From positions 868,001 to 932,000 of the forward strand of contig NC_018691.1 in assembly GCF_000300005.1 (NCBI RefSeq): 64,000 nucleotides of DNA, read 5' to 3'. Under the pieces are notes generated by a model that saw only the letters and a list, made by a program, of their open reading frames with translations, searched no databases and was not told the origin of the DNA. Within the stretch, counting starts at the first letter, position 1. Each line of letters starts with the position of its first letter. The stretch is from Alloalcanivorax dieselolei B5. GTDB taxonomy: Bacteria; Pseudomonadota; Gammaproteobacteria; Pseudomonadales; Alcanivoracaceae. Both the position numbers and the translations under genes were made by a program. This document shows, piece by piece, positions 1-64,000 of this stretch.

Positions 1-2
1 GC

Positions 3-1070
3 TACTACGGTGGCTGCGAGCATGTGGACGTGGTGGAGCAATTGGCGATCGATCGCGCCTGCCAGCTGTTCGGCGCGGACTGGGCCAACGTGCAGCCGCA
101 CTCCGGCTCCCAGGCCAACGCCGCCGTCTACATGGCGGTGCTCAACCCTGGTGACACCGTGCTGGGCATGAGCCTGGACGCCGGCGGTCACCTCACCCAC
201 GGTGCCAAGCCGAACTTCTCCGGCAAGATGTACAACGCTATCCAGTACGGTCTGGACAACGACACCGGCCTGATCGACTACGACCAGGTGGAAGAACTGG
301 CCCGCGAGCACAAGCCGAAAATGATCGTCGCCGGCTTCTCCGCGTATTCCCAGGTGGTGGACTGGCAGCGTTTCCGCACCATCGCCGATGAAGTGGGCGC
401 GGTATTGATGGTGGACATGGCCCACGTGGCCGGTCTGGTCGCCGCCGGCGTCTACCCGAGCCCGGTGGGCATCGCCGACATCACCACCACCACCACCCAC
501 AAAACCCTGGGCGGTCCCCGTGGCGGCCTGATCATGGGCAAGGCCAACGAAGACCTGCAGAAGAAGATCAATTCCGCTGTCTTCCCCGGCGGCCAGGGCG
601 GTCCTCTGGAGCACGTGATCGCGGCCAAGGCGATCTGCTTCAAGGAAGCCATGGACGCGTCCTTCAAGAGCTACCAGCAAAACGTGGTCAAGAACGCCCA
701 GGCCATGGCCAAGGTGTTCATCGACCGTGGCTTCGATGTGGTCTCCAACGGCACTGAAAACCACCTGTTCCTGCTCAGCCTGATCAAGCAGGACATCACC
801 GGTAAGGATGCCGACGCCGCCCTCGGCCGCGCCCACATCACCGTCAACAAGAACGCCGTCCCCAACGACCCGCGTTCCCCGTTCGTCACCTCCGGCCTGC
901 GCATCGGCTCCCCCTCCATCACCCGCCGCGGCTTCAACGAGCAGGACGCCACCGAACTCGCCGGCTGGATCTGCGACATCCTGGAGAACATGGGCGACGA
1001 GAGCGTGATTGATGAAGTACGCGGCAAGGTCGCTGAGATCTGCGCGCGGTTGCCGGTCTATGAGCGCTAA
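3..1070 (+). CDS. glyA: Serine hydroxymethyltransferase, 5'-truncated by the window edge
   Basis: PLP enzyme that interconverts serine and glycine while charging tetrahydrofolate with a one-carbon unit in the cytosol. The open frame is already running at base 3 with [12 protein letters not shown], the conserved segment near residue 55 of GlyA, so roughly 55-60 N-terminal residues lie outside the window. The PLP-binding lysine is visible in [15 protein letters not shown] (Lys codon 501-503), followed by the [11 protein letters not shown] stretch. The C-terminus ends normally. glyA next to nrdR is a common gammaproteobacterial arrangement, but here a small extra gene separates them. Identity is secure; the start cannot be seen. 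Confidence 0.97.
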
Positions 1071-1078
1071 ACGGCGAA

Positions 1079-1106
1079 TTGATAGTTGACAGTGGACAGT
1101 TGACAG
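1079..1106 (+). repeat. Left border repeat of the four-helix-bundle cassette
   Basis: Eight bases after the glyA stop lies a stretch built from TTGATAGTTGACAG followed by a second TGGACAGTTGACAG unit. The inverted counterpart is at 1510-1540. The pair brackets the small gene at 1131-1487. Confidence 0.7.
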
Positions 1107-1130
1107 CGAAAACAAAACGAGGCGTCAAGG

Positions 1131-1487
1131 ATGACGACAAAATTTGTGGCGCGGGAGAAATCCCGCGCTTTTGCATTGCGGGTGGTGAAGTGTTGCCGGT
1201 TGCTCCAGGAAGAGATGCGGGAATACGTATTGAGCAAGCAATTGCTTCGTAGCGGAACGGCGATTGGGGCACTGATTCGCGAAGCGGAGCAGGCTGAGAG
1301 TCGGGCGGATTTCGTTCATAAGCTGGCGATTGCACTGAAGGAAGCCAACGAAACGGAGTATTGGCTGGATTTATTGACTGAGTCTGGCTATTTAGATTTG
1401 CGGCACGGACGGTCTATGATGGCGGATACCAAAGAGTTATTAAGAATTCTGACAGCCATTATCAGAACCACCAAGGCTCGAGGATAA
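1131..1487 (+). CDS. Four-helix-bundle protein (S23 / 23S rRNA intervening-sequence family)
   Basis: 118 residues, almost entirely helical, with the family's typical features: an N-terminal KSRAFALRVVKCCRLL helix, an SGTAIGALIREAEQAESRADFVHKLAIALKEANETEYWLDLL core and a short C-terminal helix (ELLRILTAIIRTTK). These proteins were first noticed in intervening sequences of 23S rRNA genes and are related to the Avd accessory protein of diversity-generating retroelements. Their own function is not established, though some bind nucleic acid. It sits alone between glyA and nrdR and is bordered by short inverted repeats, which suggests insertion as a unit. No strong ribosome-binding site is visible; the ATG at 1131 gives the usual family length. 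Confidence 0.8.
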   Translation: MTTKFVAREKSRAFALRVVKCCRLLQEEMREYVLSKQLLRSGTAIGALIREAEQAESRADFVHKLAIALKEANETEYWLDLLTESGYLDLRHGRSMMADTKELLRILTAIIRTTKARG

Positions 1488-1509
1488 CGCGGGTTGCTGG
1501 TTTTTTAGC

Positions 1510-1540
1510 TATCAACTGTCAACTATCAACTGTCAACTGG
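1510..1540 (+). repeat. Right border repeat of the four-helix-bundle cassette
   Basis: Two tandem units of TATCAACTGTCAAC. The reverse complement contains TTGATAGTTGACAG, identical to the left border at 1079-1106. It ends 7 nt before the nrdR start codon, where a ribosome-binding site would be expected, and no obvious Shine-Dalgarno sequence remains there. Confidence 0.7.
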
Positions 1541-1547
1541 TCTTCCC

Positions 1548-2081
1548 ATGTACTGTCCTTTCTGCGGCGCGCAAGATACCAAGGTGATCGATTCGCGGCT
1601 GGTGGCCGATGGCGGCCAGGTGCGGCGTCGCCGTGAGTGTCTGAGCTGTAACGAGCGGTTCACCACCTTTGAAACCGCTGAGCTGGTGATGCCGCGGGTG
1701 ATCAAATCCGATGGCACTCGCGAGCCGTTCGATGAGAACAAGCTAAGGGCCGGCATGCAGCGGGCGCTGGAGAAGCGTCCGGTGAGCGTGGAGGACCTGG
1801 AAGCGGCCATCAGCCGCATCTGCCACCGGCTGCGGGCCACCGGCGAGCGGGAATTGCCGGCGCGGGAGCTGGGTGAGCGGGTAATGGAAGAGCTGCAGTT
1901 GCTGGATGATGTGGCCTATGTGCGCTTTGCCTCGGTCTACCGCAGCTTCCAGGACATTTCCGAATTCGCCGCCGAAGTGGACCGGCTGCGCAGCAAATCT
2001 GGTGGAAAGGAGGGCGGTGGAAAGGAGGCGGGCGGCAAGAAGGGCGGCGACGATGAAAAGGGTAAAAAGGGCGGCGCATGA
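1548..2081 (+). CDS. nrdR: Transcriptional repressor NrdR
   Basis: ATP/dATP-sensing repressor of ribonucleotide reductase operons. The N-terminal zinc ribbon is clear ([15 protein letters not shown], then [17 protein letters not shown], four cysteines), followed by the ATP-cone domain ([21 protein letters not shown] onward). The core ends near residue 148. About 29 further residues form a Gly/Lys-rich low-complexity tail ([20 protein letters not shown]...), making 177 residues against about 150-160 for most homologues. The ATG at 1548 gives the canonical MYCPFCG start. The stop overlaps the ribD start by 4 nt (ATGA), so the two are translationally coupled, and the tail's codons carry several AAGGAGG-like strings upstream of ribD. 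Confidence 0.96.
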
Positions 2082-3193
2082 GCGATCCGGCTTTTGATCA
2101 GCATTGCATGATCCGAGCCCTGCAGTTGGCCCGACAAGGACTTTATACCACCGACCCCAACCCGCGCGTGGGCTGTGTACTGGCCAAGGGCGGGCAAATC
2201 ATCGCCGAGGGCTTCCACGCCCGTGCCGGTGAACCTCACGCCGAACGTCACGCCCTTACCACCGCCGGTGCCGAAGCGCGCGGCGCCACCGCCTATGTCA
2301 CCCTGGAACCCTGTTCCCACACTGGCCGCACCGGTCCCTGCGCCGACGCCTTGATCAAGGCTGGCGTGGCCCGGGTGGTGGCGGCCATGGAGGACCCGAA
2401 CCCGCAAGTGGCCGGCAATGGTTTTGGCAAGCTGCGTGCCGCCGGCATTCAGGTGGAGGTTGGTCTGCAAGAGAGTGAAGCCCGGGCGCTTAACCCCGGC
2501 TTTATCCGTCGCATGCGCGGTGAACGGCCCTGGGTGCGGATCAAGGTGGCCGCCAGTGTGGACGGCCGCACCGCCATGGCCAGCGGCGAATCCCAGTGGA
2601 TCACCGGCCCGCAGGCCCGCGAGGATGTGCAGCGGCTGCGCGCGCGCAGCTCGGCGGTGATCACCGGTATCGGCACGGTGCTGGCGGACCGGCCTTCCTA
2701 CACCGTGCGCGCGGATCAGTGGCGGCTGGGTGAGTACGGCTCCGATCAGGTACGCCAACCCTTGCGGGTGATCCTCGACCGGCGCCTGCGCACGCCGGTG
2801 GACGTGCCGGTGGTCACCACCGCCGGGCCCTGCCTGGTCGTCGGTGGGGAGGCCCATCCCGAACGGCAGCGTGCCCTGGAAGCGGCCGGCGCGGAAGTCA
2901 TGCACCTGCCCAGCTCCGGCTCCGGCGTGGACCTGAAAGCGCTGCTGGCGGACCTGAGCAGGCGGGAATGCAACGAAATCCTGGTGGAATGCGGCGCCAC
3001 CCTGGCCGGGGCCTTCGTCCGCGAAGCGCTGTTCGACGAATTGATTGTCTACATGGCACCGGCGCTGCTCGGCACCGACGCCCGTGGCCTGCTCTCCTTG
3101 CCGCTGGTACGCATGGCGGAAAAAGTATCCCTGCGCTGGGCGGATGTGCGGCAACTGGGCAACGATCTGCGGCTGACGCTGGTGCCAGAATAG
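2078..3193 (+). CDS. ribD: Bifunctional riboflavin deaminase/reductase RibD
   Basis: Catalyses two successive steps of riboflavin synthesis: deamination of the pyrimidinone 5'-phosphate, then NADPH-dependent reduction of the ribose. Residues 1-145 form the zinc cytidine-deaminase-like domain, with HAERHAL supplying His and Glu and [16 protein letters not shown] the two zinc cysteines. Residues from about 150 form the reductase domain ([23 protein letters not shown], then [15 protein letters not shown]). The length of 371 residues is normal. It starts inside the nrdR stop. In related genomes ribE follows immediately, whereas here ribE is almost 49 kb downstream. A perfect 25-bp inverted repeat follows the stop. 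Confidence 0.97.
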
Positions 3194-3215
3194 TAAGATC
3201 ATAGCGGTCCGTGGA

Positions 3216-3283
3216 ATTCGCTGCCCAGGCAGCTTCCCACAAGGGGGATGAAACCGCTGTGGGAAGCTGCCTGGGCAGCGAAT
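3216..3283. repeat. REP/BIME-like palindrome 1
   Basis: Perfect 25-bp inverted repeat with arms at 3216-3240 and 3259-3283 and an 18-nt loop. The arms read from ATTCGCTGCCCAGG to GCTTCCCAC and back. The same GTGGGAGC...GCGAAT design recurs at 8441, 30883 and 56433, as expected for intergenic REP elements mobilised by a RAYT-type transposase encoded elsewhere. It lies 22 bp after ribD and may also act as a transcript-ending hairpin. Confidence 0.8.
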
Positions 3284-3355
3284 AGTCTGTCCCGGTATTC
3301 GACGCTATCCTCTAAAAGAAAAGTGAAGAATCAGAGCCAAAGAGCAGATTGATGT

Positions 3356-3544
3356 ATGCATTATCGCCACGGCATCCCTCTCTGGAAAGACAACCGCAGC
3401 GAAGGCGACTCCCTTTATTTCCTCGATCCCGACGGCCATAAGCTGGAGTTTCATTGCAGTGATCTGGCCTCCCGTTTGAGCACGTTGAGAGAAAAGCCCT
3501 ATCCGGGTATGCGCTGGCTCCAGGAAGGTCCTGAAGGCAACTGA
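3356..3544 (+). pseudogene. Remnant of a FosA-like glyoxalase-fold protein (C-terminal half only)
   Basis: About 60 residues reading [31 protein letters not shown] and [14 protein letters not shown], which matches the C-terminal half of FosA-family glutathione transferases, including the metal-ligand Glu in KLEFH. The N-terminal half, with the first metal His, is absent and the upstream sequence has no related frame. The codon at 3356 is an internal position rather than a true start. I read this as a truncated, non-functional remnant, consistent with a rearrangement junction just after ribD. Confidence 0.65.
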
Positions 3545-3659
3545 TCCTGAGTTCGCCAAGGCATGAAACGGGCGGACTGCTCCGGACGCCATGGCGATTG
3601 TCGAATCCCGGCTTTTCCGTTCGACCACAAGGTAACTGTGATCCGAACGGGAGCCGAAC

Positions 3660-4319
3660 ATGCCGCTGACCCTCTATGCCCATCCTTTCTCGTCCTACTG
3701 TCAGAAGGCGCTGATCGCCTTCTACGAGAACGACATCCCCTTTGAGTTGCGCATGTTGTCGCCGGAGCATGAAGCCAATCAGGCGGCGTTCGCTGAGCTG
3801 TGGCCGATCAAGCGGTTTCCGCTGCTGGTGGAGGGGGATCGTCCGGTGCCGGAGGCGACGGTGATCATCGAATATCTGCAAGTCTATTATCCCGGCCCGG
3901 TCTCACTGATTCCGGCGTCGCCGGATGTGGCCCTGGAAGTGCGTTTCCTGGACCGGTTCTTCGACAACTACGTGAGTGCACCGCAGATGCGGATTGTGTT
4001 CGATGCCCTGCGCGTGCCGGGTGACCGGGATCCTCACGGCGTTACCCTGGCCCGGCAGCAACTGGATATCGCCTATCAATGGCTGGAAGACAACCTCGGA
4101 GATGGCCCTTGGGCCATGGGCGATGCCTTCACCCTGGCGGATTGTGCCGCCGCCCCGTCACTGTTCTATGCGGACTGGACCCACCCGATGGACGGCCGCT
4201 TTCCTCGGGTGGCCGCCTACCGGCAGCGCCTGCTGGCGCGGCCCGCTTTTACCCGCGCGGTGGAAGAGGCCCGGCCGTATCGGCCTCTGTTTCCCTTGGG
4301 CGCGCCGGATCGGGACTGA
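3660..4319 (+). CDS. Glutathione S-transferase family protein
   Basis: 219 residues with a thioredoxin-fold N-terminal domain (LTLYAHPFSSYCQKALIAFYENDIPFELRML, then the PLLVEGDRPVPEATVIIEYL glutathione-binding region with the cis-Pro and the EAT/ES motif) and an all-helical C-terminal domain with the hydrophobic-staple segment FTLADCAAAPSLFYAD. The tail RPYRPLFPLGAPD resembles a subgroup common in environmental proteobacteria. Substrate unknown; cytosolic detoxification or thiol-disulfide chemistry is likely. The start follows GGGAGCCGAACATG. It stands alone, 116 nt after the FosA remnant. Confidence 0.88.
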   Translation: MPLTLYAHPFSSYCQKALIAFYENDIPFELRMLSPEHEANQAAFAELWPIKRFPLLVEGDRPVPEATVIIEYLQVYYPGPVSLIPASPDVALEVRFLDRFFDNYVSAPQMRIVFDALRVPGDRDPHGVTLARQQLDIAYQWLEDNLGDGPWAMGDAFTLADCAAAPSLFYADWTHPMDGRFPRVAAYRQRLLARPAFTRAVEEARPYRPLFPLGAPDRD

Positions 4320-4636
4320 ACGGACGCCAGATCAAACTGCGACGCTCCGGTTAAGCCTCTCTATCCACCCTGATCAATACCATTGCGCCGGTCCGGATAA
4401 CCGACCGGTGCTGTGCCGTGCGTGAAAAGTCACCGTGGGCGGTGGTAATGATGATACCGCCAAAGAGTCCGTAGTTTGCTTCTTTTTTGTTGGAGTTGTT
4501 GTATCGGATTGAGAGGTGGATGAGGCCTGAGTGTTCATGTCGAGAGCCCGTTTTTTTGTGGTTTATAAGTTATAACACCATGATTTATAAGAATAAAAAT
4601 AATGGATAGCAAAATAATTGAGATTGCCTGAAAAAC

Positions 4637-4682
4637 ATGACACACAAACTGATTATTGACATAAATTTATGTGTCATATAAT
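4637..4682 (+). promoter_or_regulatory. paaA promoter with two inverted TGTGTCAT sites (candidate PaaX operator)
   Basis: The upstream stretch 4320-4636 holds no gene; its last 90 bases are AT-rich. A -35 TTGACA at 4656-4661 and a -10 TATAAT at 4677-4682 are separated by 15 nt. TGTGTCAT at 4670-4677 lies between them and its inverted copy ATGACACA is at 4637-4644. ACATAAATTTATGT at 4659-4672 is itself palindromic. The same octamer occurs at the livK and paaG promoters. PaaX is the natural candidate repressor, but this is inference from position. Confidence 0.6.
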
Positions 4683-4731
4683 ACTGCATCCATGGGTGGC
4701 ATCACCGCCACGACGGAGCAGGGAGAACCTC

Positions 4732-5727
4732 ATGTACGCACAACAGGTGGATACCGGCGCCAAGCGCCTGAAAAGCCTGGAGGAGATGAGCCCGGAAGAG
4801 CGGCACTTCCAGGAGAAGGTGGATGCGGAAGTGCGCATCGAGCCGAAGAACTGGATGCCCGAAGGCTACCGCAAGACGCTGATCCGGCAGATCTCGCAGC
4901 ACGCCCATTCCGAGATCGTCGGCATGCTGCCGGAAGGCAACTGGCTGACCCGGGCGCCGACCTTGAAGCGCAAATTGCAGTTGATGGCGAAGATCCAGGA
5001 CGAGGCCGGCCACGGTCTGTACCTGTACAGCGCCATGGAGACCCTCGGCGCCGACCGTGACGAGGAAATCGAAAAGCTGCACCGTGGCGAGGTGAAGTTC
5101 TCCTCCATCTTCACCTATCCGACGCTGACCTGGGCTGACATGGGCGCCATCGGCTGGCTGGTGGACGGCGCCGCCATCGTCAACCAGGTGCCGCTGCAAC
5201 GTTGCTCCTACGGACCCTATGCCCGCGCCATGATCCGCGTGTGCAAGGAAGAGAGTTTCCACCAGCGCCAGGGCTACGAAATCCTGCTGACCATGATGCG
5301 CGAGGGCACCGACGAGCAGAAAGCCATGGTCCAGGACGCCATCAACCGTTTCTGGTGGCCGTCGCTGATGATGTTCGGTCCCTCCGACGCCAACTCGCCG
5401 AACTCCGCCCAATCCATGGCCTGGAAAATCAAACGCCACGGCAATGACGAACTGCGTCAGCGCTTCCTTGACCAGACCGTGCCACAACTGGAATTCCTCG
5501 GCTGCACCGCGCCGGACCCGGATCTGAAATGGAACGAGGAAACCGGCCACTACGACTTCGGCGAAATCCAGTGGCAGGAATTCTTCGACGTACTCAAGGG
5601 CCACAGCCCATGCGGTGTCGAGCGCATTCAACAGCGCAAAAGCGCCATCGACGAAGGCCAGTGGGTGCGCGACGCCGCCGTGGCTTATGCCCGGAAGCAG
5701 AAACAGAAAGCGAAAAGCGCCGCCTGA
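4732..5727 (+). CDS. paaA: Phenylacetyl-CoA 1,2-epoxidase subunit A (catalytic)
   Basis: Ferritin-like di-iron oxygenase subunit that epoxidises the ring of phenylacetyl-CoA. Di-iron ligands are recognisable in KIQDEAGHG (ExxH) and [12 protein letters not shown] (ExxH). The C-terminal part, with [11 protein letters not shown] and [13 protein letters not shown], is typical of PaaA. I chose the ATG at 4732 (MYAQQVDTG), preceded by GGGAG, rather than an in-frame ATG at 4669 that lies within the promoter. This gives 331 residues, the usual length. First gene of paaABCDE; the next gene starts 25 nt downstream. Confidence 0.97.
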
Positions 5728-5752
5728 ACTGAATCAACCCATCGAGACGAAC

Positions 5753-6034
5753 ATGGCTGACTGGACCCTCTACGAAGTTTTCGTGCGCAGCAAGCACGGC
5801 CTCAATCACAAACACGTAGGCAGCGTGCACGCCGCTGACGCCCAAATGGCGTTGGAAAATGCTCGTGAGCTGTACACCCGCCGAAGTGAAGGCGTGAGCC
5901 TCTGGGTGGTACCCGCCGAGCAGATCACCGCCAGCGCCGGCGACGAGAAAGAGCCCTTCTTCGACCCGGCCGACGACAAGGTCTACCGCCACGCCAGCTT
6001 CTACAAGCTGCCCCCGGAAGTGGATCAGATGTGA
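5753..6034 (+). CDS. paaB: Phenylacetyl-CoA 1,2-epoxidase subunit B
   Basis: Small structural subunit that bridges PaaAC heterodimers in the epoxidase complex. 93 residues beginning MADWTLYEVFVRSKHGLNHKHVGSVHA, the conserved PaaB opening, and ending SFYKLPPEVDQM. The ATG at 5753 was chosen over an in-frame start inside paaA because the family always begins at this point. It lies between paaA and paaC; the paaC start follows within 12 nt. Confidence 0.96.
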   Translation: MADWTLYEVFVRSKHGLNHKHVGSVHAADAQMALENARELYTRRSEGVSLWVVPAEQITASAGDEKEPFFDPADDKVYRHASFYKLPPEVDQM

Positions 6035-6045
6035 GGAGCGCGACC

Positions 6046-6816
6046 ATGACAAAGGCTTTCTCAGACACCCGGAACGCGCTGGCCGAATACCTGCTGCGCC
6101 TGGCCGACACCAACATGGTATTGGCCCAGCGCCTGTGCGAATGGTGCGGCAACGCCCCGGCGCTGGAAGAAGAAGTGGCGATGATGAATGTGGGCCTGGA
6201 CCTGCTCGGTCAGGCGCGCAACTGGTATGACTACGCCGCCGAACTGCTCGACGACGGTCGCGATGCCGATCATCTGGCCTTCCGCCGCAATGAACGGGAA
6301 TACCGCAATCTGCTGATCGCGGAGCAACCGCGCGGTGATTACGCCGTCACCACCGCCAAGCAATTCCTGTTCGACGTTTGGCACCACCAGGTGCTCACCC
6401 GACTCACCGAATCCAGTGACGAGCGCATCGCCGCCGTCGCCGCCAAGGCCCTCAAGGAAGCCACCTACCACCGCCGCCGCTCCACCGAATGGATGCTGCG
6501 CCTGGGGCAGGGCACCGAGGAAAGCCATCGCCGTCTCACTGATGCGGTGCAAAACCTTTGGCGCTTCACCTACGAACTCACCGACACCGACGTCCTTGAA
6601 GACCAGCTCGCTGAAGCGGGCATCGGCGCCGGCAACGTGGGCGATGCTTGGCGCACTGAGGTGGCTCGGGTATTCAGCGAAGCCGGCCTGGAGCAGCCGG
6701 AACCGGCGCGCCATTTCTACATGGATGGCAAGAACGGCAAGCACACCGAGCACCTTGGCTTTTTGCTGGCCGAGATGCAGTACCTGCAACGAGCGTACCC
6801 CGATGCAACCTGGTGA
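6046..6816 (+). CDS. paaC: Phenylacetyl-CoA 1,2-epoxidase subunit C
   Basis: 256-residue structural partner of PaaA with the same ferritin-like fold but degenerate metal ligands. Family features include YLLRLADTNMVLAQRLCEWCG, NVGLDLLGQARNWYDYAAEL and KEATYHRRRSTEWMLRLGQGTEESHRRL. The start at 6046 (MTKAFSD) follows a GAGGAG site at 6033-6038. Its 3' end overlaps paaD by 14 nt, a tight coupling often seen in paa operons. Confidence 0.96.
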   Translation: MTKAFSDTRNALAEYLLRLADTNMVLAQRLCEWCGNAPALEEEVAMMNVGLDLLGQARNWYDYAAELLDDGRDADHLAFRRNEREYRNLLIAEQPRGDYAVTTAKQFLFDVWHHQVLTRLTESSDERIAAVAAKALKEATYHRRRSTEWMLRLGQGTEESHRRLTDAVQNLWRFTYELTDTDVLEDQLAEAGIGAGNVGDAWRTEVARVFSEAGLEQPEPARHFYMDGKNGKHTEHLGFLLAEMQYLQRAYPDATW

Positions 6817-7342
6817 ACTGATCTATCGTGAGTGGGCCACCTTCACCGGAACGCCTCTGGGTGAAGCGGATCTCGCGCGCGCATGGGACTGCCTGGCCGA
6901 AGTGATGGACCCGGAGGTGCCGGTGGTCAGCGTCGTCGATCTCGGCATGATTCGCGCGGTGGCGTGGCAAGAAGGCCACTTGCACGTGCAAGTCTCGCCC
7001 ACCTACTCCGGCTGCCCGGCCACCGAGGTGATCGAGCGCGATGTCAGAGACGCGCTGGAGCACTTTGGTTTTCACAAGCCGCGCATCGAGCGAGTGCTGG
7101 CGCCGGCCTGGACCACGGACTGGATTACTGACCAGGGCCGTGCGGCGCTCAAGGCCTATGGCATCGCGCCTCCGCCGAAAGGGCAGGGCCGGGATACGCT
7201 GCGGGACCCGGGGCCGGCGGCCTGTCCGCATTGCGGCGGCACCCACACCGAACAACTCAGCGAATTCGGCTCCACCGCGTGCAAGGCGCTTTATCGTTGC
7301 CGCGATTGCCTGGAACCGTTCGACTACTTCAAGTGCCTTTAA
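6803..7342 (+). CDS. paaD: PaaD, DUF59/MIP18-type iron-sulfur assembly factor of the epoxidase
   Basis: 179 residues. The DUF59-type domain spans about residues 15-100 (AWDCLAEVMDPEVPVVSVVDLGMIRAV, then YSGCPATEVIERDV with the conserved reactive Cys). A C-terminal zinc ribbon follows: CPHCGGTHTEQLSEFGSTAC and CRDCLEPFDYFKC. PaaD is required for maturation of the Fe-S reductase PaaE. The start MQPGELIYREW at 6803 lies within the end of paaC. Confidence 0.95.
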   Translation: MQPGELIYREWATFTGTPLGEADLARAWDCLAEVMDPEVPVVSVVDLGMIRAVAWQEGHLHVQVSPTYSGCPATEVIERDVRDALEHFGFHKPRIERVLAPAWTTDWITDQGRAALKAYGIAPPPKGQGRDTLRDPGPAACPHCGGTHTEQLSEFGSTACKALYRCRDCLEPFDYFKCL

Positions 7343-7359
7343 AAAGAAGAGCGCCTGAC

Positions 7360-8436
7360 ATGAACCAATTTCATTCATTAAAAATCCGCGAAGTGCGACC
7401 GGAAACCCGGGAGGCGGTGTCCATCGCCTTCGATGTTCCGCCGGAACTGGCCGGTGCTTTCCATTTCACCCAGGGCCAGCATCTGATCGTCCGTACCCAT
7501 ATGGACGGCGAGGAAGTGCGTCGTTCTTACTCGATCTGCACCGGCGTCAACGACAGAGACCTGCGTGTGGCGGTGAAAAAAGTACCCGGCGGCCGTTTCT
7601 CCGGCTTTGCCAACGGCGAGCTCAAGGAAGGCGACACTCTGGAAGTCATGCCGCCCAGTGGTCACTTCTACATCGATCTGGACCCGGCGCGGGAAGCCGA
7701 GTACCTGGCGGTGGCCGCCGGCAGCGGCATCACGCCGATTCTGTCGATCATCAAATCCACCCTGGAAACTGAACCGAAAAGCCGCTTCACGCTGCTTTAT
7801 GGCAATCGCTCCAGTAACTCGACCCTGTTCCGGGAAGCGCTCAGCGACCTGAAAAACGCCTGGCTCGGGCGCCTGAACATCATCTATCTGTTCAGCCGCG
7901 AGCAACAGGACGTGGACCTCTACAACGGCCGTCTCGACGCGGATAAGTGCGACGCCATCTTCTCCCGCTGGCTTGACACCCCGAACCTGCACGCTGCCTT
8001 TCTCTGCGGCCCGCAATCCATGACCGAAACTGTGCGTGACCGCCTTGTCGCCAATGGTTTGGAAAAAAGCCGGGTGCATTTCGAATTGTTCGGCGTGGAA
8101 GGGCAGACGCAACGTCCGCATCGGCGTCCGGAGGAGGTTTCCGCGCACGAGGCCAGGACGGAAGTCACCATCATCGCCGACGGCCGCGAAGTGCGCGTTG
8201 AATTGCCCCGTGACTCCAAGAACATCCTTGATGCCGCCAACGAGCAGGGCGCGGACCTGCCGTTCTCCTGCAAGGCCGGCGTCTGCTCCACCTGCCGTTG
8301 CAAGGTGGTGCAAGGCGAAGTGGAAATGGACAACAACTTTGCTCTGGAGGACTACGAAGTCGCCGCCGGCTACGTGCTCTCCTGCCAGAGCTACCCGATC
8401 ACCGACAAGGTCGTCCTCGACTTCGATCAGCCGTAA
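7360..8436 (+). CDS. paaE: Phenylacetyl-CoA 1,2-epoxidase reductase subunit
   Basis: 358-residue flavoprotein feeding electrons from NADPH to PaaA. Residues 1-110 form the FAD-binding barrel (RRSYSICTG motif), residues 110-240 the nucleotide-binding domain (AAGSGITPILSII, FLCGPQSM) and residues 260-358 a plant-type 2Fe-2S ferredoxin domain (CKAGVCSTCRCKV plus VLSCQS, four cysteines). The start at 7360 (MNQFHSLKI) follows AAAAAGAAGAG. Last gene of the contiguous paaABCDE set; a REP-like hairpin and then paaZ follow. Confidence 0.97.
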   Translation: MNQFHSLKIREVRPETREAVSIAFDVPPELAGAFHFTQGQHLIVRTHMDGEEVRRSYSICTGVNDRDLRVAVKKVPGGRFSGFANGELKEGDTLEVMPPSGHFYIDLDPAREAEYLAVAAGSGITPILSIIKSTLETEPKSRFTLLYGNRSSNSTLFREALSDLKNAWLGRLNIIYLFSREQQDVDLYNGRLDADKCDAIFSRWLDTPNLHAAFLCGPQSMTETVRDRLVANGLEKSRVHFELFGVEGQTQRPHRRPEEVSAHEARTEVTIIADGREVRVELPRDSKNILDAANEQGADLPFSCKAGVCSTCRCKVVQGEVEMDNNFALEDYEVAAGYVLSCQSYPITDKVVLDFDQP

Positions 8437-8440
8437 GGCA

Positions 8441-8512
8441 TCGCTGGCCGGAGCCTGCTCCCACAAGAGAGCCAAGGAATCCTGTTTTTGTGGGAGCGGG
8501 TCTTGCCAGCGA
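8441..8512. repeat. REP/BIME-like palindrome 2
   Basis: Imperfect inverted repeat with arms at 8441-8465 (TCGCTGGCC...GCTCCCACA) and 8489-8512 (TGTGGGAGC...GCCAGCGA). Same design as the elements at 3216, 30883 and 56433. It lies between paaE and paaZ and may separate their transcripts or stabilise the 3' end. Confidence 0.75.
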
Positions 8513-8563
8513 ATGAGCGGCCGAGGCCGCGAACATCCAACCGATTAAAACAGGAGCCACGCC

Positions 8564-10615
8564 ATGACCGTTCTCCAAAGCTACCTCGCCGGCCAATGGT
8601 TCGGCAGCCAGGCCGCCAAACCCCTGGCCAGCGCCATCAACGGTGAGATCGTCGCCCACACCCATGACGATGCCCCCGACTTCGCCGCCGCCGTGGACTA
8701 TGCCCGTACCACCGGCACCCGCGAACTGCTCAAGCTGGACTTCCAGCAACGGGCCGCCCGCCTCAAGGCCATGGCGCTCTACCTGCAAGAGCACAAGAAA
8801 GAACTCTATACACTCTCGCGCCACACCGGCGCCACCAAGAGCGACAACGCCTTCGACATCGACGGCGGCTTCGGCACCCTGTTCGCCTATGCCAGCATGG
8901 GCCGCAAGGAACTGCCCTCCGGCAACGTCCTCCACGAAGGCCCGGTGATTCCCTTGGGTAAAGAGAACCACTTCGCCGGCACCCATATCCTGGTGCCGCG
9001 CCGTGGCGTCGCCGTGCACATCAACGCCTTCAACTTCCCGGTCTGGGGCATGCTGGAAAAGTTCGCCGGCAACTTCCTCGCCGGCATGCCGTGCATCGTC
9101 AAACCGGCCACCGCCACCAGTTACCTCACCGAAGCCTGCGTGCGCCTGATGCAGGACTCCGGCGCGCTGCCGGAAGGGGCCCTGCAACTGATCATTGGCG
9201 GTACGGGGGACCTATTAGATCAGCTAGACGAACAGGACATGGTCACCTTCACCGGCTCGGCCAGCACCGCCCGCAGACTGCGCGCGCACCCGAACATCAT
9301 TAACCGCTCCATTCCCTTCAATGCGGAGGCAGATTCTCTCAATGGTGCCATCCTCGCCCCCGACGTCACCCCAGACGACGAGGAATTCGAGTTGCTGGCC
9401 AAGGAAGTGGTCCGCGAAATGACCGTCAAAGCCGGCCAGAAATGCACCGCCATCCGCCGCATCCTGGTACCCCAGCAGCACCTGGATGCCTTCGCCGAAC
9501 GTCTGATTCAGCGCCTGGAAAAAATCACCCTCGGCGACCCGGACGAAGAAGGGGTGCGCATGGGCGCGCTCGCCTCCCAGGACCAGAAAGAAGATGTGGC
9601 CGCCGCCGTCAACGAGCTGCTCAACACCAGCGAATGTATTTTCGGCGGCAACGGCGACCCGCAACTGATCGGCCAAGGCACCGACAAAGGCGCCTTCTTC
9701 GGTCCGCGCCTGCTGCGCAGCAACGACCCCCACGCTGACGGTGGCGCCCACGACATCGAAGCCTTCGGCCCGGTCAGCACCTTGATGGGCTATGGCGACC
9801 TGGACGAAGCTATCGCCCTGGCCGGCAAAGGCAAAGGCAGCCTGGTCACCACCTTCGCCACCAAAGACCCGCACAACGCCGCCCGCGCCATCCCCGTGCT
9901 TGCCGCCCGCCACGGCCGCCTGCAAGTACTCAACGCCGAATCCGCCAAGGAATCCACCGGCCACGGCGCGCCCCTGCCCATGCTCAAACATGGCGGCCCT
10001 GGCCGCGCCGGCGGCGGTGAAGAACTCGGTGGCATCCGCGCCGTGCGCCACTACCTCCAGCGCACCGCCATTCAGGGCTCTCCGTCCATGCTCGCTGCCG
10101 TCACTGGCGAATACGTGCGCGGCGCCGAGATGCTCGAAACTGAAGTGCACCCCTTCCGCCGCCACTTCGACGACCTCGCCATCGGCGAATCCCTGCTCAC
10201 CCACCGCCGCACCGTCACCGAAGCCGACATCGTCAACTTCGGCTGCCTCTCCGGCGACCACTTCTACATGCACTTCGACGAAATCGCGGCGAAGGACTCC
10301 CAGTTCGGCAAACGCATCGCCCACGGCTACTTCCTCCTCTCCGCCGCCGCCGGCCTGTTCGTCTCCCCGGCCCCCGGCCCGGTCCTCGCCAACTACGGCC
10401 TCGACACTCTGCGCTTCATCAACCCCGTCGGCGCCGGTGACACCATCCGCGCCCGCCTCACCTGCAAACGCAAAATCGACCAGGGCAAAGCTGGCCCCGA
10501 CGGCACCCCCCAAGGTGTGGTGGTCTGGGACGTGCAGGTCACCAACCAGGACGACGAGCTGGTGGCCAGCTATGACATTCTGACGCTGGTGGCGAAGAAG
10601 AAAGGGGACGCATAA
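8564..10615 (+). CDS. paaZ: Bifunctional oxepin-CoA hydrolase / 3-oxo-5,6-dehydrosuberyl-CoA semialdehyde dehydrogenase
   Basis: Opens the oxepin-CoA ring hydrolytically and oxidises the resulting aldehyde. Residues 1-520 form the aldehyde dehydrogenase, with [12 protein letters not shown] supplying the general-base Glu and [12 protein letters not shown] the nucleophilic Cys294 (codon 9443-9445). Residues from about 530 form the MaoC-type hydratase ([46 protein letters not shown]). The 683 residues match the full-length fusion. The start follows CAGGAGCCACGCC. A good rho-independent terminator follows at 10668. It probably shares induction with the paaABCDE block, though no TGTGTCAT copy is seen directly upstream. 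Confidence 0.97.
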
Positions 10616-10667
10616 CTCATGTGGTGAGTTAGTCCTTACTTTTTAATTCAAGGCTTCCTTTGGTGGT

Positions 10668-10695
10668 GGCCGCTCTTTTTGGGGCGGCCTTTTTT
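10668..10695 (+). terminator. Rho-independent terminator after paaZ
   Basis: Stem GGCCGC (10668-10673) / GCGGCC (10684-10689) followed directly by six T residues (10690-10695), 53 nt after the paaZ stop. Confidence 0.75.
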
Positions 10696-10812
10696 GTGCG
10701 CCCGGTACGCAGGTGGAAGTCAGCGCGGGCCGCCTCGTGATCTCCGCCGCTCCGGAGCCCGCCGGCGCCTGATGCCGCCCGTGCCGCCGTCCTGCTGGGA
10801 GACGGGGAGCTT

Positions 10813-12402
10813 CTATCCCGGATCCGAAGAAAACGCTTTCCTGACAAGTTGTTCCGCTGTCGCGATTTCCTCTTCGGTCATCCAATCGAAATGGCTTTTC
10901 CGCTTGCTGGCCGAAAGGGCACCGTCGTTTTGTCGCACCACGCGCACAAACAGTTCCAAATTGTGGTCTGGCCAATCCAGCAGCCCGTTCAATGACTGGC
11001 AGGCACGGTCAAAGCCCAGCAGGAAGTCGATTTCCTCTTGAAGGTCGTGCTCGACGGTTCTTTCCAGGGCCCGATAGAGGAATTCTGTTTGTCGGGTCAG
11101 ATCCGGATAGCGGAAATAAACGGCGTCGTTACCTGTGGCCGGACTGTCTGGCGTGCCCGGGTTGTAGTCCGTGAGCCGATTCAGGGGCTTGGAGAAGTGC
11201 TCCAGCGTATCAATATAGTCGTCCAGGTTGGCCAGAATCACCGCCGATACTGGCAGGACGATGCCACGCGGGGTAAACCCGGCCTTGGCCAGAGTGTCGT
11301 GAATGAGGTAGCGATGGATGCGTCCGTTCCCGTCCATGAACGGATGAATATAGACGAAGCCGAACGCTATGCATGCCGCGGCAACCACCGGATCTATCGG
11401 CGGCACATAAACTACATAGCGTTCGTTGACGAAGTCCAGGTCTAGTATGGGTTGCGCGTCATGCTTTTCCCGGTCCCTCACCTCTTCCAGATCGTCCCTT
11501 AGATTGGAGGACATGGTAAGCAGTCCGCCCATTAACTCCAATAGATCTTCCGGCTTGGCGGGCACGAAATCGATCTGCTGGCGATGACCAAGGTCCTTGC
11601 CAATCCAGTTTTGTCGGTGGCGCCAGGTGAACTCGTGGAAACGGGGATCAATCACGATGTTTTGCAGTTCGACCAGCCTTTCTTCTGTGAGCGGTTCATG
11701 GGCATCCGCTTGTCTCAGCATGTCCGCGAAACGCTGTGCCTTTTGTGGGCTCGGCTTTTCCCGTTCAACCTCGAAGGAGGATTGGGTTTCCTTGAGGTAA
11801 AGGAATGCAGCCGCGCGCCTCAGTAGATCCTCGTCATACCGTGCCAGGGTCTCGACGGTGCTCTTACGGAGGTCCTTGCGGATCATGTCGTTCAGGTAGT
11901 CCGTGCGCTTTACCAGGGGGCAGAATGAACGGGGTCCGGCGAGATTGTTGGTGACCCGGAACCGCTTGTCGTGTTCGCCGTGCTCCCAGACGAAGTGATG
12001 TTTCGGATCGACGGCGAGAACGTATCGGGCCCGTGAGGGCACGGGGGCGTCAATGGGAAGACGCTGCCCGGTGAGCCATTCAAACAGGAAGCAGGCCCTT
12101 CGGGCATATTGGGATTCAGGGCTGTCCAGGAGCCATTCCACTAGTTCTTCTTTCCCCTCTTTTTCGAAGAGCAGGGAAAGGACCTGCAGGTTGACGCCTT
12201 CATAGCGAAGAGCAAACTGGATCTGTCCGGCTAATGTCTCACCGGGATCGTAGTTCGGTTCGAAACGGTGGACGATCTGCCCCCCCTGCTGGGCGCTTTG
12301 GCGTCCGCCGCGGATATTGGCCACATAAGCGCACTCGTCCAGCGGCAATGTGCGCAGATCATACTGTTCGATCAGCCATTGGTAGCCAAGCGGTGCGGAC
12401 AT
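10813..12402 (-). CDS. Fic family protein (putative AMP-transferase)
   Basis: 529 residues. The Fic core motif is intact, HPFMDGNGRIHRYL, with the catalytic His and the Asn/Arg of the ATP site; most such proteins transfer AMP to target Ser, Thr or Tyr side chains. An upstream helix carries QSSFEVERE, which resembles the inhibitory [S/T]xxxE motif of class II Fic proteins, so autoinhibition is likely. The N-terminal 130 residues are a family-associated extension, and after the core a winged-helix-like C-terminal part follows. The start at 12402 is supported by AAGAGGCCTCT just upstream. Target unknown. It stands alone, on the opposite strand to its neighbours. Confidence 0.88.
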   Translation of the reverse strand: MSAPLGYQWLIEQYDLRTLPLDECAYVANIRGGRQSAQQGGQIVHRFEPNYDPGETLAGQIQFALRYEGVNLQVLSLLFEKEGKEELVEWLLDSPESQYARRACFLFEWLTGQRLPIDAPVPSRARYVLAVDPKHHFVWEHGEHDKRFRVTNNLAGPRSFCPLVKRTDYLNDMIRKDLRKSTVETLARYDEDLLRRAAAFLYLKETQSSFEVEREKPSPQKAQRFADMLRQADAHEPLTEERLVELQNIVIDPRFHEFTWRHRQNWIGKDLGHRQQIDFVPAKPEDLLELMGGLLTMSSNLRDDLEEVRDREKHDAQPILDLDFVNERYVVYVPPIDPVVAAACIAFGFVYIHPFMDGNGRIHRYLIHDTLAKAGFTPRGIVLPVSAVILANLDDYIDTLEHFSKPLNRLTDYNPGTPDSPATGNDAVYFRYPDLTRQTEFLYRALERTVEHDLQEEIDFLLGFDRACQSLNGLLDWPDHNLELFVRVVRQNDGALSASKRKSHFDWMTEEEIATAEQLVRKAFSSDPG

Positions 12403-12411
12403 AGAGGCCTC

Positions 12412-12555
12412 TTCAGTAATTTGGCCGGGTTTGCCGGAGGGTGGCCGGAAATTGGTATTTTTGCAGAAAAATGGCCGGGAATCGAATTTTTCCGGTCAAA
12501 TTACTGAAAAACCGGTATTATGCGGTTTCTTTTCTGCATCTGCGGTCAAATTATT
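12412..12555. promoter_or_regulatory. Fic upstream region with repeated CAAATTA(C/T)TG elements
   Basis: A 17-bp near-perfect inverted repeat brackets the region: TTCAGTAATTTGGCCGG at 12412-12428, and CCGGTCAAATTACTGAA at 12492-12508. A third, direct copy CGGTCAAATTATTG is at 12543-12555. The elements lie upstream of both fic (left) and the short reading frame at 12574 (right), so they look like operators of a shared divergent promoter. No regulator can be named. Confidence 0.5.
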
Positions 12556-12573
12556 GCGTTTCAGGAGAGCATC

Positions 12574-12621
12574 ATGACTCGCATTGCACCCGTGACGCCC
12601 GGCGAGCTGTCACCACTATAG
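12574..12621 (+). pseudogene. Possible truncated start of a HigA-type antitoxin
   Basis: A good ribosome-binding site (CAGGAGAGC) precedes an ATG and 15 codons, MTRIAPVTPGELSPL, then TAG. The TRIxPxxPGE opening resembles the N-terminus of HigA-family antitoxins, but nothing resembling the helix-turn-helix follows. It may be a decayed gene or chance. The remainder of the gap up to 12907 shows no gene that I can support. Confidence 0.25.
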
Positions 12622-12907
12622 ATACCTATTTGGGGTTAGAAGTACCCAATATGCGTGTCAGTTGTGGCATTGAAGCCAATCCTACCTGTCCCTGGTCGGT
12701 GCCGAGCAGGAAAGCCGCTTTGACCCCGCCTGCTATGGCCCCCTTGGCGTTTCCGCGCTCGAGTGAACATCGGAAGAAAAAGACCTATGATCCCCAGACA
12801 CCGTGTCCGTGGTTTGCTGTCCGGCGGCTTGATTGGATAAGGCATCCGGGCCGGTGTAAACAACACAAGTATCACCCATCCAATAATGACAAAACCGGGA
12901 GAGCAGC

Positions 12908-14617
12908 ATGAAAACAAGAAATGGCCTGACAAGGCTGGGTATGGCGCTATTCGGGATCTCCACCGTCGCTCTTGTGAGTTGCGGAGGTAGCAGTAGCGAT
13001 TCGCACGCGCAGAGGCCGATGTCCTGCGATCAACTGGTTGGCTTGGCGATTCCGGCCGACGCCATGGAATTATCCACCTCCGGCGGTGAGGTCACGGCGG
13101 CTGAGGTGGTCGAGGCCAGCGGCAGTGGCGCGGCGGCGGTGCCGGAGCATTGTCTGGTATCAGGGCGTATTGCGCCGGTGGATCCGCAGGCGCCGGACAT
13201 TCAATTCAAGGTGGCGTTGCCCTCCGAGTGGAATTCGAAAGTGCTGATGTTTGGCGGCGGCGGCTTCAATGGCTCCATTCCGGCGATCACCGGTGATGTA
13301 TCCCAGGGCGCGCCGGATCAGCCGACGCCGCTGGGCCGGGGTTATGCCACCTTCGCCAGCGATTCCGGGCACCAGGCCAATGAGTACGGCTCCCAGGATG
13401 GCCGCTGGGGTCTGAATGACGAGGCAGTGCGCAACTTTTCCGGCGAGGCGCTGAAGAAAACCCGGGACGCGGCGACCTTCTTGATCGAGAAACGGTATGC
13501 CAGCAAACCGACTCAGCGTTACTTTGCCGGCGGCTCCACCGGTGGCCGTGAGGCGCTGACCAATATTCAGCGCTGGCCGGACGATTGGGATGGGGCCATC
13601 GCCTGGTATCCGGCCTGGAACAACGTGGCCGCGCTGCTGGCCGGGCAATACCTCAGCCGGGCCCTGGCGGAACCCGGTGCTTACCCGGATTCCGGCGAAC
13701 GCCAGAAGTTACTCGATGCCGCCCTGGAAGCCTGCGATGCGTTGGATGGGGTCGAGGACGGCGTGATCAGTGACCAGCGTCAATGCAACGAGACCTTTGA
13801 TCCGGCAACCGCCATGGTGGGTGGCAGCGATCTGCGTTGTCCGGGTGGTGCCGACGATGGTGACCATTGCCTGTCCGACGCCCAGATCGATGCGTTGAAG
13901 GCGATGAATGACGGTGTCGAATTCAATTTCCCGTTGGCCAGCGGCGAAACCGGCTATCCTGGCAGCAACGTCTGGGGCGCGGATCTTGGCATCACCACCA
14001 TCGATACACCGGTGCAGCCCACGGTGGTCTTTCTCGCATTGGGGACCGCGCAGCCGGCCCAGCCGGACATGCCCCGCAACGCGCCGTACCTGAGCGTGCT
14101 GGTGGATCAGTGGGTGAAGTATTCGGTGGCGGGTGACGCGGATTTCAATTCCTTTGAGTTGGACCCGATCAACCCCGAGCAGCAGTACGCGGAACGGATC
14201 AGCGAACTGAGCGGTATGCTTAATTCCGGCACCGATATCTCCGGGTTCGCGGATCGCGGTGGCAAGTTGCTGCTGGCGCATGGGTTGTCGGATGTGCTGG
14301 TCAGCTCCCGTGCCACGGAAATCTACTACCAGCGGCTGTTGGAGCAGATGGGGCAGGAAAAGGTGGACTCCTTTGTGCGCTATTACGAAATCCCGGGATT
14401 CGGCCACGGCGCCAGTTCGCATTTCCACGCCACCTGGGATTCCCTGACCGCCCTGGAAAACTGGGTGGAGCAGGATATGGCACCCGAAGATCAGGTCACC
14501 ATGGACCTGATCGGCGCACCGGGCCGCACCCGGCCGCTGTGCGACTATCCGGCGTGGCCCCGCTATGTGGACGGCGGTGACCCGATGTCGGCATCGTCGT
14601 TTGAGTGTGTCGAGTAA
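12908..14617 (+). CDS. Tannase/feruloyl-esterase family lipoprotein with altered active-site cysteines
   Basis: 569 residues. The signal peptide ends in a lipobox (ALVSC, lipidated Cys near residue 26), so the protein is probably anchored in the envelope. The alpha/beta-hydrolase core shows GGSTGGREALTNIQRWP (nucleophile Ser), LLAHGLSDVLV (Asp) and IPGFGHGASSHFH (His). The calcium-type loop CDALDGVEDGVISDQRQC and the C-terminal RPLCDYPAWPRY are typical of the tannase family. In characterised members a Cys precedes the Ser and follows the His (CS-D-HC); here both are Gly. It likely hydrolyses an ester of an aromatic or bulky acid; the substrate is unknown. The start follows GGGAGAGCAGC. Confidence 0.85.
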   Translation: MKTRNGLTRLGMALFGISTVALVSCGGSSSDSHAQRPMSCDQLVGLAIPADAMELSTSGGEVTAAEVVEASGSGAAAVPEHCLVSGRIAPVDPQAPDIQFKVALPSEWNSKVLMFGGGGFNGSIPAITGDVSQGAPDQPTPLGRGYATFASDSGHQANEYGSQDGRWGLNDEAVRNFSGEALKKTRDAATFLIEKRYASKPTQRYFAGGSTGGREALTNIQRWPDDWDGAIAWYPAWNNVAALLAGQYLSRALAEPGAYPDSGERQKLLDAALEACDALDGVEDGVISDQRQCNETFDPATAMVGGSDLRCPGGADDGDHCLSDAQIDALKAMNDGVEFNFPLASGETGYPGSNVWGADLGITTIDTPVQPTVVFLALGTAQPAQPDMPRNAPYLSVLVDQWVKYSVAGDADFNSFELDPINPEQQYAERISELSGMLNSGTDISGFADRGGKLLLAHGLSDVLVSSRATEIYYQRLLEQMGQEKVDSFVRYYEIPGFGHGASSHFHATWDSLTALENWVEQDMAPEDQVTMDLIGAPGRTRPLCDYPAWPRYVDGGDPMSASSFECVE

Positions 14618-14665
14618 TACAGTGCAGGGTCAAAGCGAGTATCTATAATCCCGTCAGGAGGAGAG

Positions 14666-15133
14666 ATGGCCGAATACACCGCCACCATTCAATGGCGCCG
14701 CCAGGACGGGGAGACCTTCAACGATAACCGTTACAGCCGGGCCCATGAATGGATGTTCGACGGCGGGGTGACGGTGCCGGCATCGGCGTCGCCGCACATC
14801 GTGCCGTTGCCGTATTCGGTGGCCGAGAACGTGGATCCGGAGGAGGCGTTCGTGGCGGCGCTGTCCAGTTGCCACATGCTGGTGTTCCTGGGCATCGCCG
14901 CCAAGCGACGCTATGTGGTGGATCGCTACATCGATGAGGCTGTCGGTGTGATGGCGGAGAATGAGGCCGGTAAGTTGGCGGTGACCCGGGTGACGTTGCG
15001 TCCCCGGGTGCTGTTCTCCGGTGATCGCCGACCTTCGCCGGAGCAGATCGAAAAACTGCATCACCTGGCCCATGATGAGTGCTTCATCGCCAACTCGGTG
15101 CGCACCGAGGTGATGACGGAGCCTCGATTCTAA
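14666..15133 (+). CDS. OsmC family protein (peroxiredoxin-like)
   Basis: 155 residues of the OsmC/Ohr fold. The two reactive cysteines are visible in ALSSCHMLVFL and HDECFIANSV, as in OsmC-type thiol peroxidases that reduce organic hydroperoxides. An Arg-containing strand near the N-terminus (NRYSRAHEWMFDGG) also fits. The start has a strong GGAGGAG site 5 nt upstream. It lies 48 nt after the esterase gene in the same direction and may share its transcript. Confidence 0.9.
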   Translation: MAEYTATIQWRRQDGETFNDNRYSRAHEWMFDGGVTVPASASPHIVPLPYSVAENVDPEEAFVAALSSCHMLVFLGIAAKRRYVVDRYIDEAVGVMAENEAGKLAVTRVTLRPRVLFSGDRRPSPEQIEKLHHLAHDECFIANSVRTEVMTEPRF

Positions 15134-15264
15134 GGCTGGAGCGGGGCCGGGTGCCGCTCCCTGTTGGTATCCGGCTGCTGTCTGATTTATGGGGTTCGCC
15201 GTTGACCCGGCCCGTCGTGCTGGGTAGGTTGAGCCCCCCTTTCTGATCTTCCCGGTGTTTGCTC

Positions 15265-15897
15265 ATGTTGGCGGTAGCCCGATCCTTGATCCTGTCTGTT
15301 TTTGGTATAGCGTTCATGGTGTTTGCCCTGGTGCATTGGGGCGAGCCGGCCACGGCGGAGGAACGTACCGGCTGGTTGTACCAGCGTTTCGGCGATCAGG
15401 GCGTGGTGCTCGGTATGTTGGCCATGGGTGGCTTGATGCTGCTCTCGGGAATTGTCTCCCTGGTACGCCATCGCAGTCGCCAGAAGGCCCATGAACGGGC
15501 CATGGAAATCGCCCAGGATCCGGCCCGTCACGTGCCGGAAGCGCCGGTTCAGGCGAAGACGCCGGATCCGAGAAAAGGCGCTTTGATTGTCGGCCTGGTG
15601 TTTTTGGCACTGGGGCTGGGGTGGAGCGTTTATTACGTTCGCGATACGTTGCAGGCGCTTGCCGCGGGCACGTCCGTGGTGTCCTATTCCTGGTGGAAGA
15701 CCATCGGCGGACCTTTCCTGGCGGGGATGGGATTGTTTTACGTCCTGGTGCGGCCTGGCACGTTGGAAGGCGTGCGGCATATGACGCCCAGTGAGCGGGT
15801 GGGTTTTCTGGTGTTCGTGGCGCTGGGGCTGGCCGCCGGGATCGGTCTGCTGTTCTGGCTGTCGGCTCAGGCGGAAGCTTACGGGTACCTCTCCTGA
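15265..15897 (+). CDS. Inner-membrane protein of unknown function
   Basis: 210 residues with about five hydrophobic segments: near 1-20, 45-65, 110-130, 150-170 and 180-205. A charged cytoplasmic loop (VRHRSRQKAHERAMEIAQDP) lies between the second and third. No motif or family is recognised. I used the ATG at 15265; an in-frame TTG lies two codons upstream, and neither has a strong ribosome-binding site. It is 131 nt after osmC and converges on the 5'-nucleotidase gene. Confidence 0.7.
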   Translation: MLAVARSLILSVFGIAFMVFALVHWGEPATAEERTGWLYQRFGDQGVVLGMLAMGGLMLLSGIVSLVRHRSRQKAHERAMEIAQDPARHVPEAPVQAKTPDPRKGALIVGLVFLALGLGWSVYYVRDTLQALAAGTSVVSYSWWKTIGGPFLAGMGLFYVLVRPGTLEGVRHMTPSERVGFLVFVALGLAAGIGLLFWLSAQAEAYGYLS

Positions 15898-15902
15898 GCG
15901 AC

Positions 15903-15929
15903 GGAGCCGGACGGCGGACGTCCGGCTCC
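15903..15929. terminator. Bidirectional terminator-like hairpin
   Basis: Perfect 11-bp stem GGAGCCGGACG / CGTCCGGCTCC with a 5-nt loop, between two convergent genes. There is no U-run worth the name, so it may act only as an mRNA 3' stabiliser. Confidence 0.5.
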
Positions 15930-15940
15930 GGGTTTGATGC

Positions 15941-17764
15941 TTATTGCTGGGTTACGGACTTCAGGCAGTAGAGGTCCGGATCCAGTGCCGGCAGTGTGTT
16001 GTCCGGCAGCTCCTCCCGGAAGTACTCCAGAAGTGGCACCACATAGGCCACGTCGGAATTCTCGAAGGCCTCCGGGTTGGCCTCGCGCACTTCACCGAAA
16101 GTGTCGTAGCCGTCCTTGCCGAGCCCGGTGAAAGAGTTGGTGGCCACGGAATAGACGGCGCCGTTGTCGATGGGGCCCCAGGTTCCGCTTTCATCCCTTA
16201 CCTCCACATTCTGAATGCCGGTGCCCACCGGCGCGCCGAGCACCACGTCGTAGCGCAGATTGGCGGAATAGGGGAAGGCGCCGGTGGAGGAGGTGATGCC
16301 CTGGGCGTAGTCGAGCGCTTCGTTGAGCACTTTGACGATTTCCGCGCCGGTCATGTCGATGGTGACCACAGTGTTGGAGAACGGCAGGATGTTGTAGGCG
16401 TCCGCCACGGTGAATTCCCCGTCCTCGAGCGGAGCGCGCACCCCGCCGGCGTTCTGGATCGCCACATCGGCCTTCGGCAGATAGATGAGGAAGGCATCGG
16501 CCACCACTTGGGCGGCGTAGCTTCCGGTGGGTGTTTCGCCGGCCTGGAACGGTGTGGGAATGCGCTCGAACGGCATGTGCTGTGTTACTTGTCCCAGGGT
16601 TTCCTGTTTGAAGCTCTCCATTTCCGCCTTGTACGGCGTGAGAATATCGAGAATGGCCTGGGATTCCTTTGCCACCCGTACCGTGGCCAGGCCGTCGATC
16701 ACGCCATTGATTTGCGCCGTCTGCTCGCTGCTCGCCGCCACCCAGGTATCGTCGGCGCCCTTTACCTGATAGTTCTCGCCGACCAGTAGCTCCACATTGC
16801 CGTCGATGTCGGTGATGACGCCATCGGCGTCGAAGCTCACTTCCAGTTTGCCCAGTCCCTTGGCGTACTCCCAGGCCTGAACGATATAGACCGGCTGCCC
16901 GTCCGGGTTGTTCACCACCGTGGGGTAGTCGCCGTCCACGTCCAGCCCCATGGCTTCGAACTCGCCGGTGGCGTCGAGAACGTCGTGGGTATCACCGCCG
17001 ACGATCAGGTCGATGTCGCGGACGCTGGCCGCCAGTTCCTGGTCAAAGTCGTAGCCCAGGTGGCTGAGCACGATGAATTTGTTGATCCCTTCGTCTTTCA
17101 GAGCGTAGATGTGTTCGCGTACCGAGGTGATTTCGTCGTCGAATTCCACGGCGTCGGTGACCAGGGAGGATTCCTGTGTCTTCTCCACCTTGAGAACACC
17201 GATGATCGCCACTTTCTCGCCGTCGATCTCCTTGACCACGTAGGGCGCGATATCGGAACCAAACAGCGGGCTGTCCGTGGTGGGGTGCACATTGCCGGCG
17301 ATCACCGGGAAATTGACCGTCTTCAGCAGCTCGGCGAGATGCGCTTCACCCTCGTCGAACTCATGGTTACCCAGCTCGTAGGCGTCCAGGCCGATGGCGT
17401 TGAACACTTTGAAATCCACCTCGCCCTTGAACAGGCTGAAGTAGAGGGTGCCGTTCAGCTCACCGCTGTTGAGGACCAGGGTGTGATCGTCACGGTACTC
17501 ATCGATAGCGGTGGCGATGCGTGGGAAGCCGCCGAGGTCAACACGTACGGTTTCAGCACCGACCAGGGTAGGGTCGTAGTCCAGGCTCAGGTCGTAGCTC
17601 TGTCCCTCGAAATAGGAGTGATGATCATTGGTGTGTAGCACCTGCAGCCGCAGCGGCTTGGCCTCCGCTGGCGGGTTGTGATTGTCGTTGTCACTCCCGC
17701 AGCCGGCTAAAAATAAAGAGAAGCCGGCCAGGGCGAAGGCCGGAAGGGATCTGGGAATAGCCAC
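15941..17764 (-). CDS. Bifunctional metallophosphatase/5'-nucleotidase lipoprotein
   Basis: 607 residues, UshA-like. The signal peptide ends in LAGC, a lipobox, predicting an envelope-anchored enzyme. The N-terminal calcineurin-like phosphoesterase domain shows LQVLHTNDHHSYF, LGNHEFDEG, LSHLGYDFD and GGDTHDVLD metal-binding motifs. The C-terminal nucleotidase domain carries NAGGVRAPLEDGEFTVAD and YSVATNSFTGLGKDGYDTF. It would dephosphorylate extracellular nucleotides to recover phosphate or nucleosides. No neighbouring gene appears co-transcribed. The 262 bases upstream hold no gene. Confidence 0.92.
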   Translation of the reverse strand: MAIPRSLPAFALAGFSLFLAGCGSDNDNHNPPAEAKPLRLQVLHTNDHHSYFEGQSYDLSLDYDPTLVGAETVRVDLGGFPRIATAIDEYRDDHTLVLNSGELNGTLYFSLFKGEVDFKVFNAIGLDAYELGNHEFDEGEAHLAELLKTVNFPVIAGNVHPTTDSPLFGSDIAPYVVKEIDGEKVAIIGVLKVEKTQESSLVTDAVEFDDEITSVREHIYALKDEGINKFIVLSHLGYDFDQELAASVRDIDLIVGGDTHDVLDATGEFEAMGLDVDGDYPTVVNNPDGQPVYIVQAWEYAKGLGKLEVSFDADGVITDIDGNVELLVGENYQVKGADDTWVAASSEQTAQINGVIDGLATVRVAKESQAILDILTPYKAEMESFKQETLGQVTQHMPFERIPTPFQAGETPTGSYAAQVVADAFLIYLPKADVAIQNAGGVRAPLEDGEFTVADAYNILPFSNTVVTIDMTGAEIVKVLNEALDYAQGITSSTGAFPYSANLRYDVVLGAPVGTGIQNVEVRDESGTWGPIDNGAVYSVATNSFTGLGKDGYDTFGEVREANPEAFENSDVAYVVPLLEYFREELPDNTLPALDPDLYCLKSVTQQ

Positions 17765-17980
17765 GATTCAACTCCGATTCGGATAAAGGAAAGGCAAGTC
17801 GACGCGCATCCTAGAAGCTGGTGATGACAGTCTGGTGGCTGTTTTATGGACGGGATGTGGCGATATGGGGCAAGAAAAGCCGGAGCGGAGCGGGTGGGTT
17901 TGGGTCCGCTCAGGTATCAGGAGCGCAGGTCCGGGGTCCCGACTACTTATGAGCTATGCTAAATTGCTCCAGGTGGGGGG

Positions 17981-18003
17981 CCGCCTTTGGGGCGGTTTCT
18001 TTA
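17981..18003 (+). terminator. Short hairpin with T-rich tail in the leader of the next gene
   Basis: CCGCC (17981-17985), TTTGG loop, GGCGG (17991-17995), then TTTCTTT. It lies 24 nt before the start at 18027 and after a TATGCT box at 17955, so it could be an attenuator or a terminator of an unseen short transcript. Confidence 0.35.
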
Positions 18004-18026
18004 AATAGCACGAGCAAGGATACGCC

Positions 18027-19394
18027 ATGAATCAGAGCGCTTTTTATATGCCGGCATTGGCTGCTGTCATCGGTGCCCTGTTGCCCGCCTCTGCTGTAGC
18101 GGTTTCTGTTTTTGATACCGATGAGATCGTGGACTTGTACCAGGCCGAAGCTCAGGTCCGGTTTCAGGGGTTCGATGTCACTTCTTTACCGGATGGCCGA
18201 TTTGCAGCGACTTGGGTGGAACATAATATTGACACCGGCCTGGATCAGGTCAAGCTGGCACGCTTCGACCAGGACGGAAATGTCATGGGCGACATTCTCA
18301 CGGTTTCAGAAAATACTGCTTCTTCGGATTCTGGACTGTCCGACCCCATTGTCGGTTCGAACGGAGATGGTGGCATGGTGGTGGTTTGGAATGCCGGTTC
18401 CAGTATGTCGTCTTCGCATTGTCGAGAACACGTCATGCTCAGTCGAGTGGGCACCGATGATAACGTGTCGGCCCCATGGCTGGCTTCAATGGGGTATGGA
18501 TATAGCTGCGACGCAGACTTGGCAGTGAATCAAGATGGTTGGTTTGTAGTGGGGATGTCTTACTACACTGATCCAGGTTACATAGTCCAAGTTTATGGCC
18601 CAGAGGGTTACGGACGTAGCCCTCCTTTCCTTCTCCGCTCTAGAGCTGATTTAAACATTCCGATCGCTGTAGCGTTGCAGGTAAATTCCGCACTTTTCAT
18701 CTGGCCGGACGTTGAGGGTGATAATGTGGTTCTTACGGTGAGCCGTTATGATTTTGATGGATCGGAGGGAGTGGAAAACGTTTCACAGTTAAGTGCTGGG
18801 GATCATGGCGGCATTGACTTATATCAAACCTTTCCGGTCCTGGCGACCGGCGTGGATGACGGATATGCCAGCGCTTGGTTTCAAAGTGCATCCGTTGACG
18901 CGCAAGAAGTATTCAGTCAGCGAACTCAATATATAAACGCCGATGGTACTGTGGATGTGGCGGTGACGATTGGGGAGGATCCACTCAACACCCTGTCGGG
19001 CAAGCTGGATATGACTGGTGATGGAGATGGGACATTTTTGATTGGCTGGACCATTTCTGAGGACGGAGAGCCTCGTTACCGAAAGATCACAGCTTTTGAC
19101 GAGGAAGGCGTAATAGGTGACCCTGCATTTATTGTGTCCGAAGGAGCCTCGGGGTCGCACGACGCGTCCGCCAACACCAGAGTGGCATTGAGCGGCGATC
19201 TCGCTGTGGTGGCCTGGTACGAACAGGAGGATGACAGTAGTCGGCCTATTCTGAAGGCTCGTATTGGTTCTCCTCCGAAGCGATCGAATGTTAGCCCGGG
19301 TAGTAGTGGCGGAGGTGGCTTCATCGATCCCGTTCTATTGTTCGGATCGGCTCTGTTGATGCTGCTACATCGGTTTGCACGCAAACGGGGATGA
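18027..19394 (+). CDS. Secreted protein of unknown function with GlyGly-CTERM-like sorting tail
   Basis: 455 residues. A signal peptide (ALLPASAVAV) is followed by beta-rich repeats of the form WDxDG or RFDQDGNVMG, for example KLARFDQDGNVMGDIL and SRYDFDGSEG, suggestive of a beta-propeller. The C-terminus is SSGGGGFIDP, a hydrophobic segment VLLFGSALLMLL and a basic cluster HRFARKRG. That tripartite tail matches the GlyGly-CTERM class processed by rhombosortase. The function is not known. The codon usage contains more A/T than its neighbours. The start follows CAAGGATACGCC. Confidence 0.7.
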   Translation: MNQSAFYMPALAAVIGALLPASAVAVSVFDTDEIVDLYQAEAQVRFQGFDVTSLPDGRFAATWVEHNIDTGLDQVKLARFDQDGNVMGDILTVSENTASSDSGLSDPIVGSNGDGGMVVVWNAGSSMSSSHCREHVMLSRVGTDDNVSAPWLASMGYGYSCDADLAVNQDGWFVVGMSYYTDPGYIVQVYGPEGYGRSPPFLLRSRADLNIPIAVALQVNSALFIWPDVEGDNVVLTVSRYDFDGSEGVENVSQLSAGDHGGIDLYQTFPVLATGVDDGYASAWFQSASVDAQEVFSQRTQYINADGTVDVAVTIGEDPLNTLSGKLDMTGDGDGTFLIGWTISEDGEPRYRKITAFDEEGVIGDPAFIVSEGASGSHDASANTRVALSGDLAVVAWYEQEDDSSRPILKARIGSPPKRSNVSPGSSGGGGFIDPVLLFGSALLMLLHRFARKRG

Positions 19395-19516
19395 TTCACC
19401 GGTTGCTTGGATTGAAAGTCTGCTCAGAAGAGGAAGTGTCGAATCAGGACAGGTGGCACCATGTGTCCTCACGGCGACTCCTCAGCAGCTGACGGGAAGT
19501 AACGGTGGAAGAAATA

Positions 19517-19972
19517 ATGGAACTCTCCGTATCTCAGGTCGATGCGCAGACGTTACCTTGGGCTTTGTTGCTGGAAGCCGATCCTTCAGAGCGGAATGTA
19601 TGTAAGTATCTGGAAGGCAGCCAGTGCTTCTCCGCGACAAAGGGCAGGGATATCGTCGGTGCTTGTGTTCTCAATACCATCGATGATGGTGTCCTGGAGC
19701 TATTCAATATCGCTGTATCCCCCGAAGTACAGGGACAGGGCGTAGGATCGGCCCTGCTGCGCTATGTGATCGACCAGTGCCGGTCCAAGGGCGTGCGCCG
19801 TATTGAGTTGGGTACCGGTGCTTTCGGCTATCAACTGGCGTTCTACCAACGCTTGGGTTTTCGGGTAGAGCGTGTGGTCCGCGATTTCTTCCTCGACCAT
19901 TATGATGAACCGGTGATGGAGGCGGGGATCCAGCATAAGGACATGCTAAGGTTGGGGCTGGATCTCGAATAA
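19517..19972 (+). CDS. GNAT family N-acetyltransferase
   Basis: 151 residues with the acetyl-CoA binding motif A: LFNIAVSPEVQGQGVGSALL, followed by RIELGTGAFGYQLAFYQRLGF, the usual motif B. The substrate cannot be read from the sequence. The ATG at 19517 has GGAAGAA upstream; an in-frame GTG at 19505 is the alternative. It begins a run of five same-strand genes with gaps of at most 36 nt up to 24900. Confidence 0.85.
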   Translation: MELSVSQVDAQTLPWALLLEADPSERNVCKYLEGSQCFSATKGRDIVGACVLNTIDDGVLELFNIAVSPEVQGQGVGSALLRYVIDQCRSKGVRRIELGTGAFGYQLAFYQRLGFRVERVVRDFFLDHYDEPVMEAGIQHKDMLRLGLDLE

Positions 19973-19994
19973 TCTTTCAGCACAGGATGTGGCC

Positions 19995-20969
19995 ATGGGT
20001 CTGGGTGCTATTTCTCTTCGGTTTGATGGTCGTTGGTGGCCACGCCTTCAAAGACCTCCGTTGCTTGCAATGATGATGGTCTGCTACTTGGGAGTGGGTG
20101 TCGTCCACGCCAAATCTGGAGAGGAGGTGCTGGATAGCGAGCAGATCGCCTATTTCGTCGATTACGACATTCCATTTCCCTTCGAGCTGCGGGTCAATGA
20201 TGTGATCGCGGCAGGCGGCACCCAGGCGGGGCCGGGTCCGGAGACTCTCAACGACTATATTCTTGAGAGTGGAGAGCAATCCGTCACACTCAGGGTGTGG
20301 GCGCCGGATGACTACAACGGCGGCCAGCTGCGGCCCCGGGATATTCTCGCTCTTACCGAAGCGGGGGATCGGCCGCCCACGCTTTACATGGTGGACAAAC
20401 GGACCGACGAATTCAAAAAGCTGCGGACCCTGGCCTTCGCTCCCATCGACCATGATCTTCCCTTTGTCGAGCAAACCTGGCATTTCAACGCCGAGGTGCC
20501 CTACATACTTGAAGGATGGCGCTCATCGGAGGATCTGAGTCTCTGGGATCGGGAAGAGCTGGAACAGGCAACGGTAGCCAGATTCAGTGAACTTCGGAAC
20601 CTTCTTAATAGCGGCGATGGCAAGGGGTTCGTTGATGAGCTGGCGGCGAGCAACGAGGAGCTCTTCGTCTCCAGCTATTTTCCCAGGAAAAAGCGTCGAG
20701 AATTTGTGGCCAATCTGGAGGAGGTCTACGGCTCATTGAAGGGGCTGGTCCCGCCGATCGAGAATTACCGGCTTCGTATCATGGGGCGTGGCAGGGCCGT
20801 CACCCTGGAGGCGACCGGAAAGTACCAGGGGCATGGCGTGCTGACCACGGAAGACACCAAGGAGGGCACGGTTTATCTGATCTCGGTGGTACTGCATAAA
20901 CCCAAGGACTCAAAAGAGCTGGAAGTGGCGAGGATAACCGGATGGATAACCGGCATGGAGATAGAGTAG
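19995..20969 (+). CDS. Secreted protein of unknown function (cassette gene 2)
   Basis: 324 residues with an N-terminal hydrophobic segment (LLAMMMVCYLGVGVVHA) that looks like a signal peptide with a rather long, basic n-region. No family is recognised. The C-terminal third (RLRIMGRGRAVTLEATGKYQ, TVYLISVVLHKP) looks beta-rich. The start at 19995 (ATG) is preceded two codons earlier by an in-frame GTG. It follows the GNAT gene by 22 nt and overlaps the next gene by 28 nt, indicating co-translation. Confidence 0.65.
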   Translation: MGLGAISLRFDGRWWPRLQRPPLLAMMMVCYLGVGVVHAKSGEEVLDSEQIAYFVDYDIPFPFELRVNDVIAAGGTQAGPGPETLNDYILESGEQSVTLRVWAPDDYNGGQLRPRDILALTEAGDRPPTLYMVDKRTDEFKKLRTLAFAPIDHDLPFVEQTWHFNAEVPYILEGWRSSEDLSLWDREELEQATVARFSELRNLLNSGDGKGFVDELAASNEELFVSSYFPRKKRREFVANLEEVYGSLKGLVPPIENYRLRIMGRGRAVTLEATGKYQGHGVLTTEDTKEGTVYLISVVLHKPKDSKELEVARITGWITGMEIE

Positions 20970-22039
20970 TGATCAGGGGCTTTTGGTATGCCGTGTTGGT
21001 CGTTTTTTCGAGCACGGCGCCAACGGCCTGGGCTCAGGTCGCCGTCGACGAATTGTCGGCGGAACACGCGACCTTGGGTGATTACGCCATATTTCGGTTT
21101 CCTTTGGTGCGAGGAGACACGGGAGCGGCACGACGTATTAATACCTGGCTTCAGGTGAGCTTGCTGGAGCGCTTCCCTGGCGGCCCCGGTGAGACACCCT
21201 TCGATGCGGTCTGGCCGAAGGAAGGACAATGGACGGGGGTGACATCTCTCGACTACCAGGTGGTGACCAACACCAAGGGGGTCCTCTCCATTGTTTTCAA
21301 TGGGGAATACACGGGCGCCTATCCTTCGACCTTTTCCCAGAGTTATCAATTTGAAACGCAGACCGGTCAGCCGTTGTTCCTGGCAACGCTGTTCACCGAA
21401 GACGGTGCGAGGAAACTGCGGGACCGGGTCGATGCGATGCAGATTCATGATATCGACGCCTTTTTGCAGGCTGCCCAGCCGAACGGTCTGGATCAGCAGG
21501 AGGCGGAGATCCAGGCTGACCTTTACCGGGAGTGCCGTGAGAACGTTCGGGCCGGTTTGTACGATGAGAGGGAGTGGCAGTTGCGAGCCGATGCCTTGGT
21601 GATGATCCGGGGCTGCGGCTTTCCCCATGCGGTTCGGGCATTGAATGACCTGGGCGATGAGGAAAGTCGGTTCGACTACGACACACTGGCGCCCTGGCTG
21701 AGTGAATTCGGTCGCTGCCTGTTGCTGGAGCGTCGGAGCGACTGTCCGTTGCGGCGGTCAGGCTTCCGTGATGGCGTCTTTCTGGGTTCGATCGACGGGC
21801 GATATCCTGTCACCCTGGTGTTGGGAGCCTGGTCCGGCCCGGCCTGGTACGCCTACGATAAATACAAGGTACCGATACGATTGCACCAGGAAGCGAGCCG
21901 GGACGGGGCCGTGGTTCTGACCCGCCGTGCTGATGGCGAAACCACCGAGACCTTTACTTTTCAGTGGACCGATGATGGGGATTTGGTCGGGCGCTGGCAG
22001 CGACCGGGTCGGCCGCCACTGCCGGTTCATTTGCATTGA
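20942..22039 (+). CDS. Secreted RsiV/DUF3298-like protein (cassette gene 3)
   Basis: 365 residues. The signal peptide (FWYAVLVVFSSTAPTAWA) is best formed if translation begins at the in-frame GTG at 20969, which has GGAG about 10 nt upstream; the ATG at 20942 overlaps the previous gene. Residues 75-160 (SLDYQVVTNTKGVLSIVFNG, QSYQFETQTGQPLFLATLF) follow the pattern of the DUF3298 domain of RsiV and PdaC, a periplasmic carbohydrate/lysozyme-binding or deacetylase-associated fold. The rest is not recognised. Function unknown. Confidence 0.6.
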   Translation: MDNRHGDRVVIRGFWYAVLVVFSSTAPTAWAQVAVDELSAEHATLGDYAIFRFPLVRGDTGAARRINTWLQVSLLERFPGGPGETPFDAVWPKEGQWTGVTSLDYQVVTNTKGVLSIVFNGEYTGAYPSTFSQSYQFETQTGQPLFLATLFTEDGARKLRDRVDAMQIHDIDAFLQAAQPNGLDQQEAEIQADLYRECRENVRAGLYDEREWQLRADALVMIRGCGFPHAVRALNDLGDEESRFDYDTLAPWLSEFGRCLLLERRSDCPLRRSGFRDGVFLGSIDGRYPVTLVLGAWSGPAWYAYDKYKVPIRLHQEASRDGAVVLTRRADGETTETFTFQWTDDGDLVGRWQRPGRPPLPVHLH

Positions 22040-22051
22040 TCGGGACGGGCC

Positions 22052-24007
22052 ATGCTTGATCAAAACATCGGAAACCTGGCTGTGGCCCTGGTGGTGGTCT
22101 TGTTGGCATCGCTTGCCCAAGGGGAGGAAGCCATGGAAGCGTTTCCAGAATCCGAGGGGAGCGACTGGCGGGTAGTTGAAGACGGCGTGCACCGTCATAC
22201 GCCCGATGCCTTGCGTATCCCCGTGGTGGTGCTGGGGGAGCAACATGCGATGGGGGCGGAACGTGCTTATCTTCTGGTAAGGGCTTCTTATGAGCAGGTG
22301 TGGCCAGTGGTATCCGAGGCGCTGGTGGGTAAAGTTACCTTGGTGGAGACACCCTTACCCTTGTTCACGCTGGATGAGCCTTGGCGGCGAGTGATGTTAT
22401 CCCGGCATCCGCAGTGGCGGGACACGCTGGCGCGCGGTGGCGATGAACCGGATCTGGACGCGGCGGTGCGTGACGGAGCTTTGATGCCGGAAGAGCGGGA
22501 CTGGCGCAGAAGCCAGGCCCTGGCCCGGTTGGATGTTTCGCCAAAGAGGCTGCTTACCCTGCCCTGGATGAAGTCCTTGTATTCCCGAGCGGAATCTTCC
22601 CGTGAATGGGCGCAAGGGTGGCGCAAGCAATATCACGTGAAGCAAACGGTGACGGTATTTGATGCCGAGCCGCTGCTGGGTTCCCCGGCGACGATGATCG
22701 ATATCCACCGTCGTCAATCCTTTCCCAATCCGGCGCACCGAAAGCTCCTGGTGGCGGATGGTGTGCCCACCACGCTCTCTCAGTCGCTGGTGCCCGCAGA
22801 GCTGTTTCAGGCGGTAATGAGCGCACTGGAAGAACATCTTTCTGATAGCGACTGGCAAATCAGTGAGGATCCGGCGCGTTGGCAAGCGCCGGTGGAGGCT
22901 CCACCAGAGCCTCCCGCGCCACGACTTCAACAGGCCGGGAAAGCCGACAGTGAGGTGATCCCCGAAATCTACACTCTGACCAGTGACGATCCTCTGGACC
23001 CTAGAACGTTGCAGGTGATGTCCGATGGCAGTCTGGTCATCGGCGTGGAGCGGCCGGCTCAGGTCGATGGTAAGCGCAGGTGGATTGCCGAGGTTTGGCG
23101 ACTGGAACCGGAAGAGGCTTCGCTATCGGTCTTGTGGCAGGGGCTGGACGGGGCGGACCCGATACTGCTGGACGAGAGCGCCGATACGTTGTGGTTCTGG
23201 GGGCGCCCGCTGAACGGGGGCGACGGGACATTATTCCGCTATCGCGGAAATGAGAAAGCGCCGCAGGCGGTGACTTTGGCAACGCCGTCAAGTCTGCCCG
23301 GCCCGGGCAACGTTCCACGCTGGCAACTGGATGCTCAGGGGCGTCCTCGCTTGTACAGCTATCGGGTGGACCGGATTTATCGGTATCAGCGTGAAGAAGG
23401 CGGGCGCTGGCATTACAACGCTGTCGAAGTGCCGCGAGCGGCTTTATTTTCGCAGCCGCTGCGACCGGTGCGTTGGGTTGGCGATGCCTTGTGGGTAGAG
23501 GATCTCTACGGGGTGACGGAGCTGAACCCCGCCAATGGCCGGGTACGAAAAGTGATTCAGGCGCCGCAGCGCTATGGCGTTTTCCCGATTGAAGGGGCGC
23601 CACCAAATCCGGATTTGCGTCATCATCTCTCATCCTGGACGGCGGTCGGGTCTTCCCAGGGCCGATGGGTGACCAGTGGTTTCCAGTTGCGTCCAGGGCT
23701 GGAGAGTGAGCGAGTGGCGGGCATGCATGTCTTCGACACGGAAAAAGGGGAGTATCTGTATTCCGCGGTGCTCGATGGACGGGATCAGATCAGGGCTGCC
23801 GCGGCGTCGCCGGAAGGGCGTTGGCTGGCCACGGCGGTGGCCGACCAGGTGCAGCTTCGGGAAGCGCGTACAGGACGCACACCGGTGGCGCTCAAAGTGC
23901 CGTCCGGCGTATCCGTGCTGGCGCTGGCATTTTCCCCGGACGGCCGTGATCTCTATGCGCTGACATTGTCCACCGTATTGCACTGGCATTTACCCCGGCA
24001 GCGGTGA
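22052..24007 (+). CDS. Large secreted protein of unknown function, C-terminal beta-propeller-like (cassette gene 4)
   Basis: 651 residues. The N-terminus (LAVALVVVLLASLAQG) looks like a signal peptide. The N-terminal half is not recognised. After a Pro-rich linker near residue 290 (APVEAPPEPPAPR), repeated beta-strand blocks follow, ending in AAAASPEGRWLATAVADQVQ and LALAFSPDGRDLYALTLSTV, the SPDG signature of WD40/PQQ-like propellers. It starts 12 nt after the preceding gene and is followed by the signal-peptidase-like gene. Confidence 0.6.
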   Translation: MLDQNIGNLAVALVVVLLASLAQGEEAMEAFPESEGSDWRVVEDGVHRHTPDALRIPVVVLGEQHAMGAERAYLLVRASYEQVWPVVSEALVGKVTLVETPLPLFTLDEPWRRVMLSRHPQWRDTLARGGDEPDLDAAVRDGALMPEERDWRRSQALARLDVSPKRLLTLPWMKSLYSRAESSREWAQGWRKQYHVKQTVTVFDAEPLLGSPATMIDIHRRQSFPNPAHRKLLVADGVPTTLSQSLVPAELFQAVMSALEEHLSDSDWQISEDPARWQAPVEAPPEPPAPRLQQAGKADSEVIPEIYTLTSDDPLDPRTLQVMSDGSLVIGVERPAQVDGKRRWIAEVWRLEPEEASLSVLWQGLDGADPILLDESADTLWFWGRPLNGGDGTLFRYRGNEKAPQAVTLATPSSLPGPGNVPRWQLDAQGRPRLYSYRVDRIYRYQREEGGRWHYNAVEVPRAALFSQPLRPVRWVGDALWVEDLYGVTELNPANGRVRKVIQAPQRYGVFPIEGAPPNPDLRHHLSSWTAVGSSQGRWVTSGFQLRPGLESERVAGMHVFDTEKGEYLYSAVLDGRDQIRAAAASPEGRWLATAVADQVQLREARTGRTPVALKVPSGVSVLALAFSPDGRDLYALTLSTVLHWHLPRQR

Positions 24008-24075
24008 TTGCTGGTCGGCCCTCCCTCAATGGCAGGCTGCCGTATTTTCAGGGCACTTTTGATAAAGGAAGAATC

Positions 24076-24900
24076 ATGCCGAACCGCTGGTTTGCCGCCG
24101 TGATTGGCGTATTGGTGCCGCCGTTGGCGTTTGTTTATCTGTCGCGCTGGCGGTGGGTACTGGTGTATTCGCTGGCGATGCTGGCGGCCGGTTGGGCGGA
24201 TCTGACGCTGGCGGGCCAAGGGGCCCCTTCCGGTATTGGCCTGTTGGTGTCCGTCGCCGCCGCGGTGCAGGCGTTTATTCTTGCCGGGCGCGTTTGTTTC
24301 GATGGCCGGCGACGCTGGTTCAACACCTGGTGGGGCACGCTCAGTTTGCCGCTGGCCTTCGTTCTGGTTGTCTTCGCCACGCGAGCGTTTCTGTTTGACT
24401 TGTTCCGGATCCCGTCTTCCTCCATGGCGCCGACGTTGCAGCCGGGTGGCTACGCCGTGATGCAGCGTTGGGGCTATGGGGTTTACGGCGCCTTTGGCTT
24501 GACTCTGTACGAGAGCGATGTGGAACGACGTACGCCGCCACACCGTGGAGAGTTGTTCGTGTTCCGGCCTCCGGAGATGGCGGGGCAGCTGTTCGTGATG
24601 CGGGTAATTGGTTTGCCGGGGGACCATATCCAGTATGAGAACAAACAACTGGTCCTTAATGGCGAGCCGCTGCCCACCGTATTCGGGAACGATGGCGAAC
24701 AAGCCACGGAAACGCTCAACGAACAGCGCTATTCAGTGCAGTATTCAATGACGGCTGGGCCGGGGCGCCGATTCGATCACGTTGTTCCGGATGGGCACTT
24801 CTTCGTTATGGGCGATAACCGCGACAATAGCCGCGATAGCCGCTACCTGGGCATGATTCCCGCGAAGGATATGATCGGCAAGATCGTTCTGAACTGGTAG
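24076..24900 (+). CDS. Signal peptidase I-like membrane protein lacking the catalytic lysine
   Basis: 274 residues. Four hydrophobic segments precede the S26 catalytic region. Box B is normal (IPSSSMAPTLQPG, with the nucleophile Ser). Box E is normal (FFVMGDNRDNSRDSRYLGMIP). Box D reads LFVMRVIGLPGD, where active enzymes have YIKRVVGLPGD, so the general-base Lys is Met; the codon is ATG within 24601-24606. It may be inactive, use another base or have a regulatory role. The start at 24076 follows AAAGGAAGAATC. It ends the five-gene cassette and is separated from livF by the livF terminator. A housekeeping LepB presumably exists elsewhere. Confidence 0.85.
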   Translation: MPNRWFAAVIGVLVPPLAFVYLSRWRWVLVYSLAMLAAGWADLTLAGQGAPSGIGLLVSVAAAVQAFILAGRVCFDGRRRWFNTWWGTLSLPLAFVLVVFATRAFLFDLFRIPSSSMAPTLQPGGYAVMQRWGYGVYGAFGLTLYESDVERRTPPHRGELFVFRPPEMAGQLFVMRVIGLPGDHIQYENKQLVLNGEPLPTVFGNDGEQATETLNEQRYSVQYSMTAGPGRRFDHVVPDGHFFVMGDNRDNSRDSRYLGMIPAKDMIGKIVLNW

Positions 24901-24912
24901 TGGGGAGCGAGC

Positions 24913-24946
24913 AAAAAAAGAAGCGCCGTGCCTGCCAGCACGGCGC
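24913..24946 (-). terminator. Rho-independent terminator of the liv operon
   Basis: Nine-bp stem GCGCCGTGC (24923-24931) / GCACGGCGC (24938-24946). On the minus strand it is followed by a T-rich run (complement of 24913-24922), so it ends transcripts from livF. Confidence 0.75.
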
Positions 24947-24976
24947 CTGCTCGAAAAAACTATCCGCCCCGAAAAC

Positions 24977-25723
24977 CTACCCGCCCAAATAGGCGGCCTT
25001 GACGCTGTCGTTGTCCAGCAGTGCGGAGCCTTTTCCGCTGGCGACGATACGCCCGGTTTCCAGGACATAGCCGCGGTCGGCCACCGCCAGCGCCTCGGCG
25101 GCGTTCTGCTCGACCACGAACTGGGTAATGCCTTCCGCTTTCAATTCACACACGATGTCGAAGATCTGCTCGATGATCAGCGGTGCCAGACCCATGCTGG
25201 GTTCGTCCAGCAGTAACAGCCGCGGCCGCCCCATCAGAGCCCGTCCCATGGCCAGCATTTGCTGTTGGCCCCCGGACAGCGTGCCGGCGGTTTGGCGCCG
25301 CTTGTCCTTGAGGATGGGAAAGCGTTGATATTGCTTTTCCAGATCCTCGGCGATGGCGGCTTTGTCGTTGCGGGTATAAGCGCCGAGCATAAGATTGTCC
25401 TCCACCGACAACCCGGCGAAGACCTGGCGGCCTTCCGGTACTTGCACGATACCGCGACGAACGCGATCGGCGGTGTCACTGCGCGACAGGTTCCGGCCAT
25501 CGAAGTGGATCTCGCCGTTGGCGGGTTGCAGGCCGGAGATCACTCGCAGCAAGGTGCTCTTGCCGGCACCGTTGGCACCCACCAATGCCACGGTTTCTCC
25601 CGGGGCTATGGTCAATGCCAGCTCATGAAGCACTTCGATCCGGCCGTAGGCACTGGTTATTTTCTCGAGTGACAGCAAAGGTGTCGGTTCGGGACGGGGA
25701 GTGAAGGGCGCGGCGCTGGTCAT
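24977..25723 (-). CDS. livF: Branched-chain/aromatic acid ABC transporter ATPase LivF
   Basis: 248 residues of a LivF-type ATPase. Walker A GANGAGKSTLL, Q-loop region VPEGRQVF, signature LSGGQQQMLAMGRALM and Walker B LLLLDEPSMG are all intact. Its partner LivG overlaps by 4 nt. The family transports branched-chain amino acids, amides, urea or aromatic acids. Because the operon lies next to paaX and its promoter carries the motif found at paaA, import of phenylacetate or a related aromatic acid is the favoured inference. Confidence 0.9.
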   Translation of the reverse strand: MTSAAPFTPRPEPTPLLSLEKITSAYGRIEVLHELALTIAPGETVALVGANGAGKSTLLRVISGLQPANGEIHFDGRNLSRSDTADRVRRGIVQVPEGRQVFAGLSVEDNLMLGAYTRNDKAAIAEDLEKQYQRFPILKDKRRQTAGTLSGGQQQMLAMGRALMGRPRLLLLDEPSMGLAPLIIEQIFDIVCELKAEGITQFVVEQNAAEALAVADRGYVLETGRIVASGKGSALLDNDSVKAAYLGG

Positions 25724-26514
25724 GCCGGCACCTCCTGCGTCTCACGCTGGCGTGTGCCGCCACCGAGATACGCGGCGATCACTTCGGGGTGCTCGCGGAT
25801 CTCCTCTGGAGTGCCTTCCGCCAGTTTACGGCCATAGCTGAGTACCAGAAGATGGTCGGATACCTTCATTACCAGTTTCATGTCGTGCTCCACCAGCACC
25901 ACGGTGATGCCTTTCCCGGCGATCTTCTGAATCACCGATTTCAAGGCGTCGGTTTCGGTGGCGTTGAGACCGGCGGCGGGTTCGTCCAGCAACAGAATGT
26001 CCGGTTCCGCCGCCAGGGCGCGGGCGATCTCCAGGCGTTTGAGCGCGCCGTAGGGCATGGCGGAGGCGGCGTGATCCTGGTAATCACCGCAACCCACGAA
26101 GGTCATCAGCTCCCGGCAGTGTTCGCGACAGTCCCGGTCCGCCTTTCTCAGCCCTGGCAGTTTGAGCATGGCGGCCAGGGCGCCGCTACCGAGATGGCGA
26201 TGGCGGCCGAGCATGACGTTTTCCAGGGCGCTCATATTCATGCAGATTTGCAGATTCTGGAACGTCCGCGCCATGCCCATTTCGCAGAGCTTGTGGGGTT
26301 CCCGGCCAGTGATGTCGCGGCCACCCAGGGTAACCGTGCCGGCGCTGGGCTGGTACAGGCCGGTCACCAGATTGAACAGGGTGGTTTTGCCGGCGCCGTT
26401 GGGACCGATGATCGAATGCACATGGCCACGCTTCACATCGAAGGACAGATCCTCGATGGCGTGCACGCCGCCGAATTCCTTGCTCAGGTTGGTGACGGAA
26501 AGCAGAGCGCTCAT
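25720..26514 (-). CDS. livG: Branched-chain/aromatic acid ABC transporter ATPase LivG
   Basis: 264 residues. Walker A GPNGAGKTTLFNLVTG, Walker B ILLLDEPAAGLN, and the LivG-specific C-terminal region with EHDMKLVMKVSDHLLVLSYGRKLAEGTPEEIREHPEVIAAYLGG. The signature motif is slightly divergent (YGALKRLEIARAL). It overlaps livF downstream and livM upstream by 4 nt each, indicating a single translationally coupled operon. Confidence 0.9.
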   Translation of the reverse strand: MSALLSVTNLSKEFGGVHAIEDLSFDVKRGHVHSIIGPNGAGKTTLFNLVTGLYQPSAGTVTLGGRDITGREPHKLCEMGMARTFQNLQICMNMSALENVMLGRHRHLGSGALAAMLKLPGLRKADRDCREHCRELMTFVGCGDYQDHAASAMPYGALKRLEIARALAAEPDILLLDEPAAGLNATETDALKSVIQKIAGKGITVVLVEHDMKLVMKVSDHLLVLSYGRKLAEGTPEEIREHPEVIAAYLGGGTRQRETQEVPA

Positions 26515-27518
26515 TGGGCACCTCGCTGCAATCGCTGGAGCACGCTGGGCAGCAGTCCCCGGGGCAGAAAAATCATCACTGCCATCAGAATGGCGCCGAA
26601 CACCACCATCTCCAGCTCCTGGAAGTCGGTGAGAAACTGGGGAATGAGCACCAGGATCGCGGCACCAATGATGACACCGAAAGTGGAAGCCATGCCGCCA
26701 AGTACGACGATGGTGATCAGTTCAATGGAGTGTTCGAAAGAGGCCACGGTAGGGGTGATGAAACCACTGTAATGGCCATACAGGCTGCCTGCGATGCTGG
26801 CGTAGACGGCGGAAATAACGAACACCCGCAACTTGTATTTGGCGGTGTCCACGCCGGCCACCTGGGCGGCGATTTCCGAACCGTGCAGCGCGCGCAGTGC
26901 CCGGCCCAGTGGTGAGTCGATGATATTCAGTGCCAGCAGTACCGCCACCACCAAGACCGCCGCGGCGAGCAGATACCACAATTCCACGCCGGTGAACGTC
27001 AGTCCGGCGAACTGGTACTCGCCGAACACGCTCAGTTCGTGACCGAAAAGGGACAGCGGAGGTAGACCGATGCCGTCCGGGCCACCGGTGAGCTGCTCTT
27101 CGTTGTTGAGTACGATGGCGGCGATCACGCCCAGGCCCAGGGTGGCCATGGAAAGATAGTGACCTTTCAGGTGCAGGATCGGCCGCCCGACCAGCCAGGC
27201 CAGTACGCCGACGCCGGCGGCGGCACTGAGCAGGGCCAGCATCGGGCTAAGAGTGTACTGGCCGGTGAGAATGGCGCTGGCGTAGGCGCCGGCGCCGTAA
27301 AACGCGGCATGGCCGAGACTGACCTGGCCGGCGTAACCCACCAGCAGATTCAATCCCACCGCCACGGTGGCGGTGAGGCAGATCTTGGTCAGCAGGTCAT
27401 AGTGGAAATCGTTACTGACCGCCAATGGCATCAGTGCCAGGATCAGCGTCAGCAGTAGCAGGCCCCCGTATGGGGACATCAGAATGGTTTTTTTCATCGT
27501 GCTCGCGCCCTTCATCAC
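26511..27518 (-). CDS. livM: Branched-chain/aromatic acid ABC transporter permease LivM
   Basis: 335 residues with about nine to ten membrane segments. The family's permease signature is present (TLGLGVIAAIVLNNEEQLTGGPDGIG and ALRGSEIAAQVAGVD-type loop, here ALRALHGSEIAAQ). The start at 27518 overlaps the livH stop by 4 nt; a second in-frame ATG is seven codons in. It forms the transport channel with LivH. Confidence 0.9.
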   Translation of the reverse strand: MMKGASTMKKTILMSPYGGLLLLTLILALMPLAVSNDFHYDLLTKICLTATVAVGLNLLVGYAGQVSLGHAAFYGAGAYASAILTGQYTLSPMLALLSAAAGVGVLAWLVGRPILHLKGHYLSMATLGLGVIAAIVLNNEEQLTGGPDGIGLPPLSLFGHELSVFGEYQFAGLTFTGVELWYLLAAAVLVVAVLLALNIIDSPLGRALRALHGSEIAAQVAGVDTAKYKLRVFVISAVYASIAGSLYGHYSGFITPTVASFEHSIELITIVVLGGMASTFGVIIGAAILVLIPQFLTDFQELEMVVFGAILMAVMIFLPRGLLPSVLQRLQRGAQ

Positions 27519-28390
27519 ACCCGCTCCGCGGCCCGGCTGCCGAACAAACCGTTGGGCAGGAAAAACAAGATGGCGAGGATGATCACGAACGGCACCGCGT
27601 CCTTGTAATCGGAGGAGATATAGCCGGCGGTATAGGCTTCGCTCAAGCCCAATAACAGACCGCCGACCACCGCGCCGGTGCTACTGCCCAAGCCACCGAT
27701 GGCGGCGGCGACGAAGCCTTTCAGCCCCAGCATGATGCCGACGTCATAGGCGGTGAAAGTGATCGGGGTGACGATCAGGCCAGCGGCGGCGCCGAGCAGT
27801 GCGGAAATACCAAAGGCCACACCCAGGATGACCTGGGTCTTGATGCCGGCGAGCCGGGCGGCGTCCTTGTTCATGGAGGTGGCGAGAATTGCTTTACCCA
27901 GTTTGCTGCGGCTGAAGAACACCGCCAATGCCACCACCAGCACCACGGCGATACTTAGGATCCACAGGCTTTGCGTCAACAGGGTGGCACCGCCGATGGA
28001 AAGGGACTCGGTGGCACTGAAGCGGGGCAGGGCATGATACTCCTTGCCCCAGAAAAACTGAGCCAGCCCCCGCAGGAAGATCGAAGCGCCGATGGTGATG
28101 ATGATCAACGTCACCACGTCGGCGTCCCGCGCCGGAGCGATGGCCAGGCGGTGCAGTAAAATGCCCGCCACCGTGGCCAGCACCAGAGCGCCCACCATGG
28201 CCGCCGGCAACGGCAGGCCGGCTCCCACCAGTACCACTGTGCCCATGCCACCGATCATCAGGAATTCGCCCTGGGCGAAATTGATCACGTGGCTGGCGTT
28301 GTAGATCAGGGTGAAACCCAGTGCCACCAAGGCATAAATGGCGCCCAGGGTGATCCCCGAGAACGTGAACTGAAAAAACTCGCTGAACAT
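27515..28390 (-). CDS. livH: Branched-chain/aromatic acid ABC transporter permease LivH
   Basis: 291 residues from the start at 28390 (MFSEFFQFTFSGITLGAIYALVALGF), which has AGGA about 7 nt upstream; a longer frame begins 12 codons earlier without support. Features of LivH: NASHVINFAQGEFLMIGGM near the N-terminus, the MNKDAARLAGI loop and GGLGSSTGAVVGGLLLGLSE. Pairs with LivM in the inner membrane. Confidence 0.9.
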   Translation of the reverse strand: MFSEFFQFTFSGITLGAIYALVALGFTLIYNASHVINFAQGEFLMIGGMGTVVLVGAGLPLPAAMVGALVLATVAGILLHRLAIAPARDADVVTLIIITIGASIFLRGLAQFFWGKEYHALPRFSATESLSIGGATLLTQSLWILSIAVVLVVALAVFFSRSKLGKAILATSMNKDAARLAGIKTQVILGVAFGISALLGAAAGLIVTPITFTAYDVGIMLGLKGFVAAAIGGLGSSTGAVVGGLLLGLSEAYTAGYISSDYKDAVPFVIILAILFFLPNGLFGSRAAERV

Positions 28391-28463
28391 GTTCGGTCCT
28401 GCCTGGAAAGAGGGCGGTGAGAGCAAGCATCCGGGGTGCCGTCCATGGCGCCCGGCGGGTGGA

Positions 28464-29621
28464 TTACTCCACCAGCGTCCAGTGGCCGTCCTTCACTTCC
28501 AGAATGCGGAAGGAATCATAGGACAGCCCCATGTGGTCCTTGGCGCTCAGGTTGTAGGTGCCGGTGACTCCGACATAGCCCTGGATGCTTTCCAGAGCGT
28601 CGCGCACTTTCGCCGGATCGGTGGAGCCAGCTTGTTTGATCGCTTGCACCGCCAGTTGGAAGCCGTCGTAAGCGTAGCCGCCAAAGGTCGACACCGAACT
28701 GTTGTAACGGTCCTCATAGGCTTTTTTGTAGCCGGTGACCACGCCATGCTGGGGATCGCTGTCGGGGATGGTATCGGCCACCAGCAAGGCGGTGGCGGGC
28801 AGGCGCAGGCCTTTGGCGGCATCGCCGGCCAGTTTCAGGAAGCTGTCGGAAGCGACGCCGTGGGATTGGTAAAACGGCAGTTCGATGCCCAGTTGCTTGT
28901 AGTTCTTGGTGACAATGGCCGGGCCCTGGCCGAAGTCGAAGTTGAGTACCGCCTGCACGCCATCGGTATTGCGGATGCGAGTGAGCTGAGCGGTGACGTC
29001 GGTATCCTTCGGGTTATAGGTCTCGTCGGCCACCACCTCGATCCCCATGGCTTTGGCTTCCTCCAGGGTCACGTTACGTCCGGAGGCGCCGAAGCCGCCG
29101 GTGCCGGAGATCAGACCGATCCGGGTGAGACCGCGTTCCTTCATGTCAGTGAGTACGCGGCGGGCGGCCTGACGATCGGATTGCGGCATCTTGAACACCC
29201 ATTTCTTCACCGGGGTGGAGATGGTTTCCGCGCCGGCCAGAGAGATGAACGGCACCCGCGCCTGTTCGATCACCGGCACCGCCGCCATGGTGGCGCCGGT
29301 GGTGCTGCCACCGATGATGAGATCGACTTTGTCCTGCCGCAGCAGCCGGGTGACGAAGGTGCGGGCTTTGGAGGCGTCACCGGAGTCGTCATAATGAACC
29401 AGCTGGACTTCACGGCCCAACAGGCCGCCGTTTTCGTTCAGCTGGTGTACATACAGTTCCAGGGTTTTCAGTTCCGGGTCGCCGAGAAACGCGGCCGGGC
29501 CGGTGACGGAGAGGAAGGATCCGATGCGAATGGGGTCTTCCGCCTTCGCGACCGGGGACAAGGAGGCCAGGCCCAGCGCCGCCACGGCGCCCACGGCTAG
29601 GTTCTTCAGCATTGTTTTCAT
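28464..29621 (-). CDS. livK: Periplasmic substrate-binding protein of the Liv-type ABC transporter
   Basis: 385 residues. The signal peptide is cleaved after SPVAKA, giving mature EDPIRIGSFLSVTGPAAFLG. The fold is the periplasmic binding protein type I used by LivJ/LivK and by aromatic-acid binders. It shows QLNENGGLLGREVQLVHYDD and IIGGSTTGATMAAVPVIEQARVPFISLAGA. The start at 29621 (ATG) has an in-frame GTG two codons before it. First gene of the operon; its promoter lies at 29723-29751. Substrate not readable from sequence; phenylacetate or a related aromatic acid is inferred from context. Confidence 0.85.
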   Translation of the reverse strand: MKTMLKNLAVGAVAALGLASLSPVAKAEDPIRIGSFLSVTGPAAFLGDPELKTLELYVHQLNENGGLLGREVQLVHYDDSGDASKARTFVTRLLRQDKVDLIIGGSTTGATMAAVPVIEQARVPFISLAGAETISTPVKKWVFKMPQSDRQAARRVLTDMKERGLTRIGLISGTGGFGASGRNVTLEEAKAMGIEVVADETYNPKDTDVTAQLTRIRNTDGVQAVLNFDFGQGPAIVTKNYKQLGIELPFYQSHGVASDSFLKLAGDAAKGLRLPATALLVADTIPDSDPQHGVVTGYKKAYEDRYNSSVSTFGGYAYDGFQLAVQAIKQAGSTDPAKVRDALESIQGYVGVTGTYNLSAKDHMGLSYDSFRILEVKDGHWTLVE

Positions 29622-29722
29622 TATCACACCTATCTGCGTATGCCCCCGGAGGGACTTTTGTTTTTATGCGCCTTGCCGGAGCCCGGTGGCGCGGGACGTC
29701 CATCAGCGTCCTTGTTTTTTCA

Positions 29723-29771
29723 GGTATAAAGCGATACGAATTTCAAGTCAAGATCAAATTTAATGTGTCAT
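29723..29771 (-). promoter_or_regulatory. livK promoter with upstream TGTGTCAT site
   Basis: On the minus strand, TTGACT (-35, 29746-29751) and TATACC (-10, 29723-29728) are separated by 17 nt. TGTGTCAT at 29764-29771 lies just upstream of the -35, in the gap shared with paaX. The 306-nt gap otherwise holds no gene. Confidence 0.6.
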
Positions 29772-29933
29772 AAAAGTTGCTATATTGGCCCAAGTGGCTG
29801 TTTTATGGTGCTATTCATTGGCCTTTTATGTCTCCGGACAGGAGGGTTTGGTAGCATGTCGCGCCGCCGGAAAGGCCGGTATCACGCTGATTTGGACGCC
29901 CCGGAAAGGGCCCGGAGATAGGAAGATCGCCCA

Positions 29934-30860
29934 GTGGATTTGCAATGCGAGCAATTGGAACGCTTGATCGAACGTTTTCAGCAGCGCCGGCCGCTGCGTA
30001 CCGGTTCTCTGATCATTACCCTGTTCGGTGACGCCATTGTACCCAGGGGCGGCGCGGTGTGGTTGGGCAGCCTGATCGATCTGCTTGAACCCATGGGCAT
30101 CAATCAGCGTCTGGTGCGCACCTCGGTGTTCCGTTTGACCCGGGAGGGCTGGCTTATCGCGGAGAAAGTGGGGCGCCGCAGCTACTATGGACTCACCGCC
30201 GCCGGCCGCCGCCGTTTCGAGAAGGCTTTCAAGCGCGTTTATTCCGGTGTGCAGCCGACCTGGGACGGCGCCTGGACGCTGGTCATCCTCAACCAGCTGG
30301 ATCCGGACGCCCGTCGCGATGTGCGCCAGGAACTGGAATGGATGGGGTTTGGCGGTTTGACGCCGGGCATGGTGGCCCACCCGATGGTGGACCGGGCCGA
30401 ACTGAACGCCACGCTCCAGGAACAGAATGCGCTGGAAGACACCATCATCTTCGAGACCCGGGCCCAGGACAGTTATGCGTCACGGCCGTTGCGTTTGCAG
30501 GTGAGGGATGCCTGGAATCTGGAGCAGCTCTCGGAAGGGTACCGGGAATTTCTTGATCAGTTTCGGCCGCTCTGGCAGGAAATGAGCAAGCTGGAGACGC
30601 CACCGCCGATGGAGTGCTTTCTGGCGCGCACGCTGCTGATTCACGAATACCGAAAACTGCTGTTGCGTGATCCGCTATTGCCGGAAGAATTATTACCTTC
30701 GGACTGGGAAGGCCGCGCCGCGCGCCAGCTTTGCCGTAATCTCTACCGCCTCACTTACCGTGGCGCGGAGGCCTGGATGAGCGAGCGCACGGAAACCGCG
30801 GAAGGGCCGTTGCCCGAGCCGGGGGATGGTTTCTATCAGCGTTTTGGCGGGCTCGACTGA
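29934..30860 (+). CDS. paaX: Phenylacetic acid degradation repressor PaaX
   Basis: 308-residue homologue of the GntR-like repressor that releases DNA upon binding phenylacetyl-CoA. The winged-helix N-terminus includes GSLIITLFGDAIVPRGGAVWLG, NQRLVRTSVFRLTREGWL and GRRSYYGLT. The C-terminal effector region ends LLIHEYRKLLLRDPLLPEELL, GRAARQLCRNLYRL and FYQRFGGLD, hallmarks of PaaX. The GTG start at 29934 follows GGAAG at 29921. It diverges from livK, and the candidate operator sits between them. A REP element lies after the stop. Confidence 0.93.
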   Translation: MDLQCEQLERLIERFQQRRPLRTGSLIITLFGDAIVPRGGAVWLGSLIDLLEPMGINQRLVRTSVFRLTREGWLIAEKVGRRSYYGLTAAGRRRFEKAFKRVYSGVQPTWDGAWTLVILNQLDPDARRDVRQELEWMGFGGLTPGMVAHPMVDRAELNATLQEQNALEDTIIFETRAQDSYASRPLRLQVRDAWNLEQLSEGYREFLDQFRPLWQEMSKLETPPPMECFLARTLLIHEYRKLLLRDPLLPEELLPSDWEGRAARQLCRNLYRLTYRGAEAWMSERTETAEGPLPEPGDGFYQRFGGLD

Positions 30861-30882
30861 CTAAACGCTGGTGGTTACAAGG

Positions 30883-30962
30883 CCGCTGTGGGAGCTTGCC
30901 CTGTAAGCGAATTGTGCTTTCGGGCCCAGGACATTCGCTTGCAGGGCAAGCTCCTACAGCGG
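30883..30962. repeat. REP/BIME-like palindrome 3
   Basis: Arms at 30883-30912 and 30933-30962, matching at 28 of 30 positions when one is reverse-complemented (CCGCTGTGGGAGCTTGCC... and ...GGCAAGCTCCTACAGCGG). It lies in the gap between paaX and paaG. Confidence 0.8.
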
Positions 30963-31139
30963 GCTTCCCGGGCCGCCCTGATTCCTTATTGAGTTTTCTT
31001 GTGGGAATTTTGGTAGCACAAAGGGAATGACCTAGGCTTTGAGCTTATCTTGCTGAAATTAAAAGAAAAAAACGCCTTATTCCGGATCTTGTTCTTATTC
31101 TGTTCTTCTAATTCGATACACAAATATGGATTTGGCGTT

Positions 31140-31167
31140 TTGACTTGTGTCATGTCTGGGCTATGCT
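31140..31167 (+). promoter_or_regulatory. paaG promoter with TGTGTCAT in the spacer
   Basis: TTGACT (31140-31145) and TATGCT (31162-31167) are separated by 16 nt, and TGTGTCAT at 31146-31153 fills half of the spacer, as at paaA. The AT-rich stretch 30970-31139 upstream holds no gene. Confidence 0.6.
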
Positions 31168-31257
31168 TTCCAACCATAGTTTGGCGTCGGAACTGCTCGG
31201 CGGATCACTGTCCGGCAGGTCTGATCATCGATACCAAGAAAAAGGCAGGACCGGATT

Positions 31258-32049
31258 ATGGAGTTCGCCACCATTGCGTTTGATCTGGAGGACGGCGTCG
31301 CCACCCTGGCGCTGAATCGTCCGGAACGTCTGAACAGTTTCAATGAGCAGATGCACCAGGAAGTACGGGAAGCCCTGTCCATGGTGGAGCGGGACGACAG
31401 CGTACGAGCCCTGCTGATCACGGGTAACGGACGCGGTTTCTGTGCCGGCCAGGATCTGTCCGACAGGAGCGTGGTGCCCGGCGCCGAAGCGCCCGACCTG
31501 GGTTCTTCCATTGAAACCTGGTACAACCCATTGATTCGCACCCTGCAGCGTTTGCCGATGCCGGTGATCGCGGCGGTCAATGGGGTCGCCGCCGGTGCCG
31601 GCGCCAACATCGCCCTGGCCTGCGACCTGGTCATCGCCGCCCGCTCCGCCAGTTTCACTCAAGCCTTCTGCAAGATCGGTCTGGTGCCGGACTCCGGTGG
31701 CACCTGGCAGCTGCCGCGCCTGGTGGGAATGGCCCGCGCCAAGGGGCTGTCCATGCTGGGTGACAAACTGACCGCCGAGCAGGCCGCCGCCTGGGGTTTG
31801 ATCTGGCAGTGCGTGGATGACGACGCGCTGCGCTCCACCGCCACGGACCTGGCTCGCCATCTGGCCGCTCAGCCGACCCGGGGTCTTGCTTTGATCAAAC
31901 AGGCATTGAACCAAAGCTTTGACAACGATCTGGATACGCAGCTCGACGTGGAGCGGGACCTGCAGCGTGAAGCGGGCCGTACCGAGGATTACCGCGAAGG
32001 CGTCGCCGCGTTCATGGAAAAGCGCGCACCTGAATTCAAAGGCCGCTAA
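31258..32049 (+). CDS. paaG: 2-(1,2-epoxy-1,2-dihydrophenyl)acetyl-CoA isomerase
   Basis: 263-residue crotonase-fold enzyme that converts the ring epoxide to oxepin-CoA. The oxyanion-hole segments FCAGQDL and VAAGAGANIALACDLVIAA, and the catalytic region KIGLVPDSGGTWQLPRLVG (Asp in place of the second hydratase Glu), match PaaG rather than the hydratase PaaF. The start lies 10 nt after GGCAGGACC. It begins the paaG-paaI-paaK set; paaI follows after 26 nt. Confidence 0.94.
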   Translation: MEFATIAFDLEDGVATLALNRPERLNSFNEQMHQEVREALSMVERDDSVRALLITGNGRGFCAGQDLSDRSVVPGAEAPDLGSSIETWYNPLIRTLQRLPMPVIAAVNGVAAGAGANIALACDLVIAARSASFTQAFCKIGLVPDSGGTWQLPRLVGMARAKGLSMLGDKLTAEQAAAWGLIWQCVDDDALRSTATDLARHLAAQPTRGLALIKQALNQSFDNDLDTQLDVERDLQREAGRTEDYREGVAAFMEKRAPEFKGR

Positions 32050-32075
32050 GGCTGTCCTCCCATCTGGAGATTTGC

Positions 32076-32546
32076 ATGGCCGATCCGAATACCGCCACCG
32101 CGGCGCTGGACAGTGTTGCTTTGGCACGGCGTTGTGCCGAGTCCATGTACCAGCGGGATACCGCTACCCGCGAACTGGGCATGACGCTGAAAACGGTTTC
32201 TCCGGGATGCGCCGTACTATGCATGCCGGTGCGTGATGACATGATCCAGGGGCACGGCTCCTGTCATGGTGGCTTTATTTTCGCCCTGGCGGATTCCGCC
32301 TTCGCCTTTGCCTGTAACACCTATAACGAAGCCACCGTGGCCTCCGGTTGTTCCATTGAGTATGTGTCGCCGGGATTGCCTGGTGATGTGCTTACCGCGG
32401 AAGCGCGGGAGTTGACCCGTAAAGGGCGAACCGGTGTTTACGACGTGCGTGTCACCGGCGGTGACGGCCAGTTGGTGGCCTTGTTTCGCGGCAAATCCTA
32501 CCGCGTTCGCGGGCCGGTGATTCATGATGAAGAGAGCCAGGCATAA
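32076..32546 (+). CDS. paaI: Phenylacetyl-CoA pathway thioesterase PaaI
   Basis: 156-residue hotdog-fold thioesterase. The motif GHGSCHGGFIFALADSAFAFACN includes the catalytic Asp helix typical of PaaI. It hydrolyses stalled ring-hydroxylated CoA esters, returning CoA and protecting the pathway. Sits 26 nt after paaG and 59 nt before paaK, in one operon. Confidence 0.93.
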   Translation: MADPNTATAALDSVALARRCAESMYQRDTATRELGMTLKTVSPGCAVLCMPVRDDMIQGHGSCHGGFIFALADSAFAFACNTYNEATVASGCSIEYVSPGLPGDVLTAEARELTRKGRTGVYDVRVTGGDGQLVALFRGKSYRVRGPVIHDEESQA

Positions 32547-32605
32547 GCGGCTCTAGGCAACGCAGACAGACTCAATGACAGAATAACGAGAAGCGGAGCA
32601 TGAAC

Positions 32606-33901
32606 ATGCCATTCAACCTGGAGAATCGTTTCGATCCGGTGGAGCGGGTCAGCGTGGATGAGCTCAAGCGATTGCAAGTGGAGCGTCTTCGTTGGAGTCT
32701 CACGCATGCCTACAACAATGTGGCGTTCTATCGGAAGGCGTTCGATGACATCGGTGTTCATCCTTATGATCTGAAATCGCTGGACGACCTGCGTCACTTT
32801 CCGTTCACCACCAAATCGGATCTGCGCGACAACTATCCGTTTGGCATGCTCGCCACGCCCATGCGGGAAGTGGTGCGGGTGCATGCTTCCAGCGGCACCA
32901 CCGGAAAACCCACGGTGGTGGCCTATACCCAAAACGACATCAATAACTGGGCGGATGTGATGGCGCGTTCCATCCGTGCCGCCGGAGGCCATGCCGGCGA
33001 CAAGGTGCACGTGGCCTATGGCTACGGCCTTTTCACCGGTGGTCTGGGCGCGCATTACGGCGCCGAGCGTCTTGGTTGCACGGTGATTCCCATGTCCGGT
33101 GGCCAGACCGAGAAGCAGGTGCAGTTGATCCGTGATTTCGAGCCGGACATCATCATGGTGACACCGTCCTACATGCTCAACATCGCCGATGAAATGGAGC
33201 GGCAGGGCATGAACCCGCGCGAGTCCAGCCTGCGGCTGGGTATCTTCGGTGCCGAGCCGTGGACCCAGACCATGCGCGAGGAGTTGGAGAGCCGTCTCGG
33301 CATCAGCGCACTGGACATCTACGGTTTGTCCGAAGTGATGGGGCCGGGTGTGGGCATGGAATGCATCGAAACCAAGGATGGCCCGACCATTTGGGAGGAC
33401 CATTTCTACCCGGAAATCATCAACCCGGAAACCGGAGAAGTGGTGCCGGACGGCGAGTACGGCGAACTGGTTTTCACCTCCCTGACCAAGGAAGCACTGC
33501 CGATCGTCCGTTACCGGACTCGCGACCTGACCCGGCTGTTGCCTGGCCAGGCCCGGCCCATGCGCCGCATCGACAAGATCACCGGCCGCAGCGACGATAT
33601 GCTGATTATCCGCGGCGTGAATGTCTTCCCCACCCAGGTGGAGGAGCAGATTCTGAAGATCGAGGATCTGGCTCCGCACTATGAAATTCATGTGGAAAAG
33701 GAAGGCAATCTGGACTGCGTGACGGTACGGGTCGAACGCAAACCGGAGTCTGGTGCCGAATCCACCGACGTGGCCAAAGCACTGCAGCAGCGGGTGAAAA
33801 CCCACATCGGTATCAGTACCAAGGTGGAGGTGGCCGATACCGGCTCGCTGGCGCGTTCCGAAGGCAAGGCCAGACATGTTTTTGATCGACGGCCGAAGTA
33901 G
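32606..33901 (+). CDS. paaK: Phenylacetate-CoA ligase
   Basis: 431-residue AMP-forming ligase that activates phenylacetate. The phosphate-binding loop is HASSGTTGKPTVVAYT. The adenylate region shows YGLSEVMGPGVGMEC, and the hinge region RYRTRDLTRL with the C-terminal domain motif GRSDDMLIIRGVNVFPTQVEEQIL. The ATG at 32606 was chosen because GGAG at 32595-32598 is 7 nt away; an ATG six bases earlier is too close to it. The 92 bases to the convergent kinase gene show no hairpin. Confidence 0.96.
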   Translation: MPFNLENRFDPVERVSVDELKRLQVERLRWSLTHAYNNVAFYRKAFDDIGVHPYDLKSLDDLRHFPFTTKSDLRDNYPFGMLATPMREVVRVHASSGTTGKPTVVAYTQNDINNWADVMARSIRAAGGHAGDKVHVAYGYGLFTGGLGAHYGAERLGCTVIPMSGGQTEKQVQLIRDFEPDIIMVTPSYMLNIADEMERQGMNPRESSLRLGIFGAEPWTQTMREELESRLGISALDIYGLSEVMGPGVGMECIETKDGPTIWEDHFYPEIINPETGEVVPDGEYGELVFTSLTKEALPIVRYRTRDLTRLLPGQARPMRRIDKITGRSDDMLIIRGVNVFPTQVEEQILKIEDLAPHYEIHVEKEGNLDCVTVRVERKPESGAESTDVAKALQQRVKTHIGISTKVEVADTGSLARSEGKARHVFDRRPK

Positions 33902-33993
33902 CGGTGTTGGACGCGGAGCGGGGTTCCCGTCGAAGTTGCTGGTGGTTGCATTTCGAATCGCTCCCATCCGAAAAGCAAGCTCTATCGGACACC

Positions 33994-36210
33994 TTATCCT
34001 GGGGCGACAGAGTGTTCGTCAGCGGTGCTTTGTTGGGGCAGGGGGATCCGTGCTTCCATACAAAATTCGTAAGGGGCGCCTGTCAGACAGTACAGTGATA
34101 ACTCGCCATTGAGCTCCAGAATGCGTGTTCGCATGTTGCTCAGGCCGCGTCCGGGGAGTCCGTCCTGCCCCTGGGTAAAATGGGAGCTGTCGAACTCATT
34201 GCGGAGAATCAAAAGCAGCTCGCCCCGCTGATTCAACTCGGCCTGGAAAGTGAGCTGTGTTGGCGCGCCATGCTTGAGAGCATTGGTGATCGCCTCGTCC
34301 AGAACCCGGCGCAGGTTAATGTAATGACGCGGCGATAGGTAGATGTCATCCAAGTCTCCCGATATCGACCAGCTCAGGTCGAACTCCGGTGCCAGCCGTT
34401 CACGAAGGTCGCCATGCCAGTCCTCGAACAACTCCTGGAGACCATAGCGGCGTTTATGGTCGAGAGCATAGATTGCCTCTCGTAGCGCTGACAGAGCGCT
34501 ACGTGCCAACCTTTCGTTGCGTTCATTCGGGGCCTTGTGAATCAAGGTCAGAAGCCGGCCACCAACATCATCGTGCAGATCCCGCATGATCCGCTGGCGC
34601 TCCTGGTTGGCGCCGGCCTCCCGGGCCCGTCTTACGTTGTTGATCCGTACCGCGGTGGAAATCAATGCCTGGGCTATCTCTTTGTCCCGGGTACAGTAGA
34701 GTCGGCGGCCGCCTTGACCGTAGAGCAGACTTATGCCCCCCGAGGCATCGCCCAGTGCGGGAACAAGCAGGCGGGCGCCGTTGCCGGCCAGGCGTGCTTG
34801 TTCAATGGTGTCGTCGATGCGGTCCAGTGAGAGGGGCTGGAATACCTGTCGAAGCAGGTCCTGCCAAAGAGGTGAAGTGCGGTCGTCGGGGCTGGTATAC
34901 AGGGCTTCCACGAAGGCGGGGATGTGGCGCTCCATATTGACTTCGGATGAAGCGGCGAGCCGCCGCCAAAGCCATTGCCGAACGGGAAAATAGATCCAGC
35001 CCACCGCGATGACAGAGAACGCCAGGGCGTGCGCGTGGCTCAGGCCGAAGGAGGTGACCACCAGAATATCCACAAGGACGACGGTGAGTCCGCCGAGAAA
35101 CCAGGCCCATGCGGTGAACCACCAGCGTTCCAGATGGAAAAGACGGTAACGAAGAATCCCCAAGGCGAAACCCAAGTAAAGTGTTACCACCAGTCCGACC
35201 ATAGTGGAGGGGTTCGCGATTGGCGGTGTCTTGAGTACAACGGGTAGAAAATAAACCACCAGACCAGCCCCCATGGCGATAAGAATTGAAAGGAAAAACC
35301 AGCGTAATGCGGCTCGGTCCGTGGGGTTGTTCCGCGCCCCCCGCCATTGCAGAAAAACGAGCGCCGTGCCCAGCGGATAGTAAAGAAGCAGGGGAAGATA
35401 GTAGCTGTGCAAGGGCAGATCAAAAATCTGAAGATTCTCATTCGTTTGCTGAAGGACAACGGCGAAAACCAGAAAGAAGATGAGTTTTTGAGAATGCTTC
35501 AGTGGCTTTGGGTAGATAATCAGAAGAATCAGAAAGGCGAGAAGGAGAAGGTGCACCCTGATATGGTTCACTCTCATAAGCGTATCGAACTGCCATCTCG
35601 ACAAGGCGAGTTCTCTCACTTCCCACAAGCTATGTTGCCAGGTAGCCAGAAACATACCCGCGCCGGAGATTGCCAGAAGCCGGGCGGGCCAGTTTCTTGG
35701 CAGAAAAACCCACACTGAAAGTGCGATCAGAAGGGCAATAAGGCCGTATGAATGTAACAGCCAGAATGTGAGCGGCAAGGACGAGATCGGGCGGCGAGGC
35801 GCTGGTTTGAATGTCAGCTCTTCACCATCGTTGATTATCAAGGTAACGAAAGGGGCATCAAGGGCGTCGGCCAGTTGCCCCTCTTTATCAAGATAAGCGT
35901 TGTAGGCATCGAATGTCGGCTCCGCATGAGGTTGTAAGTGGTGATCATAGTTATCGACTGAGATCGGCGTGTTTTGTAGTAACAGCGCCCTTACATAATC
36001 GCCTGGATATAAGCGGCTGGCCAAAGGCCCCCGTTGGTCAACTCCGGTAACCTGTAACCCGTTCATCCCCGAGGGTGTGAACTGTACGCCAAGCCAGGGG
36101 CCACGCAGCGCCAGCCATGCGGAAAGCGCAATCGCCATAAATAGAAAAAGACTGACGGCTAAAAGGGTCTGTAAGGGCGCGACCCCCCATCGCGAAGGTT
36201 CGGAGGTCAC
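33994..36210 (-). CDS. Membrane sensor histidine kinase, HisKA_3 class, with PDZ-like sensor (kinase B)
   Basis: 738 residues. After a first membrane segment comes a periplasmic region resembling a PDZ domain (GLQVTGVDQRGPLASRLYPGDYVRAL), then about seven membrane segments, an uncharacterised cytosolic linker, and the NarL-family kinase core: ERQRIMRDLHDDVGGRLL with the phosphorylated His, RRVLDEAITNALKHG (N-box) and GRGLSNMRTRILEL (G-box). The layout recalls ComP of Bacillus. It is a paralogue of the kinase at 36491. It lies 280 nt downstream of that gene, in the order response regulator, kinase A, kinase B. The signal is unknown. Confidence 0.88.
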   Translation of the reverse strand: MTSEPSRWGVAPLQTLLAVSLFLFMAIALSAWLALRGPWLGVQFTPSGMNGLQVTGVDQRGPLASRLYPGDYVRALLLQNTPISVDNYDHHLQPHAEPTFDAYNAYLDKEGQLADALDAPFVTLIINDGEELTFKPAPRRPISSLPLTFWLLHSYGLIALLIALSVWVFLPRNWPARLLAISGAGMFLATWQHSLWEVRELALSRWQFDTLMRVNHIRVHLLLLAFLILLIIYPKPLKHSQKLIFFLVFAVVLQQTNENLQIFDLPLHSYYLPLLLYYPLGTALVFLQWRGARNNPTDRAALRWFFLSILIAMGAGLVVYFLPVVLKTPPIANPSTMVGLVVTLYLGFALGILRYRLFHLERWWFTAWAWFLGGLTVVLVDILVVTSFGLSHAHALAFSVIAVGWIYFPVRQWLWRRLAASSEVNMERHIPAFVEALYTSPDDRTSPLWQDLLRQVFQPLSLDRIDDTIEQARLAGNGARLLVPALGDASGGISLLYGQGGRRLYCTRDKEIAQALISTAVRINNVRRAREAGANQERQRIMRDLHDDVGGRLLTLIHKAPNERNERLARSALSALREAIYALDHKRRYGLQELFEDWHGDLRERLAPEFDLSWSISGDLDDIYLSPRHYINLRRVLDEAITNALKHGAPTQLTFQAELNQRGELLLILRNEFDSSHFTQGQDGLPGRGLSNMRTRILELNGELSLYCLTGAPYEFCMEARIPLPQQSTADEHSVAPG

Positions 36211-36490
36211 TGTTTATAGCCCCCCGATGTGTTGCTTTCGGATCTGTTCCGGTGCCTGGCTTTCCATGGACCGGATTGGCAAAGGCTGTGAGCGGAAAGA
36301 CAGTGAGGTCCGGTCTTCGGTGGTGCAACGGCGGTTGGCTCAGTTTTCATTTGTTTTCCAAATCGTCGCAGGAAGAGGGTACATATATCATATTCTTTCT
36401 ATTTCAAGAATTTATGAACATGATGCCGCGGTAAGGCGCTCCGTTGAGAAAGCCGGAAGTAGGAGTTGGTATGCCGTGGGGCTGCTTTTT

Positions 36491-38659
36491 TCAGGCAATA
36501 GGTGTTGCGACCCTGATCGTGGCGATGGAATTCCAGGTTTGGAATTGAAAACTTCCTTCCAGCTCTTCAGCGCGGGTTTGCATATTGTTTAACCCTCTTC
36601 TTGGGATCCCGCGATTTTCCTCCTGACCGATGGTCACACCATCGTTGCCGATCTCGAGAAGCAGGTGGTTTCCATCAATATGCAAGCTGACTTTAATGTA
36701 ATTTGGAATCGCATGCTTGAACGCATTGGTAAGTCCCTCGTGGATGATACGGCTAAGATTTATTCGTTGGCGCACGGTTATGGTTTGTTCAGGGTCAATC
36801 TTTCCCATTAACGACCATTGCAGTGGTACGGCCATTTCGTCACAGCGTTGACAGCAAAGGTCGTGCCAGTCATCAATGCTGTCAGCCAACCAGTTCAAGG
36901 ATTCCTGGTCGAGCGCTTGCAGTGCATCACGTAAGGATTGCAGTGCGTTTCGGGCGAGACTTGCTTGCCGGTCGTCGTTCGCGTTGTGCAGAACACTAAG
37001 TATTCTGCCACCAACATCGTCGTGAAGGTCGCGCATAATACGGCGCCGCTCGGCTTCAGCGCCGTCTTCTCGTGCCCTGACCGTGGACAGGGCCTGTTTG
37101 CTCATGGCTCTTAACAGGTCCGCGGTGCGCAGATCATCGGGGCAGAAAAGGCGCCGGCCGTTATCGGCGAACTCAAGCTGAAAGCATGGTTCTCCCGTCT
37201 CGAGGGGAGGCAAAATAAGCCGCGCACCATCTGTGGATACCGCTACCGAGGCGCCATCGGGATGCTCAGTCAGTTGACGAATGGCAAGCGGTGAGAAAGT
37301 CTGGTTCAGTAAGTCTGGCCAGGCGGATAGAATGCTCCCGGCGCTATTGACAGAAAATAGTTTGTCCACCAGCGTCTTGAGGGCAAGATCGAAGTTGCGC
37401 TGTCGGCTTTGACCTAACCTGTGCATAAGACCCTGCCTTAAAGGAAAGTAGAGCCAGCCTGCCAGTACCAGAGATAGCATCAGGGCGATATCTCCGGCCA
37501 GTCCTAGACCGAAGATGAGTGTCAGGTCGAGCAGTACAACCAGAACGCCGCCGAAAAACCATAGCCAGGTTTTGAACCACCATTGCTCCAGATTAAAAAG
37601 ACGGTATCGGGTCAGACCGGCCGCCATACCCAAATAGAGGACCAAAACGGAGACGAGACTGAGAGATAGTGGAATGCCGCGCTGTCCACCCAATGCCGGC
37701 GGTAGAATAATCAATGATGTAAGCAATAGGCAGCCTATGAAGATAGATATGGCACACCATTTCAAGGAGGCTCGCTCCAGTGGGTGGTCGCGTGTCAGGT
37801 GCCACTGTCGTCCAAGAACCGCAACGCCGGAGATAAAGCCGAATACAATGACCGAGTAGATGCTGTATCGGGGAGAGGCGCCAATCTGTAGCTGGTCCGC
37901 GAGCCAGGCCAGGACGCCGAGGAAAAGTATCAGGTAATGGACCGGAAGGCGTGATTGCCGAAATGGATAGACCCAGAAAAGAGCGGTCAGGGAGGCACTG
38001 ACCTGTAAGACGGCGAGGTGGTTAACGGACATTGCCAATGCCAGAACGTAGCCGCTGATGGCGAGCTCGCGCCCCCCATAGATGCCTAATGTTAAAGTGG
38101 TAAGAAAAATGCTGATACCTGATAGGAGGAACAGTCGCGTTTCTATCCTTCCGGGACTGTAGGCCCAGATTCCGGCGGCGACCAGAAGAGCCACCCATCC
38201 ATAGCCCGCTTTTACCAGAAAGTAGCCGATGGCCCTCTTGCTCGGGCGGCTATCCACCTGAAGAATGATTGCGTCTTGACTCTCGGTGATGACCTTTAGC
38301 TCGCCTGTTCCAATCTCCTTAACAAGTTGGTTGTGCTGTTCCAGTAAGGCGTTGTAACTCTGGTAGGAAAGTAAATCCGGATCTTCATGAATGGTGTCCG
38401 CGAATAGTGGGATCCGGGAACCATCGGCTCTTTCCACGGCGATCACCTTTTCGCCGGGGCGGATCCTGCCGGCATTGGGGGCTTCGGTGGAAACGCTGGC
38501 CACAGTCAGAAGGCCGCGCTCCCTATCCGCGTCCCAGGTGATGCCAAGTTGAGGGATGCTTATCAGATAGCCAGCGGACAGCGCGGTGGCAAGCAGTGCA
38601 AGCAGTGTAATGATGATGAGGCGTTGCTGCGGCGCGGCTCTTGTCACTGATGTGATCAT
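36491..38659 (-). CDS. Membrane sensor histidine kinase, HisKA_3 class, with PDZ-like sensor (kinase A)
   Basis: 722 residues with the same architecture as the kinase at 33994. A first membrane segment is followed by a PDZ-like periplasmic part (RGLLTVASVSTEAPNAGRIRPGEKVIAVE), then several membrane segments, and RRRIMRDLHDDVGGRILSV, RIIHEGLTNAFKHA and RRGLNNMQTRAEEL. Shared landmarks between the two include RYRLFxLExWWF and WLYFPLRQ (or WIYFPVRQ). It is 170 nt downstream of the response regulator at 38830 and probably phosphorylates it. Confidence 0.88.
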   Translation of the reverse strand: MITSVTRAAPQQRLIIITLLALLATALSAGYLISIPQLGITWDADRERGLLTVASVSTEAPNAGRIRPGEKVIAVERADGSRIPLFADTIHEDPDLLSYQSYNALLEQHNQLVKEIGTGELKVITESQDAIILQVDSRPSKRAIGYFLVKAGYGWVALLVAAGIWAYSPGRIETRLFLLSGISIFLTTLTLGIYGGRELAISGYVLALAMSVNHLAVLQVSASLTALFWVYPFRQSRLPVHYLILFLGVLAWLADQLQIGASPRYSIYSVIVFGFISGVAVLGRQWHLTRDHPLERASLKWCAISIFIGCLLLTSLIILPPALGGQRGIPLSLSLVSVLVLYLGMAAGLTRYRLFNLEQWWFKTWLWFFGGVLVVLLDLTLIFGLGLAGDIALMLSLVLAGWLYFPLRQGLMHRLGQSRQRNFDLALKTLVDKLFSVNSAGSILSAWPDLLNQTFSPLAIRQLTEHPDGASVAVSTDGARLILPPLETGEPCFQLEFADNGRRLFCPDDLRTADLLRAMSKQALSTVRAREDGAEAERRRIMRDLHDDVGGRILSVLHNANDDRQASLARNALQSLRDALQALDQESLNWLADSIDDWHDLCCQRCDEMAVPLQWSLMGKIDPEQTITVRQRINLSRIIHEGLTNAFKHAIPNYIKVSLHIDGNHLLLEIGNDGVTIGQEENRGIPRRGLNNMQTRAEELEGSFQFQTWNSIATIRVATPIA

Positions 38660-38829
38660 GTCTTTTCAACCTGGCCATAAACCTTTGAGAACGTCGAGAC
38701 GTTATTCTCAATATGTCTCTTCCTGGCGTGTTTTGGGAAACAATGGAGGGAAGCGCTTCTGAGGCTGTTGCCGTGTTTGCCTGGTCATGTTCTGGCGTAC
38801 CGCTGGAACTGCGCCGCCGCTTCCGTAGC

Positions 38830-39471
38830 TCATAAATCCTGGTTTATAACGCCGAGGCGTACAGCTTGCAGTGCCGCTTCCGCACGGCCAGAAACACCAA
38901 GTTTCCGGTAGATGGTCTTGGTATAGGTGGCGACTGTATTGGCGGTAATATCCAGCGCCTCGGCGATATCGGTTCGGGTAAAACCCCGTGCCAGAAGACG
39001 GAGTACATCGGTTTCTCTCTGAGTCAGCTCAGGAGCTTCCTGTGGTGCCGTGGTGCGACGAAAATGGCGAAGAATTCGCCGAGCGACACTTGGAGATAAA
39101 GGGGGCTCGCCTCGGGCTATGCCCTGCAGCTGGGAGAGCAGCCGCGCCCTGGGTTGGTCTTTGAGAATATAGCCCAGGGCACCGGCTTGCAGTGCGGCAA
39201 ACAGGTGGTCGTCATCATCATAGATCGTGGCCATGATGATATAGGTGTCAGGTGATGTCGCTTGCAGTTGGGCAACCAGGTCCAGACCGTTCCCATCGGG
39301 GAGGCTGATATCGACCATGGCCAGATTAAAACTGTCTTTACTGGCTTTGATGCTCGCACTGCTCAACGTGTCAGCCATCTCAATGATAATGCCCGGGAAA
39401 GCTTGCCGCATCAGGTCGGCGAGCCAATCTCTGCTCTCCTGATGGTCTTCGACGATCAGTGCTGTTTTCAT
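38830..39471 (-). CDS. LuxR/NarL-type response regulator (copy 1)
   Basis: 213 residues. The receiver domain has ALIVEDHQESRDW (acidic pocket), LAMVDISLPDGNG (phosphorylated Asp), IMATIYDDD and LKDQPRA (Lys). The C-terminal helix-turn-helix runs LTQRETDVLRLLARGFTRTDIAEAL and VATYTKTIYRKLGVSGRAEA. The start at 39471 (MKTALIVED) replaces a longer frame by seven codons. It lies upstream of the two kinases and diverges from the lipoprotein gene at 39718. It is closely similar to the regulator at 48550. Confidence 0.9.
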   Translation of the reverse strand: MKTALIVEDHQESRDWLADLMRQAFPGIIIEMADTLSSASIKASKDSFNLAMVDISLPDGNGLDLVAQLQATSPDTYIIMATIYDDDDHLFAALQAGALGYILKDQPRARLLSQLQGIARGEPPLSPSVARRILRHFRRTTAPQEAPELTQRETDVLRLLARGFTRTDIAEALDITANTVATYTKTIYRKLGVSGRAEAALQAVRLGVINQDL

Positions 39472-39570
39472 GCGTGTCCCTGCCTCCCCCAAATATCTGC
39501 ATATCTATACCACAATCCAATGACTTTAATCATCTGGACTACTGTAGTCCTGGCGTTGCCATCGGCCGAT

Positions 39571-39628
39571 CCCCTCTTTGGGGGACCCCATTTGAGGGAT
39601 TGGGGCGCACCGGGGTAGCTCCTATGCT
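39571..39628 (+). promoter_or_regulatory. GC-rich promoter element, copy 1
   Basis: 39571-39605 reads CCCCTCTTTGGGGGACCCC then ATTTGAGGGATTGGGG. Exactly 17 nt separate it from a TATGCT box at 39623-39628. An almost identical copy at 42755 keeps the same 17-nt spacing. The element covers the -35 position, so it may be an activator site for the divergent response regulator. The -35 itself is poor. Confidence 0.7.
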
Positions 39629-39717
39629 CGGAGGATGTCAACCGCACAGATACTGAGGCTGGAGAGAGGATGGCCAAATGCTCCTCCATTGCAACAGGTC
39701 GAACCAGGAGAGTGCCA

Positions 39718-42579
39718 ATGAGTATCGCGAATGTGGTGTCCCGATTCGGTGTGATACTACTATTTGCTCTGGTTGGGGCCTGCGGAGGAGGAGCAAGCCG
39801 AGACGGTGGCGCAAGTCCCGACGGAGGGGGCTCGCGTGAATGGCCAACTGCCGGAACTCCCGCACATACCGCCGAAGGTGGCTTGGATCTGACGGTCGTT
39901 AAACCCGTCGCGGGCGAGGCCTCACCTCTTCAGGTGCTTGAACTGACCGGATTGCCCAGTGATTTCGAGATCGCGGATCTGTATGTGGAGTTCTATGTAA
40001 AGGAGGGAGAGGCTCCACTGAAAGGTCAGGTTGATGAATTCCGTCTTCTACCGGTTTTCGAGCTTGATCAGACGTTCTTTCTGGCCATGCCGTTACTGGA
40101 CGCCGAAGGTGCCGTCATCGTATGGAGACTGACTGACGGAAATAGTACCAGTGAGACGTTTGAGACACAGATTGATGCCTTGCCACCGCCAAGGGTTGGT
40201 AGCGTCGATACGTTACTTGAAGGCGCGGAGGCTGTGCTGCGGGAAGCAACCGAGGCGCTGGGGCGCAGTTATCCCGATGAATGGGAAGGTTGGAGTGACA
40301 ATCTAGACCAGATGCCGGTTCACCTTATTCCCTTGTGGCAAAGCTGGCACGCGATGTTTGATAAGCAGAACGAGCTGGCCTGGATCAATCAGCCCATGCC
40401 CGACGACGTCAGAGTGATGCTCGAGCGAGTTCTGGCAGCGCAGCCGATGGATGAGACGATGTTTGGAATGGCTGCCTACTTCGCTGAAGGGCACAGTCTT
40501 CTGAATGATGCATCCGATCTTTTGCCAGTGCGCACCAATAGTGGTGTGTCGGCAAGAAGCTATATGCGGTATACGGGGGAAGAGCCCGGCAGAATCATCA
40601 GACAACAAGGGATGATGCCAATAGGGAATGCGTTGGCGCTGGCGGCTGAGCTGGAGAAGTATGATCAGGCCCGGCGGTCTCTACGTAACATGGGCCTTTT
40701 TGATAAGTATGTGGGTTCTTATATCTCCGCTGTGGGTATTCTGGCGGCATTGCCGGTTGCCGCTGGGACCGGAGGCGGTGCAGCGGCGGCAATAACAGCC
40801 GCCCGGCGCGAGCTGATGGCAAAGGTATCCAACATCGTCTTGTTTCTTTCTCGAGTGAACGGCGTCGCCAAGATTACGTCCCCGTGTTGTATCGTCTCAT
40901 TGGATGTCACGCTTGACCCGAAGAGTGGCCAGGTTACCGAGGACATGCCGGAAAGTCAGATCTGGCTCAATGACGCACGTGCCAGGGCGGAGAGCGAGCC
41001 GGTAAACATAACTCGGGATATTGCCGATGCCATCGTTAAGGATGCCGCGAAGATGATATCGGTAGGAATGAGCAAGGAACTGGCAGAAGTGTACGGTGAC
41101 GCTGTTCAACGATCGGGGATTGTGGGGGATGTCGGTGGTAAAATTATTGACTACGCGGCGAGCGGTATCGGCAAAAGGTTTCTGGCTTCTTTCCCCGTTG
41201 GCGCGGATATGTCGTTCTTCTGGAATGATGTCGATTTGATGTACGGCGAACCGCAGAAATGGCTCGAAGTTGAGGCAGCCAGCCTGTCAGGAAGCGCTGA
41301 TCAATCCATTGTTGAGCAAACACCTACCGGGCAGCACGAAATGGCGTTTCGGCTGCGTACCCCCCAGGCGTTCCATCTGCAAACCTCCTTGCTTCGTTTC
41401 AACACACGGCCAGAAGAATTACCTGCTGTCGCGCCAGCGATAACAACCAAGCGTATCTCACTGGACTATCTCGATCTTAAGTTCAATCCGTCGGTGCTTC
41501 GGGTTGAAGATGGGCCCGTGGATTTCTCTCTTACTCTGGAGAACGCCTCATCGCTGGGTGTTGGCGGAGGTGAGGATTACATCGATGTGAATGCCTTTCT
41601 GAACGGGTTCGCGGTGGGAAGTGTCGCGTATCACGGCCGTAGCGGCGCGGTGATGCACTTTACTTATATGCCGCCAGAGGGCGGATTTCCAGAAGACCTG
41701 TTGCTGGAAGTCGAAGCAAACGTGGATCTGGATACAGGAATACGGGCACCTTCTCACAATCCTCCCCCCCGTCGCGGCGTTCTGCTTGTTACGGGAGGGG
41801 AAGGCACTCAACGTCTGGAAATATCCCCACCCTCTAAGTGTATCCAGGAAGGAGAGCAACAACAGTTTACCGTGACCGGACTGGGTGGGGAGCCTGTTCC
41901 GGTTAACTGGAGAGTGGATGGTCCAGGGTGGATTACCGCGGAAGGGCTTTACACGGCGGGGGAGGCTAATGGTACCGGCCAGGTCGCCATTACCGCCAGT
42001 GTGCAAGGAAACGATACGATCACTGCCGTCGCCCATATGACAGTAGGAGACTGCACGTGTTGGTGGGATGGCCAGGTTGGTGGGGATTTTCAACAGCAGG
42101 CCGTGGGCGAAACGCAATGGATTGAGGTGGATGATCAGAACAGCATCGTCGCGATGAAACACCACAGTGGCGATTTCTCGCTTCTGCATCTGGACTTATC
42201 CGAAGACCCTATTGCTCCGGGGGCTACTGGAACATATCGGGCGGTGGTACAGCCAGGTCATTTCGGTAATACCCTGCCGTCGGCCAGAAGTGTCTGGTAC
42301 AACCCCTCGTCCCAGATGGCGGATGCGGCTGGCCTGACACCGATACCAAAGGCGATCGTGCAGGTGACGCGGCATGACATGTTGAATTATCCGGATGATA
42401 TGGGCGTTGCTGATGGGGCACGTATGCTGGAAGCGCGGGTGACCGGGACGGTTGTATACGAGTGGTTGGAGTATGAACCCAACCGTATCGAGCGGGTGTC
42501 GGGTAACTTGAACGTGGGTATCAGAGGAAGCTACTGGATTGACCTTGGCTTTGGTATCAACTGCAGTCGCGGGCTATGA
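39718..42579 (+). CDS. Large lipoprotein with Ig-like C-terminal domain, function unknown
   Basis: 953 residues from the ATG at 39718, which has AGGAG upstream and gives a clean signal peptide with lipobox (FALVGACGGG). A Gly/Asp/Ser-rich linker follows. Near residues 690-780 a bacterial Ig-like (Big) segment can be seen: LEISPPSKCIQEGEQQQFTV, then NWRVDGPGWITAEGLYTAG. The middle part is not recognised; a hydrophobic Ala/Gly-rich stretch (IAALPVAAGTGGGAAAAI-like) occurs near residue 360. Its promoter carries the GC-rich element at 39571. Probably located in the outer membrane or on the cell surface. Confidence 0.75.
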   Translation: MSIANVVSRFGVILLFALVGACGGGASRDGGASPDGGGSREWPTAGTPAHTAEGGLDLTVVKPVAGEASPLQVLELTGLPSDFEIADLYVEFYVKEGEAPLKGQVDEFRLLPVFELDQTFFLAMPLLDAEGAVIVWRLTDGNSTSETFETQIDALPPPRVGSVDTLLEGAEAVLREATEALGRSYPDEWEGWSDNLDQMPVHLIPLWQSWHAMFDKQNELAWINQPMPDDVRVMLERVLAAQPMDETMFGMAAYFAEGHSLLNDASDLLPVRTNSGVSARSYMRYTGEEPGRIIRQQGMMPIGNALALAAELEKYDQARRSLRNMGLFDKYVGSYISAVGILAALPVAAGTGGGAAAAITAARRELMAKVSNIVLFLSRVNGVAKITSPCCIVSLDVTLDPKSGQVTEDMPESQIWLNDARARAESEPVNITRDIADAIVKDAAKMISVGMSKELAEVYGDAVQRSGIVGDVGGKIIDYAASGIGKRFLASFPVGADMSFFWNDVDLMYGEPQKWLEVEAASLSGSADQSIVEQTPTGQHEMAFRLRTPQAFHLQTSLLRFNTRPEELPAVAPAITTKRISLDYLDLKFNPSVLRVEDGPVDFSLTLENASSLGVGGGEDYIDVNAFLNGFAVGSVAYHGRSGAVMHFTYMPPEGGFPEDLLLEVEANVDLDTGIRAPSHNPPPRRGVLLVTGGEGTQRLEISPPSKCIQEGEQQQFTVTGLGGEPVPVNWRVDGPGWITAEGLYTAGEANGTGQVAITASVQGNDTITAVAHMTVGDCTCWWDGQVGGDFQQQAVGETQWIEVDDQNSIVAMKHHSGDFSLLHLDLSEDPIAPGATGTYRAVVQPGHFGNTLPSARSVWYNPSSQMADAAGLTPIPKAIVQVTRHDMLNYPDDMGVADGARMLEARVTGTVVYEWLEYEPNRIERVSGNLNVGIRGSYWIDLGFGINCSRGL

Positions 42580-42754
42580 GCCCGGATCCTTCCGATTTAT
42601 TAATCCTTTGCGCTGGCCCGCCGTCGGAGAAGGCGGCAACGGCATACTACTACTTCTGACTTGGTGTCTCCTCGCCCAGTACATACCGGGCCGTCCGTGG
42701 TTTGCAGACGCGCCCCTTCGATTGCCCGGATTTATAAAGCTTCGCTGATTTGTA

Positions 42755-42813
42755 CCCCTCCTTTGGGGGACCCCGTTTGAGGGATTGGGGGAAAGGGGAT
42801 GACTCTCTATGCT
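42755..42813 (+). promoter_or_regulatory. GC-rich promoter element, copy 2
   Basis: 42755-42790 reads CCCCTCCTTTGGGGGACCCC, then GTTTGAGGGATTGGGG. It differs from copy 1 by one inserted C and one A/G change, and is followed after exactly 17 nt by TATGCT at 42808-42813. It lies 86 nt upstream of the small secreted-protein gene. Nothing else is seen in the 319-nt gap. Confidence 0.7.
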
Positions 42814-42898
42814 CTGACCAATATTCGACTTGTCGAGCCGGCTGCCGCACCTGATGGGCGCAGGCCAATCGTGAAACGGCGATGAAGGGATATGTCCT

Positions 42899-43414
42899 AT
42901 GAAGAAGGAAGCTTGGCTTTTGCGGCACCTAATCGGTGTGATCTCTTTGGCCGTCGTACTGCCGGTGAGTGTGGAATCGGCATGGGCCGATACTCTGGAG
43001 GGGGTACTGGAAGGGGAGTCCCTGTCCTGGCATGTGCTGCATGCCGATGATGCATCCACAGCCAGCTTTTTCAGCATTGCTCCGGGGATGACCAGTTATC
43101 AGATACAGGGGCATCGGGAAGAGAGATTCTCCGTGGCCGGCTCGATCAGTCTCTCCTTCACCGTCATGAATGGAAAGCTGTTGGCGGAACCCGAGGTGTC
43201 CTTCTTTCCCGAGAAAAAACTCTTCCCGATGTACAGCAACGAAGGACAGGGAAAACTGACTATTGAGCATCTCGAGAATGGGGGTGTGCCGAGAGCAAAG
43301 GGGCGCTATCAGGGCACCCTTGTACGTCTGGAAGGGGTGGGTAAGGACGCTGACCGTAGCGATACCTTGACGCTGGACCTGCTCTTTGACGTGCATCTGC
43401 GGGCGGATGACTGA
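42899..43414 (+). CDS. Small secreted protein of unknown function
   Basis: 171 residues. A signal peptide (LIGVISLAVVLPVSVESAWA) gives a mature protein of about 141 residues, beta-rich (SLSFTVMNGKLLAEPEVSF, GRYQGTLVRLEGVG). No family recognised. It is the first gene after the second GC-rich element, and the lipoprotein at 43584 follows after 169 nt, probably in the same transcript. The start follows GAAGGGATATGTCCT. Confidence 0.7.
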   Translation: MKKEAWLLRHLIGVISLAVVLPVSVESAWADTLEGVLEGESLSWHVLHADDASTASFFSIAPGMTSYQIQGHREERFSVAGSISLSFTVMNGKLLAEPEVSFFPEKKLFPMYSNEGQGKLTIEHLENGGVPRAKGRYQGTLVRLEGVGKDADRSDTLTLDLLFDVHLRADD

Positions 43415-43583
43415 CGTGGGGCCGTGCCTGTGCCTGGGGCTGACGAGCCATAAGGGGCTTCTGATCAGAAGCGCTCGCCATCAAGGTGTTAGCCGTGAAA
43501 GGGCGCTACGAAGAGAGATGATGAGTAATCCGATATTGAAAACACATGGCCCGTTGGGGCAAGGGAACATAGGGAGTAAGACC

Positions 43584-45497
43584 ATGAATAACTATGGAAA
43601 AGTAGCAAAGACCACATCCTTGCTGGTGTTGAGCGCGGCAATCGCGGCGTGCGGTGGCAGTGGTGGTTCCAGTAGTGGCGGCAATGGCCCGGGAGGCGGT
43701 GATTCCGGTGGTGGCGGTGGTTCGGATGGCGGCTCCGTTAACGTTGTCACACAGATGCCTGAGGATGTGTCCGGCTTCGCCGTGACGGGGAACGAAGAAG
43801 CTCTGTACTTCACCCAGGTAAAAGGTTCCCCGCAGGACGGCTCCGGTCTGTATATGGTGGAAAGCCTATCCGGGCAGCCGCAAGTGGAAGATGTGGACGT
43901 CAATGTGGGTATTGGATTTCATGATGTGACGGACATGGATCCCAGCAACATGAGGTTTATTAGCCGCCACGAAAATACTTTTTTTACCTTGTTCGAGGCG
44001 GACGGGTCAGCGGGGGATCTGGAGAACCTGAGATCAAGTTTTCTTTTCTATGCTGATGGCTCGGAGGAGGATCATCTGGGCAATGGTTACCGCCGTGTCA
44101 TGGTCAGCCCGGACCATCTTGTTCGTACACCGGAGATGGTGACGAATGCGAAGAAAGCTCCACAACTCCAGCCGAGCCGACAGGTCCTTCATGATCTGAA
44201 CGACGCGGGCCGGACTTGTCTGCTTGATCCTACGGATAATTTTAACAAAAACTGGAAACAGATCTGTCTGAACCACGGCATGACCACCCCGCCAGGACAG
44301 CTTTTTGACATGAGGGTGTTCGCGGCGACGCTGGATCCTCAGGCCATGAAAGGGGAGGGTTACCTGGCCATTGATGATGATAACGTGCTGCGCTTTATCG
44401 GCAGGGATCTGCAGAACCTGGGGCCTGTTCTTGATGCGGACACCGGTAATCCGGTAACCGATATCATGGAGGCTGCGGACCTTCGCATGCGCTCGACGGA
44501 GGGCCACCAGTATGTGGTTTTGTATATTGAGGATCGGGATCATCCCGAAGTCTGGCTGTATGAAACGGATGCGGCGGGGGCCGGAACCGTCAAGCGGGTA
44601 ACATCGGCTGAAGGTGAGCCGCTGTTGATGGGGCACAACGTGGCCAACGTGCTTCAGATTCCCGATGACCGGAATGTCACCGTTATGAATGGCGAGACCT
44701 TCTTCCTGTATGCCGATGTGGAGGGCGATATAACCAGTTCATCGGTGAACCTGATCCGCCTGAGCGGTGATACCTGGTCAATAGCCACCACGATCGAGGG
44801 CGGAGCTTTCATGGGGGGCACCGCGACGACGTTCTTGATGAATGCCGGTGGACATCTGGTTATGGAAAGCAACGAGGCTGACGGCGGCAAGGAAGTGATC
44901 GCCCTGCTTCCGGATGGTTCTGGCCGTAAGGTCATGGACGCCCGGGGGAATGGTGTCTTCCAGTTGAAATTTGATCGGCAGCCCGTGCTGGGTACCAGCG
45001 CCAATGGCGAATGGCTTTTTTACAACCGATTTGAAGATAAAAGTACCGGCGAGACCCAGTGGAGCCCGGTGGCGGTGGCGTTGAACCCGGCAACCAATGA
45101 GCGTTTGGATATGGCGGGCTGGACCTGGGTGGGCGCGAGCTCCAACGGCAAAGGTTCCCTTGATATGCGTCACGGTAGTGAGACTCTGGCTCAGGTGTTC
45201 ATGGTCGGGCCGAATACCGAGCTTGCGGCATTGCAGGCGGATGACCCCATGGCGGGCAAGGTGAACTTCGGAGCGTTGCCTGACGGCGTCACCGCGGCGC
45301 GGTTTAACGGTGTCGGTCCGGGGCCCCGCCGCTTGCTTTGGGCGATGAGCAACGATGACGACGAGGAGGATTACCTCTGCGTGTGGAGCCAATGCACCTA
45401 CGATGTGCTGTACCTGGATGTGCGTGACGAGGGTTCTCTGCAACTGCTTACCGAGAGCTCCAGCTCCCATTTGCAGAGCCCGCTGCCGAAGTTCTAA
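43584..45497 (+). CDS. Lipoprotein of unknown function with propeller-like repeats
   Basis: 637 residues. The ATG at 43584 (after GGGAG) begins a signal peptide with lipobox SAAIAACGG, followed by a Ser/Gly-rich linker (GGSSSGGNGPGGGDSGG). The mature part reads as repeated beta blocks (ALYFTQVKGSPQDGSGLYMVE, FFLYADVEGDITSSSVNLIRL, NGEWLFYNRFEDKSTGE) such as those of beta-propellers. A Cys pair (YLCVWSQCTYDVLYLDV) lies near the C-terminus. Longer frames upstream lack a ribosome-binding site. Function unknown. Confidence 0.75.
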   Translation: MNNYGKVAKTTSLLVLSAAIAACGGSGGSSSGGNGPGGGDSGGGGGSDGGSVNVVTQMPEDVSGFAVTGNEEALYFTQVKGSPQDGSGLYMVESLSGQPQVEDVDVNVGIGFHDVTDMDPSNMRFISRHENTFFTLFEADGSAGDLENLRSSFLFYADGSEEDHLGNGYRRVMVSPDHLVRTPEMVTNAKKAPQLQPSRQVLHDLNDAGRTCLLDPTDNFNKNWKQICLNHGMTTPPGQLFDMRVFAATLDPQAMKGEGYLAIDDDNVLRFIGRDLQNLGPVLDADTGNPVTDIMEAADLRMRSTEGHQYVVLYIEDRDHPEVWLYETDAAGAGTVKRVTSAEGEPLLMGHNVANVLQIPDDRNVTVMNGETFFLYADVEGDITSSSVNLIRLSGDTWSIATTIEGGAFMGGTATTFLMNAGGHLVMESNEADGGKEVIALLPDGSGRKVMDARGNGVFQLKFDRQPVLGTSANGEWLFYNRFEDKSTGETQWSPVAVALNPATNERLDMAGWTWVGASSNGKGSLDMRHGSETLAQVFMVGPNTELAALQADDPMAGKVNFGALPDGVTAARFNGVGPGPRRLLWAMSNDDDEEDYLCVWSQCTYDVLYLDVRDEGSLQLLTESSSSHLQSPLPKF

Positions 45498-45517
45498 GAG
45501 CTTGGCCATGGCACGAT

Positions 45518-45538
45518 GGGGCGTCCGGTGGACGCCCC
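45518..45538. terminator. Hairpin between two lipoprotein genes
   Basis: GGGGCGTCC (45518-45526), GGT loop, GGACGCCCC (45530-45538). No T-run follows, so it may reduce rather than end transcription into the next lipoprotein gene. Confidence 0.45.
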
Positions 45539-45567
45539 GCATTACGCATTCACAGGGAGGGATGACA

Positions 45568-47346
45568 ATGTCATCTCCAACGTTTTACCGCGAGCCGGTA
45601 TGGCCGTGGCGTGTCTGGGGTCTGGCTCTGGTACTGATGGCGCTGGCTGCCTGCGGCGGTTCGTCGTCCGGTGATTCTTCTTCTTCGCCATTGTCACCTG
45701 AGGAAGGAAGTCCGCAGCCGGAACAGCCTTCTCCGTCTGAGCCCCCGGAGGAAGAGGAGCTGCCGGAAGGAGGGCCTTTATTGGGCGCGGTACAAAAAGG
45801 GCCGTTCCAGGCGGGGGCTAAAGTAACGCTGGTTCCTTTGCGGCATGGGGTTCCCGTGGAGGGCGCTCGCGAGCTTGAGACCACGGTGGACGAGCGCGGC
45901 CGATACACCTTCTCCGGTACAGGGCTTGAAGGGCCGGCGCTGCTGCGGGCCAGCGGATATTGGTTCGATGAACGTAGCGGTCAGTACAGCGGTGAGCCGG
46001 TCACTCTGCGGGCAGTGGTGAACGTCGCCGACGGTGAAGCCAACGTTAATGTGTTGACTGATTTGATCAGCGAACGATTGCAAAAGGCGCTGGCCGATAA
46101 TGACGACGATTATCCCACCGCGCTATCCAGCGTGATGGCCGATTATCGCGAGCTCACGGGCTTGAACCAGCCTCCGGGATTGCTCGATATGCTGAAAGGG
46201 TTTATCCAGGGAGAAACGCTGGATGTTGGTTATTACCAGGAATCCCGACTGCTGCCATTGATCGCCGCCGCCGCGGCGGAAAGTGCCATGCCCGGTCTGG
46301 CCGAAGCGCGCTCGGGTTTCGCCATTGATGGCGCGGACAATGAAAGCGCCCGGGCGTTCTGGGAAGCCATGTGGGAGGGGTACGCCTCCTTGGTGGCGGA
46401 GCATCATGATGAGACCACACTGCTTGAACATCTGCAGGCGCAACTGAACGGGCAGTACCCTCTGGCCGCCGGAGAAACCTTTGCGCCGGCTGTCCTGGGC
46501 GGGATGCGCAGTGTGCTGGTGGGCAATGCGCCAAGTTGCTCCCAGGGGCCGAATGGCAGCAATGATGATTTCAACAGGCAAATCTGCCCGGGAGCCGGAG
46601 CGCAGGATGTGTTGGTGGGAGAGGAGTACGGGGCAGCAGGGTTTTATCTGGATGCGCCGGCCGCCGCCAGCTACGTGGTGCGTTTGAGAGTGCCGCACAC
46701 TCCTGACAACCGCAAGATAGTTCTGGAATATACCCCTTCGGGCCGTGTCGGTTATGGTGATATCGCCGAGCAGTGCAGCGGTTACGACGCATGCGATGTG
46801 GGAACCCGGGCATTGCGAGAAGGAGAACGGGTTTTCTTTCGTATCAGAACCACGGGAAAGGCGCGCACGGTACAAGTGTTGGCGGAGCGTTTGGGTGATG
46901 GCCACCCTGTTCAGCCCATGGTGATTCATCCCAACCGTGCGCCCTACCGTGGGTGGGCAGGCAGTAAGGATGGTTCCGCCTTTTCGCAGAGTGCCTACAG
47001 CGGCACCGCTAACGTCAATAGTTATGCGCATTACCTGTTCTATGTGGGCTCGGGCAGGCGAACCTTGTTGGTGGACGACTTCGTATGCGGCGGTGTGCCT
47101 TCGCCTCTGGGGCATCGTATGCATTTGTTTTTGGCAAAAATGACGTCCAAAGGTTACGTCGCGGTAATGAACGACTCGACCTATTCCTGTGACGGTCTTC
47201 GTCACGAGATCGGCGGCGGTGAGACGGGCGTGTACTACCTTAGAGTCCATCCTGATTATTATGGGACGGCATCGGGGCATAGCGCCACATTGCGCTATGA
47301 CTTCCGTATCCAGCTTCAGCCCTGGTCAGCCACAGGACCGGAATGA
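45568..47346 (+). CDS. Lipoprotein of unknown function with N-terminal carboxypeptidase-regulatory-like domain
   Basis: 592 residues. Signal peptide with lipobox MALAACGG, then a Ser/Pro/Glu linker (SPEEGSPQPEQPSPSEPPEE). Residues 65-150 start GAVQKGPFQAGAKVTLVPL and read like a small beta-sandwich found in surface lipoproteins. The rest is not recognised. The C-terminal 200 residues are beta-rich and include YDACDVGTRALREGERVFFRI. I took the ATG at 45568, 7 nt after GGAGG, over the ATG 6 nt earlier. A perfect hairpin follows the stop. Confidence 0.75.
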   Translation: MSSPTFYREPVWPWRVWGLALVLMALAACGGSSSGDSSSSPLSPEEGSPQPEQPSPSEPPEEEELPEGGPLLGAVQKGPFQAGAKVTLVPLRHGVPVEGARELETTVDERGRYTFSGTGLEGPALLRASGYWFDERSGQYSGEPVTLRAVVNVADGEANVNVLTDLISERLQKALADNDDDYPTALSSVMADYRELTGLNQPPGLLDMLKGFIQGETLDVGYYQESRLLPLIAAAAAESAMPGLAEARSGFAIDGADNESARAFWEAMWEGYASLVAEHHDETTLLEHLQAQLNGQYPLAAGETFAPAVLGGMRSVLVGNAPSCSQGPNGSNDDFNRQICPGAGAQDVLVGEEYGAAGFYLDAPAAASYVVRLRVPHTPDNRKIVLEYTPSGRVGYGDIAEQCSGYDACDVGTRALREGERVFFRIRTTGKARTVQVLAERLGDGHPVQPMVIHPNRAPYRGWAGSKDGSAFSQSAYSGTANVNSYAHYLFYVGSGRRTLLVDDFVCGGVPSPLGHRMHLFLAKMTSKGYVAVMNDSTYSCDGLRHEIGGGETGVYYLRVHPDYYGTASGHSATLRYDFRIQLQPWSATGPE

Positions 47347-47353
47347 CGGGTTG

Positions 47354-47384
47354 GCCCGGTGCGCGAAGTGGTTGCGCACCGGGC
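47354..47384. terminator. Bidirectional terminator hairpin
   Basis: Perfect 11-bp stem GCCCGGTGCGC (47354-47364) / GCGCACCGGGC (47374-47384), 9-nt loop, between convergent genes. Only a weak T-run (TTCT) follows. Confidence 0.5.
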
Positions 47385-47410
47385 TTCTGCCCGAGGGGCA
47401 TCCGTTGAAT

Positions 47411-48343
47411 TCAACCATGCTCCTGTAACCAAAGAGCCAGGGCGCCTTTATCGCGCACCCCCAACTTCTGGTAGATGCGGCTGATATGGCTGCGCACGGT
47501 GGTGGGGGAAATATTCAGGGTCCTGGCGACATGTTTGTGACTTTGGCCCTGGGCGTACGCCCAGGCCACTTCCTTTTCCCGTTTGCTGAGCGCGGTAACC
47601 ACGCCGGGCTGCGCACACACCAAAAGCCGGGCGCCGACTCGTTCCGAGGTCAGGGTTATTGTCTTGCCCCGGTAACGCTTGGATGCCCAAAGAGAAAGAA
47701 TGACGTCTTGCGGCAGTTGCCGGTGCGCCGAGGGCCCCCACTCGTGAGTAACCAGGGTGGTGAAGTCCGGTAGCACGGCATGTAGCAATCCTTTGGTGTC
47801 CACCAGCGCCGCCGGTGCCCGAAAAGTGGACAGATAGTGCTTGTCGTTATTGCAGGCGGCAAGGAACAGGTGCTGAGTGACCAGATTCTTGAATTCCACT
47901 TCCCTGGCGCTGAACCCCGTATATCGATGGTCCCGTGCCAATGTTACAAAGATATGCAGCCCGGTATGGGGATCGATCTCCATGGTCGAGATCATTTGCC
48001 GTGCCTGATAAAGACGCCAATGCTCGTTATAGGCACGGCTTTGATAAATGTTGGGGATCTGGTTAAGCGACCAGGTTTTGCCGGTATTGCCGATGACCAG
48101 GTGAGCGTATAGGTCCTCTTCCTTGACCGCTTCCCACGTGTCGAACAGCGTATCGGTCTGGTCAAGGATGGTCGCGGTATGCAGTTCCCGGCTCTGGCCA
48201 TCTCCAGTGCCCCAGATGGCGAAATCAAAAGCAACATGCCGGCGTATCTCATCCAGCGCCCAGCGCTGAAATTGCACGGGTTCAAGATGCATGCTGGCAT
48301 CGTGTACCGTCAGTAAAAAATCACTGATTTTATGGAGCGACAT
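47411..48343 (-). CDS. LuxR-type transcriptional regulator, no receiver domain
   Basis: 310 residues. The C-terminal LuxR helix-turn-helix is clear: LSKREKEVAWAYAQGQSHKHVARTL followed by SPTTVRSHISRIYQKLGVRDKG. The N-terminal 240 residues lack a receiver and do not show the acyl-homoserine-lactone pocket residues I would expect; a PAS/GAF-like ligand domain is possible. The start at 48343 (MSLHKISDF) has GGGGGA about 8 nt upstream; a longer frame extends 40 codons further without support. It lies between the lipoproteins and the second response regulator and could control either. Confidence 0.8.
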   Translation of the reverse strand: MSLHKISDFLLTVHDASMHLEPVQFQRWALDEIRRHVAFDFAIWGTGDGQSRELHTATILDQTDTLFDTWEAVKEEDLYAHLVIGNTGKTWSLNQIPNIYQSRAYNEHWRLYQARQMISTMEIDPHTGLHIFVTLARDHRYTGFSAREVEFKNLVTQHLFLAACNNDKHYLSTFRAPAALVDTKGLLHAVLPDFTTLVTHEWGPSAHRQLPQDVILSLWASKRYRGKTITLTSERVGARLLVCAQPGVVTALSKREKEVAWAYAQGQSHKHVARTLNISPTTVRSHISRIYQKLGVRDKGALALWLQEHG

Positions 48344-48374
48344 ACCATGGTTCCCCCGTCCCTTTGGGGATTGA

Positions 48375-48394
48375 GAAGCGGTGAGCACCGCTTC
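48375..48394. promoter_or_regulatory. Perfect 9-bp dyad upstream of the LuxR-type regulator
   Basis: GAAGCGGTG (48375-48383), AG, CACCGCTTC (48386-48394). It lies 32-51 bases upstream of the chosen start codon, a typical operator position, so autoregulation is possible. Confidence 0.45.
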
Positions 48395-48549
48395 CGTTGT
48401 CGTTGTTCCCCGATTAAGCGTTGAATTGCGCTGGCTCTGTTCCCTTGAGTCAGTGTAGTACATTTGCAGGATGTTGTGTCGGGTGTTGGCGGCGTTAGAT
48501 TTTCCCGCGAGGGATGAGCGTTGTCAGAAAGGGGGAGGCGGGAGCCGGC

Positions 48550-49194
48550 ATGTTGAGCGCATTGATCGTTGAGGATCATGAGGAAAGTCGTGATTGGCTG
48601 GCGGGGCTGTTGGAGGAGGCATTTCCCGATATCGTCGTTGAAAGCGTGGGGACCTTGGCCGGGGCGGAGGCGATATTATCGGTTCGGAGCTTTAGTCTGG
48701 CACTGGTTGATATCAGTTTGCCGGATGGGTGTGGCGTGGATTTGGTGAAATCCTTGAACCGAAGCGCCCAGGAGACCTATGTGGTGATGGCGACGATTCA
48801 TGATGATGATGGACATCTGTTCGCCGCGCTTCAGGCGGGCGCGCATGGATATCTGCTTAAGGACCAGCCCAGGGCCCGATTGCGCTCTCAATTGCAAGGG
48901 ATCGCCCGGGGCGAGCCACCGCTTTCACCAAGCGTCGCGCGGCGAATGTTGCGACACTTTCGGCGTATGGAGAGCTCGGCTGAGGAAGTGCCGGACCTGA
49001 GTGAACGTGAAACGGAGGTGCTGCGTTTATTGGCCAGGGGATTCACCCGTACCGATATCGCGGGGGCGTTGGGAATCGCGGCCAGTACGGTGGCGACCTA
49101 CACCAAGAGTATCTATCGGAAACTGGGCGTATCCGGCCGCGCCGAAGCGGCGTTGCAGGCGGCGCGGCTTGGTGTGGTGAACAGCGATCATTGA
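48550..49194 (+). CDS. LuxR/NarL-type response regulator (copy 2)
   Basis: 214 residues, closely similar to the regulator at 38830. Identical blocks include LVDISLPDG (one difference in context), LKDQPRARL, SQLQGIARGEPPLSPSVARR and YRKLGVSGRAEAALQA. The receiver Asp and Lys are intact. The start at 48550 (MLSALIVED) has GGGAG upstream; another ATG lies 12 codons earlier. No kinase is adjacent, so it may be served by one of the tandem kinases at 33994-38659. It is divergent from the LuxR-type regulator. Confidence 0.9.
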   Translation: MLSALIVEDHEESRDWLAGLLEEAFPDIVVESVGTLAGAEAILSVRSFSLALVDISLPDGCGVDLVKSLNRSAQETYVVMATIHDDDGHLFAALQAGAHGYLLKDQPRARLRSQLQGIARGEPPLSPSVARRMLRHFRRMESSAEEVPDLSERETEVLRLLARGFTRTDIAGALGIAASTVATYTKSIYRKLGVSGRAEAALQAARLGVVNSDH

Positions 49195-49207
49195 ACACGG
49201 TGCTGAA

Positions 49208-50098
49208 TCAAAGCGTTACGCGGAGTCCCAGGATCCAGTTCCGTACCGCTGCGATGGCGGGTTCTCGCAGCCTTTCTTTCGGATAGACCAGGTGGAACGG
49301 CTGCGCCAGAAGTTCCGGTCCGAACGGTTGTACCAGACGGCCACTGCGCAATTCATCCTGAATCAACTCCCGGCTCATCAATGCGACGCCCTGACCGTCC
49401 AGGGCGGCGCTGACGATGTGGGTGTCGTCCGAGAGCGCCAGACCGGCATCGATATCCAGCCCCGCTACCCCGGCCAGTTTTTGCCAGGCGGGCCAGCCCA
49501 GCGCCGCGCCGGAAGCGGTGGTGGGGTGGTAGTGCAGCAGAGTGTGATGATGCAGGTCGCTGTGCTGGCTGATGCCCAGCGCCGGACTGCAGATGGGAAT
49601 GAAGACGTTATCGAACAGCTTTTCCGCTTCCAGTCCGGGCCATGGGCCATGGCCATAGCGGATCGCCATGTCGGCGGCGATGCCATCCAGTGGTAGAACG
49701 TCATAAGTCACCTGAAGGCTCAGATTCAGGTCCGGCTGCTTTTCTCTCAGATAACAGACATTGGGCAGCAGCCAGCGCGCCGCCACCGACGGGATGGTGG
49801 ACAGGGTGACGCTTTGTCGCTGTGGTGTCTGTCGCAATCGTGACGCCACGTCATCAATCGCATCGAAGGCGTCGGTGCATACCGCCCGCAGCGCCTGCCC
49901 CTGGGCGGTGAGAGTCAGTTGCCGCGGGCGGCGTATGAACAAGGGCACGCCAAGATGCTCTTCCAGTTGTCGCAACTGGTGGCTGATCGCCGTGGGCGTT
50001 ACCGACAGCTCCTCGGCGGCTTTCTTGGCGCTGCGCAGACGTGCGGTCGCTTCGAAGGCGCGCAGGGCGGACAGCGGGGGCAGGTGTCGGGCACTCAT
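49208..50098 (-). CDS. LysR-family regulator (GcvA-like)
   Basis: 296 residues. The N-terminal winged helix (LSALRAFEATARLRSAKKAAEELSVTPTAISHQLRQLEEHLG) and LysR-substrate domain are clear, with GcvA-type wording such as SVAARWLLP and DMAIRYGHGPWPGLEAEKLF. It is divergent from the azoreductase gene at 50248 and probably controls it through the dyad between them. Confidence 0.9.
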   Translation of the reverse strand: MSARHLPPLSALRAFEATARLRSAKKAAEELSVTPTAISHQLRQLEEHLGVPLFIRRPRQLTLTAQGQALRAVCTDAFDAIDDVASRLRQTPQRQSVTLSTIPSVAARWLLPNVCYLREKQPDLNLSLQVTYDVLPLDGIAADMAIRYGHGPWPGLEAEKLFDNVFIPICSPALGISQHSDLHHHTLLHYHPTTASGAALGWPAWQKLAGVAGLDIDAGLALSDDTHIVSAALDGQGVALMSRELIQDELRSGRLVQPFGPELLAQPFHLVYPKERLREPAIAAVRNWILGLRVTL

Positions 50099-50133
50099 GG
50101 ATGCTGCCTTACTTGATGGTAAGATGGTTGAGT

Positions 50134-50159
50134 TTTATTTGTCAGAATCGACAAATAAA
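50134..50159. promoter_or_regulatory. LysR-type operator dyad
   Basis: Perfect 10-bp inverted repeat TTTATTTGTC (50134-50143), AGAATC, GACAAATAAA (50150-50159), with a further TTTGTC at 50166. It lies in the 149-bp gap between the divergent lysR and azoR genes, the usual position of an autoregulatory LysR site. Confidence 0.7.
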
Positions 50160-50247
50160 CGTCGTTTGTCGCGGTTATCAGGCTCTGGCTTTATGGGGTT
50201 CGTGTCAACAAAGACTGAATTAACCTCATTCATGAAGGAGCAGGACC

Positions 50248-50943
50248 ATGACCGCTTTATTGCATCTCGATGCCAGCCCCCGTCCCGGCCGTTCAGGGAC
50301 CGACGAGCACGGCTCCCATACCCGCCGTCTGACCGACCATTTCGTCTCCCAATGGCGCCGCCAGCGGTCTGGAGATGCGGTGATGCGCCGGGATATCGGC
50401 GCCCGGCCACCGGCGCTGACCACGGTGGAGTGGATCCAGGCCGCGTTTACCGCCCCGGACCGTCATCAGCCCTGGATGCGGGAGGTGCTGGCGGAAAGTG
50501 ACGCCCTGGTTCAGGAAGTGCTGGATGCGGACATTCTGGTGCTGGGGGTGCCCATGTATAACTTCAGCTATCCCGCCGCCTTCAAGGCCTGGATCGACAA
50601 CATCGTGCGGGTCGGGCGGACGGTGGATTTCGATCCGTCCAATCTGGAGGACCCGTTCACTCCGCTGCTTGCCGACCGGCCCCGCCGTGCGGTGATTCTG
50701 TCCTCACGGGGAGGCTTCGGCATGAATCCCGGCGGGCCGCTGGCGCATTTAAACCATCTGGAAGCGAGTATTCGCACCGCGCTGGGTTTCATCGGCATTG
50801 AACGTTTCCACGAAATCGCCATTGAACACCAGGAGGAGGGCGGCGAGCGCCTGGAAGCGTCCATCGCCGATGCGCTGTCCCGGGTGGATGCCCTGGTGGA
50901 TGAGCTCCAGTGGAGCCGGGAGACGGTGCCGGCTTGCGCCTGA
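50248..50943 (+). CDS. azoR: FMN-dependent NADH-azoreductase
   Basis: 231-residue flavodoxin-fold quinone/azo reductase. The FMN loop is LDASPRPGRSGTDEHGSHTRRL, with PMYNFSYPAAFKAWIDNIVR and SSRGGFG further on, characteristic of AzoR. It reduces quinones and azo compounds with NAD(P)H. About 30 residues longer than E. coli AzoR, partly because of the insertion after SPRPGRSG. The start follows AAGGAGCAGGACC. Controlled by the divergent LysR regulator, by inference. Confidence 0.92.
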   Translation: MTALLHLDASPRPGRSGTDEHGSHTRRLTDHFVSQWRRQRSGDAVMRRDIGARPPALTTVEWIQAAFTAPDRHQPWMREVLAESDALVQEVLDADILVLGVPMYNFSYPAAFKAWIDNIVRVGRTVDFDPSNLEDPFTPLLADRPRRAVILSSRGGFGMNPGGPLAHLNHLEASIRTALGFIGIERFHEIAIEHQEEGGERLEASIADALSRVDALVDELQWSRETVPACA

Positions 50944-51051
50944 TCAATAGGAGGGCAGGCCCGGTAATAAGCAAAGGGCCGCGAGGTTCTGGCATCCGGC
51001 TCTTGTGTTGCGGGAGGCGCGCGGCAACACTGGAGCCCGTCTCCGCCGTCA

Positions 51052-51474
51052 ATGCCAATGCCAATGATCACCGTCGCTGCTTATACCGATCCGCTGCAAG
51101 CCCATCTGGCCCGCGGTCGCCTGCAAGCGGAAGGGATTCAGGCGGAAGTGGTGCACGAGCACCACGTCTGGGCCAACTGGGCTTTGTCCAATGCCCTGGG
51201 CGGAGTCAAATTGCAGGTGGCCGAGGCGGATGCGGAGCGGGCCCGGACGGTGCTTGGTGAACTGGCCGAAGGGGCCTTTGAACTGGACGAGCCCGAGGCC
51301 GACCGCCCCCGCTGTCCACGCTGCGGCGGCCTCACCGGCAGTGAACTGAAGATGCGCTGGCGGGTGGCGATGGTGGGGTTTTTCCTGTTCAGCCTGCCGT
51401 TGCCGTTTCGCCGTCGTGAATACCAGTGTATTGACTGCGGTCAACGCTGGCGGGGACGGGATGACGAAGACTAG
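51052..51474 (+). CDS. DUF2007-type putative signal-transducing protein with zinc ribbon
   Basis: 140 residues. Residues 5-70 form the DUF2007 domain (VAAYTDPLQAHLARGRLQAEGIQAEVV, GVKLQVAEADAERARTVL). A zinc ribbon follows: CPRCGG (near residue 86) and CIDCGQRW near the C-terminus, around a hydrophobic segment (VAMVGFFLFSLPLPF). Function not established. Three in-frame ATG codons (51052, 51058, 51064) precede MITVAAY and none has a good ribosome-binding site; the first is given. Confidence 0.8.
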   Translation: MPMPMITVAAYTDPLQAHLARGRLQAEGIQAEVVHEHHVWANWALSNALGGVKLQVAEADAERARTVLGELAEGAFELDEPEADRPRCPRCGGLTGSELKMRWRVAMVGFFLFSLPLPFRRREYQCIDCGQRWRGRDDED

Positions 51475-51493
51475 CAGAGGAAGAGGAACGGCA

Positions 51494-51901
51494 ATGTACA
51501 CGGGACAATGTTTATGCGGCGGAGTGCGGTTTCGCATCAAGGGGGAACTGGCGTCGGTGCAGGTCTGCCATTGCGCCCAATGCCGGCATGCTCAGGGCAC
51601 GCCCTTCGCCACCAACATTCCGGTCTCGACCAGCGCCTTCCTGCTGGACGCCGGAGAGGCGCTATTGAAGGGCTTTGAGTCTACCCCGGGCAAGGAGCGG
51701 GTGTTCTGCGGCCACTGTGGTTCGCCGCTGTTCAGCCGCCGGGCCGATCTGCCGGATGTGGTGCGGATCCGCGCCGGTCTGATCAACGAGCCGCTGGATG
51801 TGCGCCCGGCCTGGCATTTCTTCACCGCCTCCAAGGCCAATTGGTGGCGGATCGACGATGATCTGCCCAACTACCCCGAGGGCTATCCCGGGCATCGTTG
51901 A
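51494..51901 (+). CDS. GFA (glutathione-dependent formaldehyde-activating enzyme) family protein
   Basis: 135 residues. The zinc-binding cysteines are in GQCLCGGVRF, VCHCAQCRHAQG and FCGHCGSPLFSRR, the usual GFA layout. Members bind glutathione or reactive aldehydes, but most, including this one, have no defined substrate. The start at 51494 follows AGAGGAACGG. It is 19 nt after the DUF2007 gene and likely co-transcribed. Confidence 0.88.
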   Translation: MYTGQCLCGGVRFRIKGELASVQVCHCAQCRHAQGTPFATNIPVSTSAFLLDAGEALLKGFESTPGKERVFCGHCGSPLFSRRADLPDVVRIRAGLINEPLDVRPAWHFFTASKANWWRIDDDLPNYPEGYPGHR

Positions 51902-52027
51902 GCGCGCCGGATTTGGCTCCAGCCCCCTGGGCGTTTATCATTTGCCGCGCCGTAGAGACCTTAAACGGGCTCTTGCGCCTTCGCGGCGGTCCGTCCCTGT
52001 CCGCCCGGATCATTCAGAGGTACCACC

Positions 52028-52690
52028 ATGTTTACAGGTATTATCGAGGCCCAGGGCCATATCGCCGCCCTGATTCCCAGCAACGGTGACGTGACCCTGC
52101 GCATCCGGAGCGCCGACCTGGATTTCGCCGATGTGCGGCTGGGCGACTCCATTGCCGTCAATGGCGTGTGTCTGACCGTGACCGAACTGGTCGGCGGCGA
52201 CACCTTTTCCGCCGATGTCTCCGGCGAAACCCTGGCGCTGACCTCACTGCAACAGCTCAAGGCGGGCAGCCGGGTCAATCTGGAGAAGGCGATGACGCCC
52301 TCCACGCGTATGGGCGGTCATTTGGTCAGTGGCCATGTGGACGGTCTTGGCAAGGTAGTATCCCTGACCCCCGATGCCCGATCCGTGCGCATCGACATCG
52401 AAGCGCCGGCGGAGCTGGCTCGTTATATCGCCAAGAAGGGCTCGATTACAGTGGATGGCATCAGCCTCACCGTGAACGAGGTGGATGGCCGGGTGTTCTC
52501 CCTCAACATCATTCCCCACACCCAGGACGTGACCACCATTCAGGACTGGAAAGCGGGCACGCCAGTGAACCTGGAAGTTGATATCATTGCTCGTTACCTG
52601 GAGCGGTTGCTGCTCGGCGAACGGGCGGCCGAGCCCGGTTCCGGCGGCATCACCATGGCGATGTTGGCGGAACACGGGTTTGTGAAGTAA
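52028..52690 (+). CDS. ribE: Riboflavin synthase, alpha subunit
   Basis: 220 residues made of two homologous lumazine-binding barrels. The first begins [12 protein letters not shown] and contains [11 protein letters not shown]; the second contains [15 protein letters not shown] and [13 protein letters not shown]. It dismutates two lumazine molecules to riboflavin. In related genomes it follows ribD directly, but here the two are almost 49 kb apart. The 126 bases upstream show no riboswitch. Confidence 0.96.
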
Positions 52691-52769
52691 CACTGGTTCT
52701 CCCCGTATGCACGCACCCTCCTGGATTCGCGTGTAAGCGTGTTGCGTGTCAGCTTGAAGGCGAATTTTT

Positions 52770-53882
52770 ATGCAGCTCAACAGCGTTGAAGAACTGATCG
52801 AGGATATCCGCCAGGGCCGGATGGTGATCCTGATGGACGATGAAGACCGGGAAAACGAAGGCGACCTGGTGATGGCGGCCGAGCACGTGACCGCCGAGGC
52901 GATCAACTTCATGGCCAAATACGGGCGCGGGCTGATTTGCATGCCCATGTCCAAGGAACGCTGCGAGCAACTTGATCTGCCGCTCATGGTGCGCGCCAAC
53001 GGCAGTGGTTTCGGTACTAAGTTCACCGTCTCCATCGAAGCCCGTGAGGGCGTCACCACCGGCATTTCCGCCGCGGACCGGGCGCGCACCGTGCAGGCCG
53101 CCGCCGCCCGCGATGCCAAGGCGTCCGATATCGTCCAGCCCGGACATATCTTTCCGTTAATGGCGGAGCCCGGCGGTGTATTGCGCCGCGCCGGCCACAC
53201 CGAGGCCTCCTGTGATCTGGCGATGATGGCGGGGTGCCAGCCGGCGGGGGTCATCTGCGAAGTGATGAACGAAGACGGCTCCATGGCCCGGCGGCCGGAT
53301 CTGGAGGCGTTCGCTCAGGAGCACGGCCTCAAGATCGGCACCATCGCCGACCTGATCCAGTACCGTGCCCTCAATGAACAGACCGTGGAACAGGTCAGCG
53401 AGCACCCGCTGGCGACCTGGTACGGCGACTTCCGCCTGGTGGCATTCCGCGACACGGTGGACGGGCACGTACACGTGGCGCTGGTAAAAGGCGAGATCAC
53501 CGAGGACCGGGAAGTAACGGTCAGGGTGCATCAGGTGGACCCGCTGCGGGACCTGATGAGCGCCAAGATCGACGGCCGTACCGGCTGGAACATGCACCGG
53601 GTGCTGGATGCCGTGTCCCGGGCGGAGTGCGCGGTGGTGATCATTCTCGGTCAGGACGACGAGTCGGCGGCACCGACCCTGAATCGGATCGAGGCGTTTT
53701 TTGATGGCACCGCCACGCAGCCGAAGGGGCAGTCCCGGGCCTACCGCAACATCGGCACCGGCTCGCAGATTCTGACCGCGCTGGGCGTGCGTAAAATGCG
53801 CCTGCTCAGCTCGCCAATGAAGTTCAACGCGTTGTCCGGCTTCGGCCTGGAGATCGTGGAATACGTGGAAGCGGAACAGTAG
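52770..53882 (+). CDS. ribBA: 3,4-dihydroxy-2-butanone 4-phosphate synthase with degenerate GTP cyclohydrolase II domain
   Basis: 370 residues. Residues 1-205 form the RibB domain, with [11 protein letters not shown] (metal-binding acidic loop) and [13 protein letters not shown]. The C-terminal domain (from about 210) has the cyclohydrolase II fold ([23 protein letters not shown]) but lacks the three zinc cysteines: where active enzymes have a GEClTGD...LRCDCG stretch, it reads [20 protein letters not shown]. It therefore supplies only the four-carbon unit, and a separate RibA would be needed. Such fusions are known in Pseudomonas. 79 nt after ribE. Confidence 0.93.
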
Positions 53883-53959
53883 ACGCTGGACGCGAGAAGC
53901 CGGACGCGAGACGCTGAACCTCAAAAGCGTGAGGCGTCGGGCGTCTGGCGTCCGGCCAT
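53883..53959. repeat. Imperfect GACGC-rich repeats between ribBA and ribH
   Basis: Three GGACGCGAGA or GACGCTG-like units followed by inverted relatives (GCGTCGGGCGTCTGGCGTCC). Probably a decayed intergenic repeat able to form a hairpin. Confidence 0.4.
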
Positions 53960-54019
53960 CAGTAGACACCACCGTAAGCACCGGCGTTACCCGGTGCGGT
54001 GGGTTAGCAGGATGGAATC

Positions 54020-54490
54020 ATGCAAGACATCAAAACCTTTGAAGGCACCTTGAGCAATGTGGGCGGCCGTTATGCCCTGGTGGTGGCGCGTTTCAACAGC
54101 TTCGTGGTGGAAGCGCTGCTGGCCGGCGCCGTGGACACTCTGGTGCGGCACGGCGTGGAACGCGCCGATATTGAAATCATTCGCGTGCCGGGGGCCTGGG
54201 AGCTGCCGGTGGCGGTGAAGAAAGTGCTGGAGAAGCGGGACTACGACGCCGTCATCGCCCTCGGCGCGGTGATCCGCGGTGGTACCGCGCATTTCGAGTA
54301 CGTCGCCGGTGAAGCCGCCAAAGGCATCGCCGCGGTACAAAACAGCACCGGTGTGCCGGTGGCGTTCGGTGTCCTTACCGTGGACAGCATCGAACAGGCC
54401 ATCGAGCGCAGCGGTACCAAGGCGGGCAATAAAGGCGCGGAAGCTGCCTTGTCCGCTCTGGAAATGGTTTCTCTGTTCAAGGCCCTTTAA
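54020..54490 (+). CDS. ribH: 6,7-dimethyl-8-ribityllumazine synthase
   Basis: 156 residues. Condenses the four-carbon unit from RibB with the pyrimidine product to lumazine. Recognised by [59 protein letters not shown] and [28 protein letters not shown]. The usual length and icosahedral-type sequence. The stop overlaps the nusB start by one base. Confidence 0.97.
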
Positions 54491-54969
54491 TGACCACTCC
54501 CGCTTCGTCCTCCACCCCCGCCGCCCGCCGCAAGGCCCGGCGTTACGCCTTGCAGGCGCTGTACCAATGGCAACTGGCGGGGACCACGCTGAGCGATATC
54601 GAGGCTCAGTTTTTGGCCCAGAACGACATGAGCAAGGTCGATCGAAGCTATTTTCATGATCTGCTCCACGGCGTGCCCGCCCGGGTCACTGACCTGGACG
54701 AATCGCTGAGGCCCTTTCTGGACCGCCGGGTGGAAGAGTTGTCCCAGGTGGAGAAGGTGATCCTGCGGATCGGTGCCTTCGAACTGCGAGAACGCCTGGA
54801 CGTGCCTTATCGGGTGGTGATCAACGAAGGTATCGAACTGGCCAAGGTGTTCGGTGCCGATGATTCCTTCAAGTACGTCAATGGGGTTCTGGACAAGCTG
54901 GCCCGCCGGGCGCGCGCGGCGGAAACCCGGCCCGGCGGTGCCGCGCCCGACGATCAGCCGCCCTCCTGA
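54490..54969 (+). CDS. nusB: Transcription antitermination factor NusB
   Basis: 159 residues, all-helical RNA-binding protein that joins NusE in rRNA antitermination. Typical are [32 protein letters not shown] and [33 protein letters not shown]. The last 15 residues are a disordered Pro/Gly-rich tail. It starts one base before the ribH stop ends, a common ribH-nusB coupling. Confidence 0.97.
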
Positions 54970-55009
54970 CGCGCCTTTCCTGACCTTTCGTTCATGAACA
55001 GGAGCTGGC

Positions 55010-55921
55010 ATGGACGAGTTCGCTCTCATCCGCCGCTACTTTCATCATCGCCAGGGCGAGGACGTGGTCCTCGGCCCCGGCGATGACGCCGCCCTGCTGT
55101 CGCCGCCGGCCGGTGAGCAACTGGTGATGACGTTGGACACCAGTGTCGCCGGTCGTCATTTCCCCGAGGATATGCCCGCCGCCGATATCGGTTACCGCTG
55201 CCTGGCGGTGAACCTGTCGGATCTCGCCGCCATGGGCGCCACGCCCCGCTGGTTTCTGTTGTCCCTGACCTTGCCGCAAGCCGATCCGGACTGGTTGCGC
55301 GATTTCAGCGCCGGCCTGTTCGAACTGGCCGATCAGGCCGGTATCTCTCTGGTGGGCGGCGACGTGACCCGGGGGCCCTTGAATATCGCCATCCAAGCCA
55401 CCGGCTCGGTATTGCCGGGGCGCGCGTTGCGCCGGGATGGCGCGCGGCCGGGCCAAACTCTGGCGGTGACCGGTGCGCCCGGGCTGGGCGGGCTGGGGCT
55501 GCGTCACTGGCGGGCCGGTATGCGCGATTCGCAAAGCGCGCGGCATTTTGCCCGCCCGCGCCCCGCGTTGGAGTGGGGCGCGGCGCTGGCCGGGCGTGCC
55601 GGTGCCGCTCTCGATGTGTCCGACGGCCTGCTGCAAGATCTGGGGCATATTCTGAGCGCCAGCGGTGACCTGGGGGCGGAGCTGGTGCTGGCGGACCTGC
55701 CGGTGAACGACGAACTGGCGGCGCTGGAGGCGGAAGACCGCTGGGCGTTGCAGCTGTCCGGCGGCGATGATTATGGTCTGTTGTTTACCTGGCCGGCCGG
55801 TGTCGCGGTCCCGGAAGGGGCCCGGGCCATCGGCCGGATCACCGATGGCGGGGGGGTGCAATTGCATTATCCCGATGGGCGGGTGAGCGACGCGGAGCCG
55901 GGCGGCTGGCGTCACTTTTAG
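55010..55921 (+). CDS. thiL: Thiamine-monophosphate kinase
   Basis: 303 residues. Phosphorylates thiamine monophosphate to the diphosphate. Features are the metal/ATP loop GPGDDAALL near residue 24, NLSDLAAMGATPRWFLL, GGDVTRGPLNIAIQATG, LDVSDGLLQDLGHI and SGGDDYGLLF. Starts after CAGGAGCTGGC, 40 nt beyond nusB. It continues the core operon. Confidence 0.96.
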   Translation: MDEFALIRRYFHHRQGEDVVLGPGDDAALLSPPAGEQLVMTLDTSVAGRHFPEDMPAADIGYRCLAVNLSDLAAMGATPRWFLLSLTLPQADPDWLRDFSAGLFELADQAGISLVGGDVTRGPLNIAIQATGSVLPGRALRRDGARPGQTLAVTGAPGLGGLGLRHWRAGMRDSQSARHFARPRPALEWGAALAGRAGAALDVSDGLLQDLGHILSASGDLGAELVLADLPVNDELAALEAEDRWALQLSGGDDYGLLFTWPAGVAVPEGARAIGRITDGGGVQLHYPDGRVSDAEPGGWRHF

Positions 55922-55939
55922 CGGTATGGATATATAACC

Positions 55940-56416
55940 ATGGATATCGCCAATCCGGTCCATTGGCTTGCTTTCGGTTTCGGCTCGGGGTTGTCGCCAG
56001 TGGCGCCGGGCACCGCCGGCAGCGCACTGGCGTTGCTATTGTGGTGGTGGCTGGCGCGTTTGCCGGTGCCCTGGTACTTGCTGTTGGTATTGGCGTTGAG
56101 TCTGGCCGGAGTGTGGATCTGCGGCAGTACCAGCAGCCGGTTGGGGCTGCATGATCCGTCGGCCGTGGTCTGGGACGAATGGACCGGCCTGTGGCTGGCG
56201 CTGGCCGGTCTGCCCCGGCGCTGGTGGTGGGGGACCGCCGGGTTTGTGCTGTTCCGTCTCTTCGATGTGATCAAGGCCGGGCCGGTGGGCTGGGCGGATC
56301 ACGCCTTGCCCGGCGGTTGGGGCATTGTCGCGGATGATCTGATCGCCGGGGCGATGGCGCTGGTGGTGCTGTGGTTGTTTCGCGCCATTGGGCAGCGGCG
56401 TTCGCCATCGCCGTGA
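55940..56416 (+). CDS. pgpA: Phosphatidylglycerophosphatase A
   Basis: 158-residue inner-membrane phosphatase that makes phosphatidylglycerol. It keeps GFGSGLSPVAPGTAGS, DPSAVVWDEWTG and DVIKAGPVGWADHALPGGWGIVADDLIAG, where acidic residues form the catalytic site. Four hydrophobic segments. 18 nt after thiL; the dxs gene faces it. Confidence 0.93.
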   Translation: MDIANPVHWLAFGFGSGLSPVAPGTAGSALALLLWWWLARLPVPWYLLLVLALSLAGVWICGSTSSRLGLHDPSAVVWDEWTGLWLALAGLPRRWWWGTAGFVLFRLFDVIKAGPVGWADHALPGGWGIVADDLIAGAMALVVLWLFRAIGQRRSPSP

Positions 56417-56432
56417 CTGTTTATGGCGCAAA

Positions 56433-56504
56433 CTGTGGGAGCCAGCCTGCTGGCGAATATGGCCTTCGGCGTTGGGATATTCGCTTGCAGGCAAGCTCCT
56501 ACAG
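56433..56504. repeat. REP/BIME-like palindrome 4
   Basis: Arms at 56433-56459 (CTGTGGGAGCC...TGGCGAATA) and 56478-56504 (TATTCGCTTGC...GCTCCTACAG). It lies between convergent pgpA and dxs. The right arm is nearly the same as that of palindrome 3. Confidence 0.75.
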
Positions 56505-56543
56505 CGGCTCCGTAGCCCCTTCTGTTGGCAGCGAATGCCCCGT

Positions 56544-58466
56544 TTACGCCCGATTGGGCAGGGCCGCGTCCAGTCGCTGCAAACGGTCCCGAATCTGACG
56601 CTCGACCCCGGCGGCATCCAGGCCGTGGTCGGCCAGCAGCGCTTCCCGCTTGCCGTGGTGGACGAATTCGTCCGGTAGCGCCAGATTCAGCACCGGCATT
56701 ACCACGCCTTCATCCATGAGCAGCTCATTCACCGCGGAGCCGGCACCGCCCATGCGTTGATGATCTTCCAGGGTGACCAGCAGGGTGTGGCTGGTGGCCG
56801 CGCCGAGGATCGCGTCGCGGTCCAGCGGCTTGACCCAGCGCATGTCGAGAACAGTGGCGTCCAGGGCCTCGCCCGCCTCGCGGGCAGCTTCGCCCAGAGC
56901 ACCGAAGGACAAAATCGTCACCGGTCCCTTGCCTTCCCGCAGCACCCGGCTTTTGCCCAGTGGCAACGGTGTCATGTTGTCTTCAATAATGGCGCCGGGG
57001 CCGGTGCCGCGGGGATAGCGGACCGCCGCCGGTCCCTGGTGCAGCCAGGCGGTGTAGAGCAGTTGCCGGCATTCGTTTTCATCGCTGGGCGCGGCGATCA
57101 CCATGTTGGGTACGGTGCGCAGGTAGGCCAGGTCGAAAACACCGCCGTGGGTGGCGCCATCCTCACCAACGATGCCGGCGCGATCCAGGCCAAACGTCAC
57201 ATCCAGATCCTGCAGGGCGACATCGTGGATCAACTGGTCGTAGCCCCGTTGCAGGAAGGTGGAGTAGATCGCCACTACCGGTTTCTGGCCTTCGCAGGCG
57301 AGACCGGCGCCCAGTGTTACCGCGTGCTGTTCGCAGATCGCCACGTCGTGATAGCGGTCCGGGAAACGGTCACGGAACGCCACCATGCCCGAGCCCTCGC
57401 ACATGGCCGGGGTAATTCCCACCACCCGTGGATCGCGCTCGGCCATGTCGCACAGCCACTGGCCAAACACGTCCTGGTATTTCGGGCCTTTGGCCTTGGC
57501 CGGTTTGGCCACTTCCACCTTGGCTTTGGGCTCGATCTTGTTGAGCGCGTGATAGCCCACCGGGTCCGCCTCGGCGGGAGCGAAGCCCTTGCCCTTGGTG
57601 GTGTACACGTGCAGAAGCTGCGGCCCTTCCAGGTCACGCATGTTCTCCAGGGTGGCGGTGAGCTCGTCCAGGTCGTGGCCGTCGATGGGGCCGATGTAGT
57701 TGAAACCGATGGCCTCGAACAGCATGTCCGGGCTCACCATGTTCTTCATGCTCTCCTCGGTGCGACGCACGAAATCCCAGGCCGCCGGCATCGCCGACAG
57801 CACTTTCTTGCCCCCTTCGCGCAGCGCGATATAGGTCTTGGAGGCCCAGATGCGGGCGAAATAGTTGGCCAGACCGCCCACGTTGTGGCCGATGGACATG
57901 GTGTTGTCGTTGAGGATGACCAGCAGATTGGCGCGGGTGTGGGCGGCGTGGCTGAGAGCCTCGAACGCCTGCCCGGCGGTCATGGCGCCATCGCCGATCA
58001 CCGCCACGGTACGCCGGTCCTTGTCCCCCTGGCGGGCGCCCAGAGCCATGCCCAGGGCGGCGCTGACCGAGGTGGATGAATGGCCCACGCCGAAGGTGTC
58101 ATAGGGGGATTCGCTACGCTTGGGAAAGCCGGACAGGCCATGCCGCTGACGGATACTGGTCAGTGCTTCGCGGCGCCCGGTGAGAATCTTGTGCGGATAA
58201 CACTGATGGCCGACGTCCCATACCAGGCGATCATGGGGCGTATCAAACAGATAATGCAGTGCCACGGTCAGCTCCACCACGCCGAGGCCGGCGCCGAAGT
58301 GGCCGCCGCTGCGGCCCACCGCGAACAACAGGTAGGCACGCAGTTCGTCCACCAGCTGCTCGAGCCGGTGCGGTGCCAGCCGGCGCAAATCCGCCGGAGC
58401 GTGGATGCTGTCCAGCAGCGGCGTGGCCGGGCGGGTGAGCGGGATGTCGGTAAAGGTCTTTGGCAT
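56544..58466 (-). CDS. dxs: 1-deoxy-D-xylulose-5-phosphate synthase
   Basis: 640 residues. Thiamine-diphosphate enzyme starting the MEP isoprenoid pathway from pyruvate and glyceraldehyde 3-phosphate. [14 protein letters not shown] and [14 protein letters not shown] mark the cofactor-binding region; the [17 protein letters not shown] and KPLDRDAI segments mark the later domains. The start at 58466 ([10 protein letters not shown]) follows AGAGGCAG; a 25-codon upstream extension is not supported. It is transcribed after ispA and xseB. Confidence 0.97.
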
Positions 58467-58565
58467 AACTGCCTCTGAACGGAGCTGCGATGTTCCGCCG
58501 CCGGCGGCCGGCCAAGGCCGGGCGGGTGCGGAAAACGTCATTATAGCGGGGTTGAGGCAACCCCG

Positions 58566-59468
58566 TCAGTGACCGCGGCGGACGATATAATCGGCCAGAT
58601 CGAGTAGAGGGCGGGCCGCTTCTCCGTGGCTTTGCAAGTGCTCGCGGGCCTGCTGGCAAAGGGTTTGGGCCCGTTCGCGGCTGGCCTCCAGACCGATCAG
58701 GGCGGGGAAGGTGCTTTTACCTTGTTTTTCATCCGAGCCGCTGGGCTTGCCCAGATGCGCGGTATCCACGGTGACATCAAGGATGTCGTCCTGAATCTGA
58801 AACGCCAGGCCGATGGCGTCGCCGAAAGCCAGCAGAGCCCGCTCCAGGGCCGGATCCGGGCGGTTCGCCGCCAGATAACCCAGGTGCAGACTGGCGGTAA
58901 TCAGGCGGCCGGTCTTCAGGTAATGCATGCGTTCCAGGGCACTGACCTGCTGCAGGCGGCCCTCGGCCTCCATATCCTGCATCTGGCCCCCTGCCATGCC
59001 GGCGGCCCCGGCGGCCCCGGCCAGGGTGCGCACCATGCCGGCCCGGGTGGCGGCGGGATAATCGCCGGCGCCGCCAAGCAGTTCGAACGCCAGCGTGAGC
59101 AGAGTGTCGCCGGCCAGAATAGCGGTGGCCTCGTCGAAGGCGCGGTGACAGGTGGGCTGGCCGCGGCGCAGGTCGTCGTCGTCCATGGCCGGCAGATCAT
59201 CGTGTACCAGCGAATAAGTGTGGATCAGTTCCACTGCCGTGGCGGGGACATCGGCCTGTTCCGGCGTGCCGCCGCTCAACTGGCAGGCGGCGTACACCAG
59301 CAAGGGACGAATCCGTTTGCCGCCGGCCAGGGCAGCGTAGCGCATGGCCTCGGCGAGGCGTGGCGCATCGCTGTCGGCGGGTTGCGGCAAATAGATGAGC
59401 AGAGCCTGCTCCAGGCGGGCGCGGGTGTCGTCGGCGAAAGGGCCCAGGCCCGGTTTGTCACTGGCCAT
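58566..59468 (-). CDS. ispA: Polyprenyl (farnesyl) diphosphate synthase IspA
   Basis: 300 residues. Condenses isopentenyl diphosphate with allylic diphosphates. First Asp-rich motif [18 protein letters not shown], second [13 protein letters not shown], plus [16 protein letters not shown] and [21 protein letters not shown]. Overlaps xseB by 11 nt and is 99 nt upstream of dxs, the usual xseB-ispA-dxs operon. Confidence 0.96.
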
Positions 59469-59694
59469 CGGGGGCCTCGAAGGGGGCCGGTTCGGCGTCC
59501 GGATCCTGTTCCAGCAGGATCTGTACTTTCTGCTCGGCCCGGGACAGCGCCTGTTGGCACTGGCGGGTGAGTTTTACCCCTTCCTCGAAAGCGCGCAGAG
59601 ACTCTTCCAGGGTCATCTCGCCGGATTCCATGCGTTCCACCAGGGCTTCCAGGTTATCCAGGGATTCTTCCAATTGCGGGACTTGCTTGGCCAT
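59458..59694 (-). CDS. xseB: Exodeoxyribonuclease VII small subunit
   Basis: 78 residues with [35 protein letters not shown], the helix-turn-helix hallmark of XseB; it assembles several-fold on XseA. The start at 59694 (MAKQVPQL) follows GGAGG. An upstream extension of eight codons is unsupported. The C-terminal tail is acidic and Pro-rich. Confidence 0.94.
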
Positions 59695-60131
59695 CGTTTT
59701 CCTCCGTGGGCGGCGCAACGTTAACGGAGGCGCCAGGCCGGGTCAATCGGTGGCGCGGAGCCTGGTGCCGCGGAGAATCGGGGGGGTGGGAATGAGCAGA
59801 CGCCATTGATTCCAAATAGGTCTAACAGGGGGCTTCCGAGGTTTTGGTGGGGCGCCTATAGTGAAATGCCCGCTGGCCGCCGCAAGCCGCTTCTTCCTCT
59901 GATCTCCTTTCCCTATGGCGTCTCGCTTGCGGTACCGGCGGGGGCTCTTTCTCCCCGCTCGTCTCACCTCAATTCCCTCTTCTCTGGACCGCAGAGGCCG
60001 GTTCATTCGGGTCATTCCAGGCTTTTTTTCTGTCCCCTTAATTCGGGTGGTTTATTTCCCTCCGCCGTTCCCTTTCGATAGGAAAGTCGGCCCGGCCGAC
60101 AGCAAACAATAATAAAAGAGGGGACAGAGCG

Positions 60132-60479
60132 ATGGTGGGCGCCAATTCCACCTACGAGATCCATGTGTTCATTGGTTGTGCTCTCGCTGCTGGTGAGGAG
60201 GCGCAAGACAAGAGGGTGGGGGCCTGGCAGCCGCTGATGGTGTTCTCCCGCCAATATCGTCTTTGTGGGTACCACGATTATTCGCGCATGGAACGGGTGG
60301 CCAGGGAACATGGGTGGGGCGAGGTTCTCGTTGCCCGGGATGGGGTTCTCATCGAAGGGCAACTGCACCAGGCCCGGCCGGCGGTGCGTGACGCGTTCGA
60401 GCGGGCGCTGACGACGGGCGGGTCGGTGCTGGTGTACACGGAGTGGGAAGGCAGCGGCTTGCCACTGTCCCAGGGCTGA
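60132..60479 (+). CDS. Small protein of unknown function
   Basis: 115 residues, no signal peptide or membrane segment, no family recognised. Starts after GAGGGGACAGAGCG. It converges on the OmpR-type regulator with only 6 nt between stops. The 437-nt gap before it contains a perfect GTCGGCC-C-GGCCGAC dyad near 60087-60101 and a TATAGT box near 59859, but no other gene. Confidence 0.5.
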   Translation: MVGANSTYEIHVFIGCALAAGEEAQDKRVGAWQPLMVFSRQYRLCGYHDYSRMERVAREHGWGEVLVARDGVLIEGQLHQARPAVRDAFERALTTGGSVLVYTEWEGSGLPLSQG

Positions 60480-60485
60480 CAGGCC

Positions 60486-61214
60486 CTAAGCGGCGGAGGG
60501 ATCGGCTTCCTGCAGGCGATAACCATAGCCGTATACAGCATTGAGCTGCCAGCCGTGTTCCGGGGTCAGCCCCAGCTTGCGGCGGACACGGTAGATATGT
60601 ACATCCAGTGTGCGTGACGAGAACTGCTCGTCTTTACCCCAGACATACTCGTATAGATACGCTCGGGCCAATGGGCGGCCAAGATTGCTGAACAGCAGAA
60701 AGGCCAGCCGGTATTCCTGGTGTGTCAGCTTGATCGGCTGACCATCGCGGTGAAGGGTCTGGCGATTCACATCGAACACGATGTTGCCGTGGCTGGGATC
60801 TTCCTCACGTCCTTTCTCCACACTCAGCGGCCCGTTGCGGCGGCGTAGCACGGCGATGGCCCGTGCTTTCAACTCCCGCGCCCGGAACGGTTTGTTGATG
60901 AAATCCTCTGCCCCTCCGGTGAGGGCCTCGACCACGTCCTGTTCGCTGTTGCGTACAGTGAGCATGATCACCGGAGGTGGCGATTCCAGGTACGAGGTGA
61001 ACCAGGTCAGAACTTCCAGCCCACTGCCGTCCGGCAACTCCCAATCGAGAATGGCCAGATCGAAGGTGTGGCGTTTTGTCGCCTGGATCAATTCCTTGCA
61101 ACTGGAAAAAGTGGAGATCTTCAGTGTGATTTTATGGCGCCCCCATGGACCAGTCAGGGCCTGACTGACCTGGGCCAGTACCGCAGGCTCGTCATCCAGT
61201 ATGGCGATATGCAT
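60486..61214 (-). CDS. OmpR-family response regulator
   Basis: 242 residues. Receiver domain with LDDEPAVLAQVSQAL, LAILDWELPDGSG (phosphorylated Asp) and NKPFRAREL (Lys). The DNA-binding winged helix follows: LTHQEYRLAFLLFSNLGRPLARAYLYEYVWG and SSRTLDVHIYRVRRKLGL. No histidine kinase is adjacent. Located upstream of the fimbrial genes but on the opposite strand; a regulatory link is possible. Confidence 0.9.
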   Translation of the reverse strand: MHIAILDDEPAVLAQVSQALTGPWGRHKITLKISTFSSCKELIQATKRHTFDLAILDWELPDGSGLEVLTWFTSYLESPPPVIMLTVRNSEQDVVEALTGGAEDFINKPFRARELKARAIAVLRRRNGPLSVEKGREEDPSHGNIVFDVNRQTLHRDGQPIKLTHQEYRLAFLLFSNLGRPLARAYLYEYVWGKDEQFSSRTLDVHIYRVRRKLGLTPEHGWQLNAVYGYGYRLQEADPSAA

Positions 61215-61740
61215 GGTCCCTGTTCCCTCTCAAGTGACACGGTGCATTGTTATATGGAGTTCAGTTATATGGAGTCATCTTTCCCTGGCGCTGATGAAAT
61301 TTCCCGGCGCGCCTGTGCGAATTGTCATCCGACCCGGGCCGCAGCGGGGGATCAAAGCGTTATTTTTATTAATGTTTTGCATCCACGCCCTTGGCGCACT
61401 TTGCAACAGGGCAGGATCAGGCATGTCCGGGGCGGCTTTGCCCGGGCGGAATGTTAGGGCGGTGAACCGGCAAAGTCATCCACGATAAGGCAAAAATTGT
61501 TAATGCATTTTATGCTTATTCGAATAAATGGAAAGAAAGAATCTGATGTTAAAGTATTAAAATGCTTTTCATTTATAGGTATTTAATCGTACGTTCCGTA
61601 ATAAATATAAAACAACTGTCAACGGAATATGAACAATGGTTTCGGACTGTTGTTTGTTTGTTTCTCCCCATCCATTCTCCTCCCCCGCAGTCTGCCGACC
61701 ACGTCACATAATCGCATTTCTTAGTGGCGCTTGGTACTGA

Positions 61741-61812
61741 ACCCACCGGGCAAAGTGCCGGGGCGGCAGGCCGCAAAGCCGCGGAACGGCTCCCGAACAG
61801 GCGTGCCGGTCC
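61741..61812 (+). ncRNA. Candidate structured leader RNA, c-di-GMP-I (GEMM) riboswitch-like
   Basis: The 72-nt stretch ends 33 nt before the fimbrial subunit start. It contains CCGGGCAAAG, a TGCC/GGCA stem, GGCCGCAAAGCC and CAGGCGTGCCGG, in the order of the GGCAAA, CGCAAAGCC and TGCCG blocks of c-di-GMP-I riboswitches. The usual A before CGCAAAGCC is C here, and the second hairpin is short. The rest of the 631-nt gap is AT-rich at 61490-61640 and contains no gene. Confidence 0.45.
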
Positions 61813-61845
61813 CAAAATACGTTATCAGGATGGGATGCATCTGTT

Positions 61846-62400
61846 ATGAAAATGAATAAAACCGCTATTGCTCTGGCAGTTTTCGGCTTGGCCGGTGCTG
61901 GTTCCGCTCTCGCCGCGGACGGCACCATCACCTTCAACGGTAAAATTACCGACCAAACTTGTGAAATCACCACCCCGGGTGGCACCGATTTCACCGTAAC
62001 CCTGCCGACCGTGTCTGCTCAGACGCTGGCCGCCGCCGGTGAAGTTGCTGGTCGTACTCCTTTCGCCATTAACCTGTCCAACTGCTCCGCCGGGCAAGTG
62101 GCGACCTATTTCGAACCGGGTCCCACCGTGGACTTCAACACCGGTCGTCTGAACAACCAGATCGACGCCGCCAGCAATGGTGCCACCAACGTTCAAATCC
62201 AGCTGCTGGGTGAGAACAACGGCTTCCTGCCGGTGCTGGCCGCTGGTGCCAACGGTGCGCAAACCAACTCCCAGTGGGTAACGGTTGCCAACGAAGGCGA
62301 CGGCGCTGACCTGAACTACTACGCCGAGTACTACGCTACCGCCGCCGCTGGCGCCGGTGACGTCTCCACCAGCGTTCAGTACACCATTATCTATCAGTAA
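61846..62400 (+). CDS. Major fimbrial subunit (type 1 / chaperone-usher family)
   Basis: 184 residues. The signal peptide ends SALA; the mature protein starts ADGTITFNGKITDQTCEI, with the first Cys of the pilin disulfide and the second in INLSNCSAG. The C-terminal beta strand ends VQYTIIYQ, with the penultimate Tyr pattern for donor-strand exchange. It is the first gene of the operon and is exported to the cell surface through the usher. Confidence 0.9.
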   Translation: MKMNKTAIALAVFGLAGAGSALAADGTITFNGKITDQTCEITTPGGTDFTVTLPTVSAQTLAAAGEVAGRTPFAINLSNCSAGQVATYFEPGPTVDFNTGRLNNQIDAASNGATNVQIQLLGENNGFLPVLAAGANGAQTNSQWVTVANEGDGADLNYYAEYYATAAAGAGDVSTSVQYTIIYQ

Positions 62401-62416
62401 CTCCCCCGGTTTCCGC

Positions 62417-62434
62417 GGGCCGGCCTGCCGGCCC
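62417..62434 (+). terminator. Intercistronic hairpin between pilin and chaperone
   Basis: Stem GGGCCGGC (62417-62424) / GCCGGCCC (62427-62434) with a 2-nt loop, followed after 20 nt by TCTTTTTT. Likely a partial terminator or RNA stabiliser that makes pilin mRNA more abundant than the downstream genes. Confidence 0.55.
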
Positions 62435-62476
62435 CGGATACCTTCTTGTCTTTTTTCCAGGTTTCGGGTGGTGGCT

Positions 62477-63220
62477 ATGAAGCGCTTTTCCCTATGTTTG
62501 TTGTCCTTCGCATTGCTGGTCACGGGCGTTGCCGCACAGGCCGCCGTGGTGATCGGCGGTACCCGGGTGGTCTATCCCGGTGGCGATCGTGAAGTCTCGG
62601 TGCAATTGACCAACGACGGCGAAAACCCGGCCCTGGTGCAAGTATGGATCGACGCCGGCGATGCCGACGCCGCTCCGGAACAAAGCGATGTGCCTTTCAT
62701 CGTGCTGCCGCCGATTTCCCGCGTGGAAGCCGGCAGTGGTCAGGTTCTTCGAATTTCTTTCACCGGTGGCAAGGTGCCGCCGGAAGACCGCGAATCCGTG
62801 TACTGGCTGAATGTGCTCGACATTCCGCCGGCGCCGAAAGGGGAAGAGGGTATTCCCCAGAATTTCCTGCAGTTGGCGGTTCGCTCGCGCATCAAGTTGT
62901 TTTACCGGCCCAAGGGGTTGAGCGGTAAAGCCAACGACGCTCCGGAAAAACTGCAGTGGTACCTGTCCCGTTCCGGCGGGCAAGCGGTACTCAAAGCAAA
63001 AAACCCCACGCCTTACCACGTCACCGTCAGCCGTCTGGACATTCTCCGTGGAGAAAGTGAGCAGGTACCGGTGCCCGTGGACGAGGGCATGATCGCCCCC
63101 GGTGGCAGCCTGGAATTCGCCTTGCCCGCTAGTGCACCTGCCGCAATTGGCCAGGTGCGCATGACCACCATCAATGACTTCGGTGGTCGGGTAGCCCGGG
63201 ATGTGCCGGTGGGTCGTTGA
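62477..63220 (+). CDS. Periplasmic fimbrial chaperone (PapD-like)
   Basis: 247 residues. Signal peptide ends AAQA. Two-domain immunoglobulin-like chaperone: GGTRVVYPGGDREVSVQLTN, VLRISFTGGKVPPEDRESVYWLNVLDIPP and IKLFYRPKGL, the last of which holds the conserved C-terminal-binding Arg/Lys region. The start at 62477 (MKRFSLCLL) follows GGGTGGTGGCT. It carries subunits to the usher encoded next. Confidence 0.92.
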   Translation: MKRFSLCLLSFALLVTGVAAQAAVVIGGTRVVYPGGDREVSVQLTNDGENPALVQVWIDAGDADAAPEQSDVPFIVLPPISRVEAGSGQVLRISFTGGKVPPEDRESVYWLNVLDIPPAPKGEEGIPQNFLQLAVRSRIKLFYRPKGLSGKANDAPEKLQWYLSRSGGQAVLKAKNPTPYHVTVSRLDILRGESEQVPVPVDEGMIAPGGSLEFALPASAPAAIGQVRMTTINDFGGRVARDVPVGR

Positions 63221-63263
63221 TAGAAAAACGCCTGAACAAAAAACCATGGACGCGGGGTGTCTC

Positions 63264-64000
63264 ATGAATCAAAAGTGCGTTGTGTCACGCCGGATTACCG
63301 GTCTGAGTGCCGGTGCCCAACTGTTTGGTGGCCTGGCTCTGCTGACTTGGACGCAGGCCGTGTTGGCTCAAACCGAGACTCAGGTGGCGGCGGCCTCCTT
63401 CAATAGCGATTTCCTTCGCGGTGGCGCCAAGGATATGGATGTCTCCCGTTACGCCCAGGGCAATCCGACTCTGGCGGGTGACTATTATCTGGATGTCTAC
63501 GTCAATGGCTCCTGGAAAGGCCGTAATGAGCTGGCCTTTCGTGCCGCCCCCGGCGAAATCAACGCGCATACCTGTTTTACCCTGGGCATGTTGTCCGGCT
63601 ATGGCGTGGACGTCAGCACCATTGACGGTGTTGGTGACGCGCTGAGCGACGAGTGCCGCTCCCTGGAAGGCTGGTTGCCGGGCGCCCAGGCTCGCTTCGA
63701 CAGCAGCAACATGCGTCTGGATATCAGTGTTCCGCAGGCCAATATGCGCCGCAGCGCGCGCGGTTACGTGGACCCGGCGTTTTGGGACCCGGGCATCAAT
63801 GCCGGTTTCCTGAGTTATAACTTCAACGCGTTGCGTACCGAGACCCATTACGGCGGCAATGACGACACCTACGACAATGCCTATTTGATGCTCAACAGCG
63901 GCATCAACATCGGTGCCTGGCAATTGCGGCATGATTCCAATGTGTCCCGCCGTGACGGGCAGGGGACAGAATGGCAGAACACCGCCACCTATCTGCGCCG
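63264..64000 (+). CDS. Outer-membrane usher protein, 3'-truncated by the window edge
   Basis: The first 245 codons are visible. Signal peptide (GLALLTWTQAVLA) then FNSDFLRGGAKDMDVSRYAQGNPTLAGDYYLDVYVNG, the N-terminal targeting domain of FimD/PapC, and PGINAGFLSYNFNALRTETHYGG, the beginning of the barrel. The ATG at 63264 follows GCGGGGTGTCTC; an in-frame ATG lies 18 nt earlier. Gene runs off the window. Confidence 0.94.
   Translation, partial: MNQKCVVSRRITGLSAGAQLFGGLALLTWTQAVLAQTETQVAAASFNSDFLRGGAKDMDVSRYAQGNPTLAGDYYLDVYVNGSWKGRNELAFRAAPGEINAHTCFTLGMLSGYGVDVSTIDGVGDALSDECRSLEGWLPGAQARFDSSNMRLDISVPQANMRRSARGYVDPAFWDPGINAGFLSYNFNALRTETHYGGNDDTYDNAYLMLNSGINIGAWQLRHDSNVSRRDGQGTEWQNTATYLR

Follow-up and report, generated by a model that had tools for sequence, protein, structure and literature searches.

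A two-copy promoter element of Alloalcanivorax dieselolei, very probably the operator of a two-component system for which no description was found

At the yeaR-yoaG and ogt promoters of E. coli, the NarL site is an inverted 7-2-7 repeat that either touches the -35 hexamer or lies immediately upstream of it, and ogt has a second NarL site further upstream (-44.5 and -77.5; PMC7419079). The locus analysed here lies in a window of 64,000 nucleotides of A. dieselolei B5 (NC_018691.1, positions 868,001 to 932,000) and is laid out similarly, with a NarL-type regulator and two 7-base elements 2 bp apart against the predicted -35; its second unit is 14 bp upstream, unlike that of ogt, at 33. The predicted targets also differ from those of NarL, being lipoproteins and an exported protein predicted to be beta-rich, and no nitrate link is known. 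The NarL consensus has the spacing CYY-N6-RRG, and the half-sites here, ACCCCRT/TACCCGT and GNGGGAT, are only partly like that consensus. A search of the open-access literature found no description of these strings or of Alcanivorax regulators with lipoproteins, in agreement with the sequence-only reading, which knew of no described regulon with this element.

The locus, its regulators and its candidate targets

From the element, the gene order runs leftwards through RR1, HK3 and HK2, and rightwards through the 953-aa lipoprotein, sec, lip2, lip3, the LuxR-type gene and RR2 (window coordinates):

33994..36210, minus strand: HK2, histidine kinase that shares 75% identity with the one next to the RR1 orthologue in A. 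xenomutans
36491..38659, minus strand: HK3, histidine kinase paralogous to HK2, with 69% identity to the one next to the regulator of the relative G011
38830..39471, minus strand: RR1, NarL/FixJ-type response regulator and leading candidate for binding the operator
39718..42579, plus strand: 953-aa lipoprotein
42899..43414, plus strand: sec, 171-aa exported protein
43584..45497, plus strand: lip2, 637-aa lipoprotein
45565..47346, plus strand: lip3, 593-aa lipoprotein
47411-48463: LuxR-type protein
48514..49194, plus strand: RR2, RR1 paralogue with a putative operator role

RR1 combines a receiver with a C-terminal GerE/LuxR helix-turn-helix, both above cut-off (Response_reg 71 bits, GerE 59 bits). 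It is 72% identical to RR2; the closest other full-length regulators encoded in this genome reach 26-29%, with partial matches up to 39%. It aligns to DevR, NarL and VraR, its best solved-structure match being DevR/DosR (3c3w), a member of the same regulator family. Unlike for DevR/DosR, no hypoxia link was seen here. DevR/DosR recognises G/C runs, and the DevR box is a different palindrome from the element described below. Against the NCBIfam models NarL, MadR, MctR, UhpA and ErdR, all of the same superfamily, RR1 scored 45-110 bits, far below the curated cut-offs of 250-390; the best scores were for NarL (110 bits) and MadR (109 bits), and at 109.7 bits against a cut-off of 250 it is not a NarL equivalog. 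Both kinases contain DLHDDVGG, a candidate phosphorylation motif of the H-D-x-x-G type, and their HATPase_c matches (20.6 and 21.3 bits) lie below the curated cut-off of 26.4. HK2 and HK3 stand side by side (33994-38659), are paralogues about 35% identical, and share the locus with two regulators. Further left, at 30879-30966 and outside the listed ORFs of at least 90 aa, the window holds a 34-nt inverted repeat with arms 91% complementary and 20 nt between them, which may be a REP-type or terminator element.

None of the four exported or lipoprotein genes matched a Pfam family at E 0.001 or an NCBIfam family at E 0.01. Sub-threshold matches were the only ones for the 953-aa lipoprotein (Ig-like, Big_2) and for lip3 (Pfam, including a weak HI0933-like one). 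For the 953-aa lipoprotein, searches of 12 further genomes from the genus, of viral contigs and of plasmids were all negative. The sec protein has orthologues in A. xenomutans (58%) and G011 (52%); a search of genome contigs, sensitive to close relatives only and missing the 58% orthologues, confirmed no relatives. Its predicted structure is beta-rich (mean pLDDT 77) and had no PDB match at E 0.001, the best being at 0.02, with YceI/BcnB-like entries among the top matches, which are too weak to assign a function.

Anatomy of the two promoters

The element, of the form TTTGGGGGACCCC[A/G]TTTGAGGGATTGGGG, occurs twice in the window, at 39571-39605 and 42756-42790. Each copy is 35 nt long, the two are 91% identical, and each ends exactly 17 nt before TATGCT (39623-39628 and 42808-42813). 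The sequence-only reading, which had reported two near-identical copies with this fixed spacing before the 953-residue lipoprotein and a small secreted protein, is thus confirmed: the TATGCT of copy 1 ends 89 nt before the 953-aa lipoprotein gene and that of copy 2 ends 85 nt before the gene of the 171-aa exported protein. At up to three mismatches, the core pattern TTTGGGGGACCCCRTTTGAGGGATTGGGG gave 2 matches in the window against 0 in 100 dinucleotide shuffles. The genome scan that the earlier reading had proposed bore it out, since a 29-nt core at the same tolerance returned the same two matches only from the whole 4.93-Mb genome (reversed-pattern control 0) and none far from promoters. Looser searches of this genome gave one extra match against one control match at three mismatches, and five against two at two mismatches; one of the five precedes a CGG lipoprotein gene (L122), and the other four look like chance and were set aside.

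Two near-identical copies 3.2 kb apart might be expected if the element were a small repeat of mobile or recombination type that plays no part in regulation. This is highly improbable: there are only two copies in the genome, both stand at the same distance from the -10, and related sites lie beside the regulator in other genomes (see below).

The features of the two promoters are as follows:

39571..39586, plus strand: copy 1, upstream imperfect repeat of the putative operator, with a C-rich arm (CTTTGGGGGAC); kept in A. xenomutans, not in G011
39585..39600, plus strand: copy 1, putative core operator ACCCCAT-TT-GAGGGAT (CCC-N6-GGG), centred at 39592.5, which is about -42 relative to the predicted start
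39600..39605, plus strand: copy 1, predicted -35 hexamer TTGGGG, 17 nt before the -10
39623..39628, plus strand: copy 1, predicted -10 hexamer TATGCT
42756..42771, plus strand: copy 2, upstream imperfect repeat of the putative operator
42770..42785, plus strand: copy 2, putative core operator ACCCCGT-TT-GAGGGAT
42785..42790, plus strand: copy 2, predicted -35 hexamer TTGGGG
42808..42813, plus strand: copy 2, predicted -10 hexamer TATGCT

TTGGGG-N17-TATGCT is best read as the -35 and -10 of a sigma-70-type promoter core, in which TTGGGG is a poor -35; a generic promoter scan called neither of the two promoters. As the last six nucleotides of the element would be the -35, the operator proper would lie upstream. 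Between the two promoters, 27/35 positions agree in the 35-nt block that directly precedes the -35 (from 58 to 24 nt before the -10) and 6/6 in each hexamer, and the flanks (13/60 and 11/42), the spacer (5/17) and the downstream region (20/94) are near chance. Within the element, the downstream unit ACCCCRT-TT-GAGGGAT is an inverted repeat, CCC-N6-GGG, that abuts the -35 and overlaps the hexamer by one base; the centre of another unit, less regular, lies 14 bp upstream of its own. The direct repeats noticed earlier, TTTGGGGGA and TTTGAGGGA, are both present, 14 nt apart from start to start, but what relatives conserve is the inverted repeat CCC-N6-GGG and not the direct repeat. Counted from a predicted transcription start 7 nt after the -10, the operator centre falls at about -42; class II activation calls for a site near -41.5 that overlaps or abuts the -35. 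The 7-2-7 arrangement of NarL (inverted heptamers 2 bp apart, CYY-N6-RRG) is found in both copies, in A. xenomutans and in G011; the match is one of spacing, the full NarL heptamer being only partly matched.

The site beside the regulator in related genomes

In A. xenomutans JC109 (L046) and Alcanivorax sp. 24 (L045), which encode an RR1 orthologue at 83% identity, the order is lip3-lip2-sec-[element]-RR-HK2, and a single copy of the element is present (CCCCCCTTTGAGGGTACCCGTTTGTGGGATTGGGC, then 17 nt, then TATGCT). Its 35-nt block in A. xenomutans matches the lipoprotein copy at 28/35 positions and the sec copy at 25/35, with flanks near chance and spacer identities of 3/17 and 10/17, respectively. 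When the full element was searched at up to three mismatches in 57 genomes (our own and 56 relatives), only our own genome gave matches; the A. xenomutans copy escaped this search because it is more divergent, and a looser local scan found it. A merged pattern at up to three mismatches matched in 3 of 46 family genomes. In G011, G004 and G005, the core with TATGCT at the identical offset lies between the HK3 orthologue and lip2-lip3, and sec follows lip2-lip3 in G011 and G004.

A search of 46 family genomes for genes with at least 53% identity to RR1 turned up 13, spread over 11 genomes. With one mismatch allowed, the core MCCCNTTTGNGGGATKGGG was present at 14 sites in 13 of the 46 (reversed control 0), and nine of these sites have such a regulator no more than 3.5 kb away. 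Five of these nine had served to write the pattern; with the pattern-source sites left out, four of nine are near a regulator (G004, G005, G028 and G032; p about 1e-11 for random placement), not all independent, as G004 is near-identical to G011. The five sites elsewhere precede CGD/CGG lipoproteins (G012, G413), an ORF of about 390-420 aa (G415, G033) or nothing clear (G025). The one-mismatch pattern missed sites beside the regulator in G021, G030 and G035, those of G030 and G035 matching the core only at three mismatches. Altogether, at least one site lies beside the regulator in 11/11 family genomes that have one at 53% identity or more; a second regulator of G005 (L113) has no site nearby. 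The sites of the relatives stand before lip2-lip3(-sec), before exported or lipoprotein genes, or before the regulator gene itself. G028 has TATCGT and TATATT at the same offset before an exported-protein gene and a lipoprotein gene. In G021, G030, G032 and G035 a site precedes the regulator gene, and the hexamer at this offset is CATGAT or CATGCT; G021 has an additional divergent site. Of the two adjacent response regulators first put forward as candidates, the one at 38830 (RR1) gains from this comparison; that at 48550 (RR2) is linked to the element through its 72% identity to RR1, and no site lies within 3.5 kb of it.

The distance to the -10 is kept as well. In 14/15 sites chosen by hand at regulator loci, [TC]A[TC] occurs at offset 32 from TTTG, and it is here that TATAAT matches are most numerous on average (3.6, against 0.5-2.1 at 20 other offsets); the 15 are not all independent, with G007/G008 and G011/G004 as near-identical pairs. 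The 15 leave out the one-mismatch core matches L062:1126, L064:6421, L045:20607, L046:15591 and L046:20545, and every core match in the remaining regulator loci examined. The exception (G021, L063) has no -10 at offset 32 and TAGGCT at 33, and three sites (G030, G035 and the divergent one of G021) match TATAAT at offset 32 in only 3/6 positions. Outside the 15, a hand count places TATCGT at offset 32 of the second, divergent site of G032. In two genomes that belong to another genus (L062:10839-10902 and L115:10002-10102), the regulator gene is preceded by two sites in opposite orientations, and -10-like hexamers stand at the same offset from them, counted by hand for the divergent site of L115; divergent autoregulated promoters are possible there. 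A motif matrix trained on eight chosen sites and run on 12 lipoprotein upstream regions of the window and the regulator loci scored only two training sites, and missed one true site (L063) owing to a wrongly set start.

This conserved geometry bears on the direction of control. A regulator covering the -35 could shut the promoters, and the core does abut the -35, overlapping it by one base; a repressor site is nevertheless unlikely, given the poor -35, which fits a promoter in need of an activator, and the single distance to the -10 in 14/15 chosen sites. Repressor sites usually tolerate positional shifts. The activator site at the -35 proposed at the outset has its location backed by the comparison, and we consider it likely that the element and TATGCT form a promoter core in which an operator read by the adjacent NarL-type response regulator stands against the -35, acting in activation.

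The arrangement is found within the family. At regulators of 55-62% identity outside it (L047/G308, L065/G290, L048 and L049), no site had a convincing -10 at offset 32, with offsets counted by hand; L065 and L048 have the bare core, and more distant homologues likewise lacked a site. In 390 genomes of the order, a 16-nt core with no more than one mismatch was matched 20 times and its reversed control 23 times, which is background; the 18 genomes of this family in that scan gave four matches (G000, G011, G021 and G016), all before lipoprotein or exported genes.

A related palindrome and a model of the locus

A related palindrome, ATCCCC-N6-GGGGAT (ATMCCCNATTTGGGGGATG, up to two mismatches), gave 171 matches, both strands counted, in 41/46 family genomes, against one for the reversed control; loci with it include L153, L155, L156, L157, L158, L161, L163 and L164. 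In 12 regions chosen for holding such sites, 10 of 23 sites precede CGG/CGD lipoprotein genes and two precede genes judged LuxR-type from alignment. Our own genome has a zero-mismatch palindrome before a lipoprotein gene at 4.561 Mb (L153:9118, G000:C1:4561117) and a two-mismatch one inside an ORF at 4.854 Mb. The palindrome is also present in genomes with no regulator match at E 1e-40 (e.g. G019, G410 and G416), implying that another protein reads it, perhaps a LuxR-type protein. Judged from these genome comparisons, it marks many family lipoprotein genes independently of the RR1-type regulator.

The element could likewise be read by a stand-alone LuxR-type regulator, such as that encoded at 47411-48463, within the same regulon as ATCCCC-N6-GGGGAT. 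Such a gene does lie within the cluster, the palindrome has the same CCC..GGGGAT core and precedes CGG/CGD lipoprotein genes and two LuxR-type genes, and the G012 and G413 core sites stand before lipoprotein genes away from the regulator. Against this, operator, regulator and kinase are all retained at the loci of A. xenomutans and G011, where tblastn over 20 kb each gave no match to the LuxR gene, the palindrome occurs in genomes without the regulator, and the palindrome L122 of our own genome has no -10 at offset 32. This makes a LuxR-type reader rather unlikely, and the element is very probably the promoter operator of a two-component system for which we found no description.

If RR1 is the reader, HK2 and/or HK3 would phosphorylate it, and perhaps RR2, on an envelope or extracellular signal. 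A dimer of the regulator would then bind the core near -42 and contact RNA polymerase (class II activation), a second dimer at the weaker site 14 bp upstream would assist, and the 953-aa lipoprotein and sec-lip2-lip3 would be turned on together. Two two-component systems seem to have merged at the locus, with HK2 resembling the A. xenomutans kinase and HK3 that of G011. Copy 1 retains the position adjacent to RR1 and copy 2 that adjacent to sec, with the 953-aa lipoprotein gene between them; the simplest history would be a lineage-specific duplication of the promoter core as this gene arrived between RR1 and sec. We tentatively entertain a broader scheme, in which HK2-RR1 (as in A. xenomutans) and HK3-RR2 (as in G011), once separate, were joined on one operator, the giant lipoprotein was wired in by copying the promoter core only, and LuxR-type proteins perhaps read the similar family palindrome, so that both classes of regulator may use one DNA code, jointly or in competition.

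The analysis brings to light a second operator-like palindrome, family-wide in occurrence, that precedes lipoprotein genes. For a two-component system of the Alcanivorax family with no description found, it would provide a candidate DNA target, a small putative regulon and a promoter layout, and would tie that system to exported and lipoprotein genes that are nameless in Pfam and NCBIfam.
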